Assembly: GCF_014646815.1 (NCBI RefSeq)
Contig: NZ_BMNZ01000006.1
Span: 124,001 to 188,000 of the forward strand
Length of the DNA: 64,000 bases
Origin: Terrabacter tumescens
GTDB taxonomy: Bacteria > Actinomycetota > Actinomycetes > Actinomycetales > Dermatophilaceae
Direction of reading: 5' to 3'
A program made the position numbers and the translations under genes. Below, piece by piece: positions 1-64,000 of this stretch (positions within the stretch are counted from its first letter, which is position 1; the number at the start of each line of letters is the position of its first letter). The notes beneath the pieces are model-generated. The model was not told the DNA's origin, ran no database searches, and worked only from the letters and a program-made list of their open reading frames with translations.

Positions 1-1
1 G

Positions 2-1312
2 GCGCAGGCACGCGCCGAGGAGCTCATGGCTCAGGCAGCGCAGGCACGCGCTGCGGCGGACGCCTTGGAGACGGAAGCCGGCGCCTGGACGGCCGGCGCC
101 GACGGCGAGCGCCGCGTCGCAGACTCCTTGGCACAGCTGCCTCCGGGTTGGCACGTGCACCATGACCGGCTGCTGAGGCCCGGGCGTGCTCAGACGAACC
201 TCGACCACGTGGTCGTCGGGCCATCCGGCGTCTATCTCGTGGACACGAAGAACTGGGCGGGTGGGACCAGCGTCCACGACGGCAACCTGTGGCAGCACAC
301 GCAGAGCAGCTCGCCCAAGGGACGCGAGCTCGACAACGTCAGCCGGTTCGCGGCAGAGATGGAGCGGGGTCTGGGCCTGCCGGTCGTCCCGGTGATCGCG
401 CTCGCCGGCAGCAGGGCATCGTCCTTTCCCCGCCAGCGGGTGCGCGGCGTCGAGATCATCCCTCGGGACGAGCTCGTCGGCTGGCTCGTGGCGCAACCGG
501 CAGCCTCGAGCGACGACGGGGTAGAGCTCCTCGCACGACGCGTGGCCCATGCCCACCCCCCAGCATCGCTCGACGAGACCAACAGAGCGGACTCGAGCCC
601 CTTGACCGTGGCCGACGTCCTCGGCGCCGACCCGGTGCGACGTGCGCCCGCAGGACGATCGAGTGGGCGCGGTGTCGATCGAACGCCGAACGGGACACCC
701 CGCCGCCGTCAACGGCCTCGCCGCGGTTCGATGGCCTCGGCGCTCTTCGGCCTCGTTGTCCTGATGGCCGCCAGTCAGCTCGGGCCGGGGATCGTCCCGC
801 ACCTGCTGGGCCTGGCCCCCGGCCCTTCCCTGTCGTCGACACCGGGTTCAAGCTCGACCCCACCGGTGACGGACGCGAAGCAGTGTCATGCGCTGTCGAG
901 AGCGACCATCGTCCGGGTGAGCGGATCCAGGACGGTTCTGGAGAAGCCACAGCCCGACGTCGACACGTGCACGTGGTGGCTGATGAAGCCTCGCTTCGCG
1001 ACCCAGACGCCAGACGTGTGGGTGCAGACCGGAGCGGCCGCACGGCGTCGCTTCGCAGCGAGCGGCACCACGGGGTCGCGGGTCGACATGCTGCCCGGCG
1101 AGGTCTCCGCGTGGCTGCCCGAGAACACGGCGCTGGCGGGTTGGGCGTCCAAGGCTCGGACGTCGCAACCCTTCCTCATCACCCTCAGGTTCCGGTATCC
1201 GGAGGGGGCGAACCAGAAGACCGCTCTCGCCGCCGAGGCTGCCGCGGAGAAGAAGGTGAGCCGTCTGGCGGAGGAGCTGGCCATCGCGCTCGCCCGCCGC
1301 GGGCGCAGTTGA
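2..1312 (+). CDS. NERD-domain membrane protein (5' end outside window)
   Basis: The frame is open from base 2, and the codons before the ATG at 26 encode an Ala/Gln/Glu-rich helix (AQARAEEL) like the one after it, so the true start is probably outside the window. GAGGAG lies only 3 nt before the ATG at 26, too close for a normal ribosome site. Counting from that ATG, a NERD (nuclease-related) domain covers about residues 24-120, including the stretch LDHVVVGPSGVYLVDTKNW. A low-complexity Arg/Pro linker, one membrane segment at about 235-262, and an outer C-terminal domain of unknown type with two Cys follow. NERD domains have a restriction-endonuclease-like fold; substrate and role here are unknown. 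Confidence 0.75.
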   Translation, partial: AQARAEELMAQAAQARAAADALETEAGAWTAGADGERRVADSLAQLPPGWHVHHDRLLRPGRAQTNLDHVVVGPSGVYLVDTKNWAGGTSVHDGNLWQHTQSSSPKGRELDNVSRFAAEMERGLGLPVVPVIALAGSRASSFPRQRVRGVEIIPRDELVGWLVAQPAASSDDGVELLARRVAHAHPPASLDETNRADSSPLTVADVLGADPVRRAPAGRSSGRGVDRTPNGTPRRRQRPRRGSMASALFGLVVLMAASQLGPGIVPHLLGLAPGPSLSSTPGSSSTPPVTDAKQCHALSRATIVRVSGSRTVLEKPQPDVDTCTWWLMKPRFATQTPDVWVQTGAAARRRFAASGTTGSRVDMLPGEVSAWLPENTALAGWASKARTSQPFLITLRFRYPEGANQKTALAAEAAAEKKVSRLAEELAIALARRGRS

Positions 1313-1336
1313 GCAGCTGCCGGCGGCGCGGCCGGC

Positions 1337-2248
1337 TCAGTGGACGAGCATCACCGGACAGGTGGCGTCGTGGATGATGCGGTACGCCGGGGTGCCGGCG
1401 AGCACCGCTGCCACGCCACCGGTGTGCGGCGCACCGATGACGAGGAGACCTGCGTCCCGGCTCGTGCGCGTGAGAGCCTCAACCGGGTCACCGAGCAGGG
1501 TCTGGGACCTCACCTCGAGACCCGAGTGGCAGCGCACCAGTCCGTCGGTGTCGTAGGGAACCGGGCGTGGTCCGGCACGTCCGGGACGTCCGGGACGTCC
1601 GGAGGGACCGGACGCCGTCGACGGGAGCACGGTGACGAGGCGCAGCGGCGCCGCGCACCCCACCGCGACCCCGGCTGCAGCAGAGACCAGTCGCTCGACC
1701 CGACCCTCGTGCGCGATGTCGGCGGCTGGGGTCACGGCGCAGACGACCTCGCAGCCCGGACCGGGCACCGCGACGTCGCGACGGGCCCCCCGGGCCGGGT
1801 GCGCGAGGTCGTGCAGGACGACGACCGGGCAGTAGGCGCGGGCCGCCACGGCGCTCGAGACCGAGCCGATGAGCGCGCTGCGGGCCCGCCCGCGACCACG
1901 CGTGCCCAGCACCACGAGGTCGGCCGTCATCGAGGCGTCGACGAGCTCCCCCGCAGGCCCGCCGAAGGCGTGCACGGCTCGCACGCGCGAACGCGCCAGC
2001 GGTTTGCCGGGCCACGTCGACGGTCCCCCGACCATCGTCTCGGCGACCATCTCGAGCGAGGGACTCAACGGCCGCAGGGCATGGCTGCGGCGTCCCGGCA
2101 GCAGGTCGAGCTCGACGGCGTGGATGATCCGCAGCTCGTCACCGAGGTCACGTGACACCGCCGCGGCCCACACGAGCGCACGCTGCGACGCGGCCGAGCC
2201 GTCGTAGCCCACGACGACGAGGCCATCGGCAGACCTGGATGGGTACAT
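1337..2248 (-). CDS. Tandem-domain universal stress protein
   Basis: The 303-residue product has two UspA domains. The first begins VVVGYDGS and carries the ATP-binding pattern G-x2-G-x9-G-S (GTRGRGRARSALIGS). The second, ending IIHDATCPVMLVH, keeps the family C-terminal signature but has a degenerate nucleotide loop. Double-domain Usp proteins are cytoplasmic ATP-binding stress proteins in actinobacteria. It lies 43 bp downstream of a second usp gene on the same strand and is probably co-transcribed with it. A 9-bp unit (CGTCCGGGA) is repeated about three times at 1579-1607 inside the gene and encodes a Gly/Arg/Pro linker. Confidence 0.9.
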   Translation of the reverse strand: MYPSRSADGLVVVGYDGSAASQRALVWAAAVSRDLGDELRIIHAVELDLLPGRRSHALRPLSPSLEMVAETMVGGPSTWPGKPLARSRVRAVHAFGGPAGELVDASMTADLVVLGTRGRGRARSALIGSVSSAVAARAYCPVVVLHDLAHPARGARRDVAVPGPGCEVVCAVTPAADIAHEGRVERLVSAAAGVAVGCAAPLRLVTVLPSTASGPSGRPGRPGRAGPRPVPYDTDGLVRCHSGLEVRSQTLLGDPVEALTRTSRDAGLLVIGAPHTGGVAAVLAGTPAYRIIHDATCPVMLVH

Positions 2249-2291
2249 CCGGAGCTCTTTGCAGGACTGTCGAACCGGGTCGACGTCCGCG

Positions 2292-3209
2292 TCAGTGGAT
2301 GACCATGACGGGGCACGGTGCGTCGTGGACCACCCGGTGGCTGACGGACCCGAGGAGCATCCCGGTGAAGCCGCCGTGGCCGCGCGATCCCAGGACGACG
2401 AGGCCGGCCTTGACGTCCACGGCGTAGGCCGCGATGGCGGCTCCCGCGCCTCCTCCGAGGAGGTTGGTCTGCACCTCGAGACCGGGGTGGGCGCGCTCCG
2501 CGTCGTCCGCGACGTGCTTCAGCGTCTCTCCGACGCGGCGGTGCATCTGCTCCATCATCTCCTCGCGCCCGAGCATGGTGTCGGTCTCGGGCCAGGCCTC
2601 CAGGCCGCCCACGTTGTCGACGGCCACGACGTGCAACGGAGCCTCGGCGGCGACCGCGACCTGGATCGCGGTCTCCAACGCCTTCTGCGCGTTCTTGGAG
2701 TCGTCGAAGGCCGCCACGACCGGGTGCGAGGGACCGGCGTGCACGACAAACTGCCCGCGCACGACGACCGCGGGGCAGTGCGCGTGCGCGGTGACGGCAT
2801 ACGACGTCGAGCCGAGCAGACCACCCGAGATGGCGCCGTGCCCACGGGAGCCCGTCACGACGAGGTCGGCCTGCGACGAGACGCCGACGAGCTCTGCTGC
2901 GGCGCTCCCGATGACGCTGAGGGGGTGGATCTCCTTGCGGTCCAACGTCTCTGCCGCAATCTCGATCGCCTCGGCGAGCACTCCGCGGGACATCTCGTCG
3001 TACGCCTGGGCCTGCACGCCGGGGTCGTAGGCACGGAAGGTCGGCGTCATGGTGAGCCCGACGCAGTGCAGCAGGGTCAGGGGACGCTCGTCCCGCTTTG
3101 CGGTCTCGACGGCCCAGTCCAGCGCCAGTCGAGCACCCGGCGACCCGTCGTAGCCCACGACGATGCCGTGGCTCGTGGTCTCATTCGCCTTGCTGACTGC
3201 GGCGTCCAT
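2292..3209 (-). CDS. Tandem-domain universal stress protein
   Basis: The 305-residue protein has two intact UspA domains, each with a G-x2-G-x9-G-S ATP-binding loop (GSRGHGAISGGLLGS and GSRGHGGFTGMLLGS) and a C-terminal CPxVVV/CPVMVIH strand. The frame extends further upstream, but the ATG at 3209 is chosen because GGAAGGGGAG lies just before it and the protein then begins shortly before GIVVGYDGS. It is the first gene of a two-gene usp operon. In the family these proteins bind ATP and act in dormancy and stress; nothing in the sequence shows the specific signal. Confidence 0.92.
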   Translation of the reverse strand: MDAAVSKANETTSHGIVVGYDGSPGARLALDWAVETAKRDERPLTLLHCVGLTMTPTFRAYDPGVQAQAYDEMSRGVLAEAIEIAAETLDRKEIHPLSVIGSAAAELVGVSSQADLVVTGSRGHGAISGGLLGSTSYAVTAHAHCPAVVVRGQFVVHAGPSHPVVAAFDDSKNAQKALETAIQVAVAAEAPLHVVAVDNVGGLEAWPETDTMLGREEMMEQMHRRVGETLKHVADDAERAHPGLEVQTNLLGGGAGAAIAAYAVDVKAGLVVLGSRGHGGFTGMLLGSVSHRVVHDAPCPVMVIH

Positions 3210-3374
3210 CGCTCTCCCCTTCCCATGAGGTCGGGGCCGCATGCTCCGGCCACTCCCATCGTCCCGCGTCGTGGCGGGTGTGGGGGCGACTTGTGACAGC
3301 CCCGACAACGCAGGGAGGACCACCACGAGTCGGACGGCGGCAGGACGCTCGTCGCACCCTGCCGCCGTCTCACC

Positions 3375-3848
3375 TCACGTGCCGAGCAGCAAGCTCACCG
3401 ACGTGTTTTCGGTGCAGTCCGGGATCTCGCGGATGGCCCACCTGCCGCGCACGCCGTTGCCCCCGAAGTTGGACTCGGCGTCGCGCTCCTCCACCTCACC
3501 TTCGGAGCCCGTCCACCCGCGGGTGGAGTACGCGCCCTGCATGTCCGCCAGAGTCTGCTCGAACGGTTTGGGCGCGACCGCCGTGACGACCGTGCGGCCC
3601 CCGCTCCGGGACTGGACTCCCGTCACCACGTAGCCCTCCGGGAGCCTCGCCTGCACGGGGAACGAGGCCGGCAGGTCCACGGGCTTCGCGTCCTTGGCGC
3701 AGACCAGGGCGGCCGGCGTCGCGGTGCTCCCCGGCTCTGCCATCGCCGACTCCAGCTCGTCCTCCCCGCACCCCCCGAGCACCGTCACGGCGGCGAGGGC
3801 GCAGAGTACTGCCGCGGCCATCGGCCTCACCCGTGCGAGCCCCTTCAC
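3375..3848 (-). CDS. Small secreted lipoprotein of unknown function
   Basis: A 157-residue protein starting at a GTG whose bases overlap the stop codon of the upstream BNR-repeat gene (GTGA), so the two are translationally coupled. The N-terminus is a type II signal peptide with lipobox VLGGC, so the mature protein should be a lipid-anchored surface protein starting at the Cys. The rest has two further Cys and no domain I recognise. An ATG at 3821 is an alternative start that still leaves the lipobox intact. The coupling suggests it works with the secreted propeller protein encoded upstream. Confidence 0.75.
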   Translation of the reverse strand: MKGLARVRPMAAAVLCALAAVTVLGGCGEDELESAMAEPGSTATPAALVCAKDAKPVDLPASFPVQARLPEGYVVTGVQSRSGGRTVVTAVAPKPFEQTLADMQGAYSTRGWTGSEGEVEERDAESNFGGNGVRGRWAIREIPDCTENTSVSLLLGT

Positions 3849-5935
3849 CGGATGACCTGCGTCGCTCGGCGGTTGTCGGCCTCGTCGGACTCGCGGATGC
3901 GGCCGTCCGGGTCGGCCACGACGACGACCGCGTGGGTGCCCTTGCCGAGACGCACGCCGGGGAAGGCGACCGAGGCCGAGCGGCCTGCCGCGAGATCCAC
4001 CGGGGTCGACGTGGCGACGTTGACCCCGTCGACGAGCAGCCGCGTCGTGACACCGGCCGCGGTGGCCCTGCCGGGGTTCGCGACGGTCGTCGAAGCGACG
4101 TACAGTCCGCCGCTCTTCGTCACGGACAGGGCCGTCGGCGTGAGGTTGGGCAGGGCGTCGTATGCCGCATACAACGTGGTGCCCGTCTGCTGGCGCGCGA
4201 TGGTGGCGTACGCGTCGAAGTTCTGGGCACCGCCGGGCTGGGCGCACGCGCCCGTGCAGCCGTCGGCGTAGCCGACCTCGACGCGTCCGGTGCGGTCCAC
4301 CGTGGCGTCCATGAAGTCCAGCAGGTTGCGGTCGTTGCCGCAGGTGGTGCCACCCGTGCAGATGGAGCCCCGCTGGACCGGGTCGCTCGGCGTCGTGTCG
4401 ACGGTGACCCAGCTCTTGCCGCCGTCGTAGGTGGTCGAGACGTAGAGGTGCCAGTCGCCCGTGAAGTTCGTCGCGTCCTGGTAGTTGCCGGGCGTCGTCG
4501 TCCCGATGAAGGCGAACGAGGCCCGGTCGTCGTCACCGGCCACGACGACCGGGAAGACGGTGTTGTGCACGCCGAGGCTCGCACCGACGTTCTGGTCGTC
4601 GGTCCACGTCTTGCCCTTGTCGCGACTCACCGCGACGCGGGGCGTGCCGTCGGCGGCCTGGTAGCCCATGTAGACCGTGCCCTTGGCGCCGATGCCGACG
4701 CTCGGGTCCGAGTCACCGGCCGTGCTCGCGGGGTTCTTGCGGACCGACCACGTGGTGCCGCCGTCCTCGGAGACCGCGACGGCCTGGTTGCCCCCGCAGG
4801 ACTTGTTGGGGACGTAGACGGTGCCGTCGTCCGGAGCGACCTTGACGTGCCCGTGCAGGCCACCGCAGTCGAGGAGCGAGTACATGGGGACGGCCGGCCC
4901 GAAGGTCACGCCCCCGTCGTGGCTCGACGCGCAGTTCGCATCGGCGATGTCCTGGCTGCAGTAGTAGACGGCGTTCGGGTAGGTCGAGGTCGGCAGCGCC
5001 CCGACTCCGGCGGCCGAGTAGGGACCGCCGCCCACCGTCTGGTGGTCGACTCCAGAGTTGAGGCCGCCGCCCTGGCTGGGTGACCACGTCCTCCCCTCGT
5101 CGTCCGAGTAGCACATGAGCGAGGTCTTGCCCGCGAGCTGGCTCTCGAAGACGCGGCCGGTCTTCGGGTCGGTGAACCCGATCGGGTCGAGCGAGGTCGA
5201 ACCGCCGGTGGCGCACCCGTTGGCAGGTGTCGCCGACACGTTGGTCCAGGTGACCTTCGAGGGGGTGACGCTGTCGTCCCATGTGGCCCTGTAGGTGTCG
5301 TAGAGCGCCTGGTAGAAGGTCGCGCCTGTCGGGTGGCTACTGCCGATCGAGGGCTCCCCCGCGTCGTGCGCCCGACCGAAGGACTCGGGGGCGCCGTACT
5401 GGCTGTAGGTCGGTGGCGTGGCCGTGCTCGGGGCGGGGTTGGCCGGGACCTCGGTCAGGGTCGCGGTCCCCGTCACGGACTCACCCAGGGGCGCGTAGGG
5501 CACCACGCGCACCGTGTAGTCGCCGGCCGTCGGCGGCGTCACGATGGTCTCGGGGTCCGCGCTCGAGGCAGAGGAGGCCACGACCGCGCCCGTCCGGTCG
5601 AGCAGGTAGATGTCGAAGTCGGCGGCCGCGTTCGCCCAGCCGACCTTGACCGTCAGCTGGTGGGTGTCGCCGTAGGTGCTCGGAGTCGACACGTGCAGGG
5701 CGAAGTCGTCACAGAGACCAGGCCCGCACGTGACGTCACCGGCCGTGCCGGTGACGTTCGGCGCGGCGAAGGGCCCGGCGGTCCACTGCACGCTCGGGCT
5801 GGTGTCGGACACCGTCCCAGAGTCGGGCGTCGCGGCGAGCGCCGGGGCCGCCACGCCCAGGGCCAAGACGAGGCCGGCTGCGGCGACGACCGGGAGGGAA
5901 CGGGATGGGGTTCTAGGGGACAGCGTGGGCAACAT
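3845..5935 (-). CDS. Secreted BNR-repeat (sialidase-like) propeller protein with CARDB domain
   Basis: A 696-residue secreted protein. The ATG at 5935 is chosen because AGGAG lies 8-9 nt upstream and a Sec signal peptide ending ALA follows directly. After the signal come a pre-peptidase-like beta domain (DFDIYLLDRTG region), then a long section with repeated Asp-box-like motifs (DDEGRTWSPS, SEDGGTTWSV, SRDKGKTWT, DGGKSWV) typical of sialidase/BNR propellers. The last 100 residues are a CARDB adhesion-type domain (NLTPTALSV to ESDEADNRRA). No sialidase catalytic Arg triad is evident, so enzymatic activity is not claimed. It is followed by an overlapping lipoprotein gene. Confidence 0.88.
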   Translation of the reverse strand: MLPTLSPRTPSRSLPVVAAAGLVLALGVAAPALAATPDSGTVSDTSPSVQWTAGPFAAPNVTGTAGDVTCGPGLCDDFALHVSTPSTYGDTHQLTVKVGWANAAADFDIYLLDRTGAVVASSASSADPETIVTPPTAGDYTVRVVPYAPLGESVTGTATLTEVPANPAPSTATPPTYSQYGAPESFGRAHDAGEPSIGSSHPTGATFYQALYDTYRATWDDSVTPSKVTWTNVSATPANGCATGGSTSLDPIGFTDPKTGRVFESQLAGKTSLMCYSDDEGRTWSPSQGGGLNSGVDHQTVGGGPYSAAGVGALPTSTYPNAVYYCSQDIADANCASSHDGGVTFGPAVPMYSLLDCGGLHGHVKVAPDDGTVYVPNKSCGGNQAVAVSEDGGTTWSVRKNPASTAGDSDPSVGIGAKGTVYMGYQAADGTPRVAVSRDKGKTWTDDQNVGASLGVHNTVFPVVVAGDDDRASFAFIGTTTPGNYQDATNFTGDWHLYVSTTYDGGKSWVTVDTTPSDPVQRGSICTGGTTCGNDRNLLDFMDATVDRTGRVEVGYADGCTGACAQPGGAQNFDAYATIARQQTGTTLYAAYDALPNLTPTALSVTKSGGLYVASTTVANPGRATAAGVTTRLLVDGVNVATSTPVDLAAGRSASVAFPGVRLGKGTHAVVVVADPDGRIRESDEADNRRATQVIR

Positions 5936-6242
5936 GCGAGCAGCTCCTGGATCCAAGGAAGGGGACACCCCCGAGATGTCCGGCCGAGGCCGTCGAGCGA
6001 CGACCGGCGTCCTCGCTCGACCTGTGCAACGACTCACCCGGGCGGGGGGCTACGTGCCGGAAGGTCAACAGGTGGTCAGCAAGTGCTGGGTGCACGCTGG
6101 GAGAGCGCTGGATGCAGGTCTGACTTCCAGGGTCGGCAGGGACGGCCGGCTCGACGCGTCCGCGTGTGCGGGTGACCAGACAGACACGTGGCACCGCTCG
6201 CAAACGGTGGTCGCCGACGGGCGCCCGGCCTAGCGTCGAAGC
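5936..6242. other. Divergent intergenic region
   Basis: 307 bp between the secreted propeller protein (minus strand) and the wax ester synthase gene (plus strand). It must hold both promoters. The only clear element is the -10 hexamer at 6231-6236 listed separately. No RNA gene or convincing small ORF is visible. Confidence 0.5.
6231..6236 (+). promoter_or_regulatory. -10 hexamer of a leaderless promoter for the WS/DGAT gene
   Basis: TAGCGT followed by exactly six bases and then the ATG at 6243. A TANNNT box at this distance puts the transcription start at or next to the A of the start codon, and there is no Shine-Dalgarno sequence. Confidence 0.5.
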
Positions 6243-7598
6243 ATGCACATGGGCCATCCCGGGCGGGCACGCCCGGCGACGAGCGACGTCGACCGGATCA
6301 GCGCCGGAGACCTGACGACCCTGGTGAGCGACCGCGGGGCGGCAGCGATGAACATCGCCGCGGTGCTGGTCGTCGACCACGGTGCCGAGCTCGAACCGGC
6401 CCGCGTGACAAGGGTGCTCGCGGCCTGGACGGACGCCGTTCCGAGGCTGCGACAGCGACTGCGACGCGCCCCTCCCGGGTGCGGGCGACCGTACTGGGCC
6501 GACGACCCGCACTTCACCGTCGACCGGCACGTCGGCTGGCACCACGTCGCGGAGGACGAGGACCTCTTGGACGTCGCAGCTGACGCCACGTGCCGCAGGC
6601 TGCCGCGCGATCGACCGTTGTGGCGCTGCATCTGGGTCACGGGGCTGGACGATGGTCGCGCGGCTCTCGTGGTCGTCGTCCACCACGTCCTGGCAGACGG
6701 GCTCGGCGGCCTGGCGATGCTGGGAGCGCTCGCGGGCTCCTCGTCCGTCGAGGCCGGGTCTGGCGGGCACGCTCCCCGTCAGGTGCCCTCCGCGCCGGAC
6801 CTCGCTGCTGAGGCGTGGCGGTCGAGAGCCGCGGGTGTGACGTCGCTGGCGGCCCGCGCCCGCCTGGCTCGCTCGGGCCTGCAGGACCTGGGGCTCGCAC
6901 GCACGCGCCCCCGCCTCTCTCCCCGCACCTCGCTCAACCGGCCGACGGGTGCCCGTCGTCGTCTGCATGTCGTCACCGTCCCGCTGACGGACCTGGTCGC
7001 CACCGGCCACCGGCTGGGCGTCACCGTGAACGACCTCGTGCTGGCGGCCGTGGCCGACTCGCTGTCAGGACTCCTTCGCGACCGAGGCGAGTCCGTCGAC
7101 TCGCTCGTCGTGTCCGTGCCCTACTCCGGTCGCGCGGGGACCGAGGCCGGCCGTCTCGGCAACGACACCGGCGTCGTCCCCTTCCGGATCCCCCTGAACG
7201 TCGACTCCGACACACGACTGCAGACCATCGCGCGCCTGACGCGTGACCAGCGCCGTCGCCCTCGTGCCGCCTCGGCTGCCCCGCTGGGTGTCGCGTTCCG
7301 CCTGCTCGCGAGGCTCGGGGTGTTTCGCTGGTTCGTCGACCGCCAGCGGCTCGTCAACACCTTCGTCACGAACGTGCGCGGACCGGCGCAGCCGTGGCGG
7401 TTCTGCGACCGCGTCGTCAGCAGCGTCGTCCCCGTCGCCGTGACGCCGGGCAACGTCGCCGTCACCTTCGACGTGCTCTCGTATGCCGGCACGCTCGGAG
7501 TCACCGTCGTGGCCGATCCCGACGTGGTGCCTGATCAGGCACGCCTCGCCGGCTACCTCCATGAGGCCCTTTCCGACCGGATGGGCGCCTCGGACTGA
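6243..7598 (+). CDS. Wax ester synthase/diacylglycerol acyltransferase (WS/DGAT)
   Basis: A 451-residue member of the bacterial WS/DGAT (Tgs/AtfA) family, which transfers acyl groups from acyl-CoA to alcohols or diacylglycerol to make storage lipid. The catalytic HHxxxDG motif is present as HHVLADG near residue 147, and the conserved NDLVLAAVA stretch of the C-terminal half is near residue 262. Length fits the family (450-480). It stands alone between the propeller protein and a convergent decarboxylase gene; no lipid genes adjoin it. Confidence 0.9.
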   Translation: MHMGHPGRARPATSDVDRISAGDLTTLVSDRGAAAMNIAAVLVVDHGAELEPARVTRVLAAWTDAVPRLRQRLRRAPPGCGRPYWADDPHFTVDRHVGWHHVAEDEDLLDVAADATCRRLPRDRPLWRCIWVTGLDDGRAALVVVVHHVLADGLGGLAMLGALAGSSSVEAGSGGHAPRQVPSAPDLAAEAWRSRAAGVTSLAARARLARSGLQDLGLARTRPRLSPRTSLNRPTGARRRLHVVTVPLTDLVATGHRLGVTVNDLVLAAVADSLSGLLRDRGESVDSLVVSVPYSGRAGTEAGRLGNDTGVVPFRIPLNVDSDTRLQTIARLTRDQRRRPRAASAAPLGVAFRLLARLGVFRWFVDRQRLVNTFVTNVRGPAQPWRFCDRVVSSVVPVAVTPGNVAVTFDVLSYAGTLGVTVVADPDVVPDQARLAGYLHEALSDRMGASD

Positions 7599-7662
7599 GC
7601 GGCGCTTTACGACGGGCGGGGCCGAAACGCGCTGCGGACGGTCTACGTCGCGTGTGCGCGCC

Positions 7663-9045
7663 TCAGGCGTCACGCGCGGCTCTGAGGATGGCGTCCGCCG
7701 AGACATCGATGTCGGCCTCCGTCGTCGTCGCGTTGGACACCGACACGCGGATGAGCCGCTGGCCGTGCCAGGTCGTCGCACCCACCCAGCACGTGCCCTC
7801 ACGCTGCACGGCGTCGACCACGACGTCGGTGCCGGCCGGGTCGCCGATGCTGACCAGGACCTGGTTGAGCACGACGTCGTTGTGGATGGTGGCGCCACCC
7901 GCTTCGAGGCGCGACGCCATGCGCCGGGCCAGGGCGCAGCACCGGTCGACGAGCTCTGCAACGCCATCGGAACCCAGCTCTCGGATCGCAGCCCAGACGG
8001 CGAAGCCCCGTGCACGCCTGGAGGACTCAGGCGTCAGGTCACCCAGGACGGGGTCTGAGAGGGCGCCGGACCCGGTGAGGTACGACGCGGCATACGACAT
8101 CGTGGCGGCATGAAGCGTCGCGTCGGCGCAGAAGGCGAGTCCGCAGTCGTAGGGCACGTTGAGCCACTTGTGGGCGTCGGTGCCCCACGAGTCGGCCAGC
8201 TCGACGCCGTCGACGAGGTGCGCAGTCCGGGGGCTCGCGGCGGCCCAGAGCCCGAAGGCGCCGTCGACGTGGACCCACGCCCCGCGATCGTGGGCCAGCG
8301 TCGTCGCCGCGCGGAGTTCGTCGCAGGCTCCGGTGTTCACGTTGCCGGCCTGCAGGCACACGATGAGCGGCCGGTCCCGAAGCGCGTCGAGCGTCGTGCG
8401 CAGACGGTCGACGTCAATCGCCCCTTGCGACGTCGAGGCGACGGGCTCGATGCTGCTGGTGCCGAACCCGAGCAGACGGGCGGCCCGGTCGACGGTGGCG
8501 TGGCGCTCCTCGCTCGCGACGACCGCGACCCGCGGCGCGCCGAAGAGGCCGTCCCGGGCCACGTCCCATCCGCGATCGGCTAGCACGCGTTGCCGCCCCA
8601 CGGCGAGGCCCACGGTGTTCGCCGCCTGCGCGCCGGTGACGAAGCCGACGGAGGCCGTCGCCGGGAGCCCCAGCAGCTGCTTGGCCCACCCGCCGGCAGC
8701 GCGCTCGGCCGCCGCGGCGGCCGGCGAGAGCACCTCGTTGTAGGCGCACTGGTCCCAGCCGGCGGCGAGCATGTCAGCGGCCGTCGCGGCGGGCGAGGCG
8801 CCCCCGATCACGAAGCCGAAGAAGCGTGGACCCACGGTCCCGACCAGGCCGGGGCTCGCGGCTGCGACGAGCTCCTCGACGACGCGACGGGCGTCCGCGG
8901 GCCGGACCGCGAGCGGCGTCGTGAAGGCTGCGTCCATGGCTTCCCGGTCCACCCCGGGGTGGACCGGTCGGTCGGCGACGGTCCCGCGATGACGAGCGCT
9001 TTCGGCTGCTGCGAGGGCGAGGAGCTGCTCGATGTCGACGTCCAT
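7663..9045 (-). CDS. PLP-dependent group II amino acid decarboxylase-like protein
   Basis: A 460-residue protein of the pyridoxal-dependent decarboxylase (group II, DDC/GadB-like) family. The schiff-base Lys lies in DSWGTDAHKWLNVPYDCG at about residue 293, and the conserved HVDGAFGLW gives the cofactor Asp. The ATG at 9045 is taken because the family homology begins directly after it and GGAGAGGAG lies upstream; the frame is open further out without family-like sequence. The substrate (aromatic amino acid, glutamate or other) cannot be read from the sequence. The gene is convergent with the WS/DGAT gene and divergent from the SOS-controlled HNH gene. Confidence 0.88.
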   Translation of the reverse strand: MDVDIEQLLALAAAESARHRGTVADRPVHPGVDREAMDAAFTTPLAVRPADARRVVEELVAAASPGLVGTVGPRFFGFVIGGASPAATAADMLAAGWDQCAYNEVLSPAAAAAERAAGGWAKQLLGLPATASVGFVTGAQAANTVGLAVGRQRVLADRGWDVARDGLFGAPRVAVVASEERHATVDRAARLLGFGTSSIEPVASTSQGAIDVDRLRTTLDALRDRPLIVCLQAGNVNTGACDELRAATTLAHDRGAWVHVDGAFGLWAAASPRTAHLVDGVELADSWGTDAHKWLNVPYDCGLAFCADATLHAATMSYAASYLTGSGALSDPVLGDLTPESSRRARGFAVWAAIRELGSDGVAELVDRCCALARRMASRLEAGGATIHNDVVLNQVLVSIGDPAGTDVVVDAVQREGTCWVGATTWHGQRLIRVSVSNATTTEADIDVSADAILRAARDA

Positions 9046-9133
9046 CCCCCGCACGCTCCTCTCCGGCAGGCGAGGAACGCAAGGGTGGATCCGTGTCGTT
9101 CGGTCGGGGCCCTTCCCAACCCTTGACCGTGAG

Positions 9134-9149
9134 TCGAACACATGTTCGA
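9134..9149 (+). promoter_or_regulatory. Perfect LexA (SOS) box
   Basis: TCGAACACATGTTCGA matches the actinobacterial/Gram-positive LexA operator TCGAAC-N4-GTTCGA with no mismatch and is fully palindromic. The ATG at 9142 lies inside it. The inner 14 bases are identical to the box upstream of lexA at 41150-41163 in this window. Confidence 0.8.
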
Positions 9150-10770
9150 ATGGACCATGGACGGCGCGATGGCGGTGAGCACCCACTCGGTGGTCGGTGC
9201 TGCCCACGCTGGCGACGCCGTGGTCGACCTCGACCGCTTGGCCGACCTCTATCGCGCACGCGCTGCCGGTGGTGGACGACGGCGCCAATGCGACCTTCCT
9301 CTCCTCGAGCGGACCCTTCGCCGCGAGGTTGCCGGGTCGGTCCTCGCGCACGTCCTGCCCGCCCTGGTGACCCAGCTCATCGACGCCGTCGCCGACGACC
9401 TCTCCCCGATCGAGGCCGGCGATGCGCTCACGGAGCTGGAGTCGGAGGCGGATTCCGACCTCCGGGTCTTCGAGTCCGTCGAGCGCTGCAAGGCCGTGCT
9501 CGACGCCGTCGGACTCGAGGCACTCGCGCGGCTGCGTTCCACCGTCGAGTCCAGCGAGCTGACCCGCTTCGCGGGCCTCGGCCGCCCCAAGCCGCCCGGC
9601 TGGGTCGATGCAGACGAGCTGACGGCCATGGAGGTGAGCACGTGCACCGGCCTGGGCCACCACGAGGTCCGCGCCCGCCTCGATCTGGCGACCGCCCGCA
9701 CTCCGGGCGCCGCCGCCCTGCGAGGACGGCTTCAGCGGGGCGAGGTGTCGCTCTACCGCGCGTGCACCATCCAGGGCGAGCTGGCGTCGCTGCCGGTCGA
9801 GTGCGGACCGGGCATCGTCGAGGCGTCGCTGCGACTCAAGGATGGCGCCCCTCCCTCTCCCACGCTCTTCCGGCAGCGGCTGACCCGAGCCTGCCTCGCG
9901 GCAGATCGCGACGCAGCCGAGCGCCGGCGGACGGCCAGGCGCCGACGCGGAGCGCACGCTCAGATCACCGGTGACGGCCTCGGCATGCTCACGGTCATCA
10001 ACGACGCCGACAAGATCGTCGCCGCCATGGAGCGGGCCGACGCGGTGGCCCGGGCTGCGCGTGCAGATGGCGACCCCCGCGACCTCGACACCCTGCGCGC
10101 CGACGTCATCACCGACACCCTCATGTTCGGCTGGCCGACAGACCCCTCCCCGACGTCTCCGACGGCTGGTTCACCTGCGGCCGGCGCGACGCGCGATGAG
10201 GGCTCGTGTGAGAAGTGGTACTCCCGACTCGGACGTCGGCCCGCCGCGGCCATCACCCTCGTGGTGCCGTTCACGACAGCCTTGGGCCTGACCGACGCAC
10301 CGTGCGAGGTGCGCGGCCATGGTTGGGTGACGGCCGAGCACGCGCGCCAGATCATGCTCAACGACGGCTCGACCTGGCGACGCCTCGCCGTCGACGCGGA
10401 CACCGGCGCCGCTCTGCACCTTGAGACGAGGGCCTACCAGCCGACGCCGGCCATGCGGGCCCATGTCGAAGCCGTAGACGGCACCTGCCGCGCTCCCGGC
10501 TGCACCGTGCCCGCCGCCCGCTGCGACCTCGACCACGACACACCGTGGCCGGAGGGCCGGACCGAGGTCGCGAACCTCTCGAGCAAGCACCGCGCCCACC
10601 ACAACCTGCACACCCACGGTCACTGGCTGGTGAGTCGTGAGGGCGATCGGGTTCGCTGGCGCACCAAAGCTGCTCGCCGCTACGACACCCATCCGAAGGA
10701 CTGGCTCGAGGCCGTTCGTGATGCCGCGGTGATCACGCCACCACCGGTCTCCGACCCACCGCCGTTCTGA
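9142..10770 (+). CDS. DUF222 / HNH endonuclease-domain protein (13E12 repeat family type)
   Basis: A 542-residue protein with an N-terminal DUF222 helical domain and a C-terminal HNH nuclease motif (CRAPGC...CDLDHDTPWPEG...NLSSKHRAHHNLHTH). These proteins are abundant in actinobacteria and often multicopy (13E12 family). The start is uncertain: the ATG at 9142 lies inside a LexA box, with in-frame ATGs at 9157 and 9169; none has a clear ribosome site. If LexA controls transcription from just upstream, the two later starts are at least as likely. The SOS box predicts induction by DNA damage; the DNA target of the nuclease is unknown. Confidence 0.88.
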   Translation: MFEWTMDGAMAVSTHSVVGAAHAGDAVVDLDRLADLYRARAAGGGRRRQCDLPLLERTLRREVAGSVLAHVLPALVTQLIDAVADDLSPIEAGDALTELESEADSDLRVFESVERCKAVLDAVGLEALARLRSTVESSELTRFAGLGRPKPPGWVDADELTAMEVSTCTGLGHHEVRARLDLATARTPGAAALRGRLQRGEVSLYRACTIQGELASLPVECGPGIVEASLRLKDGAPPSPTLFRQRLTRACLAADRDAAERRRTARRRRGAHAQITGDGLGMLTVINDADKIVAAMERADAVARAARADGDPRDLDTLRADVITDTLMFGWPTDPSPTSPTAGSPAAGATRDEGSCEKWYSRLGRRPAAAITLVVPFTTALGLTDAPCEVRGHGWVTAEHARQIMLNDGSTWRRLAVDADTGAALHLETRAYQPTPAMRAHVEAVDGTCRAPGCTVPAARCDLDHDTPWPEGRTEVANLSSKHRAHHNLHTHGHWLVSREGDRVRWRTKAARRYDTHPKDWLEAVRDAAVITPPPVSDPPPF

Positions 10771-10896
10771 ACCACACCCTCGATCTGACCCGCCACACGA
10801 CGAGCAGACGAACCCGTCCCGTCCTGAGCCGGCTTCTCTGCCGGACTCGTGCCGGCCCGCGGCCGGGCCCTCACGCGCCTCGGGCGGGACCTGCCG

Positions 10897-11325
10897 TCAG
10901 GATGCAGCCGAGAGCGGGTCGGGCAGACGGACGACGCCGTCGGCCGTCGCGAGGAGGTAGCCGAGCAGACCCACGCCGTGCGCCGCACAGCTGTCGATCG
11001 CCATCTGGTGCCACGCCCGCTCGGTGTCGTCGGGAGCGGTCCCCTGAGGTCGACCACGACCGATGAGGACCGAGCCGTCCCTGGCGGCGACGAGCGGGAG
11101 CAGCATCTCGAGCAGCCGCTCGAGGTCCCCGATCGCGGCGCCCACCGGCACGTCGTGGAGCAGGATCGGCTGGATCCCGCGATCCTCGGAGTCGCAGACC
11201 ATGACGGCGACGCACCCGACCTCGCGGTCGGCGTCGCCGATGATCAGGTCGATGACATCAGCGGCGACTCGCCGGTTGGTCAGGGGTATCTGGCTCGCCC
11301 GAGGGGGCAGGTCTTCGAACGTCAT
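10897..11325 (-). CDS. Conserved-looking hypothetical protein
   Basis: A 142-residue protein starting MTFEDLPPRASQ. It has balanced composition with regular hydrophobic spacing (ADVIDLIIGDADREVGCVAVMV, then DLERLLEMLLPLV), so it reads as a folded cytosolic alpha/beta protein rather than a shadow frame. It has no signal peptide, membrane segment or recognised motif. The frame is open further upstream, but that part is Arg-rich antisense of the aldo/keto reductase gene. A strong hairpin at 11439-11475 separates it from that gene, so it is probably transcribed on its own. Confidence 0.6.
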   Translation of the reverse strand: MTFEDLPPRASQIPLTNRRVAADVIDLIIGDADREVGCVAVMVCDSEDRGIQPILLHDVPVGAAIGDLERLLEMLLPLVAARDGSVLIGRGRPQGTAPDDTERAWHQMAIDSCAAHGVGLLGYLLATADGVVRLPDPLSAAS

Positions 11326-11438
11326 GCCGTCATGGTCGTCCGGACGAAGGCACCCGTGCCGACGTTGTCCCCAGCCCGGGTGGGCCCGGACCACCAGGTG
11401 ACCGTGGCGGGACCGTCGTGGACGGGGGACGACAAGGG

Positions 11439-11475
11439 GGGCGTATGCCGTCCACGCGGCGGACGGCATACGCCC
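11439..11475 (-). terminator. 15-bp perfect hairpin, terminator-like
   Basis: GGGCGTATGCCGTCC and its exact complement are separated by 7 bases. It lies about 30 bp after the stop of the aldo/keto reductase gene (minus strand). There is no U-tract, so it may instead be a processing or pause structure. Confidence 0.5.
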
Positions 11476-11504
11476 TCGGTGGTGACGACCCCTACGGGAG
11501 GGGG

Positions 11505-12515
11505 TCAGGCGACGCGCTGCTGGGGCGCGGTCTCCTTCGTCTTGCCCGGGTCCTTCTCGACGATGTCGCCGAGGACGTCGTCGATCTTCGTCATGAGCTC
11601 GGGCTCGAGCTTCACACCGGCGGCCTTGACGTTCTCGGCGACCTGCTCGGGACGCGAGGCGCCGACGAGGGCGGCAGCGACGTTGGGGTTCTGGAGCACC
11701 CAGGCCACGGCGAGCTGGGCCATGGTCAGGCCCGCCTCGTCGGCGATGGGCTTGAGGTTCTGCACGCGGGTCAGGACGTCGTCGTTCATGAAGCGCTTGA
11801 TCATGTCGGCGCCGCCCTTCTCGTCGGCCGCACGCGAGCCCTCGGGCGGCTGCTGGCCGGGCTGGTACTTGCCTGTGAGCACACCCTGGGCGATGGGGCT
11901 CCACACGATCTGGCTGACGCCGAGCTCCTCGCACGTCGGCACGACCTCACCCTCGATGACGCGCCACAGCATCGAGTACTGCGGCTGGCTCGAGATGAGC
12001 TGGAAGCCGAGCTCCTTTGCGAGAGTGACGCCCTCGCGGATCTGGTCGGCCGTCCACTCGCTGACGCCGATGTAGAGCGCCTTGCCCTGACGGACGACGT
12101 CGGCAAACGCCTGCATCGTCTCCTCGAGCGGCGTCTCGGTGTCGTAGCGGTGGGCCTGGTAGAGGTCGACGTAGTCGGTCTGGAGCCGCTCGAGCGAGCC
12201 GTTGATGGACTCCATGATGTGCTTGCGGGAGAGGCCGGTGTCGTTCTTGCCGCCAGGCCCGGTGGGCCAGTAGACCTTCGTGAAGATCTCGAGGCTCTCG
12301 CGCCGCTCGCCCTTGAGGGCCTCACCGAGGACGGTCTCGGCCTTGGTGTTGGCGTAGACGTCGGCCGTGTCGAAGGTGCTGATGCCGGCGTCGAGCGCGG
12401 CCTGCACGCACTTGGTCGCGACGTCGTTCTCGACCTGCGAGCCGTGGGTGAGCCAGTTGCCGTAGGTGATCTCGGAGATCTTGAGTCCGCTGTTGCCGAG
12501 GTATCGGAAGTTCAT
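11505..12515 (-). CDS. Aldo/keto reductase (Kv-beta/YghZ-like)
   Basis: A 336-residue TIM-barrel oxidoreductase using NADPH. The catalytic tetrad is visible: Asp and Tyr in FDTADVYA, Lys in EIFTKVYW and His in LYQAHRYD. MNFRYLGNSGLKISEI at the start and SQPQYSMLWR, SPIAQGVLTGKY further on are typical of the AKR subgroup related to potassium-channel beta subunits. The natural substrate is unknown; the family reduces small aldehydes such as methylglyoxal. The start is fixed by a -10 box six bases before the ATG; the intervening GGAAGG could also serve as a ribosome site. Confidence 0.92.
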   Translation of the reverse strand: MNFRYLGNSGLKISEITYGNWLTHGSQVENDVATKCVQAALDAGISTFDTADVYANTKAETVLGEALKGERRESLEIFTKVYWPTGPGGKNDTGLSRKHIMESINGSLERLQTDYVDLYQAHRYDTETPLEETMQAFADVVRQGKALYIGVSEWTADQIREGVTLAKELGFQLISSQPQYSMLWRVIEGEVVPTCEELGVSQIVWSPIAQGVLTGKYQPGQQPPEGSRAADEKGGADMIKRFMNDDVLTRVQNLKPIADEAGLTMAQLAVAWVLQNPNVAAALVGASRPEQVAENVKAAGVKLEPELMTKIDDVLGDIVEKDPGKTKETAPQQRVA

Positions 12516-12521
12516 CCTTCC

Positions 12522-12527
12522 ACCGTA
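12522..12527 (-). promoter_or_regulatory. -10 hexamer six bases before the aldo/keto reductase start
   Basis: On the minus strand TACGGT is followed by GGAAGG and then ATG. The spacing predicts a transcript that starts at or very near the A of the start codon. Confidence 0.45.
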
Positions 12528-12728
12528 TGCCGCCCGCCGATCGCGCCAGAGGCGCCCGGTCGAGGCATGAGACGGGTGCCGATGGAACTGTCGTCGCGGG
12601 TACGACGTTCCTCAGTGACCGACGGTCCGGCTCGCCGGGCGATCGGAATCTTCAAGTACACGTGAACGTTGAACGGCACGTGGAACCCGTGGGCACCGTG
12701 CCCACGACGAACCCGAAGGGGGTGCACC

Positions 12729-13136
12729 ATGAGGCGAAGGAAGTACGAGGAGTTCGAAGAGGACAACGGAACCGTGCTGCGCTACGCCCGCCACGACAAC
12801 GGTGGTGGTTTCGTCGAGTCGCACGCCCACGTCGACCGGACCGCCTACGTCGGTGAGTCCGCCTATGTCGACCGCGGCGCCGTGGTCGGCCCCGACGTCC
12901 GCGTCGCGAGCGGCGCCTGGATCGAGCGCGGGGCCACGGTGCACGCCGGGGCGACCGTCGGGACCGGCGCCCACGTCGCGGCCGGTGCCGTCATCGGACG
13001 CGATGCCAGGATCGGCCCCCGCGCCAAGGTCGGCACCGAGACCCACGTCTGGGACGGCGCCCGCGTCGACACCGACGAGGTCATCCCACGGGGTGCTGTC
13101 GTGCGTACCGGCACCCATCGGCGTCACGCGGCCTGA
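12729..13136 (+). CDS. Hexapeptide-repeat (left-handed beta-helix) protein
   Basis: A 135-residue protein, mostly imperfect hexapeptide repeats of the [IV]-G-x4 type from about residue 35 to 125 (YVGESAYVDRGAVVGPDV, ATVGTGAHVAAGAVIG), which fold as a left-handed beta-helix as in LpxA/gamma-carbonic anhydrase-like acyltransferases. It is shorter than known enzymes and shows no obvious catalytic His arrangement, so an acyltransferase role is only possible. The ATG at 12729 follows GAAGGGGG; an in-frame ATG at 12669 is less likely because the extra residues are Arg/Pro-rich and unlike the fold. Confidence 0.75.
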   Translation: MRRRKYEEFEEDNGTVLRYARHDNGGGFVESHAHVDRTAYVGESAYVDRGAVVGPDVRVASGAWIERGATVHAGATVGTGAHVAAGAVIGRDARIGPRAKVGTETHVWDGARVDTDEVIPRGAVVRTGTHRRHAA

Positions 13137-13151
13137 CGGACGCGTCCCCAC

Positions 13152-14006
13152 TCAGGACGCGGCATGGTGCGCGACCTCGCGCACCGATGTCCGGGGCAGC
13201 CACGGGTATGCCGCGTGGCCGGCCGACGCGTCGAACCGCAGGTCGGCCCGGTCCATCCCCAGGCCGGTCCGTGCCAGTCGGGCCAACGACGGACGGACCG
13301 GTCGGGCCACCTGACCCATGACCCGTAGGGCGAGGCGGGGCACGTGGCGCGGCGCCCGGCCGGGGCACACGAGACGAGCCAGCTCGTTGAAGGTCAGGTC
13401 TTCACCTCCGACCTCGACGACCTTGCCCCTCAACGTCCGGTCGGTCGCAGCACGCGCCACCGCGGCGGCCACGTCCTGCACGCTGACGAAGTTGAGCGGG
13501 TTCTCGCCGTGGCCGAACACCTGAGGCCCCTTGCCGTCGTGCGCCGACTGCTCGAGCGTCTCGACCCACATCTCGGCGAAGGCCGAGGCCCGCACGATCG
13601 TCCAGTCGACGCCGCTCGCCCTCAGGTGCTCCTCCGCCGCCCACTTCATCCGGTGCAGCTCGATCGGGTGGTCGGCGGACGCACCGACCACCGAGACGAG
13701 GACCACGTCCGCACCCCGCACTCGGGCCGCGTCGATGAGCGCGATGTTCCCGTCCCGGTCGACCTCGCCCGGCGACTCCCCCGCCACCGGGTCCATGCCG
13801 TGGGCCGCCGCCACGACGAGGTCGGCTCCGTCGAGAGCAGGTGCCAGGGTCGACGGCCGGCGCAGGTCCGCGGCGACGAAGTGCGCTCCCGGCACTCGTG
13901 TCGCAGGAGCCGAGCGAGCGACCACTCTGACCTGCTCACCCGCCTCGACGAGGTGTGCGGTGACGAGACGACCGAGGCGGCCGGTGCCGCCGATGACCGC
14001 GATCAT
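13152..14006 (-). CDS. NAD(P)-binding NmrA/SDR-like protein
   Basis: A 284-residue Rossmann-fold protein with the dinucleotide motif IGGTGRLG at the N-terminus and an atypical-SDR/NmrA layout (RVVARS, DLVVAAAHGMD, VSVVGASADHP). The residues between the last motif and MKWAAEEHLRASGVDWTIVRAS match the pattern of NAD(P)H-sensing or quinone-reductase-like family members. ATG 14006 is preferred to GTG 14012 because AAGGA then lies 8 bases upstream. Substrate unknown. It is convergent with the hexapeptide gene. Confidence 0.85.
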   Translation of the reverse strand: MIAVIGGTGRLGRLVTAHLVEAGEQVRVVARSAPATRVPGAHFVAADLRRPSTLAPALDGADLVVAAAHGMDPVAGESPGEVDRDGNIALIDAARVRGADVVLVSVVGASADHPIELHRMKWAAEEHLRASGVDWTIVRASAFAEMWVETLEQSAHDGKGPQVFGHGENPLNFVSVQDVAAAVARAATDRTLRGKVVEVGGEDLTFNELARLVCPGRAPRHVPRLALRVMGQVARPVRPSLARLARTGLGMDRADLRFDASAGHAAYPWLPRTSVREVAHHAAS

Positions 14007-14175
14007 GGCCACTGTCCTTCCGGGGGACTGCCCAGCTACGGGCTCGTGGCGCGGGATGGTTCTCGCGTCCCTCTCAGGCTCTCACCGCGTCCTGACGACT
14101 GGTGCGACTCCTCCTGACCCGCTCGTCACATCGGTGCGTCGCGGCGGTTGCGCGGCAGCCGAGGACGTATGCCGC

Positions 14176-14817
14176 TCAGCCGGGTGACCGGGTCAGGGCG
14201 AGGAACTCGGCCCGGGAGCGGGAGTCCTCCCGCAGCACCCCGAGCAGGCTCGACGTGATGGTCGTGGTCCCGGGTGCCTGCACACCGCGCAAGGTCATGC
14301 ACAGGTGCTCCGCCTCGATGACGACGCCGACGCCGACGGGTGAGAGCTGGGCTGCCAGCCAGTCGGCCACCTGGACCGTCAGCCGCTCCTGCACCTGGGG
14401 CCGCGAGGCGAAGTGCTCGAGCACCCGGGCCAGCTTCGACAGGCCGAGGATGCGGGCGCCCGGCAGGTAGCCGATGTGGGCGGTCCCGACGAACGGCAGC
14501 ATGTGGTGCTCGCACAGCGAGCGCAGCGGGAGGCTCCTCGCGACGACCATCTCGTCGTAGCCGCCGTCGTTGGGGAACGTCGTGAGGTGGAAGGGGCGGG
14601 GGGTCATCAGCTCGGCCAGGGACCCGGCCATGCGTTCGGGTGTGCGGGCGAGCGACTCGTTGTCGAGGTCGACCCCCAGGGCCTCGAGCAGGAGGCGCGC
14701 ACCGACGGCTGCGCGTTCGAGGTCCGGCGCAGCGACGGCGCCGGTGCCCGACCACGACGGGCGAGCGCGTTGGTGGGGCCTGTGGGATGGGTCCGGCCGG
14801 GACAGTGACGGATTCAC
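14176..14817 (-). CDS. folE: GTP cyclohydrolase I
   Basis: A 213-residue enzyme that converts GTP to 7,8-dihydroneopterin triphosphate, the first step of tetrahydrofolate (or pterin/queuosine) synthesis. Zinc ligands are visible as Cys102 and His105 in SLCEHHMLPF and Cys173 in EAEHLCM. The GTG start at 14817 overlaps the stop of the patatin gene (GTGA) and has AGGAAGGG eight bases upstream, which fixes it. It is the last gene of a doxX-patatin-folE operon, an unusual setting, since actinobacterial folE usually sits with ftsH and other folate genes. It could be a second, specialised folE copy. Confidence 0.93.
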   Translation of the reverse strand: MNPSLSRPDPSHRPHQRARPSWSGTGAVAAPDLERAAVGARLLLEALGVDLDNESLARTPERMAGSLAELMTPRPFHLTTFPNDGGYDEMVVARSLPLRSLCEHHMLPFVGTAHIGYLPGARILGLSKLARVLEHFASRPQVQERLTVQVADWLAAQLSPVGVGVVIEAEHLCMTLRGVQAPGTTTITSSLLGVLREDSRSRAEFLALTRSPG

Positions 14818-15788
14818 AGTTTGAGCCCTTCCTGTGGCGCATCGGATCGTCGATGCTGGTGCGGTCGATCGAGGTGGTCGGCTCGGCTGGATGTCGCCTC
14901 GGAATGGGTGTGCAGGGCGAGGACGCTCGCGTCGTCCTGAGCGCTCTCGCCGTGCCGGGCCTCGAGCCATTCCCTGGTGCTCTGGCGCGCTCGACGCACG
15001 AGGAGCGAGGTCTGCGTGAAGTCGGCCGGCGACACGGAGAGCGGGCAGAGCGGCGGGACGACGTGCAGCCGGGAGGTGCCGGTGTAGCCCCGGACCTGGG
15101 CGATGAGCTGGCGGTGCAGCAACAGGCTCAGAGAGCTCAACGCGATGCCGAGGGCCGTCCTCGGCGGAGTCCCCGCGCAGGGGTAGCCCGCGGGCAGGAG
15201 GTAGATGTCCGTGACGCCGTGCGCTGCCGTGTGGGCCAGGACGTCGAGGTCGCCGATCGCCCCGTCGACCAGGGTCCTGCCGTCCCGGACCACCGGTGGC
15301 AGCACGCCGGGCACGGCCGCGCTGGCACGGACGGCGCTGACCGGGGACCCGGTGCTGAGGACCAGCCCCTTGCCCGTCACGAGGTCGGTGGCGGTCACTT
15401 CCACGGGGATGTGCCCCCGTTCGAGGGTGTCGTAGCCGAGGTGGCGCTGCAGCAGCCGTTCGAGTCCCGTCCCCGGGAACATCGACGGCTGCCCACCACG
15501 CGCCGCGGCCAGCCAGCGCCGCGGGTCGAGCGGGAACACGTCATGGCGCCGCATGTTCAGCCACAGCCGGGTGAGCTCCTCGAGCCGCCAGGCCGTGCTC
15601 GAGCCGCTGCCGCGCCCTGCGGCGCCTGCAGGTCCGGCCGGACCTGCGAGGTGGGCGGCGTTGACCGCCCCGACGGACGTGCCGACGAGCAGGTCGGGCT
15701 CGACCCCGCACGCGTGAAGAGCAGCCAGCATGCCGACCTGCACGGCGCCGAGACTGCCACCGCCCGTCAGCACGAACGCCGTGGTCAC
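14814..15788 (-). CDS. Patatin-like phospholipase (RssA type)
   Basis: A 324-residue patatin-domain serine hydrolase. The oxyanion loop GGGSLG is at residues 9-14, the nucleophile Ser38 sits in GTSVG, and the catalytic Asp175 in DGAIGD completes the dyad. Patatin proteins cleave acyl ester bonds of lipids. There is no signal peptide, so it is likely cytosolic or membrane-associated. It starts 3 bp after the doxX stop and overlaps the folE start. Confidence 0.92.
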   Translation of the reverse strand: MTTAFVLTGGGSLGAVQVGMLAALHACGVEPDLLVGTSVGAVNAAHLAGPAGPAGAAGRGSGSSTAWRLEELTRLWLNMRRHDVFPLDPRRWLAAARGGQPSMFPGTGLERLLQRHLGYDTLERGHIPVEVTATDLVTGKGLVLSTGSPVSAVRASAAVPGVLPPVVRDGRTLVDGAIGDLDVLAHTAAHGVTDIYLLPAGYPCAGTPPRTALGIALSSLSLLLHRQLIAQVRGYTGTSRLHVVPPLCPLSVSPADFTQTSLLVRRARQSTREWLEARHGESAQDDASVLALHTHSEATSSRADHLDRPHQHRRSDAPQEGLKL

Positions 15789-15791
15789 GGC

Positions 15792-16253
15792 TCAGCCCCG
15801 GCCCAGGGGCCACAGCAGCGGGCGGGGGTCGAACCGGGTGGCCAGGCGCTGCAGTGCCACGGCAGCGAGCAGCAGCCCGAAGTCACGCAGCGCCACGTCA
15901 TAGAAGCCCGGGAGGAGGAGCAGGTTCAGGATGATCCCGCCGAGCCAGGCGGCCACGACGAGGGCGCCGAGGCGCGGGTGGAAGGCGACGACGAGGCCGG
16001 CGACGACCTCGACGACGCCCACGGCATACATGGCCTGGTGCGGTGTGACCGGCAGCGGCCGGGAGAGCACCGGGGCGAGGTACTGGTCCCACTGGACGAG
16101 GACGTTGCTGAACTTGTCGAGGCCGAAGACGATCGGCGCGACCACGAAGGCGGTGCGCAGCACGGCATACGCCTGGTACGCCGGGTCGCTCCCCTGCGGT
16201 CGGGTGGGTTCGTGGCTCTCGAGGATCGAGCGGTGGCTTCCGGTGGTGACCAT
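15792..16253 (-). CDS. DoxX-family membrane protein
   Basis: A 153-residue protein with four predicted membrane helices (AYAVLRTAFVVAPIVFG, PHQAMYAVGVVEVVAGLVVA, LGALVVAAWLGGIILNLLLL, FGLLLAAVALQRLA) in the pattern of the DoxX family. The ATG at 16253 follows AGGAGG. DoxX proteins are linked to redox and oxidative-stress complexes in actinobacteria. First gene of the operon with the patatin and folE genes. Confidence 0.8.
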   Translation of the reverse strand: MVTTGSHRSILESHEPTRPQGSDPAYQAYAVLRTAFVVAPIVFGLDKFSNVLVQWDQYLAPVLSRPLPVTPHQAMYAVGVVEVVAGLVVAFHPRLGALVVAAWLGGIILNLLLLPGFYDVALRDFGLLLAAVALQRLATRFDPRPLLWPLGRG

Positions 16254-16358
16254 GGGTCCTCCTGAACGGGTGGTGCGGTGTCCGAACCCGTCGCTCCGGA
16301 GACACCGGGGCTCGGGGGTGGGACGCTGACGGAGTGTTAGCGCCATCAGCGGTCGCAG

Positions 16359-16395
16359 GTCTTACCGACGGTCGAGCGCCCGTCGTCGGTAAGAC
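16359..16395. promoter_or_regulatory. 12-bp perfect inverted repeat between divergent operons
   Basis: GTCTTACCGACG and its exact complement are separated by 13 bases. Each arm read outward gives CGTCGGTAAGAC, so the element faces both the doxX operon and the sigma-factor operon. It contains CGTC, the usual -10 core of ECF sigma promoters. It could be a regulator binding site or a pair of divergent promoter elements. Confidence 0.45.
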
Positions 16396-16423
16396 AAGAG
16401 CCCCTCGCGGCGGCAAACAAGGC

Positions 16424-16681
16424 ATGTTCACCGACCAGTCCCGCCCGCACGTCTCTCCTGCGCCCTGCCGTTCGCCCGGACCGCCGCTCGACGTCGTCGA
16501 GTGGCGGCGGTGCCGGCTGCGCGAAGCCGGTTTCCCTGCGGCCCTCGCCAGGTCGTTGTCCCGCCAGCGTGTGGACCTGCACGCCCTGCTCGAGCTCGTC
16601 GACGCCGGCTGCCCGCCCGAGCTCGCCGCCCGGATCCTCGCGCCGGTCGACGTCGACGTCGACGAGCCCCGGGCGCTCTGA
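16424..16681 (+). CDS. Small hypothetical protein heading the sigma-factor operon
   Basis: An 85-residue protein with a helical C-terminal half (FPAALARSLSRQRVDLHALLELVDAG) and an acidic tail. The ATG at 16424 is chosen because upstream in-frame sequence lies within the inverted repeat region. Its stop shares a base with the start of the sigma gene (TGATG), so translation is coupled. The role is unknown; the position suggests a modulator of the sigma/anti-sigma pair. Confidence 0.6.
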   Translation: MFTDQSRPHVSPAPCRSPGPPLDVVEWRRCRLREAGFPAALARSLSRQRVDLHALLELVDAGCPPELAARILAPVDVDVDEPRAL

Positions 16682-17448
16682 TGACGGCGGTGCGGAGGGA
16701 CTCCTCGCGGGACGCCGAGGCTCCGCCGGCGTCGCAGGCCGACTCGCGTGCTCCCGTCGGGGACCCCGAACCGCGGGACTGGGTGTCGGCGCTCGGCGGC
16801 ACCGGCCCGGAGCAGTCGACGGCGCTGCGCGAGCTCCACGCGCTGATGATCCGCGCGGCAGGTCACCAGGTGTGGCGGATGCGGGCGGCGCTGCCCGACC
16901 CGTCGCCCGGCGCCGTCGACGTCATCGTCAACCAGGCCGCCGACGAGGCGATGACCGCCCTCCTCGGCAAGCTGCACACCTTCCAGGGGCGGAGCCGCTT
17001 CACGACGTGGGCGTTCAAGTTCGCCATCCTCCAGGCTGCGACGGAAGTGCGACGCCTGCAGTGGCAGCACCGCGAGGTCGAGCTTCGCGACGTGGAGCTG
17101 CGACCGTCGCCGGCGCACGAGGGGCCGGAGCTGTCGGCCGAGGGCATCGACCTCGCGGGAGCCGTGGCCCGGGCCATGAGCCGCGTCCTCACTCCCTACC
17201 AACGACGCATCGCCGTCGCCCTCCTCGTCGACGGCGTCCCGATCGACGTCCTCGCCGAACGCCTCGGCAGCAGTCGAGGGGCCCTCTACAAGACGCTCCA
17301 CGAGGTGCGCACACGCCTGCGGGCCGAGCTCGTCGCAACCGGCTATCTCCCTGTGTCACAAGCGGGCCCAGCCCGACTGCCGCAGGCGTCCCCGATCTCC
17401 CCGACAGACCACGAGGTCTCCCCCACTTCTTCGGCAGGCACGCGATGA
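16681..17448 (+). CDS. ECF-type RNA polymerase sigma factor
   Basis: A 255-residue sigma-70 family protein. Region 2 includes ADEAMTALLGKLHTFQGRSRFTTWAFKFAILQAATEVRR with the family's F-x-T-W-x-[FY] signature, and region 4 has a helix-turn-helix in LLVDGVPIDVLAERLGSSRGALYKTLHEVRTRLR. There are N- and C-terminal extensions of about 60 and 40 residues. Its start overlaps the preceding small gene and its stop overlaps the anti-sigma start (ATGA), forming a tight three-gene unit. Confidence 0.88.
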   Translation: MTAVRRDSSRDAEAPPASQADSRAPVGDPEPRDWVSALGGTGPEQSTALRELHALMIRAAGHQVWRMRAALPDPSPGAVDVIVNQAADEAMTALLGKLHTFQGRSRFTTWAFKFAILQAATEVRRLQWQHREVELRDVELRPSPAHEGPELSAEGIDLAGAVARAMSRVLTPYQRRIAVALLVDGVPIDVLAERLGSSRGALYKTLHEVRTRLRAELVATGYLPVSQAGPARLPQASPISPTDHEVSPTSSAGTR

Positions 17449-17684
17449 GCCAGACACCCGGACCACGTCCCGACGTCCTCACCGACCCCGCGGTCGAGTC
17501 ACTCCTGCAGGACACGACGCCCTGGCTGTCGTGCGAGGAGTGCTTCGAGCGGATGGACACCTACGCCGAGGCGGCCGTCCATGACCCGCAACACCTCGAC
17601 GAGGCCATGACCGCGCACCTGCGCGGGTGCTCCGCCTGCGACGAGGAGGCCCAGTCGCTCATCGACCTGTTGCGGGCCTCCTGA
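17445..17684 (+). CDS. Zinc-finger anti-sigma factor (zf-HC2 type)
   Basis: A 79-residue protein with the pattern [14 protein letters not shown]...[13 protein letters not shown]. The H-x3-C-x2-C motif with an upstream Cys/Glu pair is the zinc-binding anti-sigma (ZAS) signature. It overlaps the sigma gene by ATGA. There is no membrane segment, so it would be a soluble, perhaps redox-sensitive, anti-sigma factor as in RsrA; this is inference from the motif and context. Confidence 0.82.
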
Positions 17685-17732
17685 CGACGGAGACCTGACG
17701 ACCCGTGCGACGGAGCTGACGCGTCTGCACGG

Positions 17733-19124
17733 TCACGGCTTCGACGGACCCGCGACACGGCATACGGCAGCGGCCACCGCTGGTGCCACGGAGGCGTCGA
17801 AGACGCTCGGGATGATGAAGCTCGCGTTGAGCTCCTCGGGATGGACCGAGTCGGCGATGGCCGTGGCCGCCGCGACCATCATCGCGTCGCTGATGTCGGA
17901 CACGTGGGCGTCGAGCAGCCCGCGAAAGAAGCCGGGGAAGACGAGGACGTTGTTGATCTGGTTCGGGGCGTCCGAACGGCCGGTGGCGACGACGGCGGCG
18001 TGCTCGCTGGCGGCGATCGGGTCCACCTCCGGGACGGGGTTGGCGAGGGCGAAGACGATCGCGTCGGGTGCCATCGTGGCGATGTCGTCGCCTGTGAGCA
18101 GGTCGGGAGCGGAGACACCGATGAAGACGTCGGCGCCGACGAGCACCTCCTTGAGGGAGCCGCTCTCGTGTCGCGCGTTGGTGTGGTCGGCGATCCACTG
18201 GCGGAAGGGCTCCATCCCCTCGTTGCCGTTGTGGACCGCTCCCGTGCGGCCGCACGCCACGATGTCCCGCGCCCCCTGGGTGAGCAGCAGGCGGATGATG
18301 GCGTGGCCGGCCGCACCGACGCCGGAGACGACGATGCGGACGTCGTCGATGGACTTGTTGACGACGCGGAGGGCGTTCTTCAGCGCAGCGAGGACGACGA
18401 TGGCCGTGCCGTGCTGGTCGTCGTGGAAGACGGGGATGTCCAGCAGCTCACGCAAGCGCGCCTCGATCTCGAAACACCTTGGGGCAGAGATGTCCTCGAG
18501 GTTGATGCCGCCGTAGACCGGGGCGATCGCCTGGACGGTCGCGACGATCGCGTCGGAGTCCTGCGTGTCGAGGCAGACCGGCCACGCGTCGACGCCGCCG
18601 AACTGCTTGAAGAGGGCGGCTTTGCCCTCCATGACCGGCAGCGCCGCGAGCGGGCCGATGTTGCCGAGGCCCAGCACCGCCGACCCGTCGGTGACGACGG
18701 CAACGGTGTTGCGCTTGATGGTCAGGCGACGGGCGTCCTCGGGGTGCTCGGCGATGGCCCGACAGATGCGCGCGACGCCGGGCGTGTAGGCGCGCGAGAG
18801 GTCGTCGCGGTGCTTGAGCGGCACCTTGGGGTTGACCTCGATCTTGCCGCCCAGGTGGAGCAGGAAGGTCTGGTCGCTGACCTTGTGCACGACGGCGCCG
18901 GGGATCGCCGCGATCGCCTCGGTGATGAGGTGCCCGTGCGCCTCGTCGCGGGTGTCGCAGGTGACGTCGACGACGAGGCGGTCGGTCCGGCTCTCGGCGA
19001 CGTCGAGGGCGGTGAGGGCACCGCCGGTCGAGGAGACGGCGGTCGTCAGGGCGGCGGTCGCGTTGGCGGCGGCAGGCAGCTCGACCCGCACGGTGATCGA
19101 GTAGCCAGGACTCGGGATGGCCAT
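17733..19124 (-). CDS. NAD(P)-dependent malic enzyme with N-terminal ACT domain
   Basis: A 463-residue enzyme that oxidatively decarboxylates malate to pyruvate. Residues 1-80 form an ACT-like domain ([24 protein letters not shown]), then the malic N domain with catalytic Tyr in [15 protein letters not shown], the metal-binding HDDQHGTA, and the NAD-binding GVGAAG loop. The ATG at 19124 is chosen because GAGAGGA lies five bases upstream. The ACT domain suggests allosteric control by an amino acid or related ligand. It is convergent with the sigma operon. Confidence 0.93.
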
Positions 19125-19269
19125 GTCAGTCCTCTCGCGCGGAGCAACGTCCCCGACCGCACCATCCTCCACCCGTGGCCGCGATCGGGTCAGGAGGTCG
19201 CGACTGTCTCGTCGAGCACATCGGCGACCCAGACCGGGCCGTCGGGCGTGAAATGGAGTGGGAGGAACC

Positions 19270-20253
19270 ATGACCGGCCGCATCATGCGGCTGCGGCTCT
19301 TGACCGCTGCCGCGACGCTCACCGTGGCACTCGGCGCGTGCCAGGGTGCGAGTGGCCCCACGCCCGCCACGCCGGCACCCTCCCCCACGCTCAGCACGTC
19401 CACCTCCCCGTCGCCCTCCACCGCGGCCACGAGCTCCCGGTCCAGCACCGTTCCCACGACCCGACCCACCTCGAGCGCCGCTCCCCGACCCACGACCGGT
19501 GCCACCACACCGCGGCCGACGACGCCACGGCCCACGACGAGCGCCCCGACCCCACGACCGACGGTCACGCCCACCAGGACGACAAGCCCACCGTCGACCT
19601 GCTCCATACCGTCGCGGTTGCTGGGCAGGGACCTGACGGCGCTCGGCACCGAGCGCAAGGTCGTGGCCCTGACCTTCGACGCGGGCAGCGGCAACGAGGC
19701 CGTCGCCTCGATCCTGCGCACCCTGGCAGCCGAGGGCGTGCCGGGCTCCTTCTTCCTCACCGGGCAGTTCGTGGACGACTTCCCAGCGAGCGCCCGAGCG
19801 ATCGCGGGCCGCTACCCCGTCGGCAACCACACCTACACCCACCCGGACCTGACCACGCTGACGTCCTCGTCGGTGCGCGCCGAGATCAGGAAGGCGGCTG
19901 CGCGTATCACGGCCGTGACCGGGCAGGACCCGAGGCCGTGGTTCCGCTTCCCCTTCGGCGCCGTGGATGCGCGCACCATCTCGGTCGTCAACGCCGAGTG
20001 CTACGTGCCCTTCCGGTGGACCGTCGACACGCTCGGTTGGAAGGGCACCTCGGGCGGGCAGTCCGTGGCCTCCGTCGTCTCCCGGGTCGTCTCGGCCGCA
20101 CGGCCGGGCGAGATCGTGCTCATGCACGTGGGCGCACATCCCACCGACCACTCCACCCTCGACGCCGACGCGCTGCCACGGATGATCCGTGAGCTGCGTG
20201 CGCGCGGGTACTCGTTCGTGACGCTCTCGGCGGTGATCGGACCAGCGCCGTAG
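19270..20253 (+). CDS. Polysaccharide deacetylase (NodB) lipoprotein
   Basis: A 327-residue surface protein. The ATG at 19270 follows GGAGGA by three bases; a GTG just upstream includes the ribosome site and is rejected. The signal peptide ends in lipobox VALGAC, followed by a Ser/Thr/Pro-rich linker to about residue 115. The NodB domain shows LTFDAG (catalytic and metal Asp near residue 137), the metal motif HTYTH near residue 187, and RFPFGAVD. It should be a cell-envelope-anchored carbohydrate esterase acting on peptidoglycan or another N-acetylated glycan. Confidence 0.9.
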   Translation: MTGRIMRLRLLTAAATLTVALGACQGASGPTPATPAPSPTLSTSTSPSPSTAATSSRSSTVPTTRPTSSAAPRPTTGATTPRPTTPRPTTSAPTPRPTVTPTRTTSPPSTCSIPSRLLGRDLTALGTERKVVALTFDAGSGNEAVASILRTLAAEGVPGSFFLTGQFVDDFPASARAIAGRYPVGNHTYTHPDLTTLTSSSVRAEIRKAAARITAVTGQDPRPWFRFPFGAVDARTISVVNAECYVPFRWTVDTLGWKGTSGGQSVASVVSRVVSAARPGEIVLMHVGAHPTDHSTLDADALPRMIRELRARGYSFVTLSAVIGPAP

Positions 20254-20345
20254 TGCACCGCTGGTGACCACCGGGCGGGAACGGTCGACCAGGTTCACGG
20301 CCTGGCAACCCCTCACGATCGCCGAGCGATGGCAAGCTGCCGGCT

Positions 20346-23300
20346 GTGACCACTGACGGGGGAAGCCTGCTCGAGGGCGTATACGAAAGTCTCATCACCG
20401 CTCACCTGCAGCGACGCCTCGATGAGGCGGGCGCAGTCGACGCACCTCGCGCGCCGGTGGCGGACGCGGATGAACCCGAGGTCCTGAGCCGGCACGTGGC
20501 CCAGGCGGTGGCCCGCGTCCTGCGCAGGGAACGCAACCCTGAGGCCCGGGTGGGTCTCGTCAACCGCCTGCTCACCGTGTTGGGATCCGACGAGGACGCG
20601 GTCGTCGACGCCTCCCGCCAGCTGCTCGCCGTCTCCTACTCGGGCGACCACGGGCGGCACCTGTCGACCCTCAGGCCCGCGACGCCGTTGTCGGACGCAG
20701 CCCTCCTGACCAATGCCTCCGGGGAGCCAGGCATCGGACACGAGCTGCGTGCCGAGATCCCGACCGCAGACCGCGTCGACGTGATCATGGCCTTCGTCAA
20801 GTGGCACGGTATCCGGGTCATCGAGAGCCAGCTGCGTGAGCTCCGAGCTCGCGGTGTGCCGCTGCGGATCATCACCACGACGTACATGGGCGCGACCGAG
20901 AGGGCCGCTCTGGACCGACTCGTCACGGAGTTCGGCGCTCAGGTGCGAGTCCAGTACGACGCGCTGCGCACCCGGCTCCACGCCAAGGCCTGGCTGTTCC
21001 GACGCAACACCGGCTTCGACACGGCATACGTCGGCTCGAGCAACCTGTCCCGAGCCGCGCTGCTCGATGGGGTGGAGTGGAACGTGCGTCTCTCGGCGGT
21101 GGCCACGCCCGCGCTGATCGAGAAGTTCCAGGCCACGTTCGACAGCTACTGGCACGACGCCACGTTCGAGCCGTACGACCCCGAACGGGACCGCGACCGC
21201 CTCGACGACGCACTGGCCGAGGCGTCCGGCCGCCGCACGCACGACCGCGTCACGCTCTCGCTCTCCGGCCTCGAGGTGCGCGCCTACCCCCACCAGACGG
21301 AGATGCTCGAGCAGCTCGACGTCGAGCGGATCGTGCACGGCCGTCACCGGAACCTCGTCGTCGCGGCCACGGGCACCGGCAAGACGGTCGTCGCTGCCCT
21401 CGACTACCGGCGCCTGTGCGAACGGACCGGAGACCGTCCCACACTGCTGTTCGTCGCACATCGACGCGAGATCCTCGAGCAGTCGCTGCGCACGTACCGC
21501 GAGGTGCTGGGCGACGCCGACTTCGGTGAGCTGTACGTCGGCGGCACCCGACCCGAACGTTGGGGCCACGTCTTCGCCTCGGTGCAGTCACTCACCGCCT
21601 ACGGCATCGCCAACCTGCCGGACGATGCCTACGCGGTCGTCGTCATCGACGAGTTCCACCACGCGGAGGCCCGGACCTACCGCGCCATCCTCGACCGCCT
21701 GCATCCCGACGAGCTGCTCGGCCTCACCGCGACGCCCGAGCGTGGTGACGGCACCGACGTCCGCGCCTTCTTCGACGGCCGGGTCGCTGCCGAGCTGCGT
21801 CTCTGGGACGCGCTGAAGGCAGAGCTGCTTACTCCCTTCCACTACTTCGCCGTCGCCGACGGCACCGACTTGCGCTCGGTCGACTGGACCAACGGCGCGT
21901 ATGCCGTGCAGTCCCTCTCGCAGCTCTTCACCGGCAACGACGCGCGGGCTCGCCTGATCCTCAAGGCTCTTCGCGACAAGGTCCTGGACCTCGACTCGAT
22001 GCGGGCCCTGTGCTTCTGCGTCAGCCGCGACCACGCGCGCTACATGGCCGAGGTCTTCGGTCGGGCCGGGATCGCATCGGCCACGGTCCTCGGCGACACT
22101 CCAGCACCCGAGCGCGAACGCCACGTCGCGGACCTTCGGGCCGGCCGCGTCCAGGCGCTCTTCACGGTCGACGTCTTCAACGAGGGTGTCGACGTGCCCT
22201 CGATCAACACCGTGCTGTTCCTCCGGCCGACCGAGAGCTCGACCGTGTTCCTCCAGCAGCTCGGTCGTGGTCTCCGACGGGCACCCGGAAAGGCCGTCCT
22301 GACGGCCCTGGACTTCGTCGGCCACCACCGCAAGGAGTTCCGCTTCGACCAGCGCTTCCGAGCCATCACCGGAGCCACCCGAGCCCAGCTCGCGCACGAG
22401 ATCCGGGAGGGCTTCCCGTTCCTGCCCACCGGCACCCAGCTCGTCCTCGACCGACTGAGCGAGGAGCTCGTCCTGCGCAACATCCGCGAAGGTGTGACCG
22501 ACCGTTGGGCCACCATCGTCTCGGAACTGCGCGCCCATCCCACCGACGACCTCGCGGTCTTCCTGCGTGACTCCGGCGTCGAGCTCGCCGACGTCGTGAG
22601 GTCCGACCGGTCCTGGAGCCGGCTGCGGCGCGACGCCGGGATCTCCGTTGCGGCGCCCGGCTCCCTCGAGCCCAGACTGCTCAAACGCGTCCGCAGCCTG
22701 ACCCACGTCGATGACCCCAGCCGCGCCGGGGCCTACCTCGCGTTGCTCTCAGACGATGCACCGGCATACGACAACGCGGACGCCCAGCTTCAGGCATACG
22801 GCCGAATGCTCTTCTTCTCGCTCTTTCCCGACGGCGGAGGGTTCCAGTCCTACGACGAGGGACTGCGCGCCGTCCGACAGGAGGGCGCCGTCCGTCAGGA
22901 CCTGCGCGCCGTGGTCGAGCTCGGGCTCCAGCGTGCGGCTCACGTGACCCACCCTCTCGCCGGCGACCTCGCTTCGCGTCCGCTGCGCGTCCACGCCCGC
23001 TACACGCGGGAGGAGGCCGTGGCGGCGCTCGACTACGTAGCCGTCGACGGCCGCAAGCCGAACAGCTTCCGCGAGGGCGTGCTGTTCTCGGCCGAGGCTG
23101 ACGCGGATGCCTTCTTCGTCACCCTCAACAAGTCGGAGGCCGACTACTCACCCACCACGATGTACCGCGACTATGCCATCAGCCCGACGCTCTTCCACTG
23201 GGAGTCGCAGTCGAGCACCACGGTCGCGTCGAGGACCGGCCAGCGCTACCTGCACCACGAGCGGCTCGGCAGCCACGTCCTGCTCTTCGTCCGCGAGTCG

Positions 23301-23453
23301 AAGGTCACCGACTTCGGTGGCGGTGCGCCATACCTGTTCCTCGGCGAGGCCCGCTACGTCGAGCACCGCGGTGAGCGGCCGATCGCGATCACGTGGCAGC
23401 TGCACACGCCGATGCCGGCTGACCACTTCGCGGCAGCCAGCGTCGTGGCGTAG
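20346..23453 (+). CDS. PLD-nuclease / superfamily II helicase / DUF3427 fusion protein
   Basis: A 1035-residue multidomain protein. A phospholipase-D-type nuclease domain spans about residues 130-260 with HxK motif LHAKAWLF and GSSNLSRAAL. A type III restriction/UvrB-like SF2 helicase follows: Walker A AATGTGKT near 340, DEFHHAEA near 432, motif VI QQLGRGLRR near 636. The C-terminal part from about 880 matches the DUF3427 type (GRKPNSFREGVLFS...LFVRESK...YLFLGEA). It starts at GTG with no ribosome site. The family is widespread and often linked to defence or repair; no partner genes adjoin it, so its role is inferred only. Confidence 0.88.
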   Translation: MTTDGGSLLEGVYESLITAHLQRRLDEAGAVDAPRAPVADADEPEVLSRHVAQAVARVLRRERNPEARVGLVNRLLTVLGSDEDAVVDASRQLLAVSYSGDHGRHLSTLRPATPLSDAALLTNASGEPGIGHELRAEIPTADRVDVIMAFVKWHGIRVIESQLRELRARGVPLRIITTTYMGATERAALDRLVTEFGAQVRVQYDALRTRLHAKAWLFRRNTGFDTAYVGSSNLSRAALLDGVEWNVRLSAVATPALIEKFQATFDSYWHDATFEPYDPERDRDRLDDALAEASGRRTHDRVTLSLSGLEVRAYPHQTEMLEQLDVERIVHGRHRNLVVAATGTGKTVVAALDYRRLCERTGDRPTLLFVAHRREILEQSLRTYREVLGDADFGELYVGGTRPERWGHVFASVQSLTAYGIANLPDDAYAVVVIDEFHHAEARTYRAILDRLHPDELLGLTATPERGDGTDVRAFFDGRVAAELRLWDALKAELLTPFHYFAVADGTDLRSVDWTNGAYAVQSLSQLFTGNDARARLILKALRDKVLDLDSMRALCFCVSRDHARYMAEVFGRAGIASATVLGDTPAPERERHVADLRAGRVQALFTVDVFNEGVDVPSINTVLFLRPTESSTVFLQQLGRGLRRAPGKAVLTALDFVGHHRKEFRFDQRFRAITGATRAQLAHEIREGFPFLPTGTQLVLDRLSEELVLRNIREGVTDRWATIVSELRAHPTDDLAVFLRDSGVELADVVRSDRSWSRLRRDAGISVAAPGSLEPRLLKRVRSLTHVDDPSRAGAYLALLSDDAPAYDNADAQLQAYGRMLFFSLFPDGGGFQSYDEGLRAVRQEGAVRQDLRAVVELGLQRAAHVTHPLAGDLASRPLRVHARYTREEAVAALDYVAVDGRKPNSFREGVLFSAEADADAFFVTLNKSEADYSPTTMYRDYAISPTLFHWESQSSTTVASRTGQRYLHHERLGSHVLLFVRESKVTDFGGGAPYLFLGEARYVEHRGERPIAITWQLHTPMPADHFAAASVVA

Positions 23454-23543
23454 TGCAGCACTGTCTCGCGAGAGGCACGGACGCTGCCAGGCGCGGCCCA
23501 ATGGTGACATCGGACGTCGTCACAGGCACTCCGACCGCAACGC

Positions 23544-23549
23544 TAGAAT
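23544..23549 (+). promoter_or_regulatory. -10 hexamer of a leaderless promoter for the arsR-family gene
   Basis: TAGAAT is followed by six bases and then the ATG at 23556, with no Shine-Dalgarno sequence. Confidence 0.55.
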
Positions 23550-23555
23550 CTGCGC

Positions 23556-23951
23556 ATGGATGCAAGTACGCAAGGACCGGCCCTGCCCGACGAGCAGGTC
23601 GAGCTGGCGGTCGAGATCTTCCGGATGCTCGCGGACGGCACCCGCATCCGACTCCTCTGGGAGCTGCAGGACTCGGAGCGGTCGGTGAGCCAGCTCGCCG
23701 ACGCCGTCGGAAAGCCGGGTCCAGCCGTCTCCCAGCACTTGGCGAAGCTCCGGATGGCACGCATGGTCCGCACCCGTCGCGAGGGCAACCAGGTGTTCTA
23801 CCGGGTCGAGAACGAGCACATCGCCGGTCTGGTGCGCGACGCGATCCACAACGCCGAGCACGCCTCGGACGGCATCCCGGCGCACCACCGTGCTGCCGAG
23901 TCGACGATCACCCCGATCATCCCGATCACCGGAAGTGGGCAGCGTCGTTGA
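23556..23951 (+). CDS. ArsR/SmtB-family metal-responsive repressor
   Basis: A 131-residue winged-helix protein with the ArsR HTH (RSVSQLADAVGKPGPAVSQHLAKLRMARMVRTRREGNQVFYRVE). Acidic and His residues near the end (ENEHIAGLVRDAIHNAEHASDGIPAHH) fit an alpha-5 metal site such as that of zinc or nickel/cobalt sensors. Its stop overlaps the TTG start of a cation-diffusion facilitator (TTGA), so it very likely represses that exporter until metal binds. Confidence 0.9.
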   Translation: MDASTQGPALPDEQVELAVEIFRMLADGTRIRLLWELQDSERSVSQLADAVGKPGPAVSQHLAKLRMARMVRTRREGNQVFYRVENEHIAGLVRDAIHNAEHASDGIPAHHRAAESTITPIIPITGSGQRR

Positions 23952-25033
23952 GTTCTTCTGAGCATCGCCGCAGCCACGCCGTGGATCCTGAAGCCCGCGG
24001 CCACGAGGATCACGGTCACGGCCAGAACCACACCGACGACCACAGCCACGCACACGACCACGACCACGACAGCGGGCTGTGGGCCCGGCTCAGGCACGCG
24101 GTGACTCCGCACTCGCACGACGCCGCGGACTCGATCGACTCGGCACTGGAGTCGAGCGCCCGCGGCATCCGCGCGGTCAAGATCAGCCTCGTCGTGCTCG
24201 GTGTCACGGCCGTGGCGCAGCTCGCCGTCGTCTACACCTCCGGGTCCGTGGCGTTGCTCGCCGACACGATCCACAACTTCTCCGACGCTCTGACCGCTGT
24301 GCCGCTCTGGATCGCGTTCGCCCTGGGTCGGCGGCCCGCCACCCGGCGTTACACCTACGGATACGGACGGGCCGAGGACCTCGCAGGCCTATTCGTCATC
24401 GCGATGATCGCCTTGTCCGCCGTGGTCGCCGGGTGGGAGGCCGTCAACCGGCTGCTCCACCCCGCCCCGGTGGGCAACCTCGGTTGGGTCGCCCTGGCCG
24501 GCTTCGTCGGCTTCCTCGGCAACGAGGCGGTGGCTCTCTTCCGCATCCGTGAGGGCCGGGCGATCGGCTCGGCGGCCCTCGTCGCCGACGGGCACCACGC
24601 GCGCACCGACGGGCTCACGTCCCTCGCAGTGCTCGTGGGCGCCGCCGGCGTGGCCGTCGGGTGGACCTGGGCAGACCCTGTCGTCGGCCTCGCCATCACG
24701 GTCGCGATCGTGCTGGTGCTTCGAACTGCAGCCCGTGACGTGTTCCGCCGTCTCATGGACGGCGTCGAGCCCGAGCTCGTCGAAGCCGCCGAGTCCACCC
24801 TCGCGGCGGTCCCCGGCGTCACAGCCGTGCGCAGCGTGCGGATGCGCTGGATCGGCCACGAGCTCCACGCCGAGGCCGAGCTCGACGTCGACACCAGCGC
24901 AAGCCTCCTCGAGGCGCACGCGTTGGCGCATCGAGCCGAGTCGGACGTGATGCGGACGACGCCCAGGCTCCGGGCCGTCGTGGTGCACGCCTACCCGGCC
25001 CACCACGACGCCTCAGTGACTCCCGTCGCGTAG
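23948..25033 (+). CDS. Cation diffusion facilitator (zinc/cobalt/nickel exporter)
   Basis: A 361-residue CDF transporter with six membrane helices and a cytoplasmic ferredoxin-like C-terminal domain. The N-terminus is His-rich (HEDHGHGQNHTDDHSHAHDH), and the first transport metal site lies in LLADTIHNFSDAL, the second in ADGHHARTDGLTSLA. The TTG start at 23948 overlaps the repressor stop; a GTG at 23981 is possible but would not be coupled. It should export divalent metal in exchange for protons. It forms a repressor-exporter operon with the arsR-family gene. Confidence 0.92.
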   Translation: MSSSEHRRSHAVDPEARGHEDHGHGQNHTDDHSHAHDHDHDSGLWARLRHAVTPHSHDAADSIDSALESSARGIRAVKISLVVLGVTAVAQLAVVYTSGSVALLADTIHNFSDALTAVPLWIAFALGRRPATRRYTYGYGRAEDLAGLFVIAMIALSAVVAGWEAVNRLLHPAPVGNLGWVALAGFVGFLGNEAVALFRIREGRAIGSAALVADGHHARTDGLTSLAVLVGAAGVAVGWTWADPVVGLAITVAIVLVLRTAARDVFRRLMDGVEPELVEAAESTLAAVPGVTAVRSVRMRWIGHELHAEAELDVDTSASLLEAHALAHRAESDVMRTTPRLRAVVVHAYPAHHDASVTPVA

Positions 25034-25103
25034 GCCCGAGGGATCGAGAGCGCCACCAGGCCACCGCTGACGGCACGCGAATCGTGCTGTGCCAGAACCG
25101 TGC

Positions 25104-25817
25104 TCAGCCGCTGCCCATGCGGTAGCCGACGCCGCGGACGGTGTCGACGTAGCGCGGTCGGGCGGGATCATCGCCGAGCTTGCGCCGGAGGTGGGCGACG
25201 TGCACGTCGACGATGTGCTCGTCGCCCACCCAGGACGGGTCCCACACGGCATCGATGATCTGTCGTCGCGTGAACGCCAGACGCGGACGGGCACTGAGCG
25301 CCGCGAGCAGGTCGAACTCGGTCCGGGTCAGCTCCACCGGCTCGCCGGCGAGCGCCACCCGGCGGGCCTCCGTGTCGACGGAGAGGTCACCGAAGACCCT
25401 CAGCTCGGGGCTCTCGTCCCGCGCCACCGCGCCTCTCGGACGGCGGAGCACGACCTGCACCCGGGCGACGAGCTCGCGGGGGCTGAAGGGCTTGGTGAGG
25501 TAGTCGTCAGCGCCCACGGACAGGCCGACCAGCAGGTCGACCTCGTCGGCCCGGGCGGTGAGCATGAGCACATAGCAGTCGGAGAAGGTCCGCACCTGCC
25601 GGCAGACCTCGATGCCGTCCAGCCCCGGCAGGCCCAGGTCCAGGACGATGACCTCGGGCTCGATGAAACGGGCCTGCGCGACCGCCTCTCGCCCGTCGTG
25701 GGCGACGTACACGTCGTAGCCGGCACGCTCGAGGTAGGCCGCAACCATCCGGGCGAGGTCCGTCTCGTCCTCGACGACCAACACGCGCGACGGACCGGGC
25801 TCACTGCTGTGGCTCAT
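25104..25817 (-). CDS. OmpR-family response regulator
   Basis: A 237-residue regulator: receiver domain with acidic pocket VVEDETD, phospho-acceptor Asp60 in IVLDLGLPG and conserved Lys in LTKPFSP, then a winged-helix DNA-binding domain (ELTRTEFDLLAAL...YVDTVRGVGYRM). Its kinase gene lies upstream on the same strand, but a gene on the opposite strand sits between them. A direct repeat at 25876-25897, about 60 bp upstream of its start, is a candidate self-binding site. The setting among metal genes suggests metal or envelope stress sensing. Confidence 0.93.
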   Translation of the reverse strand: MSHSSEPGPSRVLVVEDETDLARMVAAYLERAGYDVYVAHDGREAVAQARFIEPEVIVLDLGLPGLDGIEVCRQVRTFSDCYVLMLTARADEVDLLVGLSVGADDYLTKPFSPRELVARVQVVLRRPRGAVARDESPELRVFGDLSVDTEARRVALAGEPVELTRTEFDLLAALSARPRLAFTRRQIIDAVWDPSWVGDEHIVDVHVAHLRRKLGDDPARPRYVDTVRGVGYRMGSG

Positions 25818-25875
25818 GGCTTCAGTCTGCTGGCCGCAGCTGCGAAGGGTCGCCGCCGACCTCGCCCAGATGCGC

Positions 25876-25897
25876 ATCTTCGTCAGATCTTCATGAA
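25876..25897. promoter_or_regulatory. Candidate response-regulator site (11-bp direct repeat)
   Basis: ATCTTC occurs at 25876 and again at 25887, an 11-bp period typical of OmpR-family sites, ending TTCATGAA. An overlapping 12-bp palindrome AGATGCGCATCT lies at 25868-25879. The element is in the divergent promoter region of the regulator and SHOCT genes, and 15 of 22 positions match the element at 27544-27565. Confidence 0.5.
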
Positions 25898-25930
25898 GGC
25901 AATGCCAGGCCGACAGGCGGGCGGTGGATC

Positions 25931-26278
25931 GTGGTGCACATGATGTGGAACACCGGCATGGCATGGGGCCCGTGGATGTGGCTGGTCATGGGCGGCGGCA
26001 CCGTCGCCTTCTGGGCGGCCGTCGTGCTCGCGGTCCGATGGGCATTCGGCGGCCAGAGCGGCAGGCTCGCCAGCGGACGCGAAGGTCGCGTGGTGGAGTC
26101 CGCCCGGACTCCGCTACCCGCGGAGGGTCCGAGCCGGACCCCGGGTCCGCTCGAGGTGCTGCAGGACCGGCTGGCGCGAGGCGAGATCGACGTCGACGAG
26201 TACACCCGCACCCGCACGGCGCTCATAGAGAGTGACCCGATGCTGGGTCGAGACCGCACCGACGCGGCCCCGAGGTGA
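25931..26278 (+). CDS. SHOCT-domain small membrane protein
   Basis: A 115-residue protein with one N-terminal membrane segment (WMWLVMGGGTVAFWAAVVLAV) preceded by a Met/Trp-rich start, and a C-terminal SHOCT motif (PLEVLQDRLARGEIDVDEYTRTRTAL). Start alternatives are GTG 25931, GTG 25934 and ATG 25940; none has a clear ribosome site. SHOCT modules mediate oligomerisation. The gene lies antisense between the response regulator and kinase genes and shares its promoter region with the regulator. The Met-rich N-terminus could bind copper; this is a guess. Confidence 0.8.
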   Translation: MVHMMWNTGMAWGPWMWLVMGGGTVAFWAAVVLAVRWAFGGQSGRLASGREGRVVESARTPLPAEGPSRTPGPLEVLQDRLARGEIDVDEYTRTRTALIESDPMLGRDRTDAAPR

Positions 26279-26296
26279 CTGAGGCTCCCAGTGTCG

Positions 26297-26319
26297 GGCC
26301 GGCCGCGTCGTCGCCGGCC
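26297..26319. terminator. Hairpin between convergent SHOCT and kinase genes
   Basis: GGCCGGC and GCCGGCC are separated by 9 bases in the 73-bp gap between the two convergent stops. No U-tract; a weak bidirectional terminator is possible. Confidence 0.35.
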
Positions 26320-26351
26320 GGTCATGGGAGGGCTGGCCGTTGGAGGGCTGG

Positions 26352-27485
26352 TCAGGAACCGACCGGGAGGGAGAGGGTGAAGGTTGCACCGTGCCCGCGC
26401 CCGGGGCTGGTCACCGTGAGTCTGCCTCCGTGGGCCTGCGCGATGGCCTTGGCGATCGTGAGACCGACGCCGCTGCCGCGGGCATCCCGGGTCCGCGCGG
26501 CGTCGCCGCGGTAGAACCGTTCGAACACGTGGGTGAGCTGGTCGGGCTCGAGCCCCTCGCCGCTGTCCTGGACGACGAGACGCACCTCGCCGCCGGACTG
26601 CGTCGCGGACAGGATGACCTCTCCCCCCGCGGGGGTGTGGCGCAGGGCGTTGGCGAGGAGGTTGGCCAGGACCTGGCCGACGCGCTCCGGGTCAGCCACC
26701 ACCCGCGCGTCGGCGCACTGTCCCAGCTCTAGACGCACCCCTTTCGTCGAGAACCCCGACCGGACCTCCCGTTTCGCGGTCTCGAGGAGCTCGCGGACCT
26801 CCACGTTGCTCCGCCTCAGCTCCAGGCGCCCCTCCTCCGCGCGGGAGACGGCCGACATGTCGTCGCACAGGCGGGCCAGCCGTTCGACGTTGGACCGGAA
26901 CAACGAGGAGGTCGGTTCGTCCCACGCGACGACCCGGTCGTCGAGGCCGTCCAGGTAGGCGGCCAGGGTCGCGACCGGCGTGCGCATCTCGTGCGCGACG
27001 TCGCCCACGAGTCGGCGTCGCGTCTGCTCGGCGTCGCCGAGCCGTCCGGCCATGGCGTTGAACGCCTCCGCGAGGCTCGCGAGCTCCGGCCCCGCGTCGG
27101 AGACCGTGGCCCGTGCGGCGTAGTTCCCCTCCCCCATCTCGTGGGCCGCCGCGGTCAGCACCGCCAGCGGACGCGTCAGACGGCCCGCCACATACCAGGT
27201 CACTCCCAGCGCGCAGAGCACCGCGATGACCAGCGCCACGGCGAGGGAGACGAAGCTGGCCTCGTTGTATGCCTGCTCGACGTGTGCGAGCTCGGACGCG
27301 CTCGCGGACATGCCTGCCCGCAGCAAGTGGTCGTGGAAGAGCGGCGGCCCGATCAGGGCGGCGACAGCGCTGGCCGTGACGATGCCGGCGACCACGACGG
27401 CACCCTGGGCCACCATCAGCCGCGTGCCAAGTGATCGGGCCGCCCACCGGGAACCAGGGACATCAGGACGGAAGGCGCGCACCAT
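26352..27485 (-). CDS. Sensor histidine kinase
   Basis: A 377-residue membrane kinase. Two membrane helices (about residues 25-46 and 80-100) bracket a short outer loop of about 35 residues. A HAMP linker (GRLTRPLAVLTAAAHEMGEG) is followed by the HisKA domain with His165 in DVAHEMRTP, and a HATPase domain with N-box NLLANALRHTP and GSGVGLTIAK. The ATG at 27485 is used; the longer open frame upstream is not kinase-like. It is the likely partner of the response regulator at 25104-25817. Confidence 0.92.
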   Translation of the reverse strand: MVRAFRPDVPGSRWAARSLGTRLMVAQGAVVVAGIVTASAVAALIGPPLFHDHLLRAGMSASASELAHVEQAYNEASFVSLAVALVIAVLCALGVTWYVAGRLTRPLAVLTAAAHEMGEGNYAARATVSDAGPELASLAEAFNAMAGRLGDAEQTRRRLVGDVAHEMRTPVATLAAYLDGLDDRVVAWDEPTSSLFRSNVERLARLCDDMSAVSRAEEGRLELRRSNVEVRELLETAKREVRSGFSTKGVRLELGQCADARVVADPERVGQVLANLLANALRHTPAGGEVILSATQSGGEVRLVVQDSGEGLEPDQLTHVFERFYRGDAARTRDARGSGVGLTIAKAIAQAHGGRLTVTSPGRGHGATFTLSLPVGS

Positions 27486-27543
27486 GGCCCCAGTGTGGCG
27501 TCGCCGCCACGGATACGCGCCGCGCGGGAAGGGGCCGACGGCG

Positions 27544-27565
27544 ATCTTGACCGAACCTTCAGGAA
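27544..27565. promoter_or_regulatory. Second candidate response-regulator site
   Basis: ATCTT at 27544 and CCTTCAGGAA at 27556 keep the spacing of the element at 25876-25897. It lies in the divergent region between the kinase gene (minus strand) and the DUF305 gene (plus strand). Confidence 0.45.
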
Positions 27566-27636
27566 ATCGCAGTCGGGTCTGAACGTCGCCCGGGCAGCCT
27601 CGGACGCAGGACCCGCCGGCCCAAACGTTTTGCTGC

Positions 27637-27669
27637 CCGGTCTCCCTGGCCAACCTCCCGGGAGACCGG
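27637..27669. repeat. 10-bp perfect inverted repeat upstream of the DUF305 gene
   Basis: CCGGTCTCCC and GGGAGACCGG with a 13-base spacer, ending about 70 bp before the DUF305 start. It could be an operator or an RNA hairpin in the 5' leader. Confidence 0.4.
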
Positions 27670-27739
27670 TCGGCACCCAGAGACCGCACGGACCGCCGGC
27701 GAGGGCCTGCAACCTGCACCCGACGACGAAGGAACTCCC

Positions 27740-28378
27740 GTGACCCGCACCCTGAAGACCCTTGCCGCCACGGCCGCCCTGGCCACCTCTCTCGCTGTCG
27801 GCGCCTGCAGCTCCAACGACACGACGTCCGGCCACCAGATGCCGGGCGACTCGATGACGGCGATGGGCTCCGCGCCGGCGACACCCTCAGGAGCCGCCTC
27901 CGCCGCCTCCGCCCACAACCAGGCCGACATCACGTTCGCCTCGAGCATGGTCCCGCACCACCAGCAGGCCATCGAGATGGCCGACCTGGCCCTGCGCCAG
28001 GCCACCAGCGCCGACGTCAAGAAGCTGGCGACTCAGATCAAGGCAGCCCAGGACCCGGAGATCGCCACCATGACCGGATGGCTCACGTCCTGGGGCGCCG
28101 CGCCCATGCCCAGCGGTGACCACGACATGGACGGGATGAGCATGGACGGGATGATGAGCGCCGAGGAGATGTCGGCCCTGGAGAAGGCCTCCGGGTCGGG
28201 CTTCGACCGGATGTGGCTGCAGCTGATGATCAAGCACCACGAGGGGGCCGTGACGATGGCCAGGACCCAGCTGTCCCAGGGGCAGAGCGGCGACGCCAAG
28301 GAGCTTGCCCAGGCCGTCATCGACGGACAGACGAAGGAGATCGCCACGATGACGGAGCTGCTCAAGACCTCCCTCTGA
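27740..28378 (+). CDS. DUF305 lipoprotein, Met/His-rich
   Basis: A 212-residue protein starting at GTG after AAGGA. The signal peptide ends in lipobox AVGAC. The DUF305 core shows paired His motifs MVPHHQQAIEMA and MIKHHEGAVTMA, and a Met/Asp/His-rich loop (GDHDMDGMSMDGMM). Proteins of this family have a ferritin-like four-helix fold and occur next to copper resistance genes. With the copper ATPase just downstream and the kinase divergent, a role in periplasmic-side copper handling is likely but not shown. Confidence 0.88.
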   Translation: MTRTLKTLAATAALATSLAVGACSSNDTTSGHQMPGDSMTAMGSAPATPSGAASAASAHNQADITFASSMVPHHQQAIEMADLALRQATSADVKKLATQIKAAQDPEIATMTGWLTSWGAAPMPSGDHDMDGMSMDGMMSAEEMSALEKASGSGFDRMWLQLMIKHHEGAVTMARTQLSQGQSGDAKELAQAVIDGQTKEIATMTELLKTSL

Positions 28379-28399
28379 TCACGCAGGCGCCAGCGCCCC

Positions 28400-28440
28400 G
28401 CAAAGGGCCGGACCCGTCGACGACGGGTCCGGTCCTTTGC
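28400..28440 (+). terminator. Strong hairpin after the DUF305 gene
   Basis: A near-perfect stem of about 19 bp (GCAAAGG...CCTTTGC outer arms, one mismatch) with a 3-base loop, 21 bp after the stop. It separates the DUF305 gene from the copper ATPase promoter. Confidence 0.7.
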
Positions 28441-28485
28441 GTGTCCACGAACGCGTGCGAGAGCGCGAGAACCGGGTCCATCCCC

Positions 28486-28513
28486 TTGCATATATACCCC
28501 ACGGGGGTATCCT
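28486..28513 (+). promoter_or_regulatory. Copper ATPase promoter with CsoR-type operator
   Basis: TTGCAT (28486-28491) and TATCCT (28508-28513) are spaced 16 bp. Between and overlapping them at 28494-28510 lies the palindrome ATACCCC-ACG-GGGGTAT, the type of G/C-tract site bound by CsoR repressors. TATCCT lies six bases before the ATG, so the mRNA should be leaderless. CsoR releases such sites on binding Cu(I). Confidence 0.72.
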
Positions 28514-28519
28514 GAAGCC

Positions 28520-30919
28520 ATGGACACGCACAGCGAACACTCGATCTCTCCGACGGGCTCGTTGGTGCAGGACCCCGTCTGCGGCATGGACGTCGACCCC
28601 GCCACCACCGAGCACCACCTCGAGCGGGAGGGCCACGACCACTACTTCTGCTCCGCCGGGTGCCGCGCGCAGTTCGAGACCCAGCCCGACGCATACGCAC
28701 TCGGTCCGGCAGGACGTGCGGGCACCGGTCACGACCACGAGAGGCACCAGCACGGCGGCCGCCCACACCACGACCAGCCCTCGGGCGCAGCAGCATCCGC
28801 CGACGCCGTCACGGAGTGGACGTGCCCCATGCACCCGGAGATCCGACAGCCGGGCCCCGGCACCTGCCCCATCTGCGGCATGGCCCTCGAGCCGGTGACC
28901 GTGACCGCCGACAGCGGCCCCAACCCCGAGCTGGCCGACATGACCCGCCGGTTCAAGACGGCGGTCGCGCTGACCATCCCCGTCCTCATCCTGTCCATGG
29001 GGCGCGACCTCGTCCCCGCCCTGCACGACGCCATTCCCAGCGACGTGGCCACCTGGGGGCAGCTCGTCCTCGCGACCCCGGTCGTGCTGTGGGCCGGATG
29101 GCCGTTCTTCGAGCGCGGGTGGACCTCCGTCCGCACGATGAAGCTGAACATGTTCACCCTCATCGCGATGGGCACCGGTGTCGCGTGGCTGTTCAGCGTC
29201 GTCGCAACCGTCGCACCCCAGCTCTTCCCGGAGGCCTTCCGGATGGACGGGACGGTCGCCGTCTACTTCGAGGCGGCCGCCGTCATCACGACCCTCGTCC
29301 TGCTCGGGCAGGTCCTCGAGCTTCGCGCACGGGAGAGCACCTCCGGCGCCATCAGGGCACTGCTCGACCTCACCCCGAAGACCGCCCACAGGGTCGCGCC
29401 GGACGGGACCGAAGCCGACGTCAACCTCGACGAGGTCCAGGTCGGCGACCTGCTGCGCGTCCGGCCAGGCGAGTCCGTCCCCGTCGACGGCGCCGTGCAG
29501 GACGGGCACTCCACCCTCGACGAGTCCATGGTGACAGGCGAGTCCATGCCGGTCACCAAGCAGGCCGGCGACTCCGTCATCGGCGGCACCGTGAACCAGA
29601 CCGGCTCGATCGTCATGCGCGCCGGCAACGTCGGGCGAGACACGATGCTCGCCCGCATCGTGCAGATGGTCGCCGACGCACAACGCTCCCGAGCCCCCAT
29701 CCAGCGGCTCGCCGACCAGGTCTCCGCCGTGTTCGTGCCCGTCGTCATCGCCGCCGCGGTGGTCGCATTCATCGTGTGGGCGACCGTCGGCCCGGACCCG
29801 CGCCTGGCGCACGCGCTCGTCGTCGCCGTCAGCGTCCTCATCATCGCCTGCCCCTGCGCCCTGGGGCTCGCAACGCCCGTCTCGATCATGGTCGGCGTCG
29901 GCCGCGGCGCCTCCCTCGGCGTCCTCATCAAGAACGCCGAGGCACTCGAGCGACTGGAGAAGGTCGACACGCTCGTCGTCGACAAGACCGGCACCCTGAC
30001 CCAGGGCCGACCCTCCGTCACCCACGTCATCGCCGTCGACGGCATGGATGAGGACGAGGTCCTGCGCCTTGCTGCGAGCGTCGAACGCGCCAGCGAGCAC
30101 CCCCTCGGCACGGCCATCGTGCGGGCCGCCACCGACGCCGGACTGGACGTCCCTGCCGCCGCGGACTTCGACGCGCCCGTGGGCAAGGGCGTCACCGGCA
30201 CGGTCGACGCACGACAGGTCCTCGTGGGCAGCCAGCGCTTCCTCGCCGGACACGACGTCGACACTCACAGGATGGACGCCGAGGCCGATCGGCTGCGCGC
30301 CGACGGCGCCAGCGCCGTCTACGTCGCGATCGACGGTCGCGTCGCCGGGGTGCTCGCCATCGCCGACCCCGTCAAGGACACCACCGCAGCCGCGCTGCAC
30401 GCGCTCCGCGCGGACGGCATCGCCGTGGTCATGCTCACCGGCGACAACCAGGTCACCGCCGCGGCCGTCGCCCGCGGCCTCGGCATCGAGCGCGTCGAGG
30501 CCGAGGTCCTGCCTGACCACAAGAGCGACGTCGTTCAGGCACTGCGCGCCGAAGGCCGCGTCGTCGCCATGGCCGGTGACGGCGTCAACGACGCCCCCGC
30601 GCTCACGGCCGCCGACGTCGGCATCGCCATGAGCACCGGCACCGACGTCGCCATCGAGAGCGCCGGCGTCACCCTCCTCAAGGGCGACCTGACCGGCATC
30701 GTCCACGCCCGGGCGCTGTCCAAGGCCACCATGTCGAACATCCGGCAGAACCTCGTGTTCGCCTTCGTCTACAACGCCGCCGGCATCCCGCTCGCCGCCG
30801 GGGTCCTCTACCCGGCCTTCGGGCTGCTGCTCTCGCCGATGATCGCAGCGGCCGCCATGGCTCTGTCCTCCGTCAGCGTCATCAGCAACGCCCTCCGGCT
30901 GCGCCGACAGCAGCTCTGA
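28520..30919 (+). CDS. copA: Copper-exporting P1B-type ATPase with YHS and heavy-metal-binding domains
   Basis: A 799-residue metal ATPase. The N-terminus has a YHS domain ([12 protein letters not shown]...[11 protein letters not shown]), a His-rich linker, and a second metal-binding module ([22 protein letters not shown]) near residue 101. The transport motif [10 protein letters not shown], phosphorylation Asp in DKTGTLTQG near residue 489, TGES and [10 protein letters not shown] are all present. The CPC motif indicates Cu(I) export. No csoR or copper chaperone gene adjoins it despite the CsoR-type operator. Confidence 0.93.
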
Positions 30920-30936
30920 CCACGTCGCGCCCGACG

Positions 30937-30975
30937 CGAAGGGGCCCGGACGGCAATGCCGTCCGGGCCCCTTCG
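30937..30975. terminator. Bidirectional terminator between copA and nrdJ
   Basis: An 18-bp perfect stem (CGAAGGGGCCCGGACGGC and its complement) with loop AAT lies in the 70-bp gap between the convergent genes. Confidence 0.75.
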
Positions 30976-30989
30976 TCACACCGTGATCG

Positions 30990-33920
30990 TCAGCTGCAGC
31001 CGCTGGTGCTTCCGCAGCCCTCGCAGACGTAGCAGGAGCCGGCGGGACGCATCTTCGTGCCGCAGGTCATGCAGATCGGCGCGTCGGCCGTGATGCCACC
31101 GAACTTCTCGAGCAGCTCGGCCGAGCTGTGCACGTCGTTCGAGATCTCACGGGCAGAGGCAGCGCCCGCACCCGACTTGACCTCGGCAGCAGCCGCCGGC
31201 GACTCGGCCTTGCTCGCCTCGTCCGCCTTGACCTCGGCCTTCTTCGAGACCGGAGCCGACTGCTGGAGCGACTCGAGCTCGTCCTCGAGGTCCTCGTCGG
31301 ACTCATCGGACTCGATGGCCTCGTAGGAGCCGGTCTCGACCTGGCGGGCCCGCTCGGCGGCCGTGTGGATGCCCATGAAGGAGCGGGTGTCGAAGTCGAG
31401 GTAGTCGAGCGCCAGACGGCGGAAGACGTAGTCCATGATCGACTGCGCCATGCGCACGTCCGGGTCGTCCGTCAGGCCGGCCGGCTCGAAGCGGAGGTTG
31501 GTGAACTTCTCCACGAAGGTCTCGAGCGGCACGCCGTACTGCAGACCGATCGACACGGCGATCGAGAAGGCGTCCATCACGCCGGCGAGGGTCGAGCCCT
31601 GCTTGCCGAACTTGAGGAAGATCTCGCCGAGCTGCTGGTCGTCGTACGTGCCGGCCGTGAGGTAGCCCTCGGCCCCACCGACGGCGAACGACGTCGTCTG
31701 CGAGCTGCGGCGCTTGGGCAGACGGCGACGGACCGGGCGGTACTCGATGACCTTCTCGACCTTGACGTGGGCGGCAGCGGCGTCGGCGGCGGCCTTGTTG
31801 TCCTTGGCCGTCGAGCCGCCGTCGGACAACGGCTGACCGACCTTGCAGTTGTCGCGGTAGATGGCGAGCGCCTTGATGCCGAGCTTCCAGCCCTGCATGT
31901 AGACGTCCTGGATCTCCTCGACCGTGGCGGTCTCGGGCAGGTTGACCGTCTTGGAGATGGCACCGGAGAGGAACGGCTGCGTCGCGGCCATCATGCGCAC
32001 GTGGCCCATGGCCGAGATCGAGCGCGCACCCATTGCGGTGTCGAAGACCTCGTAGTGCTCGGGCTTGAGGCCGGGCGCGTCGATGACGTGGCCCTTGTCG
32101 GCGATGTACTCGACGATGGCCTCGATCGACTCCTGCTGGTAGCCGAGCTTCTTGAGCGCACGCGGGATGGTGAGGTTGACGATCTGCATCGAGCCGCCAC
32201 CGACGAGCTTCTTGAACTTGACGAGCGAGAAGTCCGGCTCGATGCCGGTCGTGTCGCAGTCCATCATGAAGCCGATGGTGCCGGTCGGCGCGAGCACCGA
32301 CGCCTGGGCGTTGCGGTACCCGTGCTTCTCACCGAGCTTGACGACGTCGTCCCACGCCTTCGTCGCGAGCTTGTGGACGTCGGAGTCCATCGCGTCGAGG
32401 GTCTTGATGTTGTCGTTGGCGGCCTGGTGCTTGCGCATGACCTTCTTGTGGGCGTCCGCGTTGCGGGCGTAGCCGGCGTAGGCGCCGACGACCGAGGCCA
32501 TCTCGGCGGAGCGCTTGTAGGCGGCGCCCGTCAGCAGCGAGGTGATCGAGGCAGCGAGCGCACGGCCACCCTCGGAGTCGTAGCCGTGGCCGGTCGCCAT
32601 GAGGAGGGCGCCGAGGTTGGCGTAGCCGATGCCGAGCTGGCGGTAGTTGCGCGTCGTCTCACCGATGGGCTCGGTCGGGAAGTCCGCGAAGCAGATCGAG
32701 ATGTCCATCGCCGTGATGACGAGCTCGACGACCTTCTGGAAGGTGACGGCGTCGAAGGTGTCGTCGTCGCGGAGGAACTTCAGCAGGTTGAGCGAGGCGA
32801 GGTTGCACGAGGAGTTGTCGAGCGACATGTACTCCGAGCACGGGTTGGAGGCCGTGATGCGGCCCGTCTCGGGGTTGGTGTGCCACGCGTTGATCGTGTC
32901 GTCGTACTGGATGCCCGGGTCGGCGCACTCCCACGCGGCCTTGGCGATCTTGCCGAAGAGCTCACGGGCGTCGACGGTGTCGATGACCGAGCCGTCCGAG
33001 CGCGAGCGCAGGCCGAACTCGGTGCCGTCCTCGACGGCCTTCATGAACTCGTCGTTGACGCGGACCGAGTTGTTGGCGTTCTGGTACTGGACGGAGACGA
33101 TGTCCTTGCCGCCGAGGTCCATGTCGAAGCCGGCGTCGCGCAGGGCGCGGATCTTGTCCTCCTCGCGCGCCTTCGTCTCGACGAACTCCTCGATGTCGGG
33201 GTGGTCGACGTCGAGCACGACCATCTTGGCCGCACGACGCGTGGCGCCGCCCGACTTGATGGTGCCGGCGGACGCGTCGGCGCCGCGCATGAAGGAGACG
33301 GGGCCCGAGGCCGTGCCGCCGGAGGAGAGCAGCTCCTTGGAGGAGCGGATGCGGGAGAGGTTGAGGCCGGCGCCGGAGCCGCCCTGGAAGATCTTGCCCT
33401 CCTCCTTGTACCAGTTGAGGATCGAGTCCATCGAGTCGTCGACGGAGAGGATGAAGCAGGCCGAGACCTGCTGCGGGCTCTTCGTGCCGACGTTGAACCA
33501 GACCGGCGAGTTGAACGAGAAGACCTGGTGCAGCAGGGCGTGCGTCAGCTCGTGCTCGAAGATCTCGGCGTCCTCGGGCGAGGAGAAGTAGCCGTTGCTC
33601 TTGCCGGCGGCGACGTAGGTCAGCACGACACGGTCGATGAGCTGCTTGAGCGAGACCTCGCGGGCCGCGGTGCCGACCGCGCCGCGGAAGTACTTGGTGG
33701 TGACGATCGTGCTGGCGTTGACCGACCAGAAGTCGGGGAACTCGACGCCGCGCTGCTCGAAGATCGTCTCGCCGGTCTTCCAGTTCTGCTGGACGACGTC
33801 GCGCTTCTCCCAGGTCACCTCGTCGTAGGGGTGCACGCCGGGCGTGGTGTAGATGCGCTCGATCTTGACGCCCTTGGCGCCAGCCTTCGAGCGTGAGCTG
33901 CGGTTACCGATCTCCGTCAT
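30990..33920 (-). CDS. nrdJ: Vitamin B12-dependent (class II) ribonucleotide reductase
   Basis: A 976-residue enzyme that reduces ribonucleotides to deoxyribonucleotides using adenosylcobalamin. Visible signatures include SCNLASLNLL, the NPCSEYMSLDNSSC active-site region, and the Cys-rich C-terminal tail (CMTCGTKMRPAGSCYVCEGC) that shuttles electrons. The ATG at 33920 follows AGGGAGG nine bases upstream; the open frame before it is not family-like. It lies 94 bp after nrdR and is probably in its operon. As a class II enzyme it needs no oxygen, which allows dNTP supply in microoxic conditions. Confidence 0.95.
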   Translation of the reverse strand: MTEIGNRSSRSKAGAKGVKIERIYTTPGVHPYDEVTWEKRDVVQQNWKTGETIFEQRGVEFPDFWSVNASTIVTTKYFRGAVGTAAREVSLKQLIDRVVLTYVAAGKSNGYFSSPEDAEIFEHELTHALLHQVFSFNSPVWFNVGTKSPQQVSACFILSVDDSMDSILNWYKEEGKIFQGGSGAGLNLSRIRSSKELLSSGGTASGPVSFMRGADASAGTIKSGGATRRAAKMVVLDVDHPDIEEFVETKAREEDKIRALRDAGFDMDLGGKDIVSVQYQNANNSVRVNDEFMKAVEDGTEFGLRSRSDGSVIDTVDARELFGKIAKAAWECADPGIQYDDTINAWHTNPETGRITASNPCSEYMSLDNSSCNLASLNLLKFLRDDDTFDAVTFQKVVELVITAMDISICFADFPTEPIGETTRNYRQLGIGYANLGALLMATGHGYDSEGGRALAASITSLLTGAAYKRSAEMASVVGAYAGYARNADAHKKVMRKHQAANDNIKTLDAMDSDVHKLATKAWDDVVKLGEKHGYRNAQASVLAPTGTIGFMMDCDTTGIEPDFSLVKFKKLVGGGSMQIVNLTIPRALKKLGYQQESIEAIVEYIADKGHVIDAPGLKPEHYEVFDTAMGARSISAMGHVRMMAATQPFLSGAISKTVNLPETATVEEIQDVYMQGWKLGIKALAIYRDNCKVGQPLSDGGSTAKDNKAAADAAAAHVKVEKVIEYRPVRRRLPKRRSSQTTSFAVGGAEGYLTAGTYDDQQLGEIFLKFGKQGSTLAGVMDAFSIAVSIGLQYGVPLETFVEKFTNLRFEPAGLTDDPDVRMAQSIMDYVFRRLALDYLDFDTRSFMGIHTAAERARQVETGSYEAIESDESDEDLEDELESLQQSAPVSKKAEVKADEASKAESPAAAAEVKSGAGAASAREISNDVHSSAELLEKFGGITADAPICMTCGTKMRPAGSCYVCEGCGSTSGCS

Positions 33921-34014
33921 GTCGTGCGGCCTCCCTGACCGAATCTGCTGCTGGTGATGAGTCTTGCGGGGAGCACCGACAGTGGGTGGTGCTCCGGTGG
34001 TGCGTGGAGGGTGG

Positions 34015-34512
34015 TTACCGCTGGGCGTCGAACCGGGCGGGAGCGGTGGGCTCCTCCCCCAGCGCGTCGCGCTCGGCTCGAAGGAGCGCGATGGCTCCCT
34101 CGAAGTCCTCGAGGCTCTCCCACGCCTGGTAGACGCTGGCGAACCTGAGGTATGCGACCTCGTCGAGCTCGCGGAGCGGTTCGAGGACGGCCATGCCGAC
34201 CTCGTGCGCCTCGATCTCGGCGTTTCCCTGCGACCGAATGGCCTCCTCGACCTTTTGGGCGAGAAGGGCCAGGTCGTCCTCGCTGACGGGCCTGCCCTGG
34301 CATGCCTTGCGCACACCGGTGAGGACCTTGGCCCGGCTGAACGGCTCGGACGCGCCCGACCGCTTGATCACGTTGAGACTCGAGGTCTCGAGCGTGGTGA
34401 AGCGGCGGTTGCACTCGGGGCACTGGCGGCGGCGCCGGATGCAGGCCCCGTCGTCGGTGGTGCGTGAGTCGATGACCCGCGAGTCGGTGTGGCGACAGAA
34501 CGGACAGTGCAC
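34015..34512 (-). CDS. nrdR: Transcriptional repressor NrdR
   Basis: A 165-residue regulator with a four-Cys zinc ribbon (Cys3 and Cys6 in HCPFC; Cys31 and Cys34 in CPEC) and an ATP-cone domain ([32 protein letters not shown]). NrdR senses ATP/dATP and represses ribonucleotide reductase genes. It starts at GTG with GGAAGGTG about eight bases upstream, and lies directly before nrdJ. Candidate NrdR boxes are found about 175-225 bp upstream. Confidence 0.95.
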
Positions 34513-34915
34513 GTCCGGGTCACCTTCCTTCCCGAGATCCGGTCGTTCATCGATGGACAGGCTTCCCGTATGCCGTGCCGGGCCGTCCCAGCGACACGGC
34601 CGGTGTTCGTGGGACCGGTCGGGGCTGGGGACGAGCCTGGGGACGACGTGGGGATGACCTGTGCGTAACCCCAGTCTTCCTGGGGACTACATGTGGACGT
34701 CTTACATCTGTGTAACTACTAGATGTAGGGGTAACTGTAGGCACGCTGTGACCCCCATCGCAAGCGAATCGCCGCGGTCCGGCGTGGCGTGTCGCTGACC
34801 TGCGCAAACGTCACTCAGGCCACGTAGGCACCGGGCGTGTCGTCACCGTCCGCCCCCACATCTAGGGGTGCGCGCGACTCGCCGACCCCTCATCTACGGC
34901 CGCCTGCACCGGCGC
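34513..34915. other. nrdR upstream region
   Basis: 403 bp between the nrdR start and the stop of the MFS gene, both on the minus strand. It holds the candidate NrdR boxes at 34686-34728 and a short CCCCAG/CTGGGG hairpin at 34669-34685. No adenosylcobalamin riboswitch consensus was recognised and no convincing coding frame is present. Confidence 0.5.
34686..34728 (-). promoter_or_regulatory. Candidate NrdR boxes
   Basis: Three palindromic AT-richer elements: ACTACATGTGG (centre about 34691), TTACATCTGTGTAA (34702-34715) and CTACTAGATGTAG (34716-34728). The outer two are about 31 bp apart centre to centre, the three-turn spacing usual for paired NrdR boxes. The local drop in GC also suggests a promoter. 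Assignment rests on position, symmetry and spacing. Confidence 0.5.
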
Positions 34916-36211
34916 TCATCTCAGCCGGGCGATGCCGGGGCGCGTCGCGAACCACAGGCACAGCACCGACATGGCGGCCCCGTAGACGACGGCGGCGGTC
35001 AGGACCGAGGTGGCGGTGGCCAGCGCACCGAACGCCGGTATCGCGAGCGGCACGAGGGCCATGTCCCCGAGGCTCGAGACCGAGGACACGCGCCCGAGGT
35101 GGCTGGGCGCAATGGTCCTCTGGTAGGTCCCGGAGAGCCACACCGAGGCTGCCCCTGCGGCGACCCCCACCAAAGTCATGGCGGCCATGAGGATGATGCG
35201 CGAGCCGATCCCGGTGGCGGCGATGCAGAGGCCCTGCGCCACGAGGACGGCGAAGCCCGCCTGCGCCGGCCTCCCGACGCGCCGGCGGATGCTGACGACG
35301 CTACCGGCGATCGCGCCGAGGGCGAACGCCGCCTCGGCGGCACCGAGCCAGGCCGGGCCCCACCCCGATTCGCGGACCCGCAGGGCGATGCCCAGGGCGA
35401 TGACCGGCGAGACGAAGACGTTGAGGGCGGCCAGTCCCAGCACGAGCAGCCGGGCCGACTCGTCGCGACGCAGGTATGCCGCCCCGTCCCTCAGGCTGGC
35501 CGCCCACGACGCGTGGGGTGCCCGCGGCATCCGATAGCGCGGCCGCACCACGAGCGCGAGGACGCCGGCGATCGCGACGAACGTGACGGCATCGGCAAGC
35601 ATGGCCCCGGCGGGGCCCACTGCAGCGACGGCCAGACCCCCGGCGGGAGCGCCGAGCAGACGCGCGACGCGGCCGCCGATCTGGTTCCAGCCGCTCACTG
35701 TAGCGAGGTCGGCCGGACGCACGAGCTGTCGCGCGAGGGTCGAGCCGGCGGGGAGGGTGAGGCCCGTGGCGGTGCCGAGCAGGACCCCCATCGTCAGCAG
35801 GAGCGGCGCGCCCCGCACGCCGGTGCCCCAGGCGGCGGCGCCGCCGAGCAGGACCGCGCCCTGGAAGAGACGGCCCGTCACGAGGATCCGACGCGTGTCC
35901 CACCGGTCGGCGATGACTCCACCGACGAGGACGAAGACCGCTTGCGGCAGCGTCTCGGCGCCGAGCACCACGCCCGCCGTCGCCGGCGACAGGGTGTGCA
36001 CGGCCGTCCAGGCCAGCGCGACCGTCCACACGGCGTCGCCGAACCAGGACAGGGCCATCGCGGCCACCCAGGTGTGGACCATCCGGTCACGGGTGAGACC
36101 GGGAGGCTCGGCGCCGAGCAGCGTCGGCTCGGCGTGCGGAGAACGAGCCGCCGGATCCGCTGTCGTGGCCAGGCCGGTGGTGGTGGTCGTAACCTCGCCC
36201 GCGTCGCTCAC
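34916..36211 (-). CDS. Major facilitator superfamily exporter
   Basis: A 431-residue transporter with 10-12 membrane helices. The MFS loop motif appears as GGVIADRWDTRRIL, and the overall layout resembles the enterobactin/macrolide (EntS/MefA-like) exporter group. The GTG start at 36211 overlaps the stop of the upstream HTH regulator (GTGA), so the two are one operon. Substrate unknown; a drug or siderophore-type efflux role is usual for the group. Confidence 0.88.
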   Translation of the reverse strand: MSDAGEVTTTTTGLATTADPAARSPHAEPTLLGAEPPGLTRDRMVHTWVAAMALSWFGDAVWTVALAWTAVHTLSPATAGVVLGAETLPQAVFVLVGGVIADRWDTRRILVTGRLFQGAVLLGGAAAWGTGVRGAPLLLTMGVLLGTATGLTLPAGSTLARQLVRPADLATVSGWNQIGGRVARLLGAPAGGLAVAAVGPAGAMLADAVTFVAIAGVLALVVRPRYRMPRAPHASWAASLRDGAAYLRRDESARLLVLGLAALNVFVSPVIALGIALRVRESGWGPAWLGAAEAAFALGAIAGSVVSIRRRVGRPAQAGFAVLVAQGLCIAATGIGSRIILMAAMTLVGVAAGAASVWLSGTYQRTIAPSHLGRVSSVSSLGDMALVPLAIPAFGALATATSVLTAAVVYGAAMSVLCLWFATRPGIARLR

Positions 36212-36855
36212 GGCTTCACCGGACCGCTCGGGAAGACCCGCGCCGACACCCGCACGGGAAGTCTGCGCACGTCCGGTCGCACCTCCGCGTCCGCGCGACA
36301 CTCCTCGCCCCATTCGACAACGAGGTCGGTGAGCCGGCGGCTGAGCTCCGCCATCTGCTCCACGGTGGCGGCGACGAGCGAGTCGGTCGCCACCGCGGCG
36401 TGACGCACCTCCGCCGGCGCCGTCTCCCCCTCGGCGAGCCAGCGCTGGACGGCGCGCACGTGGTGACGGAAGTTCTCGGCCTCGGCGCTGGAGGCGATCC
36501 GGCGAGCCACCGTCCCCTCGCCGAAGTCGGTCGCGTCCCAGGACACCTGGCGCGGTCGGCTGCGCCACCAGCTCTCCCGGGTGTCCCGGGCCAGGTCCGG
36601 CGCCGGCTCGACGAACCCGTAGCGGTGCAACGTCCCCAGGTGATGACTCACCGACCCCACCGCGAGCCCCGTGCGGCTCGCCAGGCGGCCGACCGTGGCG
36701 GGGCCCTCGACGGCCAGGAGCTCGCACAGCCAGCGTCGCGTCGGGTGGTGGAAGGCGGTGAGGACGTCGAGCAGGGCGCTGCCGGTCTCGGCCCCGATGT
36801 CGGCGGTGGCGGGAGTGGTGGCGACGTGGCGCTCGGAAGCGGTACGGCGAGGCAT
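36208..36855 (-). CDS. ArsR-like winged-helix transcriptional regulator
   Basis: A 215-residue regulator. The HTH lies in LLDVLTAFHHPTRRWLCELLAVEGPATVGRLASRTGLAVGSVSHHLGTLHRYGFVEPAPD, of the ArsR/HTH_20 type found with MFS exporters. A C-terminal helical part with conserved Trp/Glu probably senses a ligand. The ATG at 36855 has GGAGG nine bases upstream. A 14-bp palindrome 34 bp upstream is its likely operator. It overlaps the exporter gene it probably controls. Confidence 0.88.
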   Translation of the reverse strand: MPRRTASERHVATTPATADIGAETGSALLDVLTAFHHPTRRWLCELLAVEGPATVGRLASRTGLAVGSVSHHLGTLHRYGFVEPAPDLARDTRESWWRSRPRQVSWDATDFGEGTVARRIASSAEAENFRHHVRAVQRWLAEGETAPAEVRHAAVATDSLVAATVEQMAELSRRLTDLVVEWGEECRADAEVRPDVRRLPVRVSARVFPSGPVKP

Positions 36856-36888
36856 GCCGACCAGCCTCCGACGGGTCCAACGGATTGC

Positions 36889-36902
36889 ACAAGACCTCTT
36901 GT
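36889..36902. promoter_or_regulatory. Palindromic operator upstream of the HTH-MFS operon
   Basis: ACAAGA-CC-TCTTGT, a perfect 6-2-6 palindrome between the divergent regulator and GAF kinase genes. Position and size fit a winged-helix dimer site; the local sequence is AT-richer than its surroundings. Confidence 0.5.
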
Positions 36903-36984
36903 ATGACTCTGTTCCGCCTCTCCGGCGATGAGACGGGGCGAGGCGGTCCTTGCCCGCGGCGCGCTCATGACGGAGGCTCCTACC

Positions 36985-38283
36985 GTGACATTCCGGACAG
37001 CAGTGCAGGACGTTCTCGACCCCGCACAGCGGCGTGAGGAGGCGCTCGCGGGCTACGACGTCCTGGGCAACGCGCCGCAACGCGAGCTCCAGGCGCTCGT
37101 CGACATCGCGGCCCAGGTCTGCGCCGTCCCCCGTGCCGCGATCAACATCATCACCTCGACGCAGCAGCAGCAGATCGCCACGACCGGCTTCGCCGCCTCC
37201 ATCTGCGCCCGCGAGGACTCGATGTGCGCCGCAGTCCTGGAGCACACCGACCGGGTCGTGGTGCCGGACGCCAGTCTCGACGCGCGCTTCAACGAGAACC
37301 CTTTCGTGACAGGCATCCTCGGCAACGTCCGCTTCTACGCCTCAGCGCCCCTGACCACGCCGGACGGTGTCATCATCGGCCGCCTGTGCGTCTTCGACTC
37401 GCAGCCGCGTGAGCTCGCCGAGGCGCAGGAGGACGCCCTGGCCGCGATCGCCGAACGCGTCGTCGACGTCCTCGAGCTGCGCCTGCGGACCCGTGAGCTC
37501 GAGGACTCCCTCGCCACCCTGACGCAGACGAGGGACGAGCTGCACCGCTCCAACGAGGCGCTGTCAGTCTTCGCGGGTCAGGTGAGCCACGACCTGCGCA
37601 CCCCGCTCACCGCGATCATGGCGAGCACCGAGATGCTCGGCCAGCAGCCCGCCGTCTCGGGCGACGTATGGTCCGAACGTCTCGTTGCCACGGCCCACCG
37701 GTCCGCCACCCGGATGGCCGGGATGATCGAGCAGATCCTCGCGCACGCCCAGGTCGGGGCCGAGCTCCACCGGGCCGACACCGACCTGGCGCTCGTGCTG
37801 GCCTCGGTGCTGGAGGACCTCGCCCCCACCCTCGAGGCACGGGCGGCGAGCGTCGCGGTGGGTGAGCTGCCGACCCTGCCCGCCGACGAGCAGCAGCTCT
37901 ACTCGGTGATGCTCAACCTCGTGTCCAACGCGGTGAAGTACGCCCGCCCCGACGTCGCGCCCGTCGTCGAGGTCACCGCCGAGCGTCGAGGCGAGAAGTG
38001 GCGCCTCTCGGTGCACGACAACGGGATCGGCATCTCGGCAGCGGACCGGGACCGGGTCTTCGGGCTCTTCAACCGCGTCGAGACCTCGGTCGACGGCAGC
38101 GGGATCGGCCTGGCGACCGTCAAGCGGATCATCGAGGCGCATGACGGCACGATCGGCATCAGCTCGCCGGAGGGTCCGGGGACCGTCGTCTGGTTCGAGC
38201 TGCCGGCACACGCGCCGGGGCAGATGGCGCCGGCACCACCGCCTGCAACGCTCGACGCGCCAGACACCGGCCACGACGACTGA
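36985..38283 (+). CDS. GAF-domain sensor histidine kinase, soluble
   Basis: A 432-residue kinase without membrane helices. A GAF domain covers about residues 25-175 (ALVDIAAQVCAVPRAAINIIT...FYASAPLTTPDGVIIGRLCVFD), followed by a coiled coil, HisKA with His202 in VSHDLRTPL, and HATPase motifs NLVSNAVKYARP and GSGIGLATVKR. The GTG at 36985 is preferred since GGAGG lies exactly eight bases upstream; ATGs at 36967 and 36928 are possible. No response regulator gene adjoins it. Confidence 0.85.
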   Translation: MTFRTAVQDVLDPAQRREEALAGYDVLGNAPQRELQALVDIAAQVCAVPRAAINIITSTQQQQIATTGFAASICAREDSMCAAVLEHTDRVVVPDASLDARFNENPFVTGILGNVRFYASAPLTTPDGVIIGRLCVFDSQPRELAEAQEDALAAIAERVVDVLELRLRTRELEDSLATLTQTRDELHRSNEALSVFAGQVSHDLRTPLTAIMASTEMLGQQPAVSGDVWSERLVATAHRSATRMAGMIEQILAHAQVGAELHRADTDLALVLASVLEDLAPTLEARAASVAVGELPTLPADEQQLYSVMLNLVSNAVKYARPDVAPVVEVTAERRGEKWRLSVHDNGIGISAADRDRVFGLFNRVETSVDGSGIGLATVKRIIEAHDGTIGISSPEGPGTVVWFELPAHAPGQMAPAPPPATLDAPDTGHDD

Positions 38284-38292
38284 GGGTGGCTG

Positions 38293-40041
38293 TCACGGGA
38301 CCAGTCCCGGCACGCGCAACGGGTCCAGGCCGAGACTCGGACCGATCGTCGTGCAGGCCCGCTCGTCGGCGCCCTGGAGCACCCGAAGATCCGGTCGGCC
38401 GGCGGCGATGACGGCAAGGTTGTGCGCGCTGTCCGTGCCCGCACGGAGATAGTCGGAGTGACCGCTCGAGGTGCGCCCCACGTCGACGAAGTCCGTGCGT
38501 GACCGCAGGAAATGGTTGCAGCCGGTCCCGGCCTGCTTGAGCGCGAACGTCGAGAGCCGGGTGGCGCCGGCGACCTCCGCCGGCGAGGTGCCGTGCACCC
38601 GCCAGCCGTAGTCGAAGACGTCGTCACCGATGGCCCCGAGCACGTTGAGGGAGCCCGGCTTGAGCGCCGTGCGTGACACGTCGGAGAACGGCAGTCCGGG
38701 CGCGCCGAACACCGCGACGTCGTCGACGGCGCTCGTGCGCAGGGACGCGAAGCCCGCGAGCGTGCCGCCGTAGGAGTGCGCCCACACCGTCTGGTGGGCC
38801 GGCCGGTCGCGGGCCGCCTCGATGCCTGTCGCGAAGTCGGCGAGGGCACCGGCGTTCTCGCGCGCCAGCTTGCCGTTCAGGACGTTGCGGTCGATCGACG
38901 TGGCGATCTCGCGCACCTGCGGTGCGTCGTAGCCCATCCACGTCACGATCGCGACGTCCTGCCCCGATGCCACCGCCCGAGCCTCGGAGCGCATGCGCAC
39001 GAAGGTGTCGTCGTAGCGGGCCAGGTCGGTGCCGACCATGGTGGACAGGCCGCCGACGAAGGTCACGACGTGCTCGGCACGGTCGACGTCCCCGACCGCG
39101 ACCGCGGCCCTGACGTGGAGACTCGTGGTGTCGACGAGCAGGAGGCGCCGCTGCCCTCCGTCGCGACGAGCCAGGACCTCGCGGATGGCCTGGAGGGCGG
39201 CCACCTGCTGCTCTGCGAGCTCACGCTCCGGCTGGCTGCCGACCCATCCGCCCGCCAACGACCGGTCGAGGCGCGCCCGCGCGGCCTCCTCGGCCCGCCC
39301 GAGCAGCACGAGGTTGGCCTCGTGGCGCGCGGCTGCTGGGACACCGTCGCGGGAGCCCACCCACTCGGGCCGGTCGCGCAGGACGGCGCGTCGCTCCTCG
39401 TCGGTCAACGATCGCCACCACGCCGCCGACGCGAACACCTGGGCACCGACGCCACCGGCGGCCGAGGCGGTCGGTGGTGGCGCCGGCAGCATGGCCGGGC
39501 CCGGGGCCCGGGCACCGGCCCCGGACGACGAGGTCGCCCCGCGAGCCGACGAGAGCAGGGCCCGGAACAGGTCGTCGTCGGTCTGGGACGCGGCCCGGCG
39601 CGCCTGCAGCAGGCAGGAGTGGACCTCGGCGCGCAGCAGCTCGTCGAGCCGGGCGCGGTGCGCCTCCAGAGCCGGGTCACCCAGCGAGGCACGCACGGGG
39701 AGGAAGAGCTGCCCGTCGTCGTCGACCCATGCTCCCTCCTCGGCCGCCCGCCTGTCGGCCCGGCCGACGAGGTCGATCGCGGACTCCATGCGACCGGCGG
39801 CGTGCCCGACGGCGTGGCCGGCGACCGCGATGCTCGCGGCCAGCCGCCCGAGGCCGGCGACCACCGTCCCGTAGCGGTCTGCCGCAGCCGAGGACGCCGC
39901 GCCCGACCAACGGGAGGTCGCCGACCGGCGCCACAGCACCAGCTCGGCCAGTGCGAGCACCCGCTGACGGCGGCCCTCGAGGCCTCTGCTGACGGCTGCC
40001 AGGGACTGGGGCCGACTCGAGCGGATGTCACGGACGGACAT
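38293..40041 (-). CDS. DUF1023 alpha/beta-hydrolase protein partnered with a WXG100-like gene
   Basis: A 582-residue protein. The C-terminal third is a DUF1023 alpha/beta hydrolase with nucleophile elbow AHSYGG and late motif GHSDYLRAGTDSAHNLAVI. The N-terminal half is helical and Ala-rich (RLAASIAVAGHAVGHAAGR), with a Pro-rich linker near residue 195. The ATG at 40041 has AGGTGG seven bases upstream; a GTG at 40065 would overlap the preceding gene (GTGA) and is a good alternative. In actinobacteria such proteins pair with WXG100-like partners and may be exported; substrate unknown. Confidence 0.85.
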   Translation of the reverse strand: MSVRDIRSSRPQSLAAVSRGLEGRRQRVLALAELVLWRRSATSRWSGAASSAAADRYGTVVAGLGRLAASIAVAGHAVGHAAGRMESAIDLVGRADRRAAEEGAWVDDDGQLFLPVRASLGDPALEAHRARLDELLRAEVHSCLLQARRAASQTDDDLFRALLSSARGATSSSGAGARAPGPAMLPAPPPTASAAGGVGAQVFASAAWWRSLTDEERRAVLRDRPEWVGSRDGVPAAARHEANLVLLGRAEEAARARLDRSLAGGWVGSQPERELAEQQVAALQAIREVLARRDGGQRRLLLVDTTSLHVRAAVAVGDVDRAEHVVTFVGGLSTMVGTDLARYDDTFVRMRSEARAVASGQDVAIVTWMGYDAPQVREIATSIDRNVLNGKLARENAGALADFATGIEAARDRPAHQTVWAHSYGGTLAGFASLRTSAVDDVAVFGAPGLPFSDVSRTALKPGSLNVLGAIGDDVFDYGWRVHGTSPAEVAGATRLSTFALKQAGTGCNHFLRSRTDFVDVGRTSSGHSDYLRAGTDSAHNLAVIAAGRPDLRVLQGADERACTTIGPSLGLDPLRVPGLVP

Positions 40042-40061
40042 CAGAGGACCACCTGCGACGC

Positions 40062-40364
40062 TCACGAGGAGGCCCCGAAGGAGGCGTGGACGCTCAGCCG
40101 TGCCGACTGCTCGACGGCGTCGTAGGTGTCGGCCGCGACGGCCAGCCCGCGCCCGAGCTCCTGCAGGTCCCCGCGGGTGGCAGCCAGGCGGGCCTCCCAG
40201 GCCGCAGCGACCTCGTTGAGCCCCGGACCACAACGGCCACCCGGCAGCGCCGAGGCGATCGGCCTCAGCCCCTCCGCGATCCCGAGGCCCCGCACTTTCA
40301 CCAGGACCTCCTCGATGGAGAGGACGTCCTCACGCAGTGCGGTCGTGTCCACGTCGTAACGCAT
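40062..40364 (-). CDS. WXG100-like helical protein
   Basis: A 100-residue helical-hairpin protein starting MRYDVDTTALREDV, with the central turn region NEVAAAWEARL (a Trp in the WXG position, without the Gly) and a C-terminal helix ending VEQSARLSV. ESX-type substrates have this size and form. The ATG follows GGAAGGAG. It lies directly upstream of the DUF1023 gene. No ESX secretion genes are in the window. Confidence 0.75.
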   Translation of the reverse strand: MRYDVDTTALREDVLSIEEVLVKVRGLGIAEGLRPIASALPGGRCGPGLNEVAAAWEARLAATRGDLQELGRGLAVAADTYDAVEQSARLSVHASFGASS

Positions 40365-40699
40365 GCTGTGCTCCTTCCCGAGGACAGCAACGCTAGGTCG
40401 CGGGCGGCGAGGTCGTGCGCGTCATCCACAGGGGCCGGCCACCCAGTCGTGCGGATCACGGCAGACGGCTGCCGGCGGTGTCGACCGGACGGGATCGGCT
40501 GCGCCGCAAGGGCGGTGGGAACAGCAGAACGCCGCACCCCCGATGAGGGGTGCGGCGTCCGGGCAGGAGCGACGGGGTCGAAGCGCCGCTCGCGCCAGCC
40601 GCTGAAGGTGGAGCCAACGCGGCAGATCGGGTGGGGGCGGTCGACGCGCGGCCGGGACACGGCATACGCGATCGATCCGGCCCCGAGGGGCACGTGAGG
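40365..40699. other. Intergenic region with a terminator
   Basis: 335 bp upstream of the WXG100-like gene and downstream of the LysM gene, both on the minus strand. It holds the hairpin at 40529-40558; no coding frame looks real. Confidence 0.5.
40529..40558 (-). terminator. 12-bp hairpin downstream of the LysM gene
   Basis: ACGCCGCACCCC and its exact complement with a 6-base loop. It likely ends transcription of the LysM gene before the WXG100-like operon. Confidence 0.6.
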
Positions 40700-41122
40700 T
40701 CAGCGTGCGGGGATGACGAGCTGCTGGCCGGCGTGGATCGCCGCGGTGCTCAGGCTGTTGGCGAGCTGGAGCTCGACGACCCCGTCGGCGACGGGAAGCT
40801 CCGGCAGCTCACGGGCGGCGACCCCGGAGAGGGTCTGGCCCGACTGGACCGTCACCGTGCGCGGCTCACCGGAGGCGGACGCGAGCTGACCCGCCAGGCC
40901 GACACCGAGGACCGAGACGACTCCGGCGACCAGCAGGGACACGACGAGGCGGCCGAACCGGGTCAGCCTCAGGGGCGGCTGCGTGGCCCGCACCGCCCGC
41001 GCCTCCCGGACCGCCTCGGCCCCGGTGGGCACGAGGACGAGCCGAGGTCGACCGGTCGACAGAGACCCGTCGGGCCCCTCGGTGTGCTGCTGGCGAACGG
41101 CCTCGAGGACGATGGCGCTCAT
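40700..41122 (-). CDS. SOS-linked LysM membrane protein (division-inhibitor-like)
   Basis: A 140-residue protein with one membrane segment at about residues 58-80 (LVVSLLVAGVVSVLGVGLAG) and an outer LysM domain at the C-terminus (TVTVQSGQTLSGVAARELPELPVADGVVELQLANSLSTAAIHAGQQLVIP). The size, topology and divergent position next to lexA match YneA of Bacillus and Rv2719c of Mycobacterium, which halt division during the SOS response. GGGAGG precedes the ATG. Several LexA boxes lie in the shared promoter region. Confidence 0.85.
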   Translation of the reverse strand: MSAIVLEAVRQQHTEGPDGSLSTGRPRLVLVPTGAEAVREARAVRATQPPLRLTRFGRLVVSLLVAGVVSVLGVGLAGQLASASGEPRTVTVQSGQTLSGVAARELPELPVADGVVELQLANSLSTAAIHAGQQLVIPAR

Positions 41123-41148
41123 GGTGACCTCCCCTTGCTCCTGAACTT

Positions 41149-41164
41149 GCGAACACATGTTCGA
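41149..41164. promoter_or_regulatory. LexA box 1 (near-perfect)
   Basis: GCGAACACATGTTCGA, 15 of 16 bases matching TCGAAC-N4-GTTCGA, 27 bp upstream of the LysM start. Confidence 0.75.
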
Positions 41165-41246
41165 TAGAACGTCTGTACGAGTTGTAGCACGTATGTTCGA
41201 TGAAGTCGAGACACGCATCGAACAGGTGTTTGGCAACTGTGTTCGA
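41165..41246. promoter_or_regulatory. Cluster of degenerate LexA boxes
   Basis: Downstream of box 1 are TAGAACGTCTGTACGA (41165-41180), TAGCACGTATGTTCGA (41185-41200), TCGAACAGGTGTTTGG (41218-41233) and an intact right half GTTCGA at 41241-41246. Each keeps 9-10 of the 12 fixed positions or one perfect half. They fill the region between the divergent LysM and lexA starts. Confidence 0.55.
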
Positions 41247-41360
41247 ACTCCGTAGTCTTTCCTCACACCACAGACCTCACCAGCCACCACTGACACTGGC
41301 CCCTCACCAGCGTCACTCCACGGGCCGGCGGGGCCTCGAAGAGCCGACGAAGGGGACACC

Positions 41361-42086
41361 ATGGGCGTGACCGAGCTTCCCGATCGCGAGACCGGCGACG
41401 GCCTGACCGTCCGCCAGCGGCGGGTGCTCGAGGTCATCCGCAACTCCGTCGACCGCCGCGGTTACCCGCCGAGCATGCGGGAGATCGGTGACGCGGTCGG
41501 CCTGGCCAGCCCCTCGAGCGTCTCCCACCAGCTCAACGCGCTCGTCGCCAAGGGCTACCTGCGACGCGACCCCAACCGGCCGCGCGCCCTCGAGGTCGTC
41601 TCCCCCGACGCCAAGGCGGAGGAGCTCGGCTACCGCGCCGGCGACGCCACGCCGCCGGGACCCAGGGGCGACCAGTACGACACCGAGACGGACTCGGGCG
41701 ACGCGCGTCCGCAGGCCTCCTACGTCCCCGTCCTCGGACAGATCGCGGCGGGCGTGCCGATCACGGCAGAGGAGGTCGTCGAGGACGTCTTCCCCCTGCC
41801 CAAGCAGCTCGTCGGCGAGGGCGACCTCTTCCTGCTCAAGGTCAACGGCGACTCGATGGTCGGCGCTGCGATCTGCGACGGCGACTGGGTCGTCGTGCGC
41901 CAGCAGCAGCACGCCGACAACGGCGACGTCGTCGCGGCCATGCTCGACAACGAGGCGACCGTCAAGACGTTCAAGCGCAAGGACGGCCACGTGTGGCTCA
42001 TGCCGCACAACGACGACTTCTCCCCCATCGACGGTGACCACGCCACGATCCTCGGCAAGGTCACCGCGGTCCTGCGCCGCATCTGA
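41361..42086 (+). CDS. lexA: SOS repressor LexA
   Basis: A 241-residue repressor. The winged HTH is in [30 protein letters not shown], the self-cleavage site is Ala130-Gly131 in QIAAGVPIT, and the catalytic dyad is Ser165 ([13 protein letters not shown]) and Lys202 (ATVKTF). It is somewhat longer than E. coli LexA because of an acidic linker (about residues 85-118), as usual in actinobacteria. GAAGGGGAC precedes the ATG. LexA boxes upstream indicate autorepression. Confidence 0.96.
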
Positions 42087-42097
42087 GGCCCGGGCCG

Positions 42098-42994
42098 GTG
42101 ACCTCGTCGCGCACGCGGGACGTCGTCCTCACCTACCGCTACCTGCGTGGGGCGATGATCGCGCTGCTGCTCATGCTGCTGCTCTCCGTCGGCTACCAGT
42201 GGTGGTGGGAGACGGGCCACTCGTGCTGGCTCGGGTCGATCAGTGCGTACTACTACACGCCGGCGCGCGCCGTCTTCGTCGGGTCGCTGTGCGCCCTGGG
42301 CGCCAGCCTCATCGCCTACAAGGGGCACTCCCCCGAGGAGGACGTGCTGCTGGGCTTCTCCGGCCTCATGGCCTTCGTCGTCGCCCTCGTCCCGACCGTG
42401 CCCGACGGCCGCTGCGGGCCCAACGCCTACAGCCAGACGCCGGCCGAGATCGCGGCGGCCGTGCGCAACAACGTCTGGTCCCTCATCGTCGTGGCGGTCC
42501 TCGCCGCCGGGGTGACCGCCTGGCTCAAGCGCGGCGCGATGACGCGTGACCCGGCCGAACGACCGACTGCGAGGTCGGTCGTGGCCATGGTCGTCTGCGG
42601 CGCGGTCCTGCTGGGCGAGCTCGTCCTCTTCCTCGTGCTGCGCGACCGGTTCATCGCCCTGAGCCACGGCGTCGCAGCGGGCACGATGGTGGCGGGAGTC
42701 ATCGCCGTCATGGTGCTGAGCGCCGCCCGCGCCGAGGACCGGCACCGCGGCGCCGACGAGGCCGCCGTCTACAAGCGCATCTACATCGCCATCGCGGTGG
42801 CCCTCGCCGTGGCCCTCGGCGTGACGGTCCTCGCGGCCCTGACGGTGAACGGCTTCGACCACCTCGTGCTCATCTCCGAGGTCATCATCATCGTGCTGTT
42901 CTGCACCTACTGGGGCGTGCAGACGAAGGAGCTGTGGGACCTGCGCGCCATCGACGGCGCCGAGGCCCGGTCGGCCCGGTCCGTGGCCGAGTAG
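42098..42994 (+). CDS. Polytopic membrane protein of unknown function
   Basis: A 298-residue protein with about seven or eight membrane helices (first at residues 18-34, last ISEVIIIVLFCTYWGVQT). A conserved-looking loop W-x-GSISAYYYTPARAVFVGSL after helix 1 recalls DUF998-type membrane proteins, but I do not assign a family firmly. It starts at GTG 11 bp after lexA and may be co-transcribed with it; no separate promoter is seen. Confidence 0.75.
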   Translation: MTSSRTRDVVLTYRYLRGAMIALLLMLLLSVGYQWWWETGHSCWLGSISAYYYTPARAVFVGSLCALGASLIAYKGHSPEEDVLLGFSGLMAFVVALVPTVPDGRCGPNAYSQTPAEIAAAVRNNVWSLIVVAVLAAGVTAWLKRGAMTRDPAERPTARSVVAMVVCGAVLLGELVLFLVLRDRFIALSHGVAAGTMVAGVIAVMVLSAARAEDRHRGADEAAVYKRIYIAIAVALAVALGVTVLAALTVNGFDHLVLISEVIIIVLFCTYWGVQTKELWDLRAIDGAEARSARSVAE

Positions 42995-43024
42995 TCCTCG
43001 GCGACGAGGCAGCCCCGCCGCCGG

Positions 43025-43993
43025 TCAGTGGCCGAGAGCGACGCGCAGGTCCTCCAGCGTCGGACCGAGCGGCGCGTGCAGGCGCAGCGTCGCCTCGGCG
43101 TCGCCCCGGGTCGCCGACTGCGTGACGATGGCGACGGGCACGTCACGCTGGTGCGCGCGCCGGACGAAGCGGTAGCCACTCATGACCGACAGCGACGACC
43201 CGAGCACGAGCACGGCCCCGGCGCCCTCGACGAGCGAGAAGCACTGCTCCACCACGGCTTTCGGCACCGACTCGCCGAAGAAGACGACGTCGGGCTTGAC
43301 CGTGTCGTTGCCGCAGACGAGACAGCGCGGAGCGTGGAAGGACGCGACGAGCGAGTCCGCGAGCACGATGTCGCCGTCGGGTCGCACCTGCTTGCCCCAC
43401 TGCGAACCCACCGACTGCGCGGCCTCGGCGAAGCGCTCCATGAAGCCGGGGTTGGCCTCGGTCATCCTCTCGTGCAGGCCGACTCGCGTCGTGTACTCGC
43501 CGCACGTGAGGCAGACGGCGCGGTCGAGCGACCCGTGCAGCTCGATGACGTCCGTGGCCCCGGAGGCCTGGTGGAGGCCGTCGACGTTCTGCGTGATGAT
43601 CGGCCCGACGTAGCCCGCGCGCTGCAGGTCGGTGACGACGCGGTGTCCCTGGTTGGGCTCGGCCGCGTTGAAGCGCTGCCACCCGATGTAGCTGCGCGCC
43701 CAGTAGCGTCGACGCGCCTCTCCGGACCCGGCGAACTCGCCGTAGGTCATGGGCTCGACGCGGCGGGTCCCGTCCGGCCCCCGGTAGTCGGGGATGCCCG
43801 ACTCCGTCGAGAGCCCCGCGCCGGAGAGCACGACGACCCCGCCGGCGCTGACGAGGTCGACGAGGTCGTCGAACGTGCCGAGGTCGTGCGTCTCGAGCGG
43901 CAGGGTACGTGACGTGGACAGCCGGGTCGTGGCCGTCACCGTGGGAGCCGTCGCCGGCGTCGCCTGCTGGGGTATGCCGTTCGCCTGCTGCAC
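43025..43993 (-). CDS. Sirtuin (NAD-dependent protein deacylase)
   Basis: A 322-residue Sir2-family enzyme. NAD-binding GAGLSTESGIPDYR lies at residues 58-71, TQNVDGLHQ at 135-143, catalytic His154 in LHGS, zinc Cys pairs 162/165 and 225/228, and GSSLSVMSGYRF completes the NAD pocket. It removes acyl groups from lysines. The TRRVEPMTY stretch suggests the SIRT4-like class II group. The N-terminal 35 residues are low complexity. A -10 box sits six bases before the GTG start. Confidence 0.93.
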   Translation of the reverse strand: MQQANGIPQQATPATAPTVTATTRLSTSRTLPLETHDLGTFDDLVDLVSAGGVVVLSGAGLSTESGIPDYRGPDGTRRVEPMTYGEFAGSGEARRRYWARSYIGWQRFNAAEPNQGHRVVTDLQRAGYVGPIITQNVDGLHQASGATDVIELHGSLDRAVCLTCGEYTTRVGLHERMTEANPGFMERFAEAAQSVGSQWGKQVRPDGDIVLADSLVASFHAPRCLVCGNDTVKPDVVFFGESVPKAVVEQCFSLVEGAGAVLVLGSSLSVMSGYRFVRRAHQRDVPVAIVTQSATRGDAEATLRLHAPLGPTLEDLRVALGH

Positions 43994-43999
43994 CCGGTC

Positions 44000-44005
44000 A
44001 GCCTA
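44000..44005 (-). promoter_or_regulatory. -10 hexamer of a leaderless promoter for the sirtuin gene
   Basis: On the minus strand TAGGCT is followed by six bases and the GTG at 43993, with no Shine-Dalgarno sequence. It supports the GTG start. Confidence 0.5.
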
Positions 44006-44104
44006 CGTCGGCCCACGCGTCCTCCCGGTCACGCGTCGAGGGTCTGCGGGCGCGATGCCGCCCCGTCGGGGACGCGAACGCCGTGCACGCAATCTCACAG
44101 ATTG

Positions 44105-44123
44105 CATAATCATCGGTTATGAT
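44105..44123 (+). promoter_or_regulatory. LysR-type operator and -10 box of the LysR gene
   Basis: CATAA-N7-TTATG (44105-44121) is the T-N11-A inverted repeat typical of LysR regulators. Its right arm overlaps TATGAT (44118-44123), which lies six bases before the ATG, so the mRNA is probably leaderless and self-repressed. Confidence 0.6.
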
Positions 44124-44129
44124 CGGGGC

Positions 44130-45077
44130 ATGATCGATGCTGCCGGCCTGCGGGTCATGAAGGCCATTGCCGACGAGGGAAGCTTCACGAGCGCCGCCAA
44201 CGCACTGGGCTTCACCCAGCCGGCCATCTCGCAGATGGTCCGACGCCTCGAGCAGCGCACCGGGACGGTCCTCGTCGAGCGCTACGGCCGCCAGGTCCGG
44301 CTCACCGAGGCGGGTCAGGTGCTGGCGCGCCACGCCGTCGGCGTCCTCGCCGCGCTGGACGCGGCCGAGGAGGAGATCACCGCCATCGCCGGGCTGCGCG
44401 CCGGACGCGTGCGCCTCCAGGCCTTCCCCAGCTCGTCAGCCACGCTCGTGCCCCGCACGCTCGCCATCCTCAAGGCCCGCCACCCCGACATCACCGTCAC
44501 CTTCACCGAGGCCGAGCCGCCCGAGTCGCTCGCCGCCCTGCGAAGGGGCGACTGCGACGTCGCCGTGGCCTTCGCCTACGAGGGGGGTGACCTCGGCGAG
44601 CTCGAGGAGGACCTCTCCCTGCTCGTCACGCGTCGCCTCATGGACGACGAGGTGCGACTCGTCGTCCCCCGTTCCCACGCTCACGCCGGCGATGAGGCCG
44701 CCACGCTCTCCGACTTCTCGGGCGAGGAGTGGATCGCCGGCTGTCCGCGCTGCCGCGGGCACCTGCTCTCCCTCGCCGACACCGCGGGCTTCCGCCCCAA
44801 CGTCGCCTTCGAGACCGAGGACTACGTCGCCCAGCTCGGGCTCGTGACCGCCGGCCTCGGCGTCGCGCTCGTGCCCGACCTCATCCTCAACGCCGCCAAG
44901 CACGACGAGGTGGCCACCCTGCCGCTCGCCCCCGCGTCGCGCCGCCAGATCCTCGCCGTGACGACGCCCGACCTCCTGCGGGTCCCCGCCGTCGCCGCGG
45001 CGCTCGACGCGCTGTGCGAGGCCGCCGGCGCCGACCCCAAGGTCTCCCCCGCGCAGCTCGTCGGCGCCAAGGGCTGA
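44130..45077 (+). CDS. LysR-family transcriptional regulator
   Basis: A 315-residue regulator with N-terminal HTH ([35 protein letters not shown]) and a periplasmic-binding-like effector domain from about residue 90. An intact CPRC motif ([12 protein letters not shown]) near residue 209 is unusual and could respond to redox or metal. It is divergent from the sirtuin gene and followed by the CMD-GGT pair, so either could be its target. Confidence 0.92.
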
Positions 45078-45126
45078 CCGAAGCCCGTCGCAGGGCGCGC
45101 CACGGGCGCGGAGCCCGCACCCGGCA

Positions 45127-45132
45127 TACGGT
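45127..45132 (+). promoter_or_regulatory. -10 hexamer of a leaderless promoter for the CMD-GGT operon
   Basis: TACGGT followed by six bases and ATG 45139. Confidence 0.45.
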
Positions 45133-45138
45133 GGCCTC

Positions 45139-45720
45139 ATGGGTGACCGCGAGCGCATCTCCTACCTGCCCGTGCCCGGGCGCGACGACGTCCCGGAAGG
45201 CGTGAGTCGCCTCTGGGACAAGGCGCAGGAGGCGTTCGGCTTCGTGCCCAACGTGTTCCGCGCCCAGGCGGTCAACGGCGAGCAGTTCCTCGCCTGGTGG
45301 GGCTACTTCAACCTCCTCGTCAACAAGGACGGGCACCTGAGCAACGCCGACCGCGAGCTGCTGGCCGTCGTGGTCAGCAGCGTCAACCGGTGCACGTACT
45401 GCGAGGTGAGCCACGGGGCAGCCCTCCGGGAGCACTCCGGCGACGAGGTCACGTCCGACCTCGTGGCCTCCAACTGGCGCCAGGCGGGGCTCTCCGAGAG
45501 TGAGTACGCGATGGCCTCCTACGCCGAGAAACTGACGCTGCGCCCCGCCGAGGTCACCGAGTCCGACCTCGAGCCGCTGCGCGCGGTCGGCCTGGACGAC
45601 CACGAGATCGTCGAGCTCGTCCAGGTGGTCGGGATGTTCAACCTCACCAACCGCGTGTCGACCGCGCTCGGCTTCGTGCCCAACCCGGAGTACCACTCGC
45701 TCGGCCGAGCGACCTCATGA
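45139..45720 (+). CDS. Carboxymuconolactone decarboxylase-family peroxidase-related protein
   Basis: A 193-residue AhpD-like all-helical protein. The redox motif C-x2-C with following His is present as [11 protein letters not shown], and the N-terminal [19 protein letters not shown] matches the uncharacterised peroxidase-related subfamily. It may reduce peroxides through the Cys pair. Its stop overlaps the start of a gamma-glutamyltransferase gene (ATGA), suggesting a link to thiol or glutathione-like metabolism. Confidence 0.9.
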
Positions 45721-47240
45721 CCCGGGTCGCGCTGGCCGCCCCCGGCCCGGCCGCCCTGCAGGCCGGGCTCGAGGTGGCCGACGAGGGCGGCAACGCCGTC
45801 GATGCGGCGATCGCTGCCTCCCTCGCCGCCATGAGCACGGAGCCCGGCGTCGTCAGCCTGATGGGCGGGGCCTTCGTCAACGTCTGGATGGCGGACGCCG
45901 ATCCGGTCGTCGTCGACGGCAACGTCGAGATGCCAGGACGCGGACTAGATCCGTCCGCCTTCGGGCGCGGCGTGCGACAGGTGCCCACCGACTACGGCGG
46001 TGGGGTGACCATCGGCGCGGGGCACGGCGCGGTCGCGAACTCCGGTGCGCTGCAAGCACTCTCACTCGCCAGGGACCGCTACGGATCGGCGCCGTGGCGG
46101 CGTCTCGTCGAGCCCTCGGCGCGCGCCTGCCGTGAGGGCTACCGCGTGGGCGCCGCCGCGGCCCTCTACCTCGGTCTCGTCCGCGACACGCTCTTCGGCG
46201 AGGACCCCGAGGCCCACGCGCTGGTCACGGGGGCCGACGGCGGCCCGCTCGAGCCCGGCGAGACCTCTCTCAACCTCGACCTCGCCGACATCCTCGACCT
46301 GCTTGCGGCACAAGGGGTCTCACTCTTCACCACCGGTGCGGTGGCTCGAGTGCTCGTGACGGACATGGCCGCGAACGGTGGCCTCGTCACGACCGCCGAC
46401 CTCACGGCATACGAAGCCGTCGTGCGCAGCCCGACGATGCGGACCGTCGGGTCCTGGGACATCGCCCTCAACCCACCCCCGTCGGTCGGCGGCCCCATGC
46501 TCGCAGCCATGCTCGGCCAGCTCGCGCGTCACGAGCACTGGACGTGGGCCGAGGTCATCGAGATCCAACGACGAGTCCTCGCCTACCGGCTGTCCGTCCA
46601 CGACCGCTCCCGCGACCTCGAGGCCGACGGCCACGCCCTCCTCGAAGCGGTTGAGCGCCATGGGCTCGCGGGCCTGCCGACCTCGGCGTCCACGGCACAC
46701 GTCTCCGCCGTCGACGAGCACGGGAACGCTTGTGCCATCACGATGTCCGCCGGCTACGGCGCCGGCATGGTCATCCCGGGCACCGGCATCCTGCTCAACA
46801 ACGCCCTCGGCGAGCCGGAGCTGAACCGGCTCGGGCTGCACGCCGTCGCACCCGGCACGCGGCTCGCGTCCAACATGGCACCGACGACCGGACGCGGCGC
46901 CTCGGGGGCGGCGCTGGCGGTCGGCTCCCCCGGCGCCGACCGCATCACGACGGCGCTCATGCAGGTGCTCGGCCGTGGCTTGCTGCGCGGCGACGACCTC
47001 CAGCACTCCATCGACGCCCCGCGGCTGCACGTGCGCTTCATGGACGACGGGTCGCCGCGCGTCGAGCACGAGCCGTCCGACGACATCGCGGCCGCGGTCG
47101 AGGCCAGTGGCCTGCCGTCGCACCGCTATCCCGGACCGCACATGTACTTCGGTGGGGTCGGCGCGGCCGTGCTCGGCCCCGACGGGCTCGTGGCCGCGGG
47201 GGACGCGAGACGCGAGGCGGCCGTCGGGGTATCTCCATGA
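45717..47240 (+). CDS. Gamma-glutamyltransferase-family protein
   Basis: A 507-residue Ntn-hydrolase of the GGT family. The autoprocessing nucleophile Thr lies in STAHVSAVD (usual STTHFSVVD), and substrate-pocket motifs SNMAPT and GSPGADR are present. There is no signal peptide, so it is predicted cytosolic, unlike classical secreted GGT. Family members cleave gamma-glutamyl bonds or acylate amines; substrate unknown. It is coupled to the upstream CMD gene. Confidence 0.88.
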
Positions 47241-47319
47241 ACACGCCGAGAACAGTCCCATCCGCGCGCCGGACGGCACCGAATCATCTCGAGTCGACCC
47301 CCAACGAGAGGCCACCCCG

Positions 47320-48645
47320 ATGACCATGACCGACGACCGCCCCGACGCTCCCGCCCCCTCCGCGGCGTCCTCCCGTCCGAACGGCATCGCCGCTCGGCTG
47401 GCGGCCGTCGTCACTCCCCTGCTCGGTGGGCAGCTGCCCGTGCGCCTCAAGGCCTGGGACGGCACCGTCGCGGGTCCGGCCGACGCACCGACCGTCGTCC
47501 TGCGCGACCCCGCCGCCCTGCGCCGCCTCGTGCGCCACCCGGGCGAGCTCGGCCTCGCCCAGGCCTACGTGACCGGCGAGCTCGACGTCGAGGGTGACCT
47601 GCTCGACGGGTTCCGCCGCGTCTGGTCGACCGCGCGCGACCTCGCCGGGGGGCGTCCCTCGGCGGGCACCGTGGCCGCCGTGGCGAAGAACGGCATCCGC
47701 ACCGCCTTCGACCTCGGCGTCGTCGGGCTGCCGCCCGAGCCCCCCGTGTCGCAGGCCCGTCTGCGCGGGCGCCTGCACAGCAAGAGCCGCGACCGCAGCG
47801 CCATCGAGCACCACTACAACCTGTCCAACGACTTCTACTCCCTCATCCTCGACCCGCACATGGCCTACTCGTGCGGCTACTGGACGAGCACCGACCCCGG
47901 CTACACCGTCGAGGACTCGCAGCGCGACAAGCTCGACCTCGTCTGCCGCAAGCTCGGCATCGAGCCGGGCGGCCGCCACCTCGACATCGGCTGCGGCTGG
48001 GGCTCCCTCTCGCTGCACGCGGCCGAGAAGTTCGGCGCGCAGGTCGTCGGCGTGACGATCTCGAGCGAGCAGAAGGCCTTCATCGACGAGCGGACCCGCG
48101 AGCGCGGCCTGCAGGACCGCGTCGAGATCCGGCTGCAGGACTACCGCGAGGTCCCGGACGGTCCCTTCGACACGATCTCCTCGATCGAGATGGGCGAGCA
48201 CGTCGGGCAGAAGAACTACCCGACGTTCACCGGCCAGATCCACCGCCTCCTGCGACCGGGAGGCCGGGCCCTCATCCAGCAGATGTCGCGCACGACGCGG
48301 CCCGGCGGCGGGCCGTTCATCGAGGCCTTCATCGCGCCCGACATGCACATGCGGCCGGTGGGCGAGACCGTCGACCTCATCGAGCAGGCCGGCCTCGAGG
48401 TCCGTGACGTCCACGCGATGCGCGAGCATTACGTGTGGACCGTGAACGCCTGGTACGACACCTTCGAGGCCAACTGGGACCGGGTCGTCGCCATGGTCGG
48501 TGAGGAGGTCGGACGCGTCTGGCGGCTCTACCTCGTCGGCGGCGCGCTTGCCTTCGAGGAGGGGCGCATGGGCGTCGACCAGATCCTCGCCGTGAAGCCG
48601 ACGACCGACGGCCGCAGCGGTATGCCGCCCGTCCGGGCCTGGTGA
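47320..48645 (+). CDS. Cyclopropane-fatty-acyl-phospholipid synthase-family methyltransferase
   Basis: A 441-residue SAM-dependent enzyme that methylenates or methylates unsaturated acyl chains in phospholipids. Motifs: HHYNLSNDFYSLILDPHMAYSCGYW lipid-binding region, SAM motif LDIGCGWGSLSLHAAE, and EMGEHVG with the bicarbonate-binding Glu. GAGAGG precedes the ATG. It overlaps a DUF1295 reductase-like gene, a pairing that suggests a two-step fatty-acid modification such as mid-chain methyl branching. Confidence 0.92.
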   Translation: MTMTDDRPDAPAPSAASSRPNGIAARLAAVVTPLLGGQLPVRLKAWDGTVAGPADAPTVVLRDPAALRRLVRHPGELGLAQAYVTGELDVEGDLLDGFRRVWSTARDLAGGRPSAGTVAAVAKNGIRTAFDLGVVGLPPEPPVSQARLRGRLHSKSRDRSAIEHHYNLSNDFYSLILDPHMAYSCGYWTSTDPGYTVEDSQRDKLDLVCRKLGIEPGGRHLDIGCGWGSLSLHAAEKFGAQVVGVTISSEQKAFIDERTRERGLQDRVEIRLQDYREVPDGPFDTISSIEMGEHVGQKNYPTFTGQIHRLLRPGGRALIQQMSRTTRPGGGPFIEAFIAPDMHMRPVGETVDLIEQAGLEVRDVHAMREHYVWTVNAWYDTFEANWDRVVAMVGEEVGRVWRLYLVGGALAFEEGRMGVDQILAVKPTTDGRSGMPPVRAW

Positions 48646-49523
48646 CCACGGTGTCGTCGGTCTGGACGGCGTTCGCCCCCGTCGTGGCTCCGGCCGCCGA
48701 GGCCGCGGGCTTCGACGGCGGGGCGTTCGGGCGCACTCTGCTGGCCACCGCGGTCGCGGTGGTCGTCGTGCTCGGCATCACCTTCGCGGTGGCGCTGCGC
48801 GTGGGCAAGCAGGCCGTCATCGACGTGACGTGGGGGCTCGGCTTCGTGGCCATCGCCCTGACGGCGTTCGTCACGAGCGGCGGCCACGGGGACGGGCTCC
48901 GGCGCTGGCTGGCGCTCGGCCTCACGGCCGCGTGGGGGCTCCGGCTCGCCGGGCACATCTTCAGCCGATCGCGGGGCAAGGGCGAGGACCCCCGCTACGA
49001 GGCCATGCTCAAGCGCGCCGACGGCAACCCGAACGTCTACGCGTTGCTGCACATCTACGTGCCCCAGGGCCTCATCATGTGGTTCGTCTCCCTCCCGGTG
49101 CAGATCGCGATGTTCGTCGAGGGCGGGATCGGCTGGGTGCTGTGGCTGGGCGTGCTCGTCTGGGCCGTCGGCTTCTTCTTCGAGTCGGTCGGTGACCTCC
49201 AGCTGACGCGCTTCCGCAACGACGCGTCCAACAAGGGGAAGGTCCTCGACACCGGCCTGTGGCGCTACACCCGCCACCCGAACTACTTCGGCGACGCGAG
49301 CGTGTGGACCGGGCTGTTTTTCGTCGCGGCGAGCGCGTGGCCCGGCGTGCTGACGATCCTCTCGCCCGCCGTCATGGTGTGGAACCTCTACGGCGGCACC
49401 GGCAAGAAGCTGCTCGAGAAGGACATCGGCGATCGCCGCCCCGAGTACGCCGACTACGTGCGGCGCACGAGCGGCTTCTTCCCCTGGCCGCCGAAGCCCG
49501 CCGACCCGTCGGTGCGCGACTGA
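48642..49523 (+). CDS. DUF1295 membrane protein (steroid 5-alpha-reductase-like)
   Basis: A 293-residue protein with about seven membrane helices and the DUF1295 signature KVLDTGLWRYTRHPNYFGDASVWTG near residue 202 and DYVRRTSGFFPWPPK at the end, as in steroid 5-alpha-reductases and isoprenylcysteine methyltransferases. GTG start overlaps the upstream stop (GTGA). The likely role is reduction of a lipid double bond, by analogy; with the CFA synthase it may form a lipid-modification pair. Confidence 0.88.
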   Translation: MTTVSSVWTAFAPVVAPAAEAAGFDGGAFGRTLLATAVAVVVVLGITFAVALRVGKQAVIDVTWGLGFVAIALTAFVTSGGHGDGLRRWLALGLTAAWGLRLAGHIFSRSRGKGEDPRYEAMLKRADGNPNVYALLHIYVPQGLIMWFVSLPVQIAMFVEGGIGWVLWLGVLVWAVGFFFESVGDLQLTRFRNDASNKGKVLDTGLWRYTRHPNYFGDASVWTGLFFVAASAWPGVLTILSPAVMVWNLYGGTGKKLLEKDIGDRRPEYADYVRRTSGFFPWPPKPADPSVRD

Positions 49524-49545
49524 GCACCAGCGCTGCAGGTCGGGG

Positions 49546-50118
49546 ATGATGGGCGACATGCGCCCGCACCTCGCCGACGTCCTCGACCTGCAGCCCCACC
49601 CCGAGGGCGGGTGGTACCGCCAGACGTGGGTCTCCCCCGAGACGGTGGCCCTCCCTGACGGACGCGTGCGCGCCACGGCCACCCTGATCCACTTCCTGCT
49701 GCCCGCGGGCGAGTCCTCGGCGTGGCACCGCGTGGCCTCGGACGAGGTCTGGCTGGCGCACACCGGCTCGGTCGTCCTCGAGCTCGGCGGTGCCGGTCCC
49801 CGTCCACCGGCCGACGGCGACGCCGAGGCCGTCGTGCTCGGCGTCGACCTCGCGGCGGGCGACGTGGCCCAGGCCGTCGTCCCGGCCGGCGTCTGGCAGC
49901 GCACGGTGCCAGGACCGGCCGACGCTCTCGTCAGCTGCCTCGTGTCACCCGGGTTCGACTTCGCGGACTTCGAGCTCGTCGCCGTTGACGAATCCGGCCA
50001 CGGGCCGGCCACCGATTCCGACCCTGGCGCTGGCCATGACCTCGACGAGGTGCAGCGCGCATCGGCCGGCCCCGAGGACCGCCCGGTCGACCCCACGGCA
50101 CCGACCAACCCCGCCTGA
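49546..50118 (+). CDS. Cupin DUF985-family protein
   Basis: A 190-residue protein with the cupin DUF985 pattern from HPEGGWYRQTW through FLLPAGESSAWHRVASDEVW and VVPAGVWQRTV to CLVSPGFDFADFELV. The last 45 residues are a disordered acidic tail. Start choices are ATG 49546, 49549 or 49558. The family has a cupin sugar-isomerase-like fold of unknown reaction. Confidence 0.85.
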   Translation: MMGDMRPHLADVLDLQPHPEGGWYRQTWVSPETVALPDGRVRATATLIHFLLPAGESSAWHRVASDEVWLAHTGSVVLELGGAGPRPPADGDAEAVVLGVDLAAGDVAQAVVPAGVWQRTVPGPADALVSCLVSPGFDFADFELVAVDESGHGPATDSDPGAGHDLDEVQRASAGPEDRPVDPTAPTNPA

Positions 50119-50211
50119 CGGACCTGCCAAGCCGTACCGACCTGGCCGACCAGCCCCGGCCGACCATCTGAGCGCGACCGGGCCGCCCTGACCAACCTCC
50201 CCGGAGGTACA

Positions 50212-52791
50212 TCACCGGCCCACGGCCCGCACCTCCCCACCGTCGGCGACGACGGCGACGTCACCCTCGAGGTCGGTGCGATGGACGTCGAAGCCCCTGT
50301 CCTGCAGGGCTTTCATCGTCGCCGGCGCCGGGTGTCCGTAGTCGTTGCCCTCGCCCACGCTGATGAGGGCCAGCCGGCCGTCGATGCGGTCGAGGAGGCG
50401 GTCGTCCCGGTTGCTCGACCCGTGGTGGGCGACCTTGAGCACGTCCACGTGCCCCCAGCGTCCCGGGTCGCGCCCCACCTCCTGGAGCACCTGCGCTGCG
50501 GCCTCCCGCTCGATGTCGCCCGCGAGCAGGACGGTCACCCCGCGGACGTGCAGGGTCAGGACCACGGACCCGTTGTTGGGCACCGACCCCGCATCGATGC
50601 GACGTGCCGGCCACCAGACGTCGGCACTCACCGCGCCCACGACGAGTCGCTGGCCGGCTCGCAGCTCACCCATCGGCACCCGGGACGCCGCAGCCAGGCG
50701 GGCGACGCGGTCGGCCTCGGCGGGCGGATCCAGCACCGGTGAGGCACGGATCTCGGCGACCGGCCGCTCGAGGACCGCAGCCAGTCCGCCGACATGGTCG
50801 GCGTGGTAGTGCGTCAGCACGACGAGGTCGACGGCGGTCGCGCCGAGCCGGTCGAGACAGGCCCGCATCGGCTCGGGGTCCGGACCGGCGTCGATGACGA
50901 CGACGTGCCCGTCCCCGTTGTCGGCGACCAGCCCGTCCCCCTGGCCGACGTCGCAGACGATGAGGACCCAGCCGGGCGGAGGCCACGCGATCGGCGCGGT
51001 CGGCAGCCCGAGCCCCGCCGTGAGCACGATGACGGACACGGCCACCGTCGGCCGGTGCCGGCTGCGGTGCCAGGCCCAGGGCGCGGTGGCGATGACCCCG
51101 GCGGTGAGAACCCCGAGCAGGATCGCAGCGCCGGCGGAGTCGCCCCAGCCGATGCTGCCGAACGGCAGGTCCGCGGACCATCGGGCCACGGCCGCGATGG
51201 CCTGGGCGGGGAGAGCAGCGGCCCACGCGAGCCACCCGGCTCCCGTGACCCAGACGACGGACACGAGTGCGACGACGACGCCGACGAGGGTCGTCGGGGC
51301 GACGAACGGCGCAGCCAGAAGGTTGGCGAGGACCGCGACGACGGAGACGCTGCCCTGGAGCGGGACGACGAGCGGGGCACAGACGACCTGGGCCGCGATC
51401 GGGATGGCGAGAACCGGCCCCAGGGGCCGGAGCAGGACCGGCAGCCGACGGGCGATGGTGCGTCCCCAGGGCTGGGCCAGCACGAGCAGCCCGAGGGTGG
51501 CGACGCTCGACAGGGCGAAGCCGTAGGAGCGGGACAGCCATGGGTCCCACACGAGCAGGACGACGATCGCGGCGGCGAGGGCGGGCACCCCGGCACGTCG
51601 TCGTGAGGTCGAGAGTGCCAGCAGCCCGACCAGGCCCATGACGGCTGCTCTGACGACGCTCGGCTCCGGGCGGGCGAGGATGACGAAGCCGAGCAGACCG
51701 AGCGCTGCTACGGGTGGACGCCACCGGCGCCGAACGCCGACGAGGCCGCCCAGCCACAGCACGGCGGCGAGCACGAACGTCACGTTGCTCCCCGACACGG
51801 CGCTGAGATGGCTGAGTCCGGTCTCGAGCATGACCGCCCTCAGGTCGGGCGGGGTCTGCGAGGTGTCCCCGACGACGAGGGCGGGGACGAGCCCGCGGGC
51901 GTCTGGCCACAGCGACGCGGTGGCCGAGCGGAACCGTGCCCGCACGACGTCAGCCGTCTCGAACACACCACCGGGCCCGGCGAGCACCCGCACCGCGTCC
52001 TTGGGCGTCGCCACTGCCACGACGTCGTCACCGGGTTCAGCCGGGGCGAGCCGCACGACCGCCTGCACGTGGTCGTGCCAGCGCAGCCCGGCCCAGTCGG
52101 GGCCACGGCCGATGACGAGGACCGGGCTGTCGACCTGAGTCGTGCTCCCCCGCCCGGACACCTGCGTCACGTCGAGGCGCACCACGGTGACCACGGGACC
52201 CGCCGGGCCATCCTGCGCTGCCCCGCCGGGCGCCTTCACGGCGCGCGGTTCTGCCGCGACGGTGGCCTGCAGGGTGACGACGGCGCGCTCGGCCGCGAGG
52301 TCGCCGACAGGGCCTGCGGCCCGTGTCGCCCGGTGACCGGCGGCGGCGCCCAGCACCAGCGCGAGCACGGCGCACACCGCTGCGACCCCTCGAAGGCCCG
52401 GAGGTCCTGCGCGCGAGGGCGTCCCTCCCGGCCCCCGGCGGCGGGGACCGATCATGGGACGCGAGTGCCGCAGGCTCCTGTGCTTCCACCGCTTCGCCCC
52501 ATTCCACGGGGCCCCCACGTTCCTCGGGGAAGCGCCCGCGGCACCCGTGAGCACCCCGATCGCCAGAGCCACCACGGCAACTGTCGTCACGAGCCACACC
52601 GGGGCGACGAGGCCCCAGAATGCAACGGCCGGCCACGCGAGCACGACCGGCACGAGCAGCCGGAGGTCCAGCCGCGCCGGCGAGCGCGGCCGGACCCGAC
52701 GCAGCGTCTCGCGCCCGGTCAGGACGACGAGGGACGGACCCCGCGGTCGCTGCTCACGCTCGCGGCCGGGTGGAGGGACCGGGGCGGTCAC
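50212..52791 (-). CDS. comEC: ComEC/Rec2-family DNA uptake channel
   Basis: An 859-residue membrane protein. After N-terminal helices and a DUF4131 beta domain, a ten-or-so-helix competence domain (SHLSAVSGSNVTFVLAAVLW near residue 335) is followed by a metallo-beta-lactamase domain with LTHYHADHVGG at about 659-669. It would pass single-stranded DNA across the membrane and may degrade one strand. GTG start overlaps the comEA stop (GTGA). It is long for the family owing to an extended first helix region. Confidence 0.93.
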   Translation of the reverse strand: MTAPVPPPGREREQRPRGPSLVVLTGRETLRRVRPRSPARLDLRLLVPVVLAWPAVAFWGLVAPVWLVTTVAVVALAIGVLTGAAGASPRNVGAPWNGAKRWKHRSLRHSRPMIGPRRRGPGGTPSRAGPPGLRGVAAVCAVLALVLGAAAGHRATRAAGPVGDLAAERAVVTLQATVAAEPRAVKAPGGAAQDGPAGPVVTVVRLDVTQVSGRGSTTQVDSPVLVIGRGPDWAGLRWHDHVQAVVRLAPAEPGDDVVAVATPKDAVRVLAGPGGVFETADVVRARFRSATASLWPDARGLVPALVVGDTSQTPPDLRAVMLETGLSHLSAVSGSNVTFVLAAVLWLGGLVGVRRRWRPPVAALGLLGFVILARPEPSVVRAAVMGLVGLLALSTSRRRAGVPALAAAIVVLLVWDPWLSRSYGFALSSVATLGLLVLAQPWGRTIARRLPVLLRPLGPVLAIPIAAQVVCAPLVVPLQGSVSVVAVLANLLAAPFVAPTTLVGVVVALVSVVWVTGAGWLAWAAALPAQAIAAVARWSADLPFGSIGWGDSAGAAILLGVLTAGVIATAPWAWHRSRHRPTVAVSVIVLTAGLGLPTAPIAWPPPGWVLIVCDVGQGDGLVADNGDGHVVVIDAGPDPEPMRACLDRLGATAVDLVVLTHYHADHVGGLAAVLERPVAEIRASPVLDPPAEADRVARLAAASRVPMGELRAGQRLVVGAVSADVWWPARRIDAGSVPNNGSVVLTLHVRGVTVLLAGDIEREAAAQVLQEVGRDPGRWGHVDVLKVAHHGSSNRDDRLLDRIDGRLALISVGEGNDYGHPAPATMKALQDRGFDVHRTDLEGDVAVVADGGEVRAVGR

Positions 52792-54047
52792 AACGTCACC
52801 TTCGGCCGCAGCTGCGCCATGAGCTTGTCGCCGATGCCGCTGACCTCGCCGAGCTCGTCGACGGAGGTGAAGCGACCGTGCTCCGTGCGCCAGTCGATGA
52901 TGCGCTGCGCCAGGACCGGTCCCACGCCCGGCAACGAGTCGAGCGCAGCCACGTCGGCCGAGTTGAGGCTGACAGGCGCTCCCGAGCCGCCCGACGACCC
53001 GGCCCCTCCCGTCCCCGCACCACCACCCGAGGCACCAGCCGCGCCACCGGACACGCCACCGGACGCGGCCACGGCCTCCCCGGGTCGGGGCACCCGGATC
53101 TGCTCACCGTCGACGACGAGTCTCGCCAGGTTGAGCGCCGCCAGGTCGGATCCTGAGCGGGTGCCCCCGGCCGCCGTGATCGCGTCGGCCACCCGGGCCC
53201 CCTGCCTCAGCCGGACCAGGCCGGGCCTGACCACCTGCCCGACGACGTGCACGACCAGCTCAGCGCCCACCGTCGGAGTCGGCTCACCGGCACCCGAGGA
53301 GCTCGTCGCGGCGGCCGTTCGGCTCGTCGCCGCCGCGGTCGCTGCCGCACCACCGACGACCTGCACCGACCGCGACGGCCCGGGGGCGACGTCGGGGACC
53401 GATGCCGAGCGTTCGGCCCAGAGCACGCGCAGCACGAAGGCGCAGCCGACCGCGACGACGAGGGCGAGCAGCGAGACCACTGCTGCGCTGCTGACCGAGC
53501 GCCGACCGGCGCGCAGCTCGTCGGGCATCGTCAGCACTCCCGGGCGGCGGGCGCGACGCAGGTCGGCGTCGAGCCGCGCCACCTCGTCGTCCTCCGTCGC
53601 CCGCTGCTGCAGGCGGCGCACTGCCGCGACCACCGAACCGGCCGCTTCGCCCGCACCCGACCCTGCACCCGAGCCCGAACTCGAGGCCGAGCCCGATCCC
53701 GATCCCGCTCCCGATCCCGATCCCGATCCCGATCCCGAACGCACGCTCGCGTCCTGGCCCGCGTCACGGTCGCCGTCCGAGTCCGCGTCCCCCGCCCCAT
53801 CCACGGCCCACACCTCGGCGTCGTCGGCCACGGCCACGTTAAGGACGTCAGCCACGTCAGCGACGTCAGCCACGTCGGCTGTCGGCGCACGCGGCACCCA
53901 GCCGCCACGCTCGTGACCCACCAGTGGGAGGAGGACGTCACCGGCCGACTCATAGGCGCTGCGCCGGGCTACCCCGGCGCCTCGGGACCCGAGCACCCGG
54001 GCCACCCGCTCGAGGTCAGGTGGTCTCTGGGACGGTCGGAACGGCAT
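52788..54047 (-). CDS. comEA: ComEA-like DNA-binding protein with long N-terminal extension
   Basis: A 419-residue protein. The first 180 residues are cytoplasmic: an Asp/Val repeat (ADVADVADV), a Ser/Gly repeat tract at about 103-135 and a helical segment. One membrane helix at about 185-207 leads to an outer SLBB domain (VVHVVGQVVRPGLVRLRQG) and C-terminal paired helix-hairpin-helix motifs (SLPGVGPVLAQRIIDW, VSGIGDKLMAQL) that bind DNA. Typical ComEA is about 200 residues, so the extension is unusual. Its -10 box lies six bases before the ATG. Confidence 0.9.
   Translation of the reverse strand: MPFRPSQRPPDLERVARVLGSRGAGVARRSAYESAGDVLLPLVGHERGGWVPRAPTADVADVADVADVLNVAVADDAEVWAVDGAGDADSDGDRDAGQDASVRSGSGSGSGSGAGSGSGSASSSGSGAGSGAGEAAGSVVAAVRRLQQRATEDDEVARLDADLRRARRPGVLTMPDELRAGRRSVSSAAVVSLLALVVAVGCAFVLRVLWAERSASVPDVAPGPSRSVQVVGGAAATAAATSRTAAATSSSGAGEPTPTVGAELVVHVVGQVVRPGLVRLRQGARVADAITAAGGTRSGSDLAALNLARLVVDGEQIRVPRPGEAVAASGGVSGGAAGASGGGAGTGGAGSSGGSGAPVSLNSADVAALDSLPGVGPVLAQRIIDWRTEHGRFTSVDELGEVSGIGDKLMAQLRPKVTL
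53690..53740. repeat. Hexanucleotide tandem repeat inside comEA
   Basis: About eight copies of CCCGAT (one CCCGCT) encode Gly-Ser pairs on the minus strand. Copy-number change would alter tract length in steps of two residues without shifting the frame. Confidence 0.8.
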
Positions 54048-54053
54048 ACGACG

Positions 54054-54059
54054 ACGCTA
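54054..54059 (-). promoter_or_regulatory. -10 hexamer of a leaderless promoter for comEA
   Basis: TAGCGT followed by six bases and the ATG at 54047 on the minus strand. Confidence 0.5.
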
Positions 54060-54202
54060 GGAACCCGGCCACCCACCCGCCCGCGCCCCAGCACCCGCTG
54101 GGGACAACCCGTCCCGCGTCCGAGGGGGTGTGGACGGCCACAGCCCGAGACGGCCCGCGCGTCGATTCACTCCCCCGCGCCCGCCTGGTCCAGACTGCTC
54201 CA

Positions 54203-55045
54203 ATGGCTCGGCACATCATGACCCTCACCTGCGACGACCGACCCGGCATCGTGGCGGCCGTCTCCGCGGCGCTGCTCGCCGTCGACGCGAACATCGTCGA
54301 GAACCAGCAGTACTCCGACGAGGACACCGACCTCTTCTTCATGCGCACGGTTTTCGACGCCGAACCGCACGAGGTCGAGCAGGTGCTCGCGGCGATCCGC
54401 GACAGCTCTGCCATCGCGCACCACCACCTCTCCGCGCGGCCCGAGGACGAGCACTGCCGGACCGTCGTCCTCGTCAGCAAGTTCGACCACTGCCTGCTCG
54501 ACCTGCTCTACCGCTGGAAGTCCGGCGACCTGCCCATCGACATCGTCGGCGTCGTCAGCAACCACGAGGACTGCCGCGGGCTCGTCGAGTACTACGGCCT
54601 GCCGTTCACCGTCATCCCCGTCACCAAGGACACCAAGGCCGAGGCCGAGGCCGAGCTGCTCCGTCTCGTCGAGGCCGAGGGCGTCGGGCTCGTGGTCCTC
54701 GCCCGCTACATGCAGATCCTCAGCGACGACCTGTGCCGTGCCCTCGAGGGGCGGGCCATCAACATCCACCACTCGTTCCTGCCGGGCTTCAAGGGCGCGA
54801 AGCCCTACCACCAGGCGCACGACCGAGGCGTGAAACTCATTGGCGCGTCAGCACATTACGTCACCGCCGACCTCGACGAGGGCCCGATCATCGAGCAGGA
54901 CGTGGTCCGCGTCACGCACGCCGAGTCGCCAGACCGGCTCGTGGCGATCGGCCGCGACGTCGAGCGGCGAGTGCTCTCACGCGCCGTCCGCGACCACGCG
55001 GAGTCGCGCGTCTTCCTCTCCGGCCGACGCACCATCGTCTTCTGA
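54203..55045 (+). CDS. purU: Formyltetrahydrofolate deformylase
   Basis: A 280-residue enzyme that hydrolyses 10-formyl-THF to THF and formate, which balances one-carbon pools and feeds purine synthesis. An N-terminal ACT domain (TLTCDDRPGIVAAVSAALLA) is followed by a formyltransferase-like domain with the catalytic INIHHSFLPGFKGAKPYHQA and the Asp in ADLDEGPIIEQD. A weak -10 (CAGACT) lies six bases before the ATG, with no ribosome site. Confidence 0.95.
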   Translation: MARHIMTLTCDDRPGIVAAVSAALLAVDANIVENQQYSDEDTDLFFMRTVFDAEPHEVEQVLAAIRDSSAIAHHHLSARPEDEHCRTVVLVSKFDHCLLDLLYRWKSGDLPIDIVGVVSNHEDCRGLVEYYGLPFTVIPVTKDTKAEAEAELLRLVEAEGVGLVVLARYMQILSDDLCRALEGRAINIHHSFLPGFKGAKPYHQAHDRGVKLIGASAHYVTADLDEGPIIEQDVVRVTHAESPDRLVAIGRDVERRVLSRAVRDHAESRVFLSGRRTIVF

Positions 55046-55067
55046 CGGGGATCGGTGGCGTGCTGCC

Positions 55068-55619
55068 GTGAGTGGGTCCAGCTTCGTCGTCGGCCAGCCG
55101 CACTTCGGGCGGTACACGCGGACCCCGGAGGAGAACGAGGGTGCCGTGGCCGACGCCCGCGCCGACCTCACGTCAGCGGTCGAGGCCTCGCCCGGTGACT
55201 CCGCGGGCGCCGCGGTGCTCGACGCCGCCGTCGACCTCGCCGAGGCACTCACGATCGCAGGACACGAGGACGAGGCGGTCGCGCTCGCCGGCCCGGCTGT
55301 CCAGGTCGCCCGGGAGACCGGGCGTGACGAGAGCCTCCGCTGGGCCCTGCTCGTGATGGCGACGGCCGAGCACTACGCCGACGCCATGCCCGCGGCCGAG
55401 ACGCACTTCCGGGAAGCGCTGGACCTCGCCCGTGCGGCGGGAGACCGGGTCGTCGAGCACTACACGCTGCACCACCTGGGCCGGTTCCTCGTCGACGCGG
55501 GGCGGACCGATGAGGCGGTCACGTGCTTCGAGGCGTGTCTTGCCATCCGCGAGGAGCTCGGAGAGCCTCGCGCCGAGTCGACCCGCGCCGCCCTCGCCGC
55601 GTTGACCGACGCCTCCTGA
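55068..55619 (+). CDS. TPR-like hypothetical protein
   Basis: A 183-residue helical protein with tetratricopeptide-like repeats (VDLAEALTIAGHEDEAVALAGPAVQVARETG; AETHFREALDLARAAGDRVVEHYTLHHLGRFLVDAGRTDEAVTCFEACLAIREELGE). The GTG at 55068 follows the purU stop by 22 bp, so the two may be co-transcribed. TPR scaffolds bind partner proteins; the partner is unknown. Confidence 0.72.
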   Translation: MSGSSFVVGQPHFGRYTRTPEENEGAVADARADLTSAVEASPGDSAGAAVLDAAVDLAEALTIAGHEDEAVALAGPAVQVARETGRDESLRWALLVMATAEHYADAMPAAETHFREALDLARAAGDRVVEHYTLHHLGRFLVDAGRTDEAVTCFEACLAIREELGEPRAESTRAALAALTDAS

Positions 55620-55666
55620 CCCCGAACCCCTTGCGTATGCCGTCAGCCCGAGTCCGCGGGCGTGGT

Positions 55667-55702
55667 CTGCTCCCGTCGTGGTGGGCACCACGACGGGAGC
55701 AG
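55667..55702. terminator. 17-bp perfect hairpin between convergent genes
   Basis: CTGCTCCCGTCGTGGTG and its exact complement with a 2-base loop. It lies between the TPR gene (plus strand) and the PQQ-propeller gene (minus strand) and can serve both. Confidence 0.75.
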
Positions 55703-55712
55703 GAGTGACAGC

Positions 55713-57272
55713 TCAGCGCAGCGCGAACGCGTACAGCTTGTTGTTCGGCGTGCCGAAGCCGAAGTTGCTGTAGCCGGACCCCCAGTAGACGGTCCCGTCC
55801 GAGATCGCCGCACCAGAGAGGCACGAGCCGCCGCTCGCGAACGACCACAGCACCTGGCCGGTCGCGGCGTTCAACGCATACATCCAGCCGGCAGCGTCGA
55901 GCGAGCAGCCGAAGACGACGCCGTTCGCCGTGGTGGCCGGGCCCGACGTGGACCCGCCGTGCGGCGGTCGGGTCTGCCACAGGACCTGGCCCGTGGCGGC
56001 GTCGAGGGCCGACCACACGCCGTCCGTCGAGCCCTGGTACGGAACGAAGTTGCTGTTGGCATTCGCGGTGTAGACCCGCTTTCCGTCCACGGCCGACCCC
56101 CACTGGAGGCCACCGGCCGTGCCGCCGGGTCCTGCGGACGTCTTCCACACCACGGCGCCGGTGTCCGGGTCGAGCGCCCAGTAGTCGCCGCTCTTCTGTC
56201 CGGTGCCGAGCAGCTCACGCCCCTTGGCGGGTCCGGCTGCCACTTTGTAGAGGGCCGGCGCCTGACCGAAGTCGTAGTCGGGACCGGACGGCTGCGGGCA
56301 GTTGCTCGGGTCGCCGAAGATGCACGACACGGTCCAGGCGTCGAAGGGCAGCGCGCGCGTGGCCCACTTGACCGCGCCCGTGGCCAGGTCGAGGGCGACG
56401 ATCGAGTCGAAGTGGTCGTCGGGCGGCAGGCACGCCGCCTGGGCCGCGGTGTCGGTCCCGGCTGCCGTGATGCACGCGAGCACAGTGTCCGGGACGTCGT
56501 AGTTGTTGCCCGTCGCGATGTAGAGCGAGCCGCGCTTGGCGTCGACGGCGGGCGAGCTTCCCCAGACCGCGGTCCCCGGGTAGTCCGGGCCTGGTGTCAT
56601 GTAGGTCTTCCAGAGGATGTCACCCGTGGCGAGGTCGAGCGCCGCAATGCTTCCGCGGAAGCTGCAGCAGGTGTACGGCCCCGCGATCCCGGACGCGAGG
56701 AGCTCCTCCTGAGAGGCCACCCCGACGTAGACGACGCCGCGCCAGATCGTCGCCGACTGGGTGATGATCGCCGCCGGGTGGTCCTCGACCTGGGTCTTCC
56801 AGAGCAGCGCCCCGGTGGCCTTGTCGATCGCCATCACCTCGCCGCCGTGACCGAGCGGTCCCTGGTTGCCGACGACGATGGCCTTGTCACCCACCGCCGG
56901 CGTGGCACGGGCTTTGTCGCCCGGGATGCCCGAGTAGTCGGAGATCCGCGTCTTCCAGGCCACCTTGCCGCTCGCGCGGTTGACCGCGTAGAGGTTGCCG
57001 GCCCAGTCGGGCGCGTAGACCTGCTTGTCGTCCACGGAGGGCGTCGCGGAGACGTCACCCTCCGTCGCGACCGCCCACTTGGCTCCGAGGCGGCCGACGG
57101 TCGTGGGCGAGATCCTGGTCTCGTCCGCGGCGTACCTCGTGTTCTGCCGGTCCCCGCCGGCCGAGCTCCATCCTGTGCTGCTCGGAGCAGCGGCGGCCTG
57201 TCCCCCTATCAGCAGGGCTCCTGCGATCCCTGCTGTCACCCACAGCCGTGCATGACGCATCATCCTGGTCAT
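55713..57272 (-). CDS. Secreted PQQ-type beta-propeller protein (quinoprotein-like)
   Basis: A 519-residue protein with a Sec signal peptide ending AAA and then repeated eight-bladed propeller motifs of the A-[LI]-D-x-A-T-G-x-[VIL]-x-W type (AIDKATGALLWKT, ALDLATGDILWKT, ALDPDTGAVVWKT, ALNAATGQVLWSF). An adjacent Cys pair (YTCCSF) resembles the vicinal disulphide of PQQ dehydrogenases. It may be a PQQ-dependent alcohol dehydrogenase of the polyvinyl-alcohol dehydrogenase type; cofactor binding is not proven. AGGAG precedes the ATG. Confidence 0.87.
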   Translation of the reverse strand: MTRMMRHARLWVTAGIAGALLIGGQAAAAPSSTGWSSAGGDRQNTRYAADETRISPTTVGRLGAKWAVATEGDVSATPSVDDKQVYAPDWAGNLYAVNRASGKVAWKTRISDYSGIPGDKARATPAVGDKAIVVGNQGPLGHGGEVMAIDKATGALLWKTQVEDHPAAIITQSATIWRGVVYVGVASQEELLASGIAGPYTCCSFRGSIAALDLATGDILWKTYMTPGPDYPGTAVWGSSPAVDAKRGSLYIATGNNYDVPDTVLACITAAGTDTAAQAACLPPDDHFDSIVALDLATGAVKWATRALPFDAWTVSCIFGDPSNCPQPSGPDYDFGQAPALYKVAAGPAKGRELLGTGQKSGDYWALDPDTGAVVWKTSAGPGGTAGGLQWGSAVDGKRVYTANANSNFVPYQGSTDGVWSALDAATGQVLWQTRPPHGGSTSGPATTANGVVFGCSLDAAGWMYALNAATGQVLWSFASGGSCLSGAAISDGTVYWGSGYSNFGFGTPNNKLYAFALR

Positions 57273-57425
57273 CTGGACTCCTGTGCCTGACGACCCTCGG
57301 GGGCCGTCATGGTGACCCCCGAGTGGACGTCTTTCAACGTAGACCTGCGGGATCGGCTCGGTCCGGCGTTCCGGGCAGACTGCCCCAGAATCGTGGGACG
57401 CAGTGTGCGAAGTGGGGCGAGCCGC

Positions 57426-58028
57426 TCAGGCGACGTGTCGTTGACGCCACCAGCCGACGACGTTGTTCTTGTGGCGGGCCAGCACGAGCAGCCCGATCGC
57501 CATGAGCCACAAGCCGGTCCACACGTCGCCGGGTGCGTGACCGGTCCAGATCAGGACGGCCACGACGAGCATCGCGAGGGCCCCGAAGATCGACCCGGCC
57601 GCCACCCATCGGGTCAGCGCGACGGCGATGGCGAAGACCACGACGACGACCAGGGCGACCCACGGGTGCACCCCGAGGATCGCGCCGAGCGTCGTGGCCA
57701 CGCCCTTGCCGCCGCGGCCCTTGAGGAAGGGTGACCAGATGTGCCCGAGCACGGCCGCGATGCCGACGGCGTATGCCGCGTGCGCACCGAAGAGGTGACC
57801 TGCGACGAACGTGGGGACGAGTCCCTTGAGGACGTCGAGCACCCCGACGACGACTCCCCACTTGCGTCCCAGCACCCGGCCGGCGTTGGTCGCGCCGGGG
57901 TTGCCTGACCCAGACGACGCGAGGTCCTTGCCGAGCAGCCGCGCGATCATCGTCGCGGGGTTGAGCGCGCCGACGAGGAAGGCCGCGAGCACCCCTGCGG
58001 CCCAAGCGAACACGTTGCCGACGGTCAC
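57426..58028 (-). CDS. plsY: Glycerol-3-phosphate acyltransferase PlsY
   Basis: A 200-residue five-helix membrane enzyme that transfers acyl from acyl phosphate to glycerol-3-phosphate in phospholipid synthesis. The PlsY motifs GSGNPGATNAGRVLG and LKGRGGKGVATTLG are intact. The GTG start overlaps the degV stop (GTGA). Confidence 0.95.
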   Translation of the reverse strand: MTVGNVFAWAAGVLAAFLVGALNPATMIARLLGKDLASSGSGNPGATNAGRVLGRKWGVVVGVLDVLKGLVPTFVAGHLFGAHAAYAVGIAAVLGHIWSPFLKGRGGKGVATTLGAILGVHPWVALVVVVVFAIAVALTRWVAAGSIFGALAMLVVAVLIWTGHAPGDVWTGLWLMAIGLLVLARHKNNVVGWWRQRHVA

Positions 58029-58921
58029 GACCCGGAGGCCTCACTCTGCACGGGGGTCTCGGGCAGCGGCTCGCCCGGACGAGGCGAGACCGCGATGGCG
58101 ACGGTGCCCGGCCCGACGTGGGCACCGACGACCGCGCCGAGCTCGACGACGACGACCTGCGGCGAGCCGGGGACCATCGTTCGCAGGTCGGCCGCGATCT
58201 GCTCGGCGCGGGCCGTCGCGTCGAGGTGGTGCACGGCGATGTTCACGACGTGGCCGCCCTTGTGCACCTGCTCCACGACCATGGCCTCGATGCGGGCCAC
58301 GGCACGTGAGGAGGTGCGCACCTTCTCCACCGGCACGATGCGTCCGCCCCGGACCGCAAGGATCGGCTTGATCGCGAGAGCCGAACCGAGCAGGGCAGAG
58401 GCCGCCCCGATGCGACCACCGCGACGCAGGTGCTCGAGGGTGTCGACGTAGAACAGCACGCCCGACGGCTCGAGGCGTGCACGCACGGCGTCGAGCACCG
58501 TTGCGGCATCGGCTCCCTCGGCGGCCTCCTCGGCGGCTGTGACGACGGCGAACCCCATGGCCATGCCGATGGTCTCGCTGTCGACGACCTCGACGGGCAC
58601 GGGCGCGTCGGCCGCCGCGAGCCGCGCCGCCTCGACGGTCCCCGACATCTGCGACGACAGGTGGATCGAGACGATCTCCGTCGCGCCCTCGTCGGCAAGA
58701 CGCTGGTAGGTCTCGGCGAACACCTGCGGGGTTGGGCGCGAGGTCGTGACGATGGTGTACTCGCGCAGGGCGGCCGCGACCCTCGCGGCCGAGATGTCCC
58801 GGCCCTCGACGTGGTCGCGGCCCCCGACCACGACGTGGAGCGGGACGACCTCGATGCCGTGCCGCTCGACGACCTCGGTGGGCAGGTAGGCCGTCGAGTC
58901 GGTGACGATCCTCGTGGTCAC
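58025..58921 (-). CDS. DegV-family fatty-acid-binding protein
   Basis: A 298-residue DegV (FakB-like) protein that binds a fatty acid in a pocket. Motifs: IVTDSTAYLP at the start, TSRPTPQVF, SIHLSSQMSGTVEAARLA and the FYVDTLEHLRRGGRIGAASALLG stretch. GAAGGAG precedes the GTG start. Coupling to plsY supports a shared role in feeding acyl groups into phospholipids; in Firmicutes FakB presents fatty acids to a kinase that makes acyl phosphate for PlsY. No fakA gene is in the window. Confidence 0.92.
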   Translation of the reverse strand: MTTRIVTDSTAYLPTEVVERHGIEVVPLHVVVGGRDHVEGRDISAARVAAALREYTIVTTSRPTPQVFAETYQRLADEGATEIVSIHLSSQMSGTVEAARLAAADAPVPVEVVDSETIGMAMGFAVVTAAEEAAEGADAATVLDAVRARLEPSGVLFYVDTLEHLRRGGRIGAASALLGSALAIKPILAVRGGRIVPVEKVRTSSRAVARIEAMVVEQVHKGGHVVNIAVHHLDATARAEQIAADLRTMVPGSPQVVVVELGAVVGAHVGPGTVAIAVSPRPGEPLPETPVQSEASGS

Positions 58922-58975
58922 GTCCCGCTCCTTCCGTCGCAGTGGGTGCGTCGCTCGTCCGCCGCCGTCAGACGG

Positions 58976-61915
58976 TCACATCGGCACGACGTTGACGAGC
59001 TTGGGCGCCCGCACGATGACCGTGCGGATGCCGCCCTCGGTCGCCGCCCTCACCTTGTCACGTCCGAGCGCCAGCTCGCGGAGGTTGTCCTCGGAGATGT
59101 CGGGGCTCACCTCGACCCGGTCGCGGACCTTGCCCTTGATCTGGATGACGCAGGTGACCTGCTCCTCCACGATCTTGGCGGGGTCGCTCACGGGGAACGC
59201 GGCATACGCCACCCCGTCGTCGTGACCGAGGCGCTGCCACATCTCCTCCGCGATGTGCGGGGCCATGGGCGCGAGCATGAGCACCATGGCCTCGACGACC
59301 TCGCGCGGCGGGGCGTCGAGCTTCGTCACGGCGTTGTTGAGCTCGATGAGCTTGGCGATGGCGGTGTTGAACCGCAGCCCCTCGAAGTCGTCACGAACCC
59401 CGGCGATGGTCTGGTGGAGCTGCGTCGTCAGCGCCTGGTCGAGGGCCGCGTCGACGACCCGCACCTGGCCGGTCGCCTCGTCGACGACGTTGCGCCACAG
59501 GCGCTGCAGGAAGCGCTGGCTGCCGACGACCGCGCGGATCTCCCACGGCTTGGACAGCTCCAGCGGCCCCATCGACATCTCGTAGACGCGGAAGGTGTCG
59601 GCGCCGTACGCGTCGTACATCTCGTCGGGGCTGACGGAGTTCTTCAGCGACTTGCCGATCTTGCCGTACTCGCGGTTCACCGGCTGCCCCTGCCACGTGA
59701 ACGTCGGCTCGGCGCCGTGGCTGCCCGGGTGCTCCTCGACCTCGGACGCGGTGACGTACTGACCGCGGCTGTCGGTGTAGGCGTAGGCCTGGATGTAGCC
59801 CTGCGAGAAGTACTTCCGGAACGGCTCCTCGCTGCTCACGTGGCCCAGGTCGAAGAGGACCTTGTGCCAGAAGCGCGCGTAGAGCAGGTGCAGCACCGCA
59901 TGCTCGACGCCGCCGACGTAGAGGTCGACGCCGCCCGGGTCACGCGTGCCGGCCGGCGCGCCCTCGACCGGGGTGTCGTGCCGCGCCAGCCAGTACGCCT
60001 CGTTGGCGGGGTCGACGAGGCTTTCGCGGTTCGCGGGGTCGAGGTAGCGCAGGTAGTACCAGCACGAGCCGGCCCAGTTGGGCATCGTGTTCGTCTCGCG
60101 ACGGAACTTCCGCAGCCCTCTGCCGTCGCCGAGGTCCTTCTCGACCTCGACCCACTCGGGGACGCGGGAGAGCGGCGGCTCGGGGCTGCTCTGGGCGTCG
60201 TCCGGGTCGAACGTCTTGGGGCTGTAGTCCGGCACGTCGGGAAGGGTCAGCGGCAGCTCGTCGTCCGGGACGGCATACGCCACCCCGTCCTCGTCGAACA
60301 TGATGGGGAACGGCTCGCCCCAGTAGCGCTGGCGGCTGAAGAGCCAGTCGCGGATGCGGTAGCTGATGGTGCCCTCGCCGGTGCCCTCGGCCTCGAGGAA
60401 GTCGATGATCTTCGCCTTGGCGTCCGCGACGTGCAGGCCGTCGAGGGAGATGCGGTCGTTGGCGGAGTTGATCGCGACGCCGTCGCCGAGGAACGGCTCG
60501 TCGTCGGGGTGGCCCTCGGCCGGCTGGACGGTGCGGACGATCGGGATGTCGAACTTCTCGGCGAACTCCCAGTCGCGCGTGTCCTGCCCGGGCACGGCCA
60601 TGATCGCGCCGGTGCCGTAGCCCATCAGCACGTAGTCGGCGACGAAGACCGGGATGCGCTCTCCCGTCAGGGGATTCGTGGCCCACGAGCCGGTGAAGAC
60701 ACCGGTCTTGTCCTTGCCCTCGGTCTGGCGCTCGACGTCACCCTTGCGCGAGGCTGCGAGCTGGTATGCGGCGACGGCCTCCTTGGGGGTCGCGCTCGCC
60801 TCGGTGTCCGCCCCCTTCCAGGCGTCCTTGGTGCCGTCGGGCCAGTCACCTTGCGGCACCAGGGAGTCCACGAGCGGGTGCTCCGGCGCGATGACCATGA
60901 AGGTCGCACCGAAGATCGTGTCGGGGCGGGTCGTGAAGACGTCGATGCCGTCCTCCTCGCCCGTGCCGGTGACGACGGGGAACGTGACGCGTGCACCCTT
61001 GGACCGGCCGATCCAGTTGCGCTGCATGAGCTTGACCTTCTCGGGCCAGTCGACCCCGTCGAGGTCGTCGGCCAGCCGGTCGGCATACGCGGTGATCCGC
61101 ATCTTCCACTGGCTGAGGTTGCGGCGGAAGACCGGGTAGTTGCCGCGCTCGGACCGCCCCTCGTTGGTGACCTCCTCGTTGGAGAGCACCGTGCCCAGAC
61201 CGGGGCACCAGTTGACCGGCGCCTCGTCGGTGTAGGCCAGGCGGTGGCGCTCGAGGACCGCGGAGCGCTCGGTGGCCGGGAGGTCGGCCCAGCCCCGCCC
61301 GTCGGCCTCGACGACGGCGCGGCGGCCCGACTCGAACTCCTCGACCAGCTCGCTGATCGGACGCGCCTTGCCGCGGCCGCCGTCCTCGCGGACGGCGTCG
61401 GCGTCGTACCAGGCGTCCCAGATCTGCAGGAAGATCCACTGCGTCCAGCGGTAGTAGTGGTCGTCGATCGTCGCGAAGGTGCGGCGGTTGTCGAAGCCCA
61501 GCCCGAGGCGGCGCAGCTGGCGCTTCATGTTGGTCATGTTCTCCTCGGTGGTCTTCCGAGGGTGCTGTCCGGTCTGGACGGCGAACTGCTCCGCGGGCAG
61601 GCCGAAGGCGTCGTAGCCCAGGGCGTGCAGGACGTTCTTGCCGAGCATCCGGTGGAAGCGGCTGTAGACGTCGGTCGCGATGTAGCCGAGCGGGTGGCCG
61701 ACGTGCAGGCCGACGCCGGAGGGGTAGGGGAACATGTCGAGGACGATGAGCTTCTCGCCGCGGGCGGCGACCTTCTCGGGCTCGGCCCACGGACCGGCGG
61801 GGTTGGGGGCGTTGAACGTGCCCTCCTCCTCCCAGCGGTCCTGCCAGGCGGTCTCGATCTGCTGCGCCATCGCGGCGGTGTAGCGGAACGGGGTCTCGTT
61901 GCTCTGCTCGCTCAT
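58976..61915 (-). CDS. leuS: Leucyl-tRNA synthetase
   Basis: A 979-residue class I synthetase. HIGH motif as HVGH at 71-74 in [21 protein letters not shown] motif as KIGKS near residue 752, the CP1 editing domain in between, and a C-terminal anticodon/LeuS-specific domain. The length is at the upper end of the bacterial range. The ATG at 61915 is taken, as family similarity starts with [12 protein letters not shown]. Its 127-nt leader contains a Leu-rich peptide and a terminator, so expression is likely tuned by charged tRNA-Leu. Confidence 0.97.
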
Positions 61916-61946
61916 GTCGTCTCTCTCGTCGCTGCTGGGCCCGGGC

Positions 61947-61973
61947 AAAAGAAAACCCCTCACACAGGAGGGG
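61947..61973 (-). terminator. Intrinsic terminator in the leuS leader
   Basis: On the minus strand CCCCTC, a 6-base loop and GAGGGG are followed at once by TTTTCTTTT, a full Rho-independent terminator 32 bp before the leuS ATG. A terminator between a promoter and its gene is the mark of attenuation. Confidence 0.78.
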
Positions 61974-61974
61974 A

Positions 61975-62017
61975 AGCCGCGTTGATGTCGGGAGTCCCGA
62001 CCTTCGTCAACGCGGCT
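61975..62017 (-). promoter_or_regulatory. Nested leader stem of the leuS attenuator
   Basis: AGCCGCGTTGA (62017-62007), which is the end of the leader peptide ORF including its stop, pairs perfectly over 11 bp with TCAACGCGGCT (61985-61975). Its loop carries a second stem GTCGGG/CCCGAC. The lower strand ends one base before the terminator. A ribosome stalled at the Leu codons would mask the upper strand. Confidence 0.65.
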
Positions 62018-62042
62018 GCGGAAGGAGCAGCAGGCCAGCCAT
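62007..62042 (-). CDS. Leucine-rich leader peptide of leuS ([11 protein letters not shown])
   Basis: A 12-codon ORF (11 residues and a TGA) with four consecutive Leu codons, CTG CTG CTC CTT; CTT is rare in such GC-rich genomes. It ends inside the 5' strand of the leader stem, which is the layout of ribosome-mediated attenuators. It has no ribosome site, but a -10 box six bases upstream predicts a leaderless start at this ATG. Confidence 0.65.
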
Positions 62043-62048
62043 GGCCCA

Positions 62049-62054
62049 AGGTTA
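62049..62054 (-). promoter_or_regulatory. -10 hexamer of the leuS leader transcript
   Basis: TAACCT on the minus strand, six bases before the leader peptide ATG at 62042. Confidence 0.5.
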
Positions 62055-62127
62055 GCGCAGCCCCTCCCACCGTCCCCGTCGACCGCCCTCCCCGCCATCG
62101 ACACCCGAGCAAGCACGCCTCCCCAAC

Positions 62128-62205
62128 TCGAGTGAGCGCCCCACCCCATCCTTCGAAGATCGAGTGAGCGCCCCGCCCCACCGTCGACAGTCGAGTGAGC
62201 GCCCC
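62128..62205. repeat. Left array of about 32-bp repeats (three copies)
   Basis: The core TCGAGTGAGCGCCCC occurs at 62128, 62160 and 62191 (periods 32 and 31), each joined by 16-17-base spacers rich in GGGG on the other strand. A degenerate fourth copy may lie at about 62104-62123. The array begins 3 bp after the stop of the nuclease-like gene. It is the inverted counterpart of the array at 63214-63320. Confidence 0.85.
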
Positions 62206-62208
62206 ACC

Positions 62209-63213
62209 TCATGGATTCATGCTTCGCTGGATGGCCAGATCGATCGCGTGACGAGCAAAGAACTTGGTGCCGACCTCCGCGAGATCCAGCGCCTCAAGAG
62301 GAATGCGCAGGCTCGAGGCCACTTTCGCGACGAGCGCCCGCCTCGACGCGTCTCCGGTCACGTCGGCGCGCCAGATCTCGTGGACGATCCAGCCGTCGCG
62401 CTCGAAACCTCGTCGGCGCCACGCGTCGTGCGCTCGTTGTTCGGGACTGGCGTGGAACTCCTCGCCCTGGTACTCCCCGATGACTCTGATGGGCCGCTGG
62501 CCGGGCCGGTCGATGCGCCACACCAGGTCGCCGAAGCCGAGGAGGCGACCAGAACCGTCCGCCGCACGCACGGGTTCGTTCAGCAGAGGCTCCGGCAGGC
62601 CGACCCTCATGAACATGAGTCGGGCAACGGTCTCCATGGGCGACGCAGAACCGAGGCGAACCAGTCCGAGGGCCTCGGCAAGGGTCCTTTTCCCCCGAGG
62701 TCTTATCCGGCGGCCGAGCGCTTCATGCAGTGGCGCCACGGCCCCGAGTCGCGTCGCACACGCATCTCCGAGGATGACGAGATCATCGATCCCGATCCGT
62801 TTGCCTCGTCCGACGAGCTCGCCCAGGTCGACCCAGGTGTCCGCTGGACCGACGACCGGCAGGTTGTGGATGTCGACCAGTCCGCGCGGGTGGTGAAAGC
62901 GGTGTCCCACCACGCCCTCGATCCTCGTCTGGGCACAGGCAATCGGTCGGACTGCGTGCAGGCGAACGTCTTCGGTCACGGCATACGGCAGTGGAAGGCC
63001 CAGGAGCTGCGCTGCGGTGACATGAGAGAAGGCACTGAGTGGCGGCAGCACGGCGAACGCGGCGCGACAGCGATTTACCAGGGCCTCATCGACCCTGGGG
63101 TCCGGAAGCTGAAGTCTGAGCACTCGTTCACTCTGGCCGGCGGATGCCTCTCGGCGACCCGACGACGTGGCTCCTGTGGATGCTGACGATCGAGGTCGAA
63201 CGGGTGTGGACAA
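62209..63213 (-). CDS. DUF559/Vsr-like putative nuclease with AbiEi-type N-terminal region
   Basis: A 334-residue protein. The C-terminal 100 residues match the layout of DUF559 restriction-like domains: [25 protein letters not shown] with the acidic/Gln pair, then [27 protein letters not shown]. The N-terminal part, with a [18 protein letters not shown] helix motif and [15 protein letters not shown], resembles the actinobacterial family annotated as AbiEi-antitoxin-like or type IV TA proteins. The start is uncertain: TTG 63213 or GTG 63123. Repeat arrays flank it on both sides, so it is likely mobile or a recent insertion. Confidence 0.7.
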
Positions 63214-63320
63214 GCGCTCACTCGACGGGGACGGGCTGGGGCGGGGCGCTCACTCGACGGGGACGGGCTGGGGCGGGGCGCTCACTCGACTGTCGTCTGT
63301 GGGGCGGGGCGCTCACTCGA
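63214..63320. repeat. Right array of about 32-bp repeats (four copies)
   Basis: Core GGGGCGCTCACTCGA occurs at 63243, 63275 and 63306, with a first copy trimmed to GCGCTCACTCGA at 63214; periods are 32, 32 and 31. The first two spacers are identical (CGGGGACGGGCTGGGGC) and the third (CTGTCGTCTGTGGGGC) matches a left-array spacer at 14 of 16 bases. The array abuts the start of the nuclease-like gene and ends 3 bp from the stop of the lysoplasmalogenase gene. Confidence 0.88.
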
Positions 63321-63323
63321 CTG

Positions 63324-63971
63324 TCAGCGGTAGAGGGCTACGAGGATGAGGACCTGGGCCACGTGGTAGGTCACGATGACGGTCAGGGGCGCCCAGCGAC
63401 GCTCACGCACGAAGCGGTCGTGGCCCAGCACCGCGTCGGACGTCACGAAGACCGCGCACCCCGCCACGAGCAGCCAGTCCCCCTTCCACGCCGCGACGAG
63501 CACGAGCGCGGTGAGGACGAGCTGGTAGACGAAGACCGGCACCTTCTGCCCGCCGGAGTGGCGCACGATGTCGCGGCCGACCTTCGCGTGCAGCAGCACG
63601 AGCGCCGGGACGGCAGCCAGCAGCGGCCACGGGAAGCCCTCGGCCCCGGGCGTCTCGAGGATCGCCCAGATGTAGGCGACGTGGGCGAGCAGGAAGGCGC
63701 CGAGGCCGACGAGGAAGCGTGCCTCCGTCGCCCGCAGGAGCGCGACGTCGCCGACCAGGCAGAGCGCGAGCGCCACGACGACCGGCAGCAGGGGCGGTGA
63801 GCCCGGCACCCAGCCCTCCCAGTGCAGCGACCAGGCCAGGGCCATGAGCAGTAGCACGACGAGTGGCTTGGTGAGCCGTTCGACGACGACGTCGCCGCGC
63901 AGCACGGAGCGCCAGTTGAGCAGCGCCGTCACCCCGAGCGCGACGCTGATAACCCACAGATGGGTGGTCAC
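63324..63971 (-). CDS. YhhN-family lysoplasmalogenase
   Basis: A 215-residue membrane protein with seven or eight helices. It shows the YhhN/TMEM86 motifs LTKPLVVLLLMALAW and ALALCLVGDVALL in the first half and FVTSDAVLGHDRF in the second. Family enzymes cleave the vinyl-ether bond of lysoplasmalogens. The GTG start at 63971 has a weak -10 (AAATCT) six bases upstream; only 29 bases remain to the window end. Confidence 0.88.
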   Translation of the reverse strand: MTTHLWVISVALGVTALLNWRSVLRGDVVVERLTKPLVVLLLMALAWSLHWEGWVPGSPPLLPVVVALALCLVGDVALLRATEARFLVGLGAFLLAHVAYIWAILETPGAEGFPWPLLAAVPALVLLHAKVGRDIVRHSGGQKVPVFVYQLVLTALVLVAAWKGDWLLVAGCAVFVTSDAVLGHDRFVRERRWAPLTVIVTYHVAQVLILVALYR

Positions 63972-64000
63972 GAGGCCAGATTTGCAGCCAGCACCCAGTT

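Follow-up and report, generated by a model that had tools for sequence, protein, structure and literature searches.

A leucine leader of fixed geometry precedes leuS in Terrabacter tumescens and many relatives and probably acts as a transcription attenuator

Attenuation is a textbook mechanism that rests on two mutually exclusive RNA folds. In the 64,000-nucleotide stretch of the Terrabacter tumescens genome analysed here (the window), an initial annotation had proposed that leuS, the gene for leucyl-tRNA synthetase, is preceded by a leucine leader-peptide attenuator, and had drawn an antiterminator as the second fold. The locus raises the question of how a ribosome on this leader could govern the terminator that follows, and whether a second fold takes part at all. 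Here we describe the parts of the leader, their recurrence in relatives and the search for a competing structure, and conclude that leuS is probably under leucine-responsive, ribosome-mediated transcription attenuation.

Architecture of the leuS leader

All parts of the element lie on the minus strand (Table 1). The initial annotation had read a TAACCT −10 box (62054–62049) six bases ahead of an 11-residue ORF (ATG at 62042), four successive Leu codons including the rare CTT, and an ORF end that lies within a perfect 11-bp stem; each of these readings was confirmed. The −10 box is preceded by TGCG (62059–62056), with TGGGCC as the 6-nt spacer to the leader ATG, and CTT accounts for 1 of the 67 Leu codons in leuS. 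The stem (hereafter S1) pairs 62017–62007 with 61985–61975, and the conserved core of its left arm is GCCGCG (62016–62011). The terminator hairpin (hereafter T) follows after a single base (61974), as had been proposed, but its left arm, CCCCTC, occupies 61973–61968 and not 61974–61967; the loop (61967–61962) and the right arm, GAGGGG (61961–61956), complete it. The start codon of leuS is the ATG at 61915, and the first 70 residues of LeuS are 99% identical to those of Terrabacter sp. MAHUQ-38 LeuS. The leader ATG and the leuS ATG are 127 nt apart, so the two reading frames differ.

Table 1 Features of the leuS leader and its gene in the window
Feature	Positions	Strand	Basis
leuS, leucyl-tRNA synthetase, 979 aa, controlled gene	58976..61915	−	Pfam PF13603, PF00133, PF08264
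Extended −10 element, TGCG-C-TAACCT	62049..62059	−	Read from sequence
Leader ORF, leuL-type, 11 residues	62007..62042	−	Sequence and recurrence in relatives
Four Leu codons, CTG CTG CTC CTT	62022..62033	−	Sequence
Anchor codon CTT (last Leu codon)	62024–62022	−	Conservation of codon
S1 left arm, AGCCGCGTTGA, 3′ end is the leader stop codon	62007..62017	−	Folding, comparison
6-bp hairpin within the S1 loop, GTCGGG ACT CCCGAC	61987..62001	−	Folding
S1 right arm, TCAACGCGGCT, core CGCGGC at 61981–61976	61975..61985	−	Folding, covariation
Terminator hairpin T, CCCCTC CTGTGT GAGGGG	61956..61973	−	Sequence, folding
U-tract, TTTTCTTTT	61947..61955	−	Sequence

The 75-nt segment that spans codon 8 to the U-tract has a folding energy of −38.3 kcal/mol, compared with an average of −23.6 in shuffled sequences (z = −4.65); folding of the entire 127-nt leader is less striking (z = −1.75). 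Searched against positions 61600–62400, the Rfam 15 covariance models gave no relevant match up to an E value of 5.

The leuS frame stays open through the leader to 62212, giving an ORF of 1078 aa, and automatic annotation could add about 99 N-terminal residues to LeuS (58976–62212, minus strand). The gene upstream of leuS (62209–63213, minus strand) has a weak, below-cut-off match to the restriction-endonuclease-like family REase_MTES_1575. It is flanked by the repeat GGGGCGCTCACTCG, with three copies on each side in opposite orientations (62129–62205, minus strand, and 63243–63319, plus strand). The repeat, which looks like an intergenic repeat family, has 26 exact copies genome-wide, often clustered, against 0 of the reversed pattern.

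Recurrence of the element in relatives

Upstream regions were gathered using the LeuS protein alone, and strict duplicate removal left 111 distinct ones. These were searched with a script that uses hairpins only (a GC-rich stem ending at most 8 nt from a terminator; promoter, frame and codons unused). By this hairpin geometry, S1 and T are present in 73 of the 111 regions. A CTT lies 7–9 nt upstream of the S1 foot in 71 of these 73, and the element is preceded by a −10 box with a start codon 5–9 nt later in 72; the CTT is in frame with the leaderless start in 70. The script found no element in the other 38 regions, many of which belong to bifidobacteria, Acidimicrobiia and non-actinobacteria, and two of the 38 (L104 and L105, from genomes G086 and G006) are misses of the script in which the covariance model finds the element. 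In several lineages without the element, a −10-like box was seen by eye within about 60 nt of leuS (L020, L125, L135 and L138).

The covariance model, built on 49 leaders, matches in 123 of 149 genomes of the family (among the matches listed). At least seven of the matched genomes have listed matches only away from leuS (G031, G055, G075, G101, G117, G126 and G144), and these matches probably lie at ilvB or other leaders. In a search of the class, 200 of 394 genomes carried matches at E ≤ 0.01; in a search of the phylum, 26 of 246 did so at E ≤ 0.0001, including 13 from beyond the class. Matches outside the class reach, for example, 52 bits (G626) and 40 bits (G559). Scores are 67–73 bits within the genus of the window, 62.9 bits in Streptomyces tateyamensis (L038) and about 55–69 bits in genus g84, the carrier of the Streptomyces lividans peptide MRAVRLLLSEPR. 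The hairpin and terminator are homologous to, and alignable with, Streptomyces sequences, as one covariance model and covariation cover both.

Leader, codon, stem and terminator reappear together across much of the family, and their arrangement is therefore far from chance. The initial annotation had named absent conservation of the Leu codons or of the stem pairing in relatives as the outcome that would speak against an attenuator. Both are conserved among relatives, which favours the attenuator in front of leuS.

Anchor codon and promoter across leaders

A set of 150 leaders was compiled from 235 loci, of which 178 were parsed and 28 then removed as duplicates. The parser accepted only leaders with a TANNNT box 4–9 nt ahead of a start codon and fixed S1 at offset 8 (offsets are counted from the first base of the anchor codon), and some loci were recruited by a model containing CTT; for codon and offset features, the hairpin-only test above and the free-offset test below are the ones to trust. 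Presence of leuS downstream was verified for 117 of the 150, with short flanks accounting for part of the remainder. Three of the 150 were not placed by the scripts, and counts out of 147 omit them.

Of the 150 leaders, 139 have CTT as the anchor codon, which stands 8 nt ahead of the S1 core; 6 have CTC, 3 have CTG and 2 have another codon. One and two codons upstream of it, Leu is encoded in 144 and 126 leaders, but by CTT in only 36 and 21; the Leu codons immediately upstream of the anchor are mostly CTC or CTG. In some leaders the anchor is the sole Leu codon (MHHEQQLP in L116, VASQQQRLIGPR in L124 and VAVTVHLPGPR in L131), and the peptides of relatives generally read M..LLL.xPR* or M..LLLx*. 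One rare codon, CUU, would be singled out as the sensor, and in this organism it is presumably read by a minor tRNA. The choice of anchor agrees with theory developed for E. coli, in which sensor codons are chosen for sensitivity (PMC1183508).

The spacer between the −10 box and the start codon is 6 nt in 106 leaders, 7 nt in 42, 8 nt in 1 and 9 nt in 1, and TGCG stands ahead of the −10 box in 103 of the 150. Since the spacer measures 6–7 nt in 148 of 150, transcription is expected to start at the start codon itself; in the window this would be position 62042, the A of the leader ATG, and the leader would be leaderless. Stop codons fall at offset 15 (TGA, 117 leaders) or offset 6 (TAG, 18 leaders) in 135 of the 150, and both positions place the GCCGCG core inside a terminating ribosome.

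Covariation and fixed geometry of S1 and T

Both hairpins are preserved through compensatory change. Across 100 leaders, in an alignment that was fitted to the covariance model, both partners had changed in 12 of the 16 base pairs of the two hairpins, with 86 both-side-changed cells against a shuffle mean of 22.9 (0 of 500 shuffles as high). A MAFFT alignment of 49 leaders gave 23 both-side changes in S1 against 9.0 in shuffles (again 0 of 500 as high).

When the offset was allowed to vary between 3 and 15 nt, 138 of 147 leaders had their S1 foot at 8 or 9 nt, counted from the first base of the last Leu codon. Shuffled controls could be parsed in 121 of 735 cases and their offset distribution was flat; these shuffles moved two-base blocks and only approximated the dinucleotide content. 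The gap between S1 and T is 0–4 nt in all 147 parsed leaders (0–8 allowed), with S1 loops that vary from 7 to 54 nt. Measured along the RNA, the distance from anchor to T spans 33–78 nt (s.d. 9.1), and with S1 closed it is 8–12 nt (s.d. 0.9; the parser allowed 8–17). With the offset free, the corresponding values are 31–78 nt (s.d. 9.2) and 6–18 nt (s.d. 1.5). These distances take no account of the S1 helix width, and L012 and L037 were left out of the distance statistics of an early script. The leader in the window measures 51 nt linearly and 10 nt with S1 closed. The stop codon lies 20–63 nt from T (median 34), and less than 27 nt from it in 30 of the 147.

No base is common to S1 and T in 141 of the 147 leaders, and a single base is in the other 6. 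Outward extension of T took in no base of S1 in any of the 147, and that of S1 took in 0–1 nt of T. That stem and terminator are adjacent without overlapping was the reason given at the outset for treating the switching mechanism as inferred; the observation is correct, and the adjacency is itself a conserved feature and no shortcoming of that interpretation. Geometry is the fixed property of leuS leaders.

Beyond the hairpin, the base T occupies positions +2 to +4 in 132–138 of the 147 leaders. A loose motif, UGYCC(GG), was also seen 9–15 nt beyond the T hairpin (61946 onwards in the window), with the base T at +9 in 123 of 147 and G at +10 in 81 of 147; perhaps this motif tunes termination.

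The same layout at ilvB

The only other strong match of the model in the genome is the ilvB leader (G000 C3:28113–28190, 32.9 bits; the next match scores 18). This leader encodes VARLLVLP*, with a CTT anchor, a GCGCGC stem and a terminator after 1 nt (L169, 1501–1578). A set of 30 ilvB loci from the family and order, 9 of them from one genus, yielded 28 parsed leaders. Their S1 foot lies 8 nt from the last branched-chain codon in 23 of 28 and 7–10 nt from it in 28 of 28 (3–15 allowed), the gap to T is 0–4 nt in all 28, and the anchors are CTT (21), CTC (5) and ATT (2). The stem sequence is unlike that of leuS S1, being GCGCGC in most. Because the stem differs in this way, it is the layout and not the letters that is kept between the leuS and ilvB leaders.

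A model for the switch

The promoter geometry, leader, codon, stem, terminator and spacing described above, and their conservation, are the basis of the following model. RNA polymerase would start at the A of the leader ATG, and the leaderless mRNA would be loaded by a ribosome that reads the Leu run. When charged tRNA-Leu is scarce, above all the one that reads CUU, the ribosome would wait while CUU occupies its A site. The S1 foot, at offset 8, lies approximately at the mRNA entry of the ribosome, and the stem would stay closed; with S1 closed and the ribosome waiting, the polymerase would pass T into leuS. When leucine is plentiful, the ribosome would pass CUU, open the GCCGCG core on its way to the stop codon and leave, and after its departure T would end the transcript. 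Translation of the leader, stalling on it and the direction of the switch are deduced, the last from the requirements of leuS. Taken as a whole, with a stall at CUU, a closed S1 and read-through past T, this is the model towards which we lean.

Two steps of the model concern the behaviour of S1 beside the ribosome. At offset 8, 5 nt separate the A-site codon from the helix, a distance similar to that of frameshift-stimulating stems. On the assumption that the ribosome ends there, one waiting at CUU would leave S1 intact and one a single codon further on must open it. In folding calculations, the fraction of S1 pairs formed was 0.95 with a mask edge at offset 6, 0.74 at 9, 0.45 at 11 and 0.30 at 12; E. 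coli ribosomes have footprints that extend to about offset 12. According to these calculations, S1 closure under a stalled ribosome would depend on where the edge of the ribosome lies.

We infer that S1 persists next to the waiting ribosome and that the two, with S1 closed, together disarm T. Because S1 and T share no bases, such disarming cannot be ordinary base-pair competition. By analogy with E. coli, where moving a stop codon to 5 nt before a terminator lowered termination from about 90% to less than 10%, proximity could suffice: closed S1 would put the waiting ribosome 8–12 nt from T. In the same E. coli work repression of the terminator was gone beyond 27 nt, and its authors suggest that 10–15 nt of free mRNA are needed between A site and hairpin (PMC4824070). 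The 8–12 nt with S1 closed and the 20–63 nt from stop codon to T mostly flank that range, with the reservation that these thresholds are those of E. coli and of a terminator without such a preceding stem. In the 30 leaders whose stop codon lies less than 27 nt from T, a terminating ribosome could also interfere.

Tentatively, the leader may be a hairpin-bridge attenuator without an antiterminator: S1 closure would shorten the RNA between ribosome and T from 33–78 to 8–12 nt, this shortcut would exist only during the wait at the anchor, and the ribosome would then smother T. If true, the bridge design, whose measurements leuS and ilvB have in common despite unrelated stem sequences, may be a general plan of actinobacterial leaderless attenuators, and it would explain the attenuator parts reported missing in actinobacteria.

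Two other readings give S1 a different role. It is unlikely, in our judgement, that S1 acts alone, as a closed stem that sterically hinders T in the RNA exit channel while the ribosome does nothing but open S1. The gap of 0–4 nt in every parsed leader would suit such hindrance, and no ribosome would be needed beside T; however, leuS would then be on whenever the leader is untranslated, and this reading alone does not account for a rare CTT fixed at one position when the Leu codons ahead of it are mostly CTC or CTG. The role of S1 could also be inverted: the waiting ribosome would cover its left arm, so that starvation means open S1 and read-through, and S1 would close after the ribosome has left and then help T, for example by stacking or by freeing the T left arm. 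S1 abuts T as stacking would need, and the fraction of S1 pairs formed drops to 0.30 under a mask to offset 12, but T is stable without S1 (P(T) 0.94–0.98 in every state) and a ribosome at the stop codon also covers S1, which would blur the signal; on balance we regard the inverted role as distinctly unlikely.

Search for a competing fold

In the preferred model T is disarmed by proximity; in classical attenuation a stalled ribosome would instead permit an antiterminator to pair with the left arm of T. The leuS leaders do carry control codons for leucine and an intrinsic terminator between leader and leuS. For the pairing that the initial annotation had suggested, 62002–61995 with the T left arm, the result is a rejection by comparative pairing tests and folding. 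In the window, the G-rich stretch of this pairing sits in the local hairpin at 61987..62001, and, by eye, the stretch is missing in many relatives and the hairpin in many of the more distant ones. When partners were swapped among 147 leaders, no upstream segment showed co-evolved complementarity to the left part of T: z was +2.2 for the S1 loop, +4.4 for the stretch from leader to foot, +1.8 for the S1 right arm and +1.1 for the S1 left arm, against −22.0 for the positive control of S1 left with S1 right arm (more negative values mean pairing). All four upstream values have the wrong sign for locus-specific complementarity. An upstream duplex with the T left arm was stronger than T itself in only 6 of 147 leaders.

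Folding under ribosome masks agrees with this result. Masking the RNA up to the S1 foot, to imitate a ribosome at the anchor, left both hairpins formed in 146 of 147 leaders; a mask at the stop codon opens S1 by construction, and T then formed in 142 of 147. T is the favoured hairpin in 142–146 of the 147 under the masks, with single exceptions such as L090 (ribosome at stop), and its mean probability P(T) was 0.98 under the anchor mask, 0.94 at the stop codon and 0.94 without a ribosome. The folding models contain no thermodynamic switch, T forming whatever the state of the ribosome, and no mutually exclusive antiterminator of the classical kind was found in the leuS leaders. Attenuators predicted for leuS of Streptomyces coelicolor and Streptomyces avermitilis (PMC1262725) and the weak pairing that can be drawn in the window speak for classical attenuation, but lack of locus-specific complementarity, the six stronger duplexes in 147 and the persistence of T under the masks make it improbable.

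Pairing beyond the terminator was examined in the same way. Between the S1 arms and the sequence past the terminator there is no pairing (z = +2.6 and +3.4), and the stretch from anchor to foot gives a weak signal with that sequence (z = −2.4). A pseudoknot between CGGAC in the S1 loop and GUCCG past the U-tract was rejected as a general feature over the 150 leaders, where the within-locus mean was −13.05 kcal/mol and the swapped mean −12.99 (z = −0.2). By eye, CGGAC in the S1 loop together with a GUCCG-like stretch downstream was seen in one clade (L028, L101, L102, L109, L115, L116, L120, L123, L124, L127 and L137; CGGGC in L116), and a long-range pairing limited to this clade is possible.

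Competition at the boundary, the mechanism put forward for the 'fast' attenuator of Corynebacterium glutamicum ilvBNC, would have the foot of an S1 antiterminator compete with the foot of T over a few common bases. The order of parts is the same there, the feet are adjacent and the control codons are CUU and GUA (PMC11857589), but the C. glutamicum structures share a trinucleotide, whereas S1 and T share none; this mechanism was rejected for leuS, given 0 nt in common in 141 leaders and 1 nt in the remaining 6 of the 147, and we consider it very improbable. Equally improbable is that S1 is a pause hairpin that only synchronises polymerase and ribosome, with the switch elsewhere or purely kinetic. 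Hairpin-stabilised pauses have a spacing near 10 nt after the hairpin, and a pyrimidine followed by G stands 10 nt past S1 in 79 of 147 leaders, but the other 68 lack it and no alternative pairing to T was found. That the stretch is non-regulatory and simply the 5′ part of a longer leuS, whose 1078-aa open frame does span the leader, is scarcely credible, given that the open frame varies from 983 to 1120 aa from stop to stop among nine genomes of the genus, that in G130 it has 1008 aa and begins about 29 codons before the conserved ATG with the leader starting 171 nt upstream (L071, identical to L001), and that S1 loops range from 7 to 54 nt.

Comparison with known systems

The closest precedents are in Streptomyces. 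A 2005 study predicted leuS attenuators in S. coelicolor and S. avermitilis (PMC1262725), and leuL2 of S. lividans was listed as leaderless by RNA-seq in 2021 (PMC8079986). Like the leader studied here, Streptomyces leuL2 is a leaderless, Leu-rich leader before leuS with a hairpin and a U-rich stretch (PMC8079986, PMC1262725), and model matches that bear the S. lividans leuL2 peptide share the anchor codon, S1 and T. The Streptomyces leuS leaders were published as classical, with an antiterminator (PMC1262725), and the consulted portion of PMC8079986 gives no switching model for leuL2. A fixed CTT, an 8-nt spacing and an absent antiterminator are not described in the consulted portions of these two papers. 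No leuS leader outside Streptomyces is named in the titles and abstract openings found, in a search that covered mostly openly accessible literature; a 2010 comparative study of attenuation is cited in PMC4833913. The leuS design, locked in its geometry and free of an antiterminator, is possibly new.

Such a design bears on an earlier survey of actinobacteria, which found leader peptides but, in many instances, reported the remaining parts of an attenuator as missing (PMC1262725): an exactly conserved layout that needs no competing fold would explain these cases. It would offer a search rule (control codon, 8 nt, stem, 0–4 nt, terminator) and would make control of leucyl-tRNA synthetase testable in many genera.

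Other leaders resemble that of leuS in part. Mycobacterial Cys leaders are likewise leaderless short ORFs with a run of the sensed amino acid; unlike leuS they have no conserved terminator hairpin (PMC1262725), and they have been described as translation attenuation (cited in PMC13236596). The ilvB1 leader of Mycobacterium tuberculosis is described in terms of mutually exclusive structures, unlike the leuS leaders, and changing its LVVI to AAAA abolished induction, so that the leader codons are needed (PMC13236596). For the ilvB and leuA leaders of S. coelicolor, dependence on the codons is ambivalent as summarised in PMC1262725. The ilvBNC leader of C. glutamicum, a branched-chain amino acid leader whose transcription starts about 1 nt from the leader start codon, has a hairpin beside the terminator and a CUU control codon, as the leuS leaders do; its antiterminator and terminator overlap by a trinucleotide, and the leuS leaders have no such overlap (PMC11857589). 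In pyrBI of E. coli, a nearby ribosome and not an antiterminator blocks the terminator hairpin (PMC5021804, PMC10135430). There, UTP is sensed through polymerase pausing, whereas at leuS the ribosome would be held at a starved codon and brought close to T by a hairpin.
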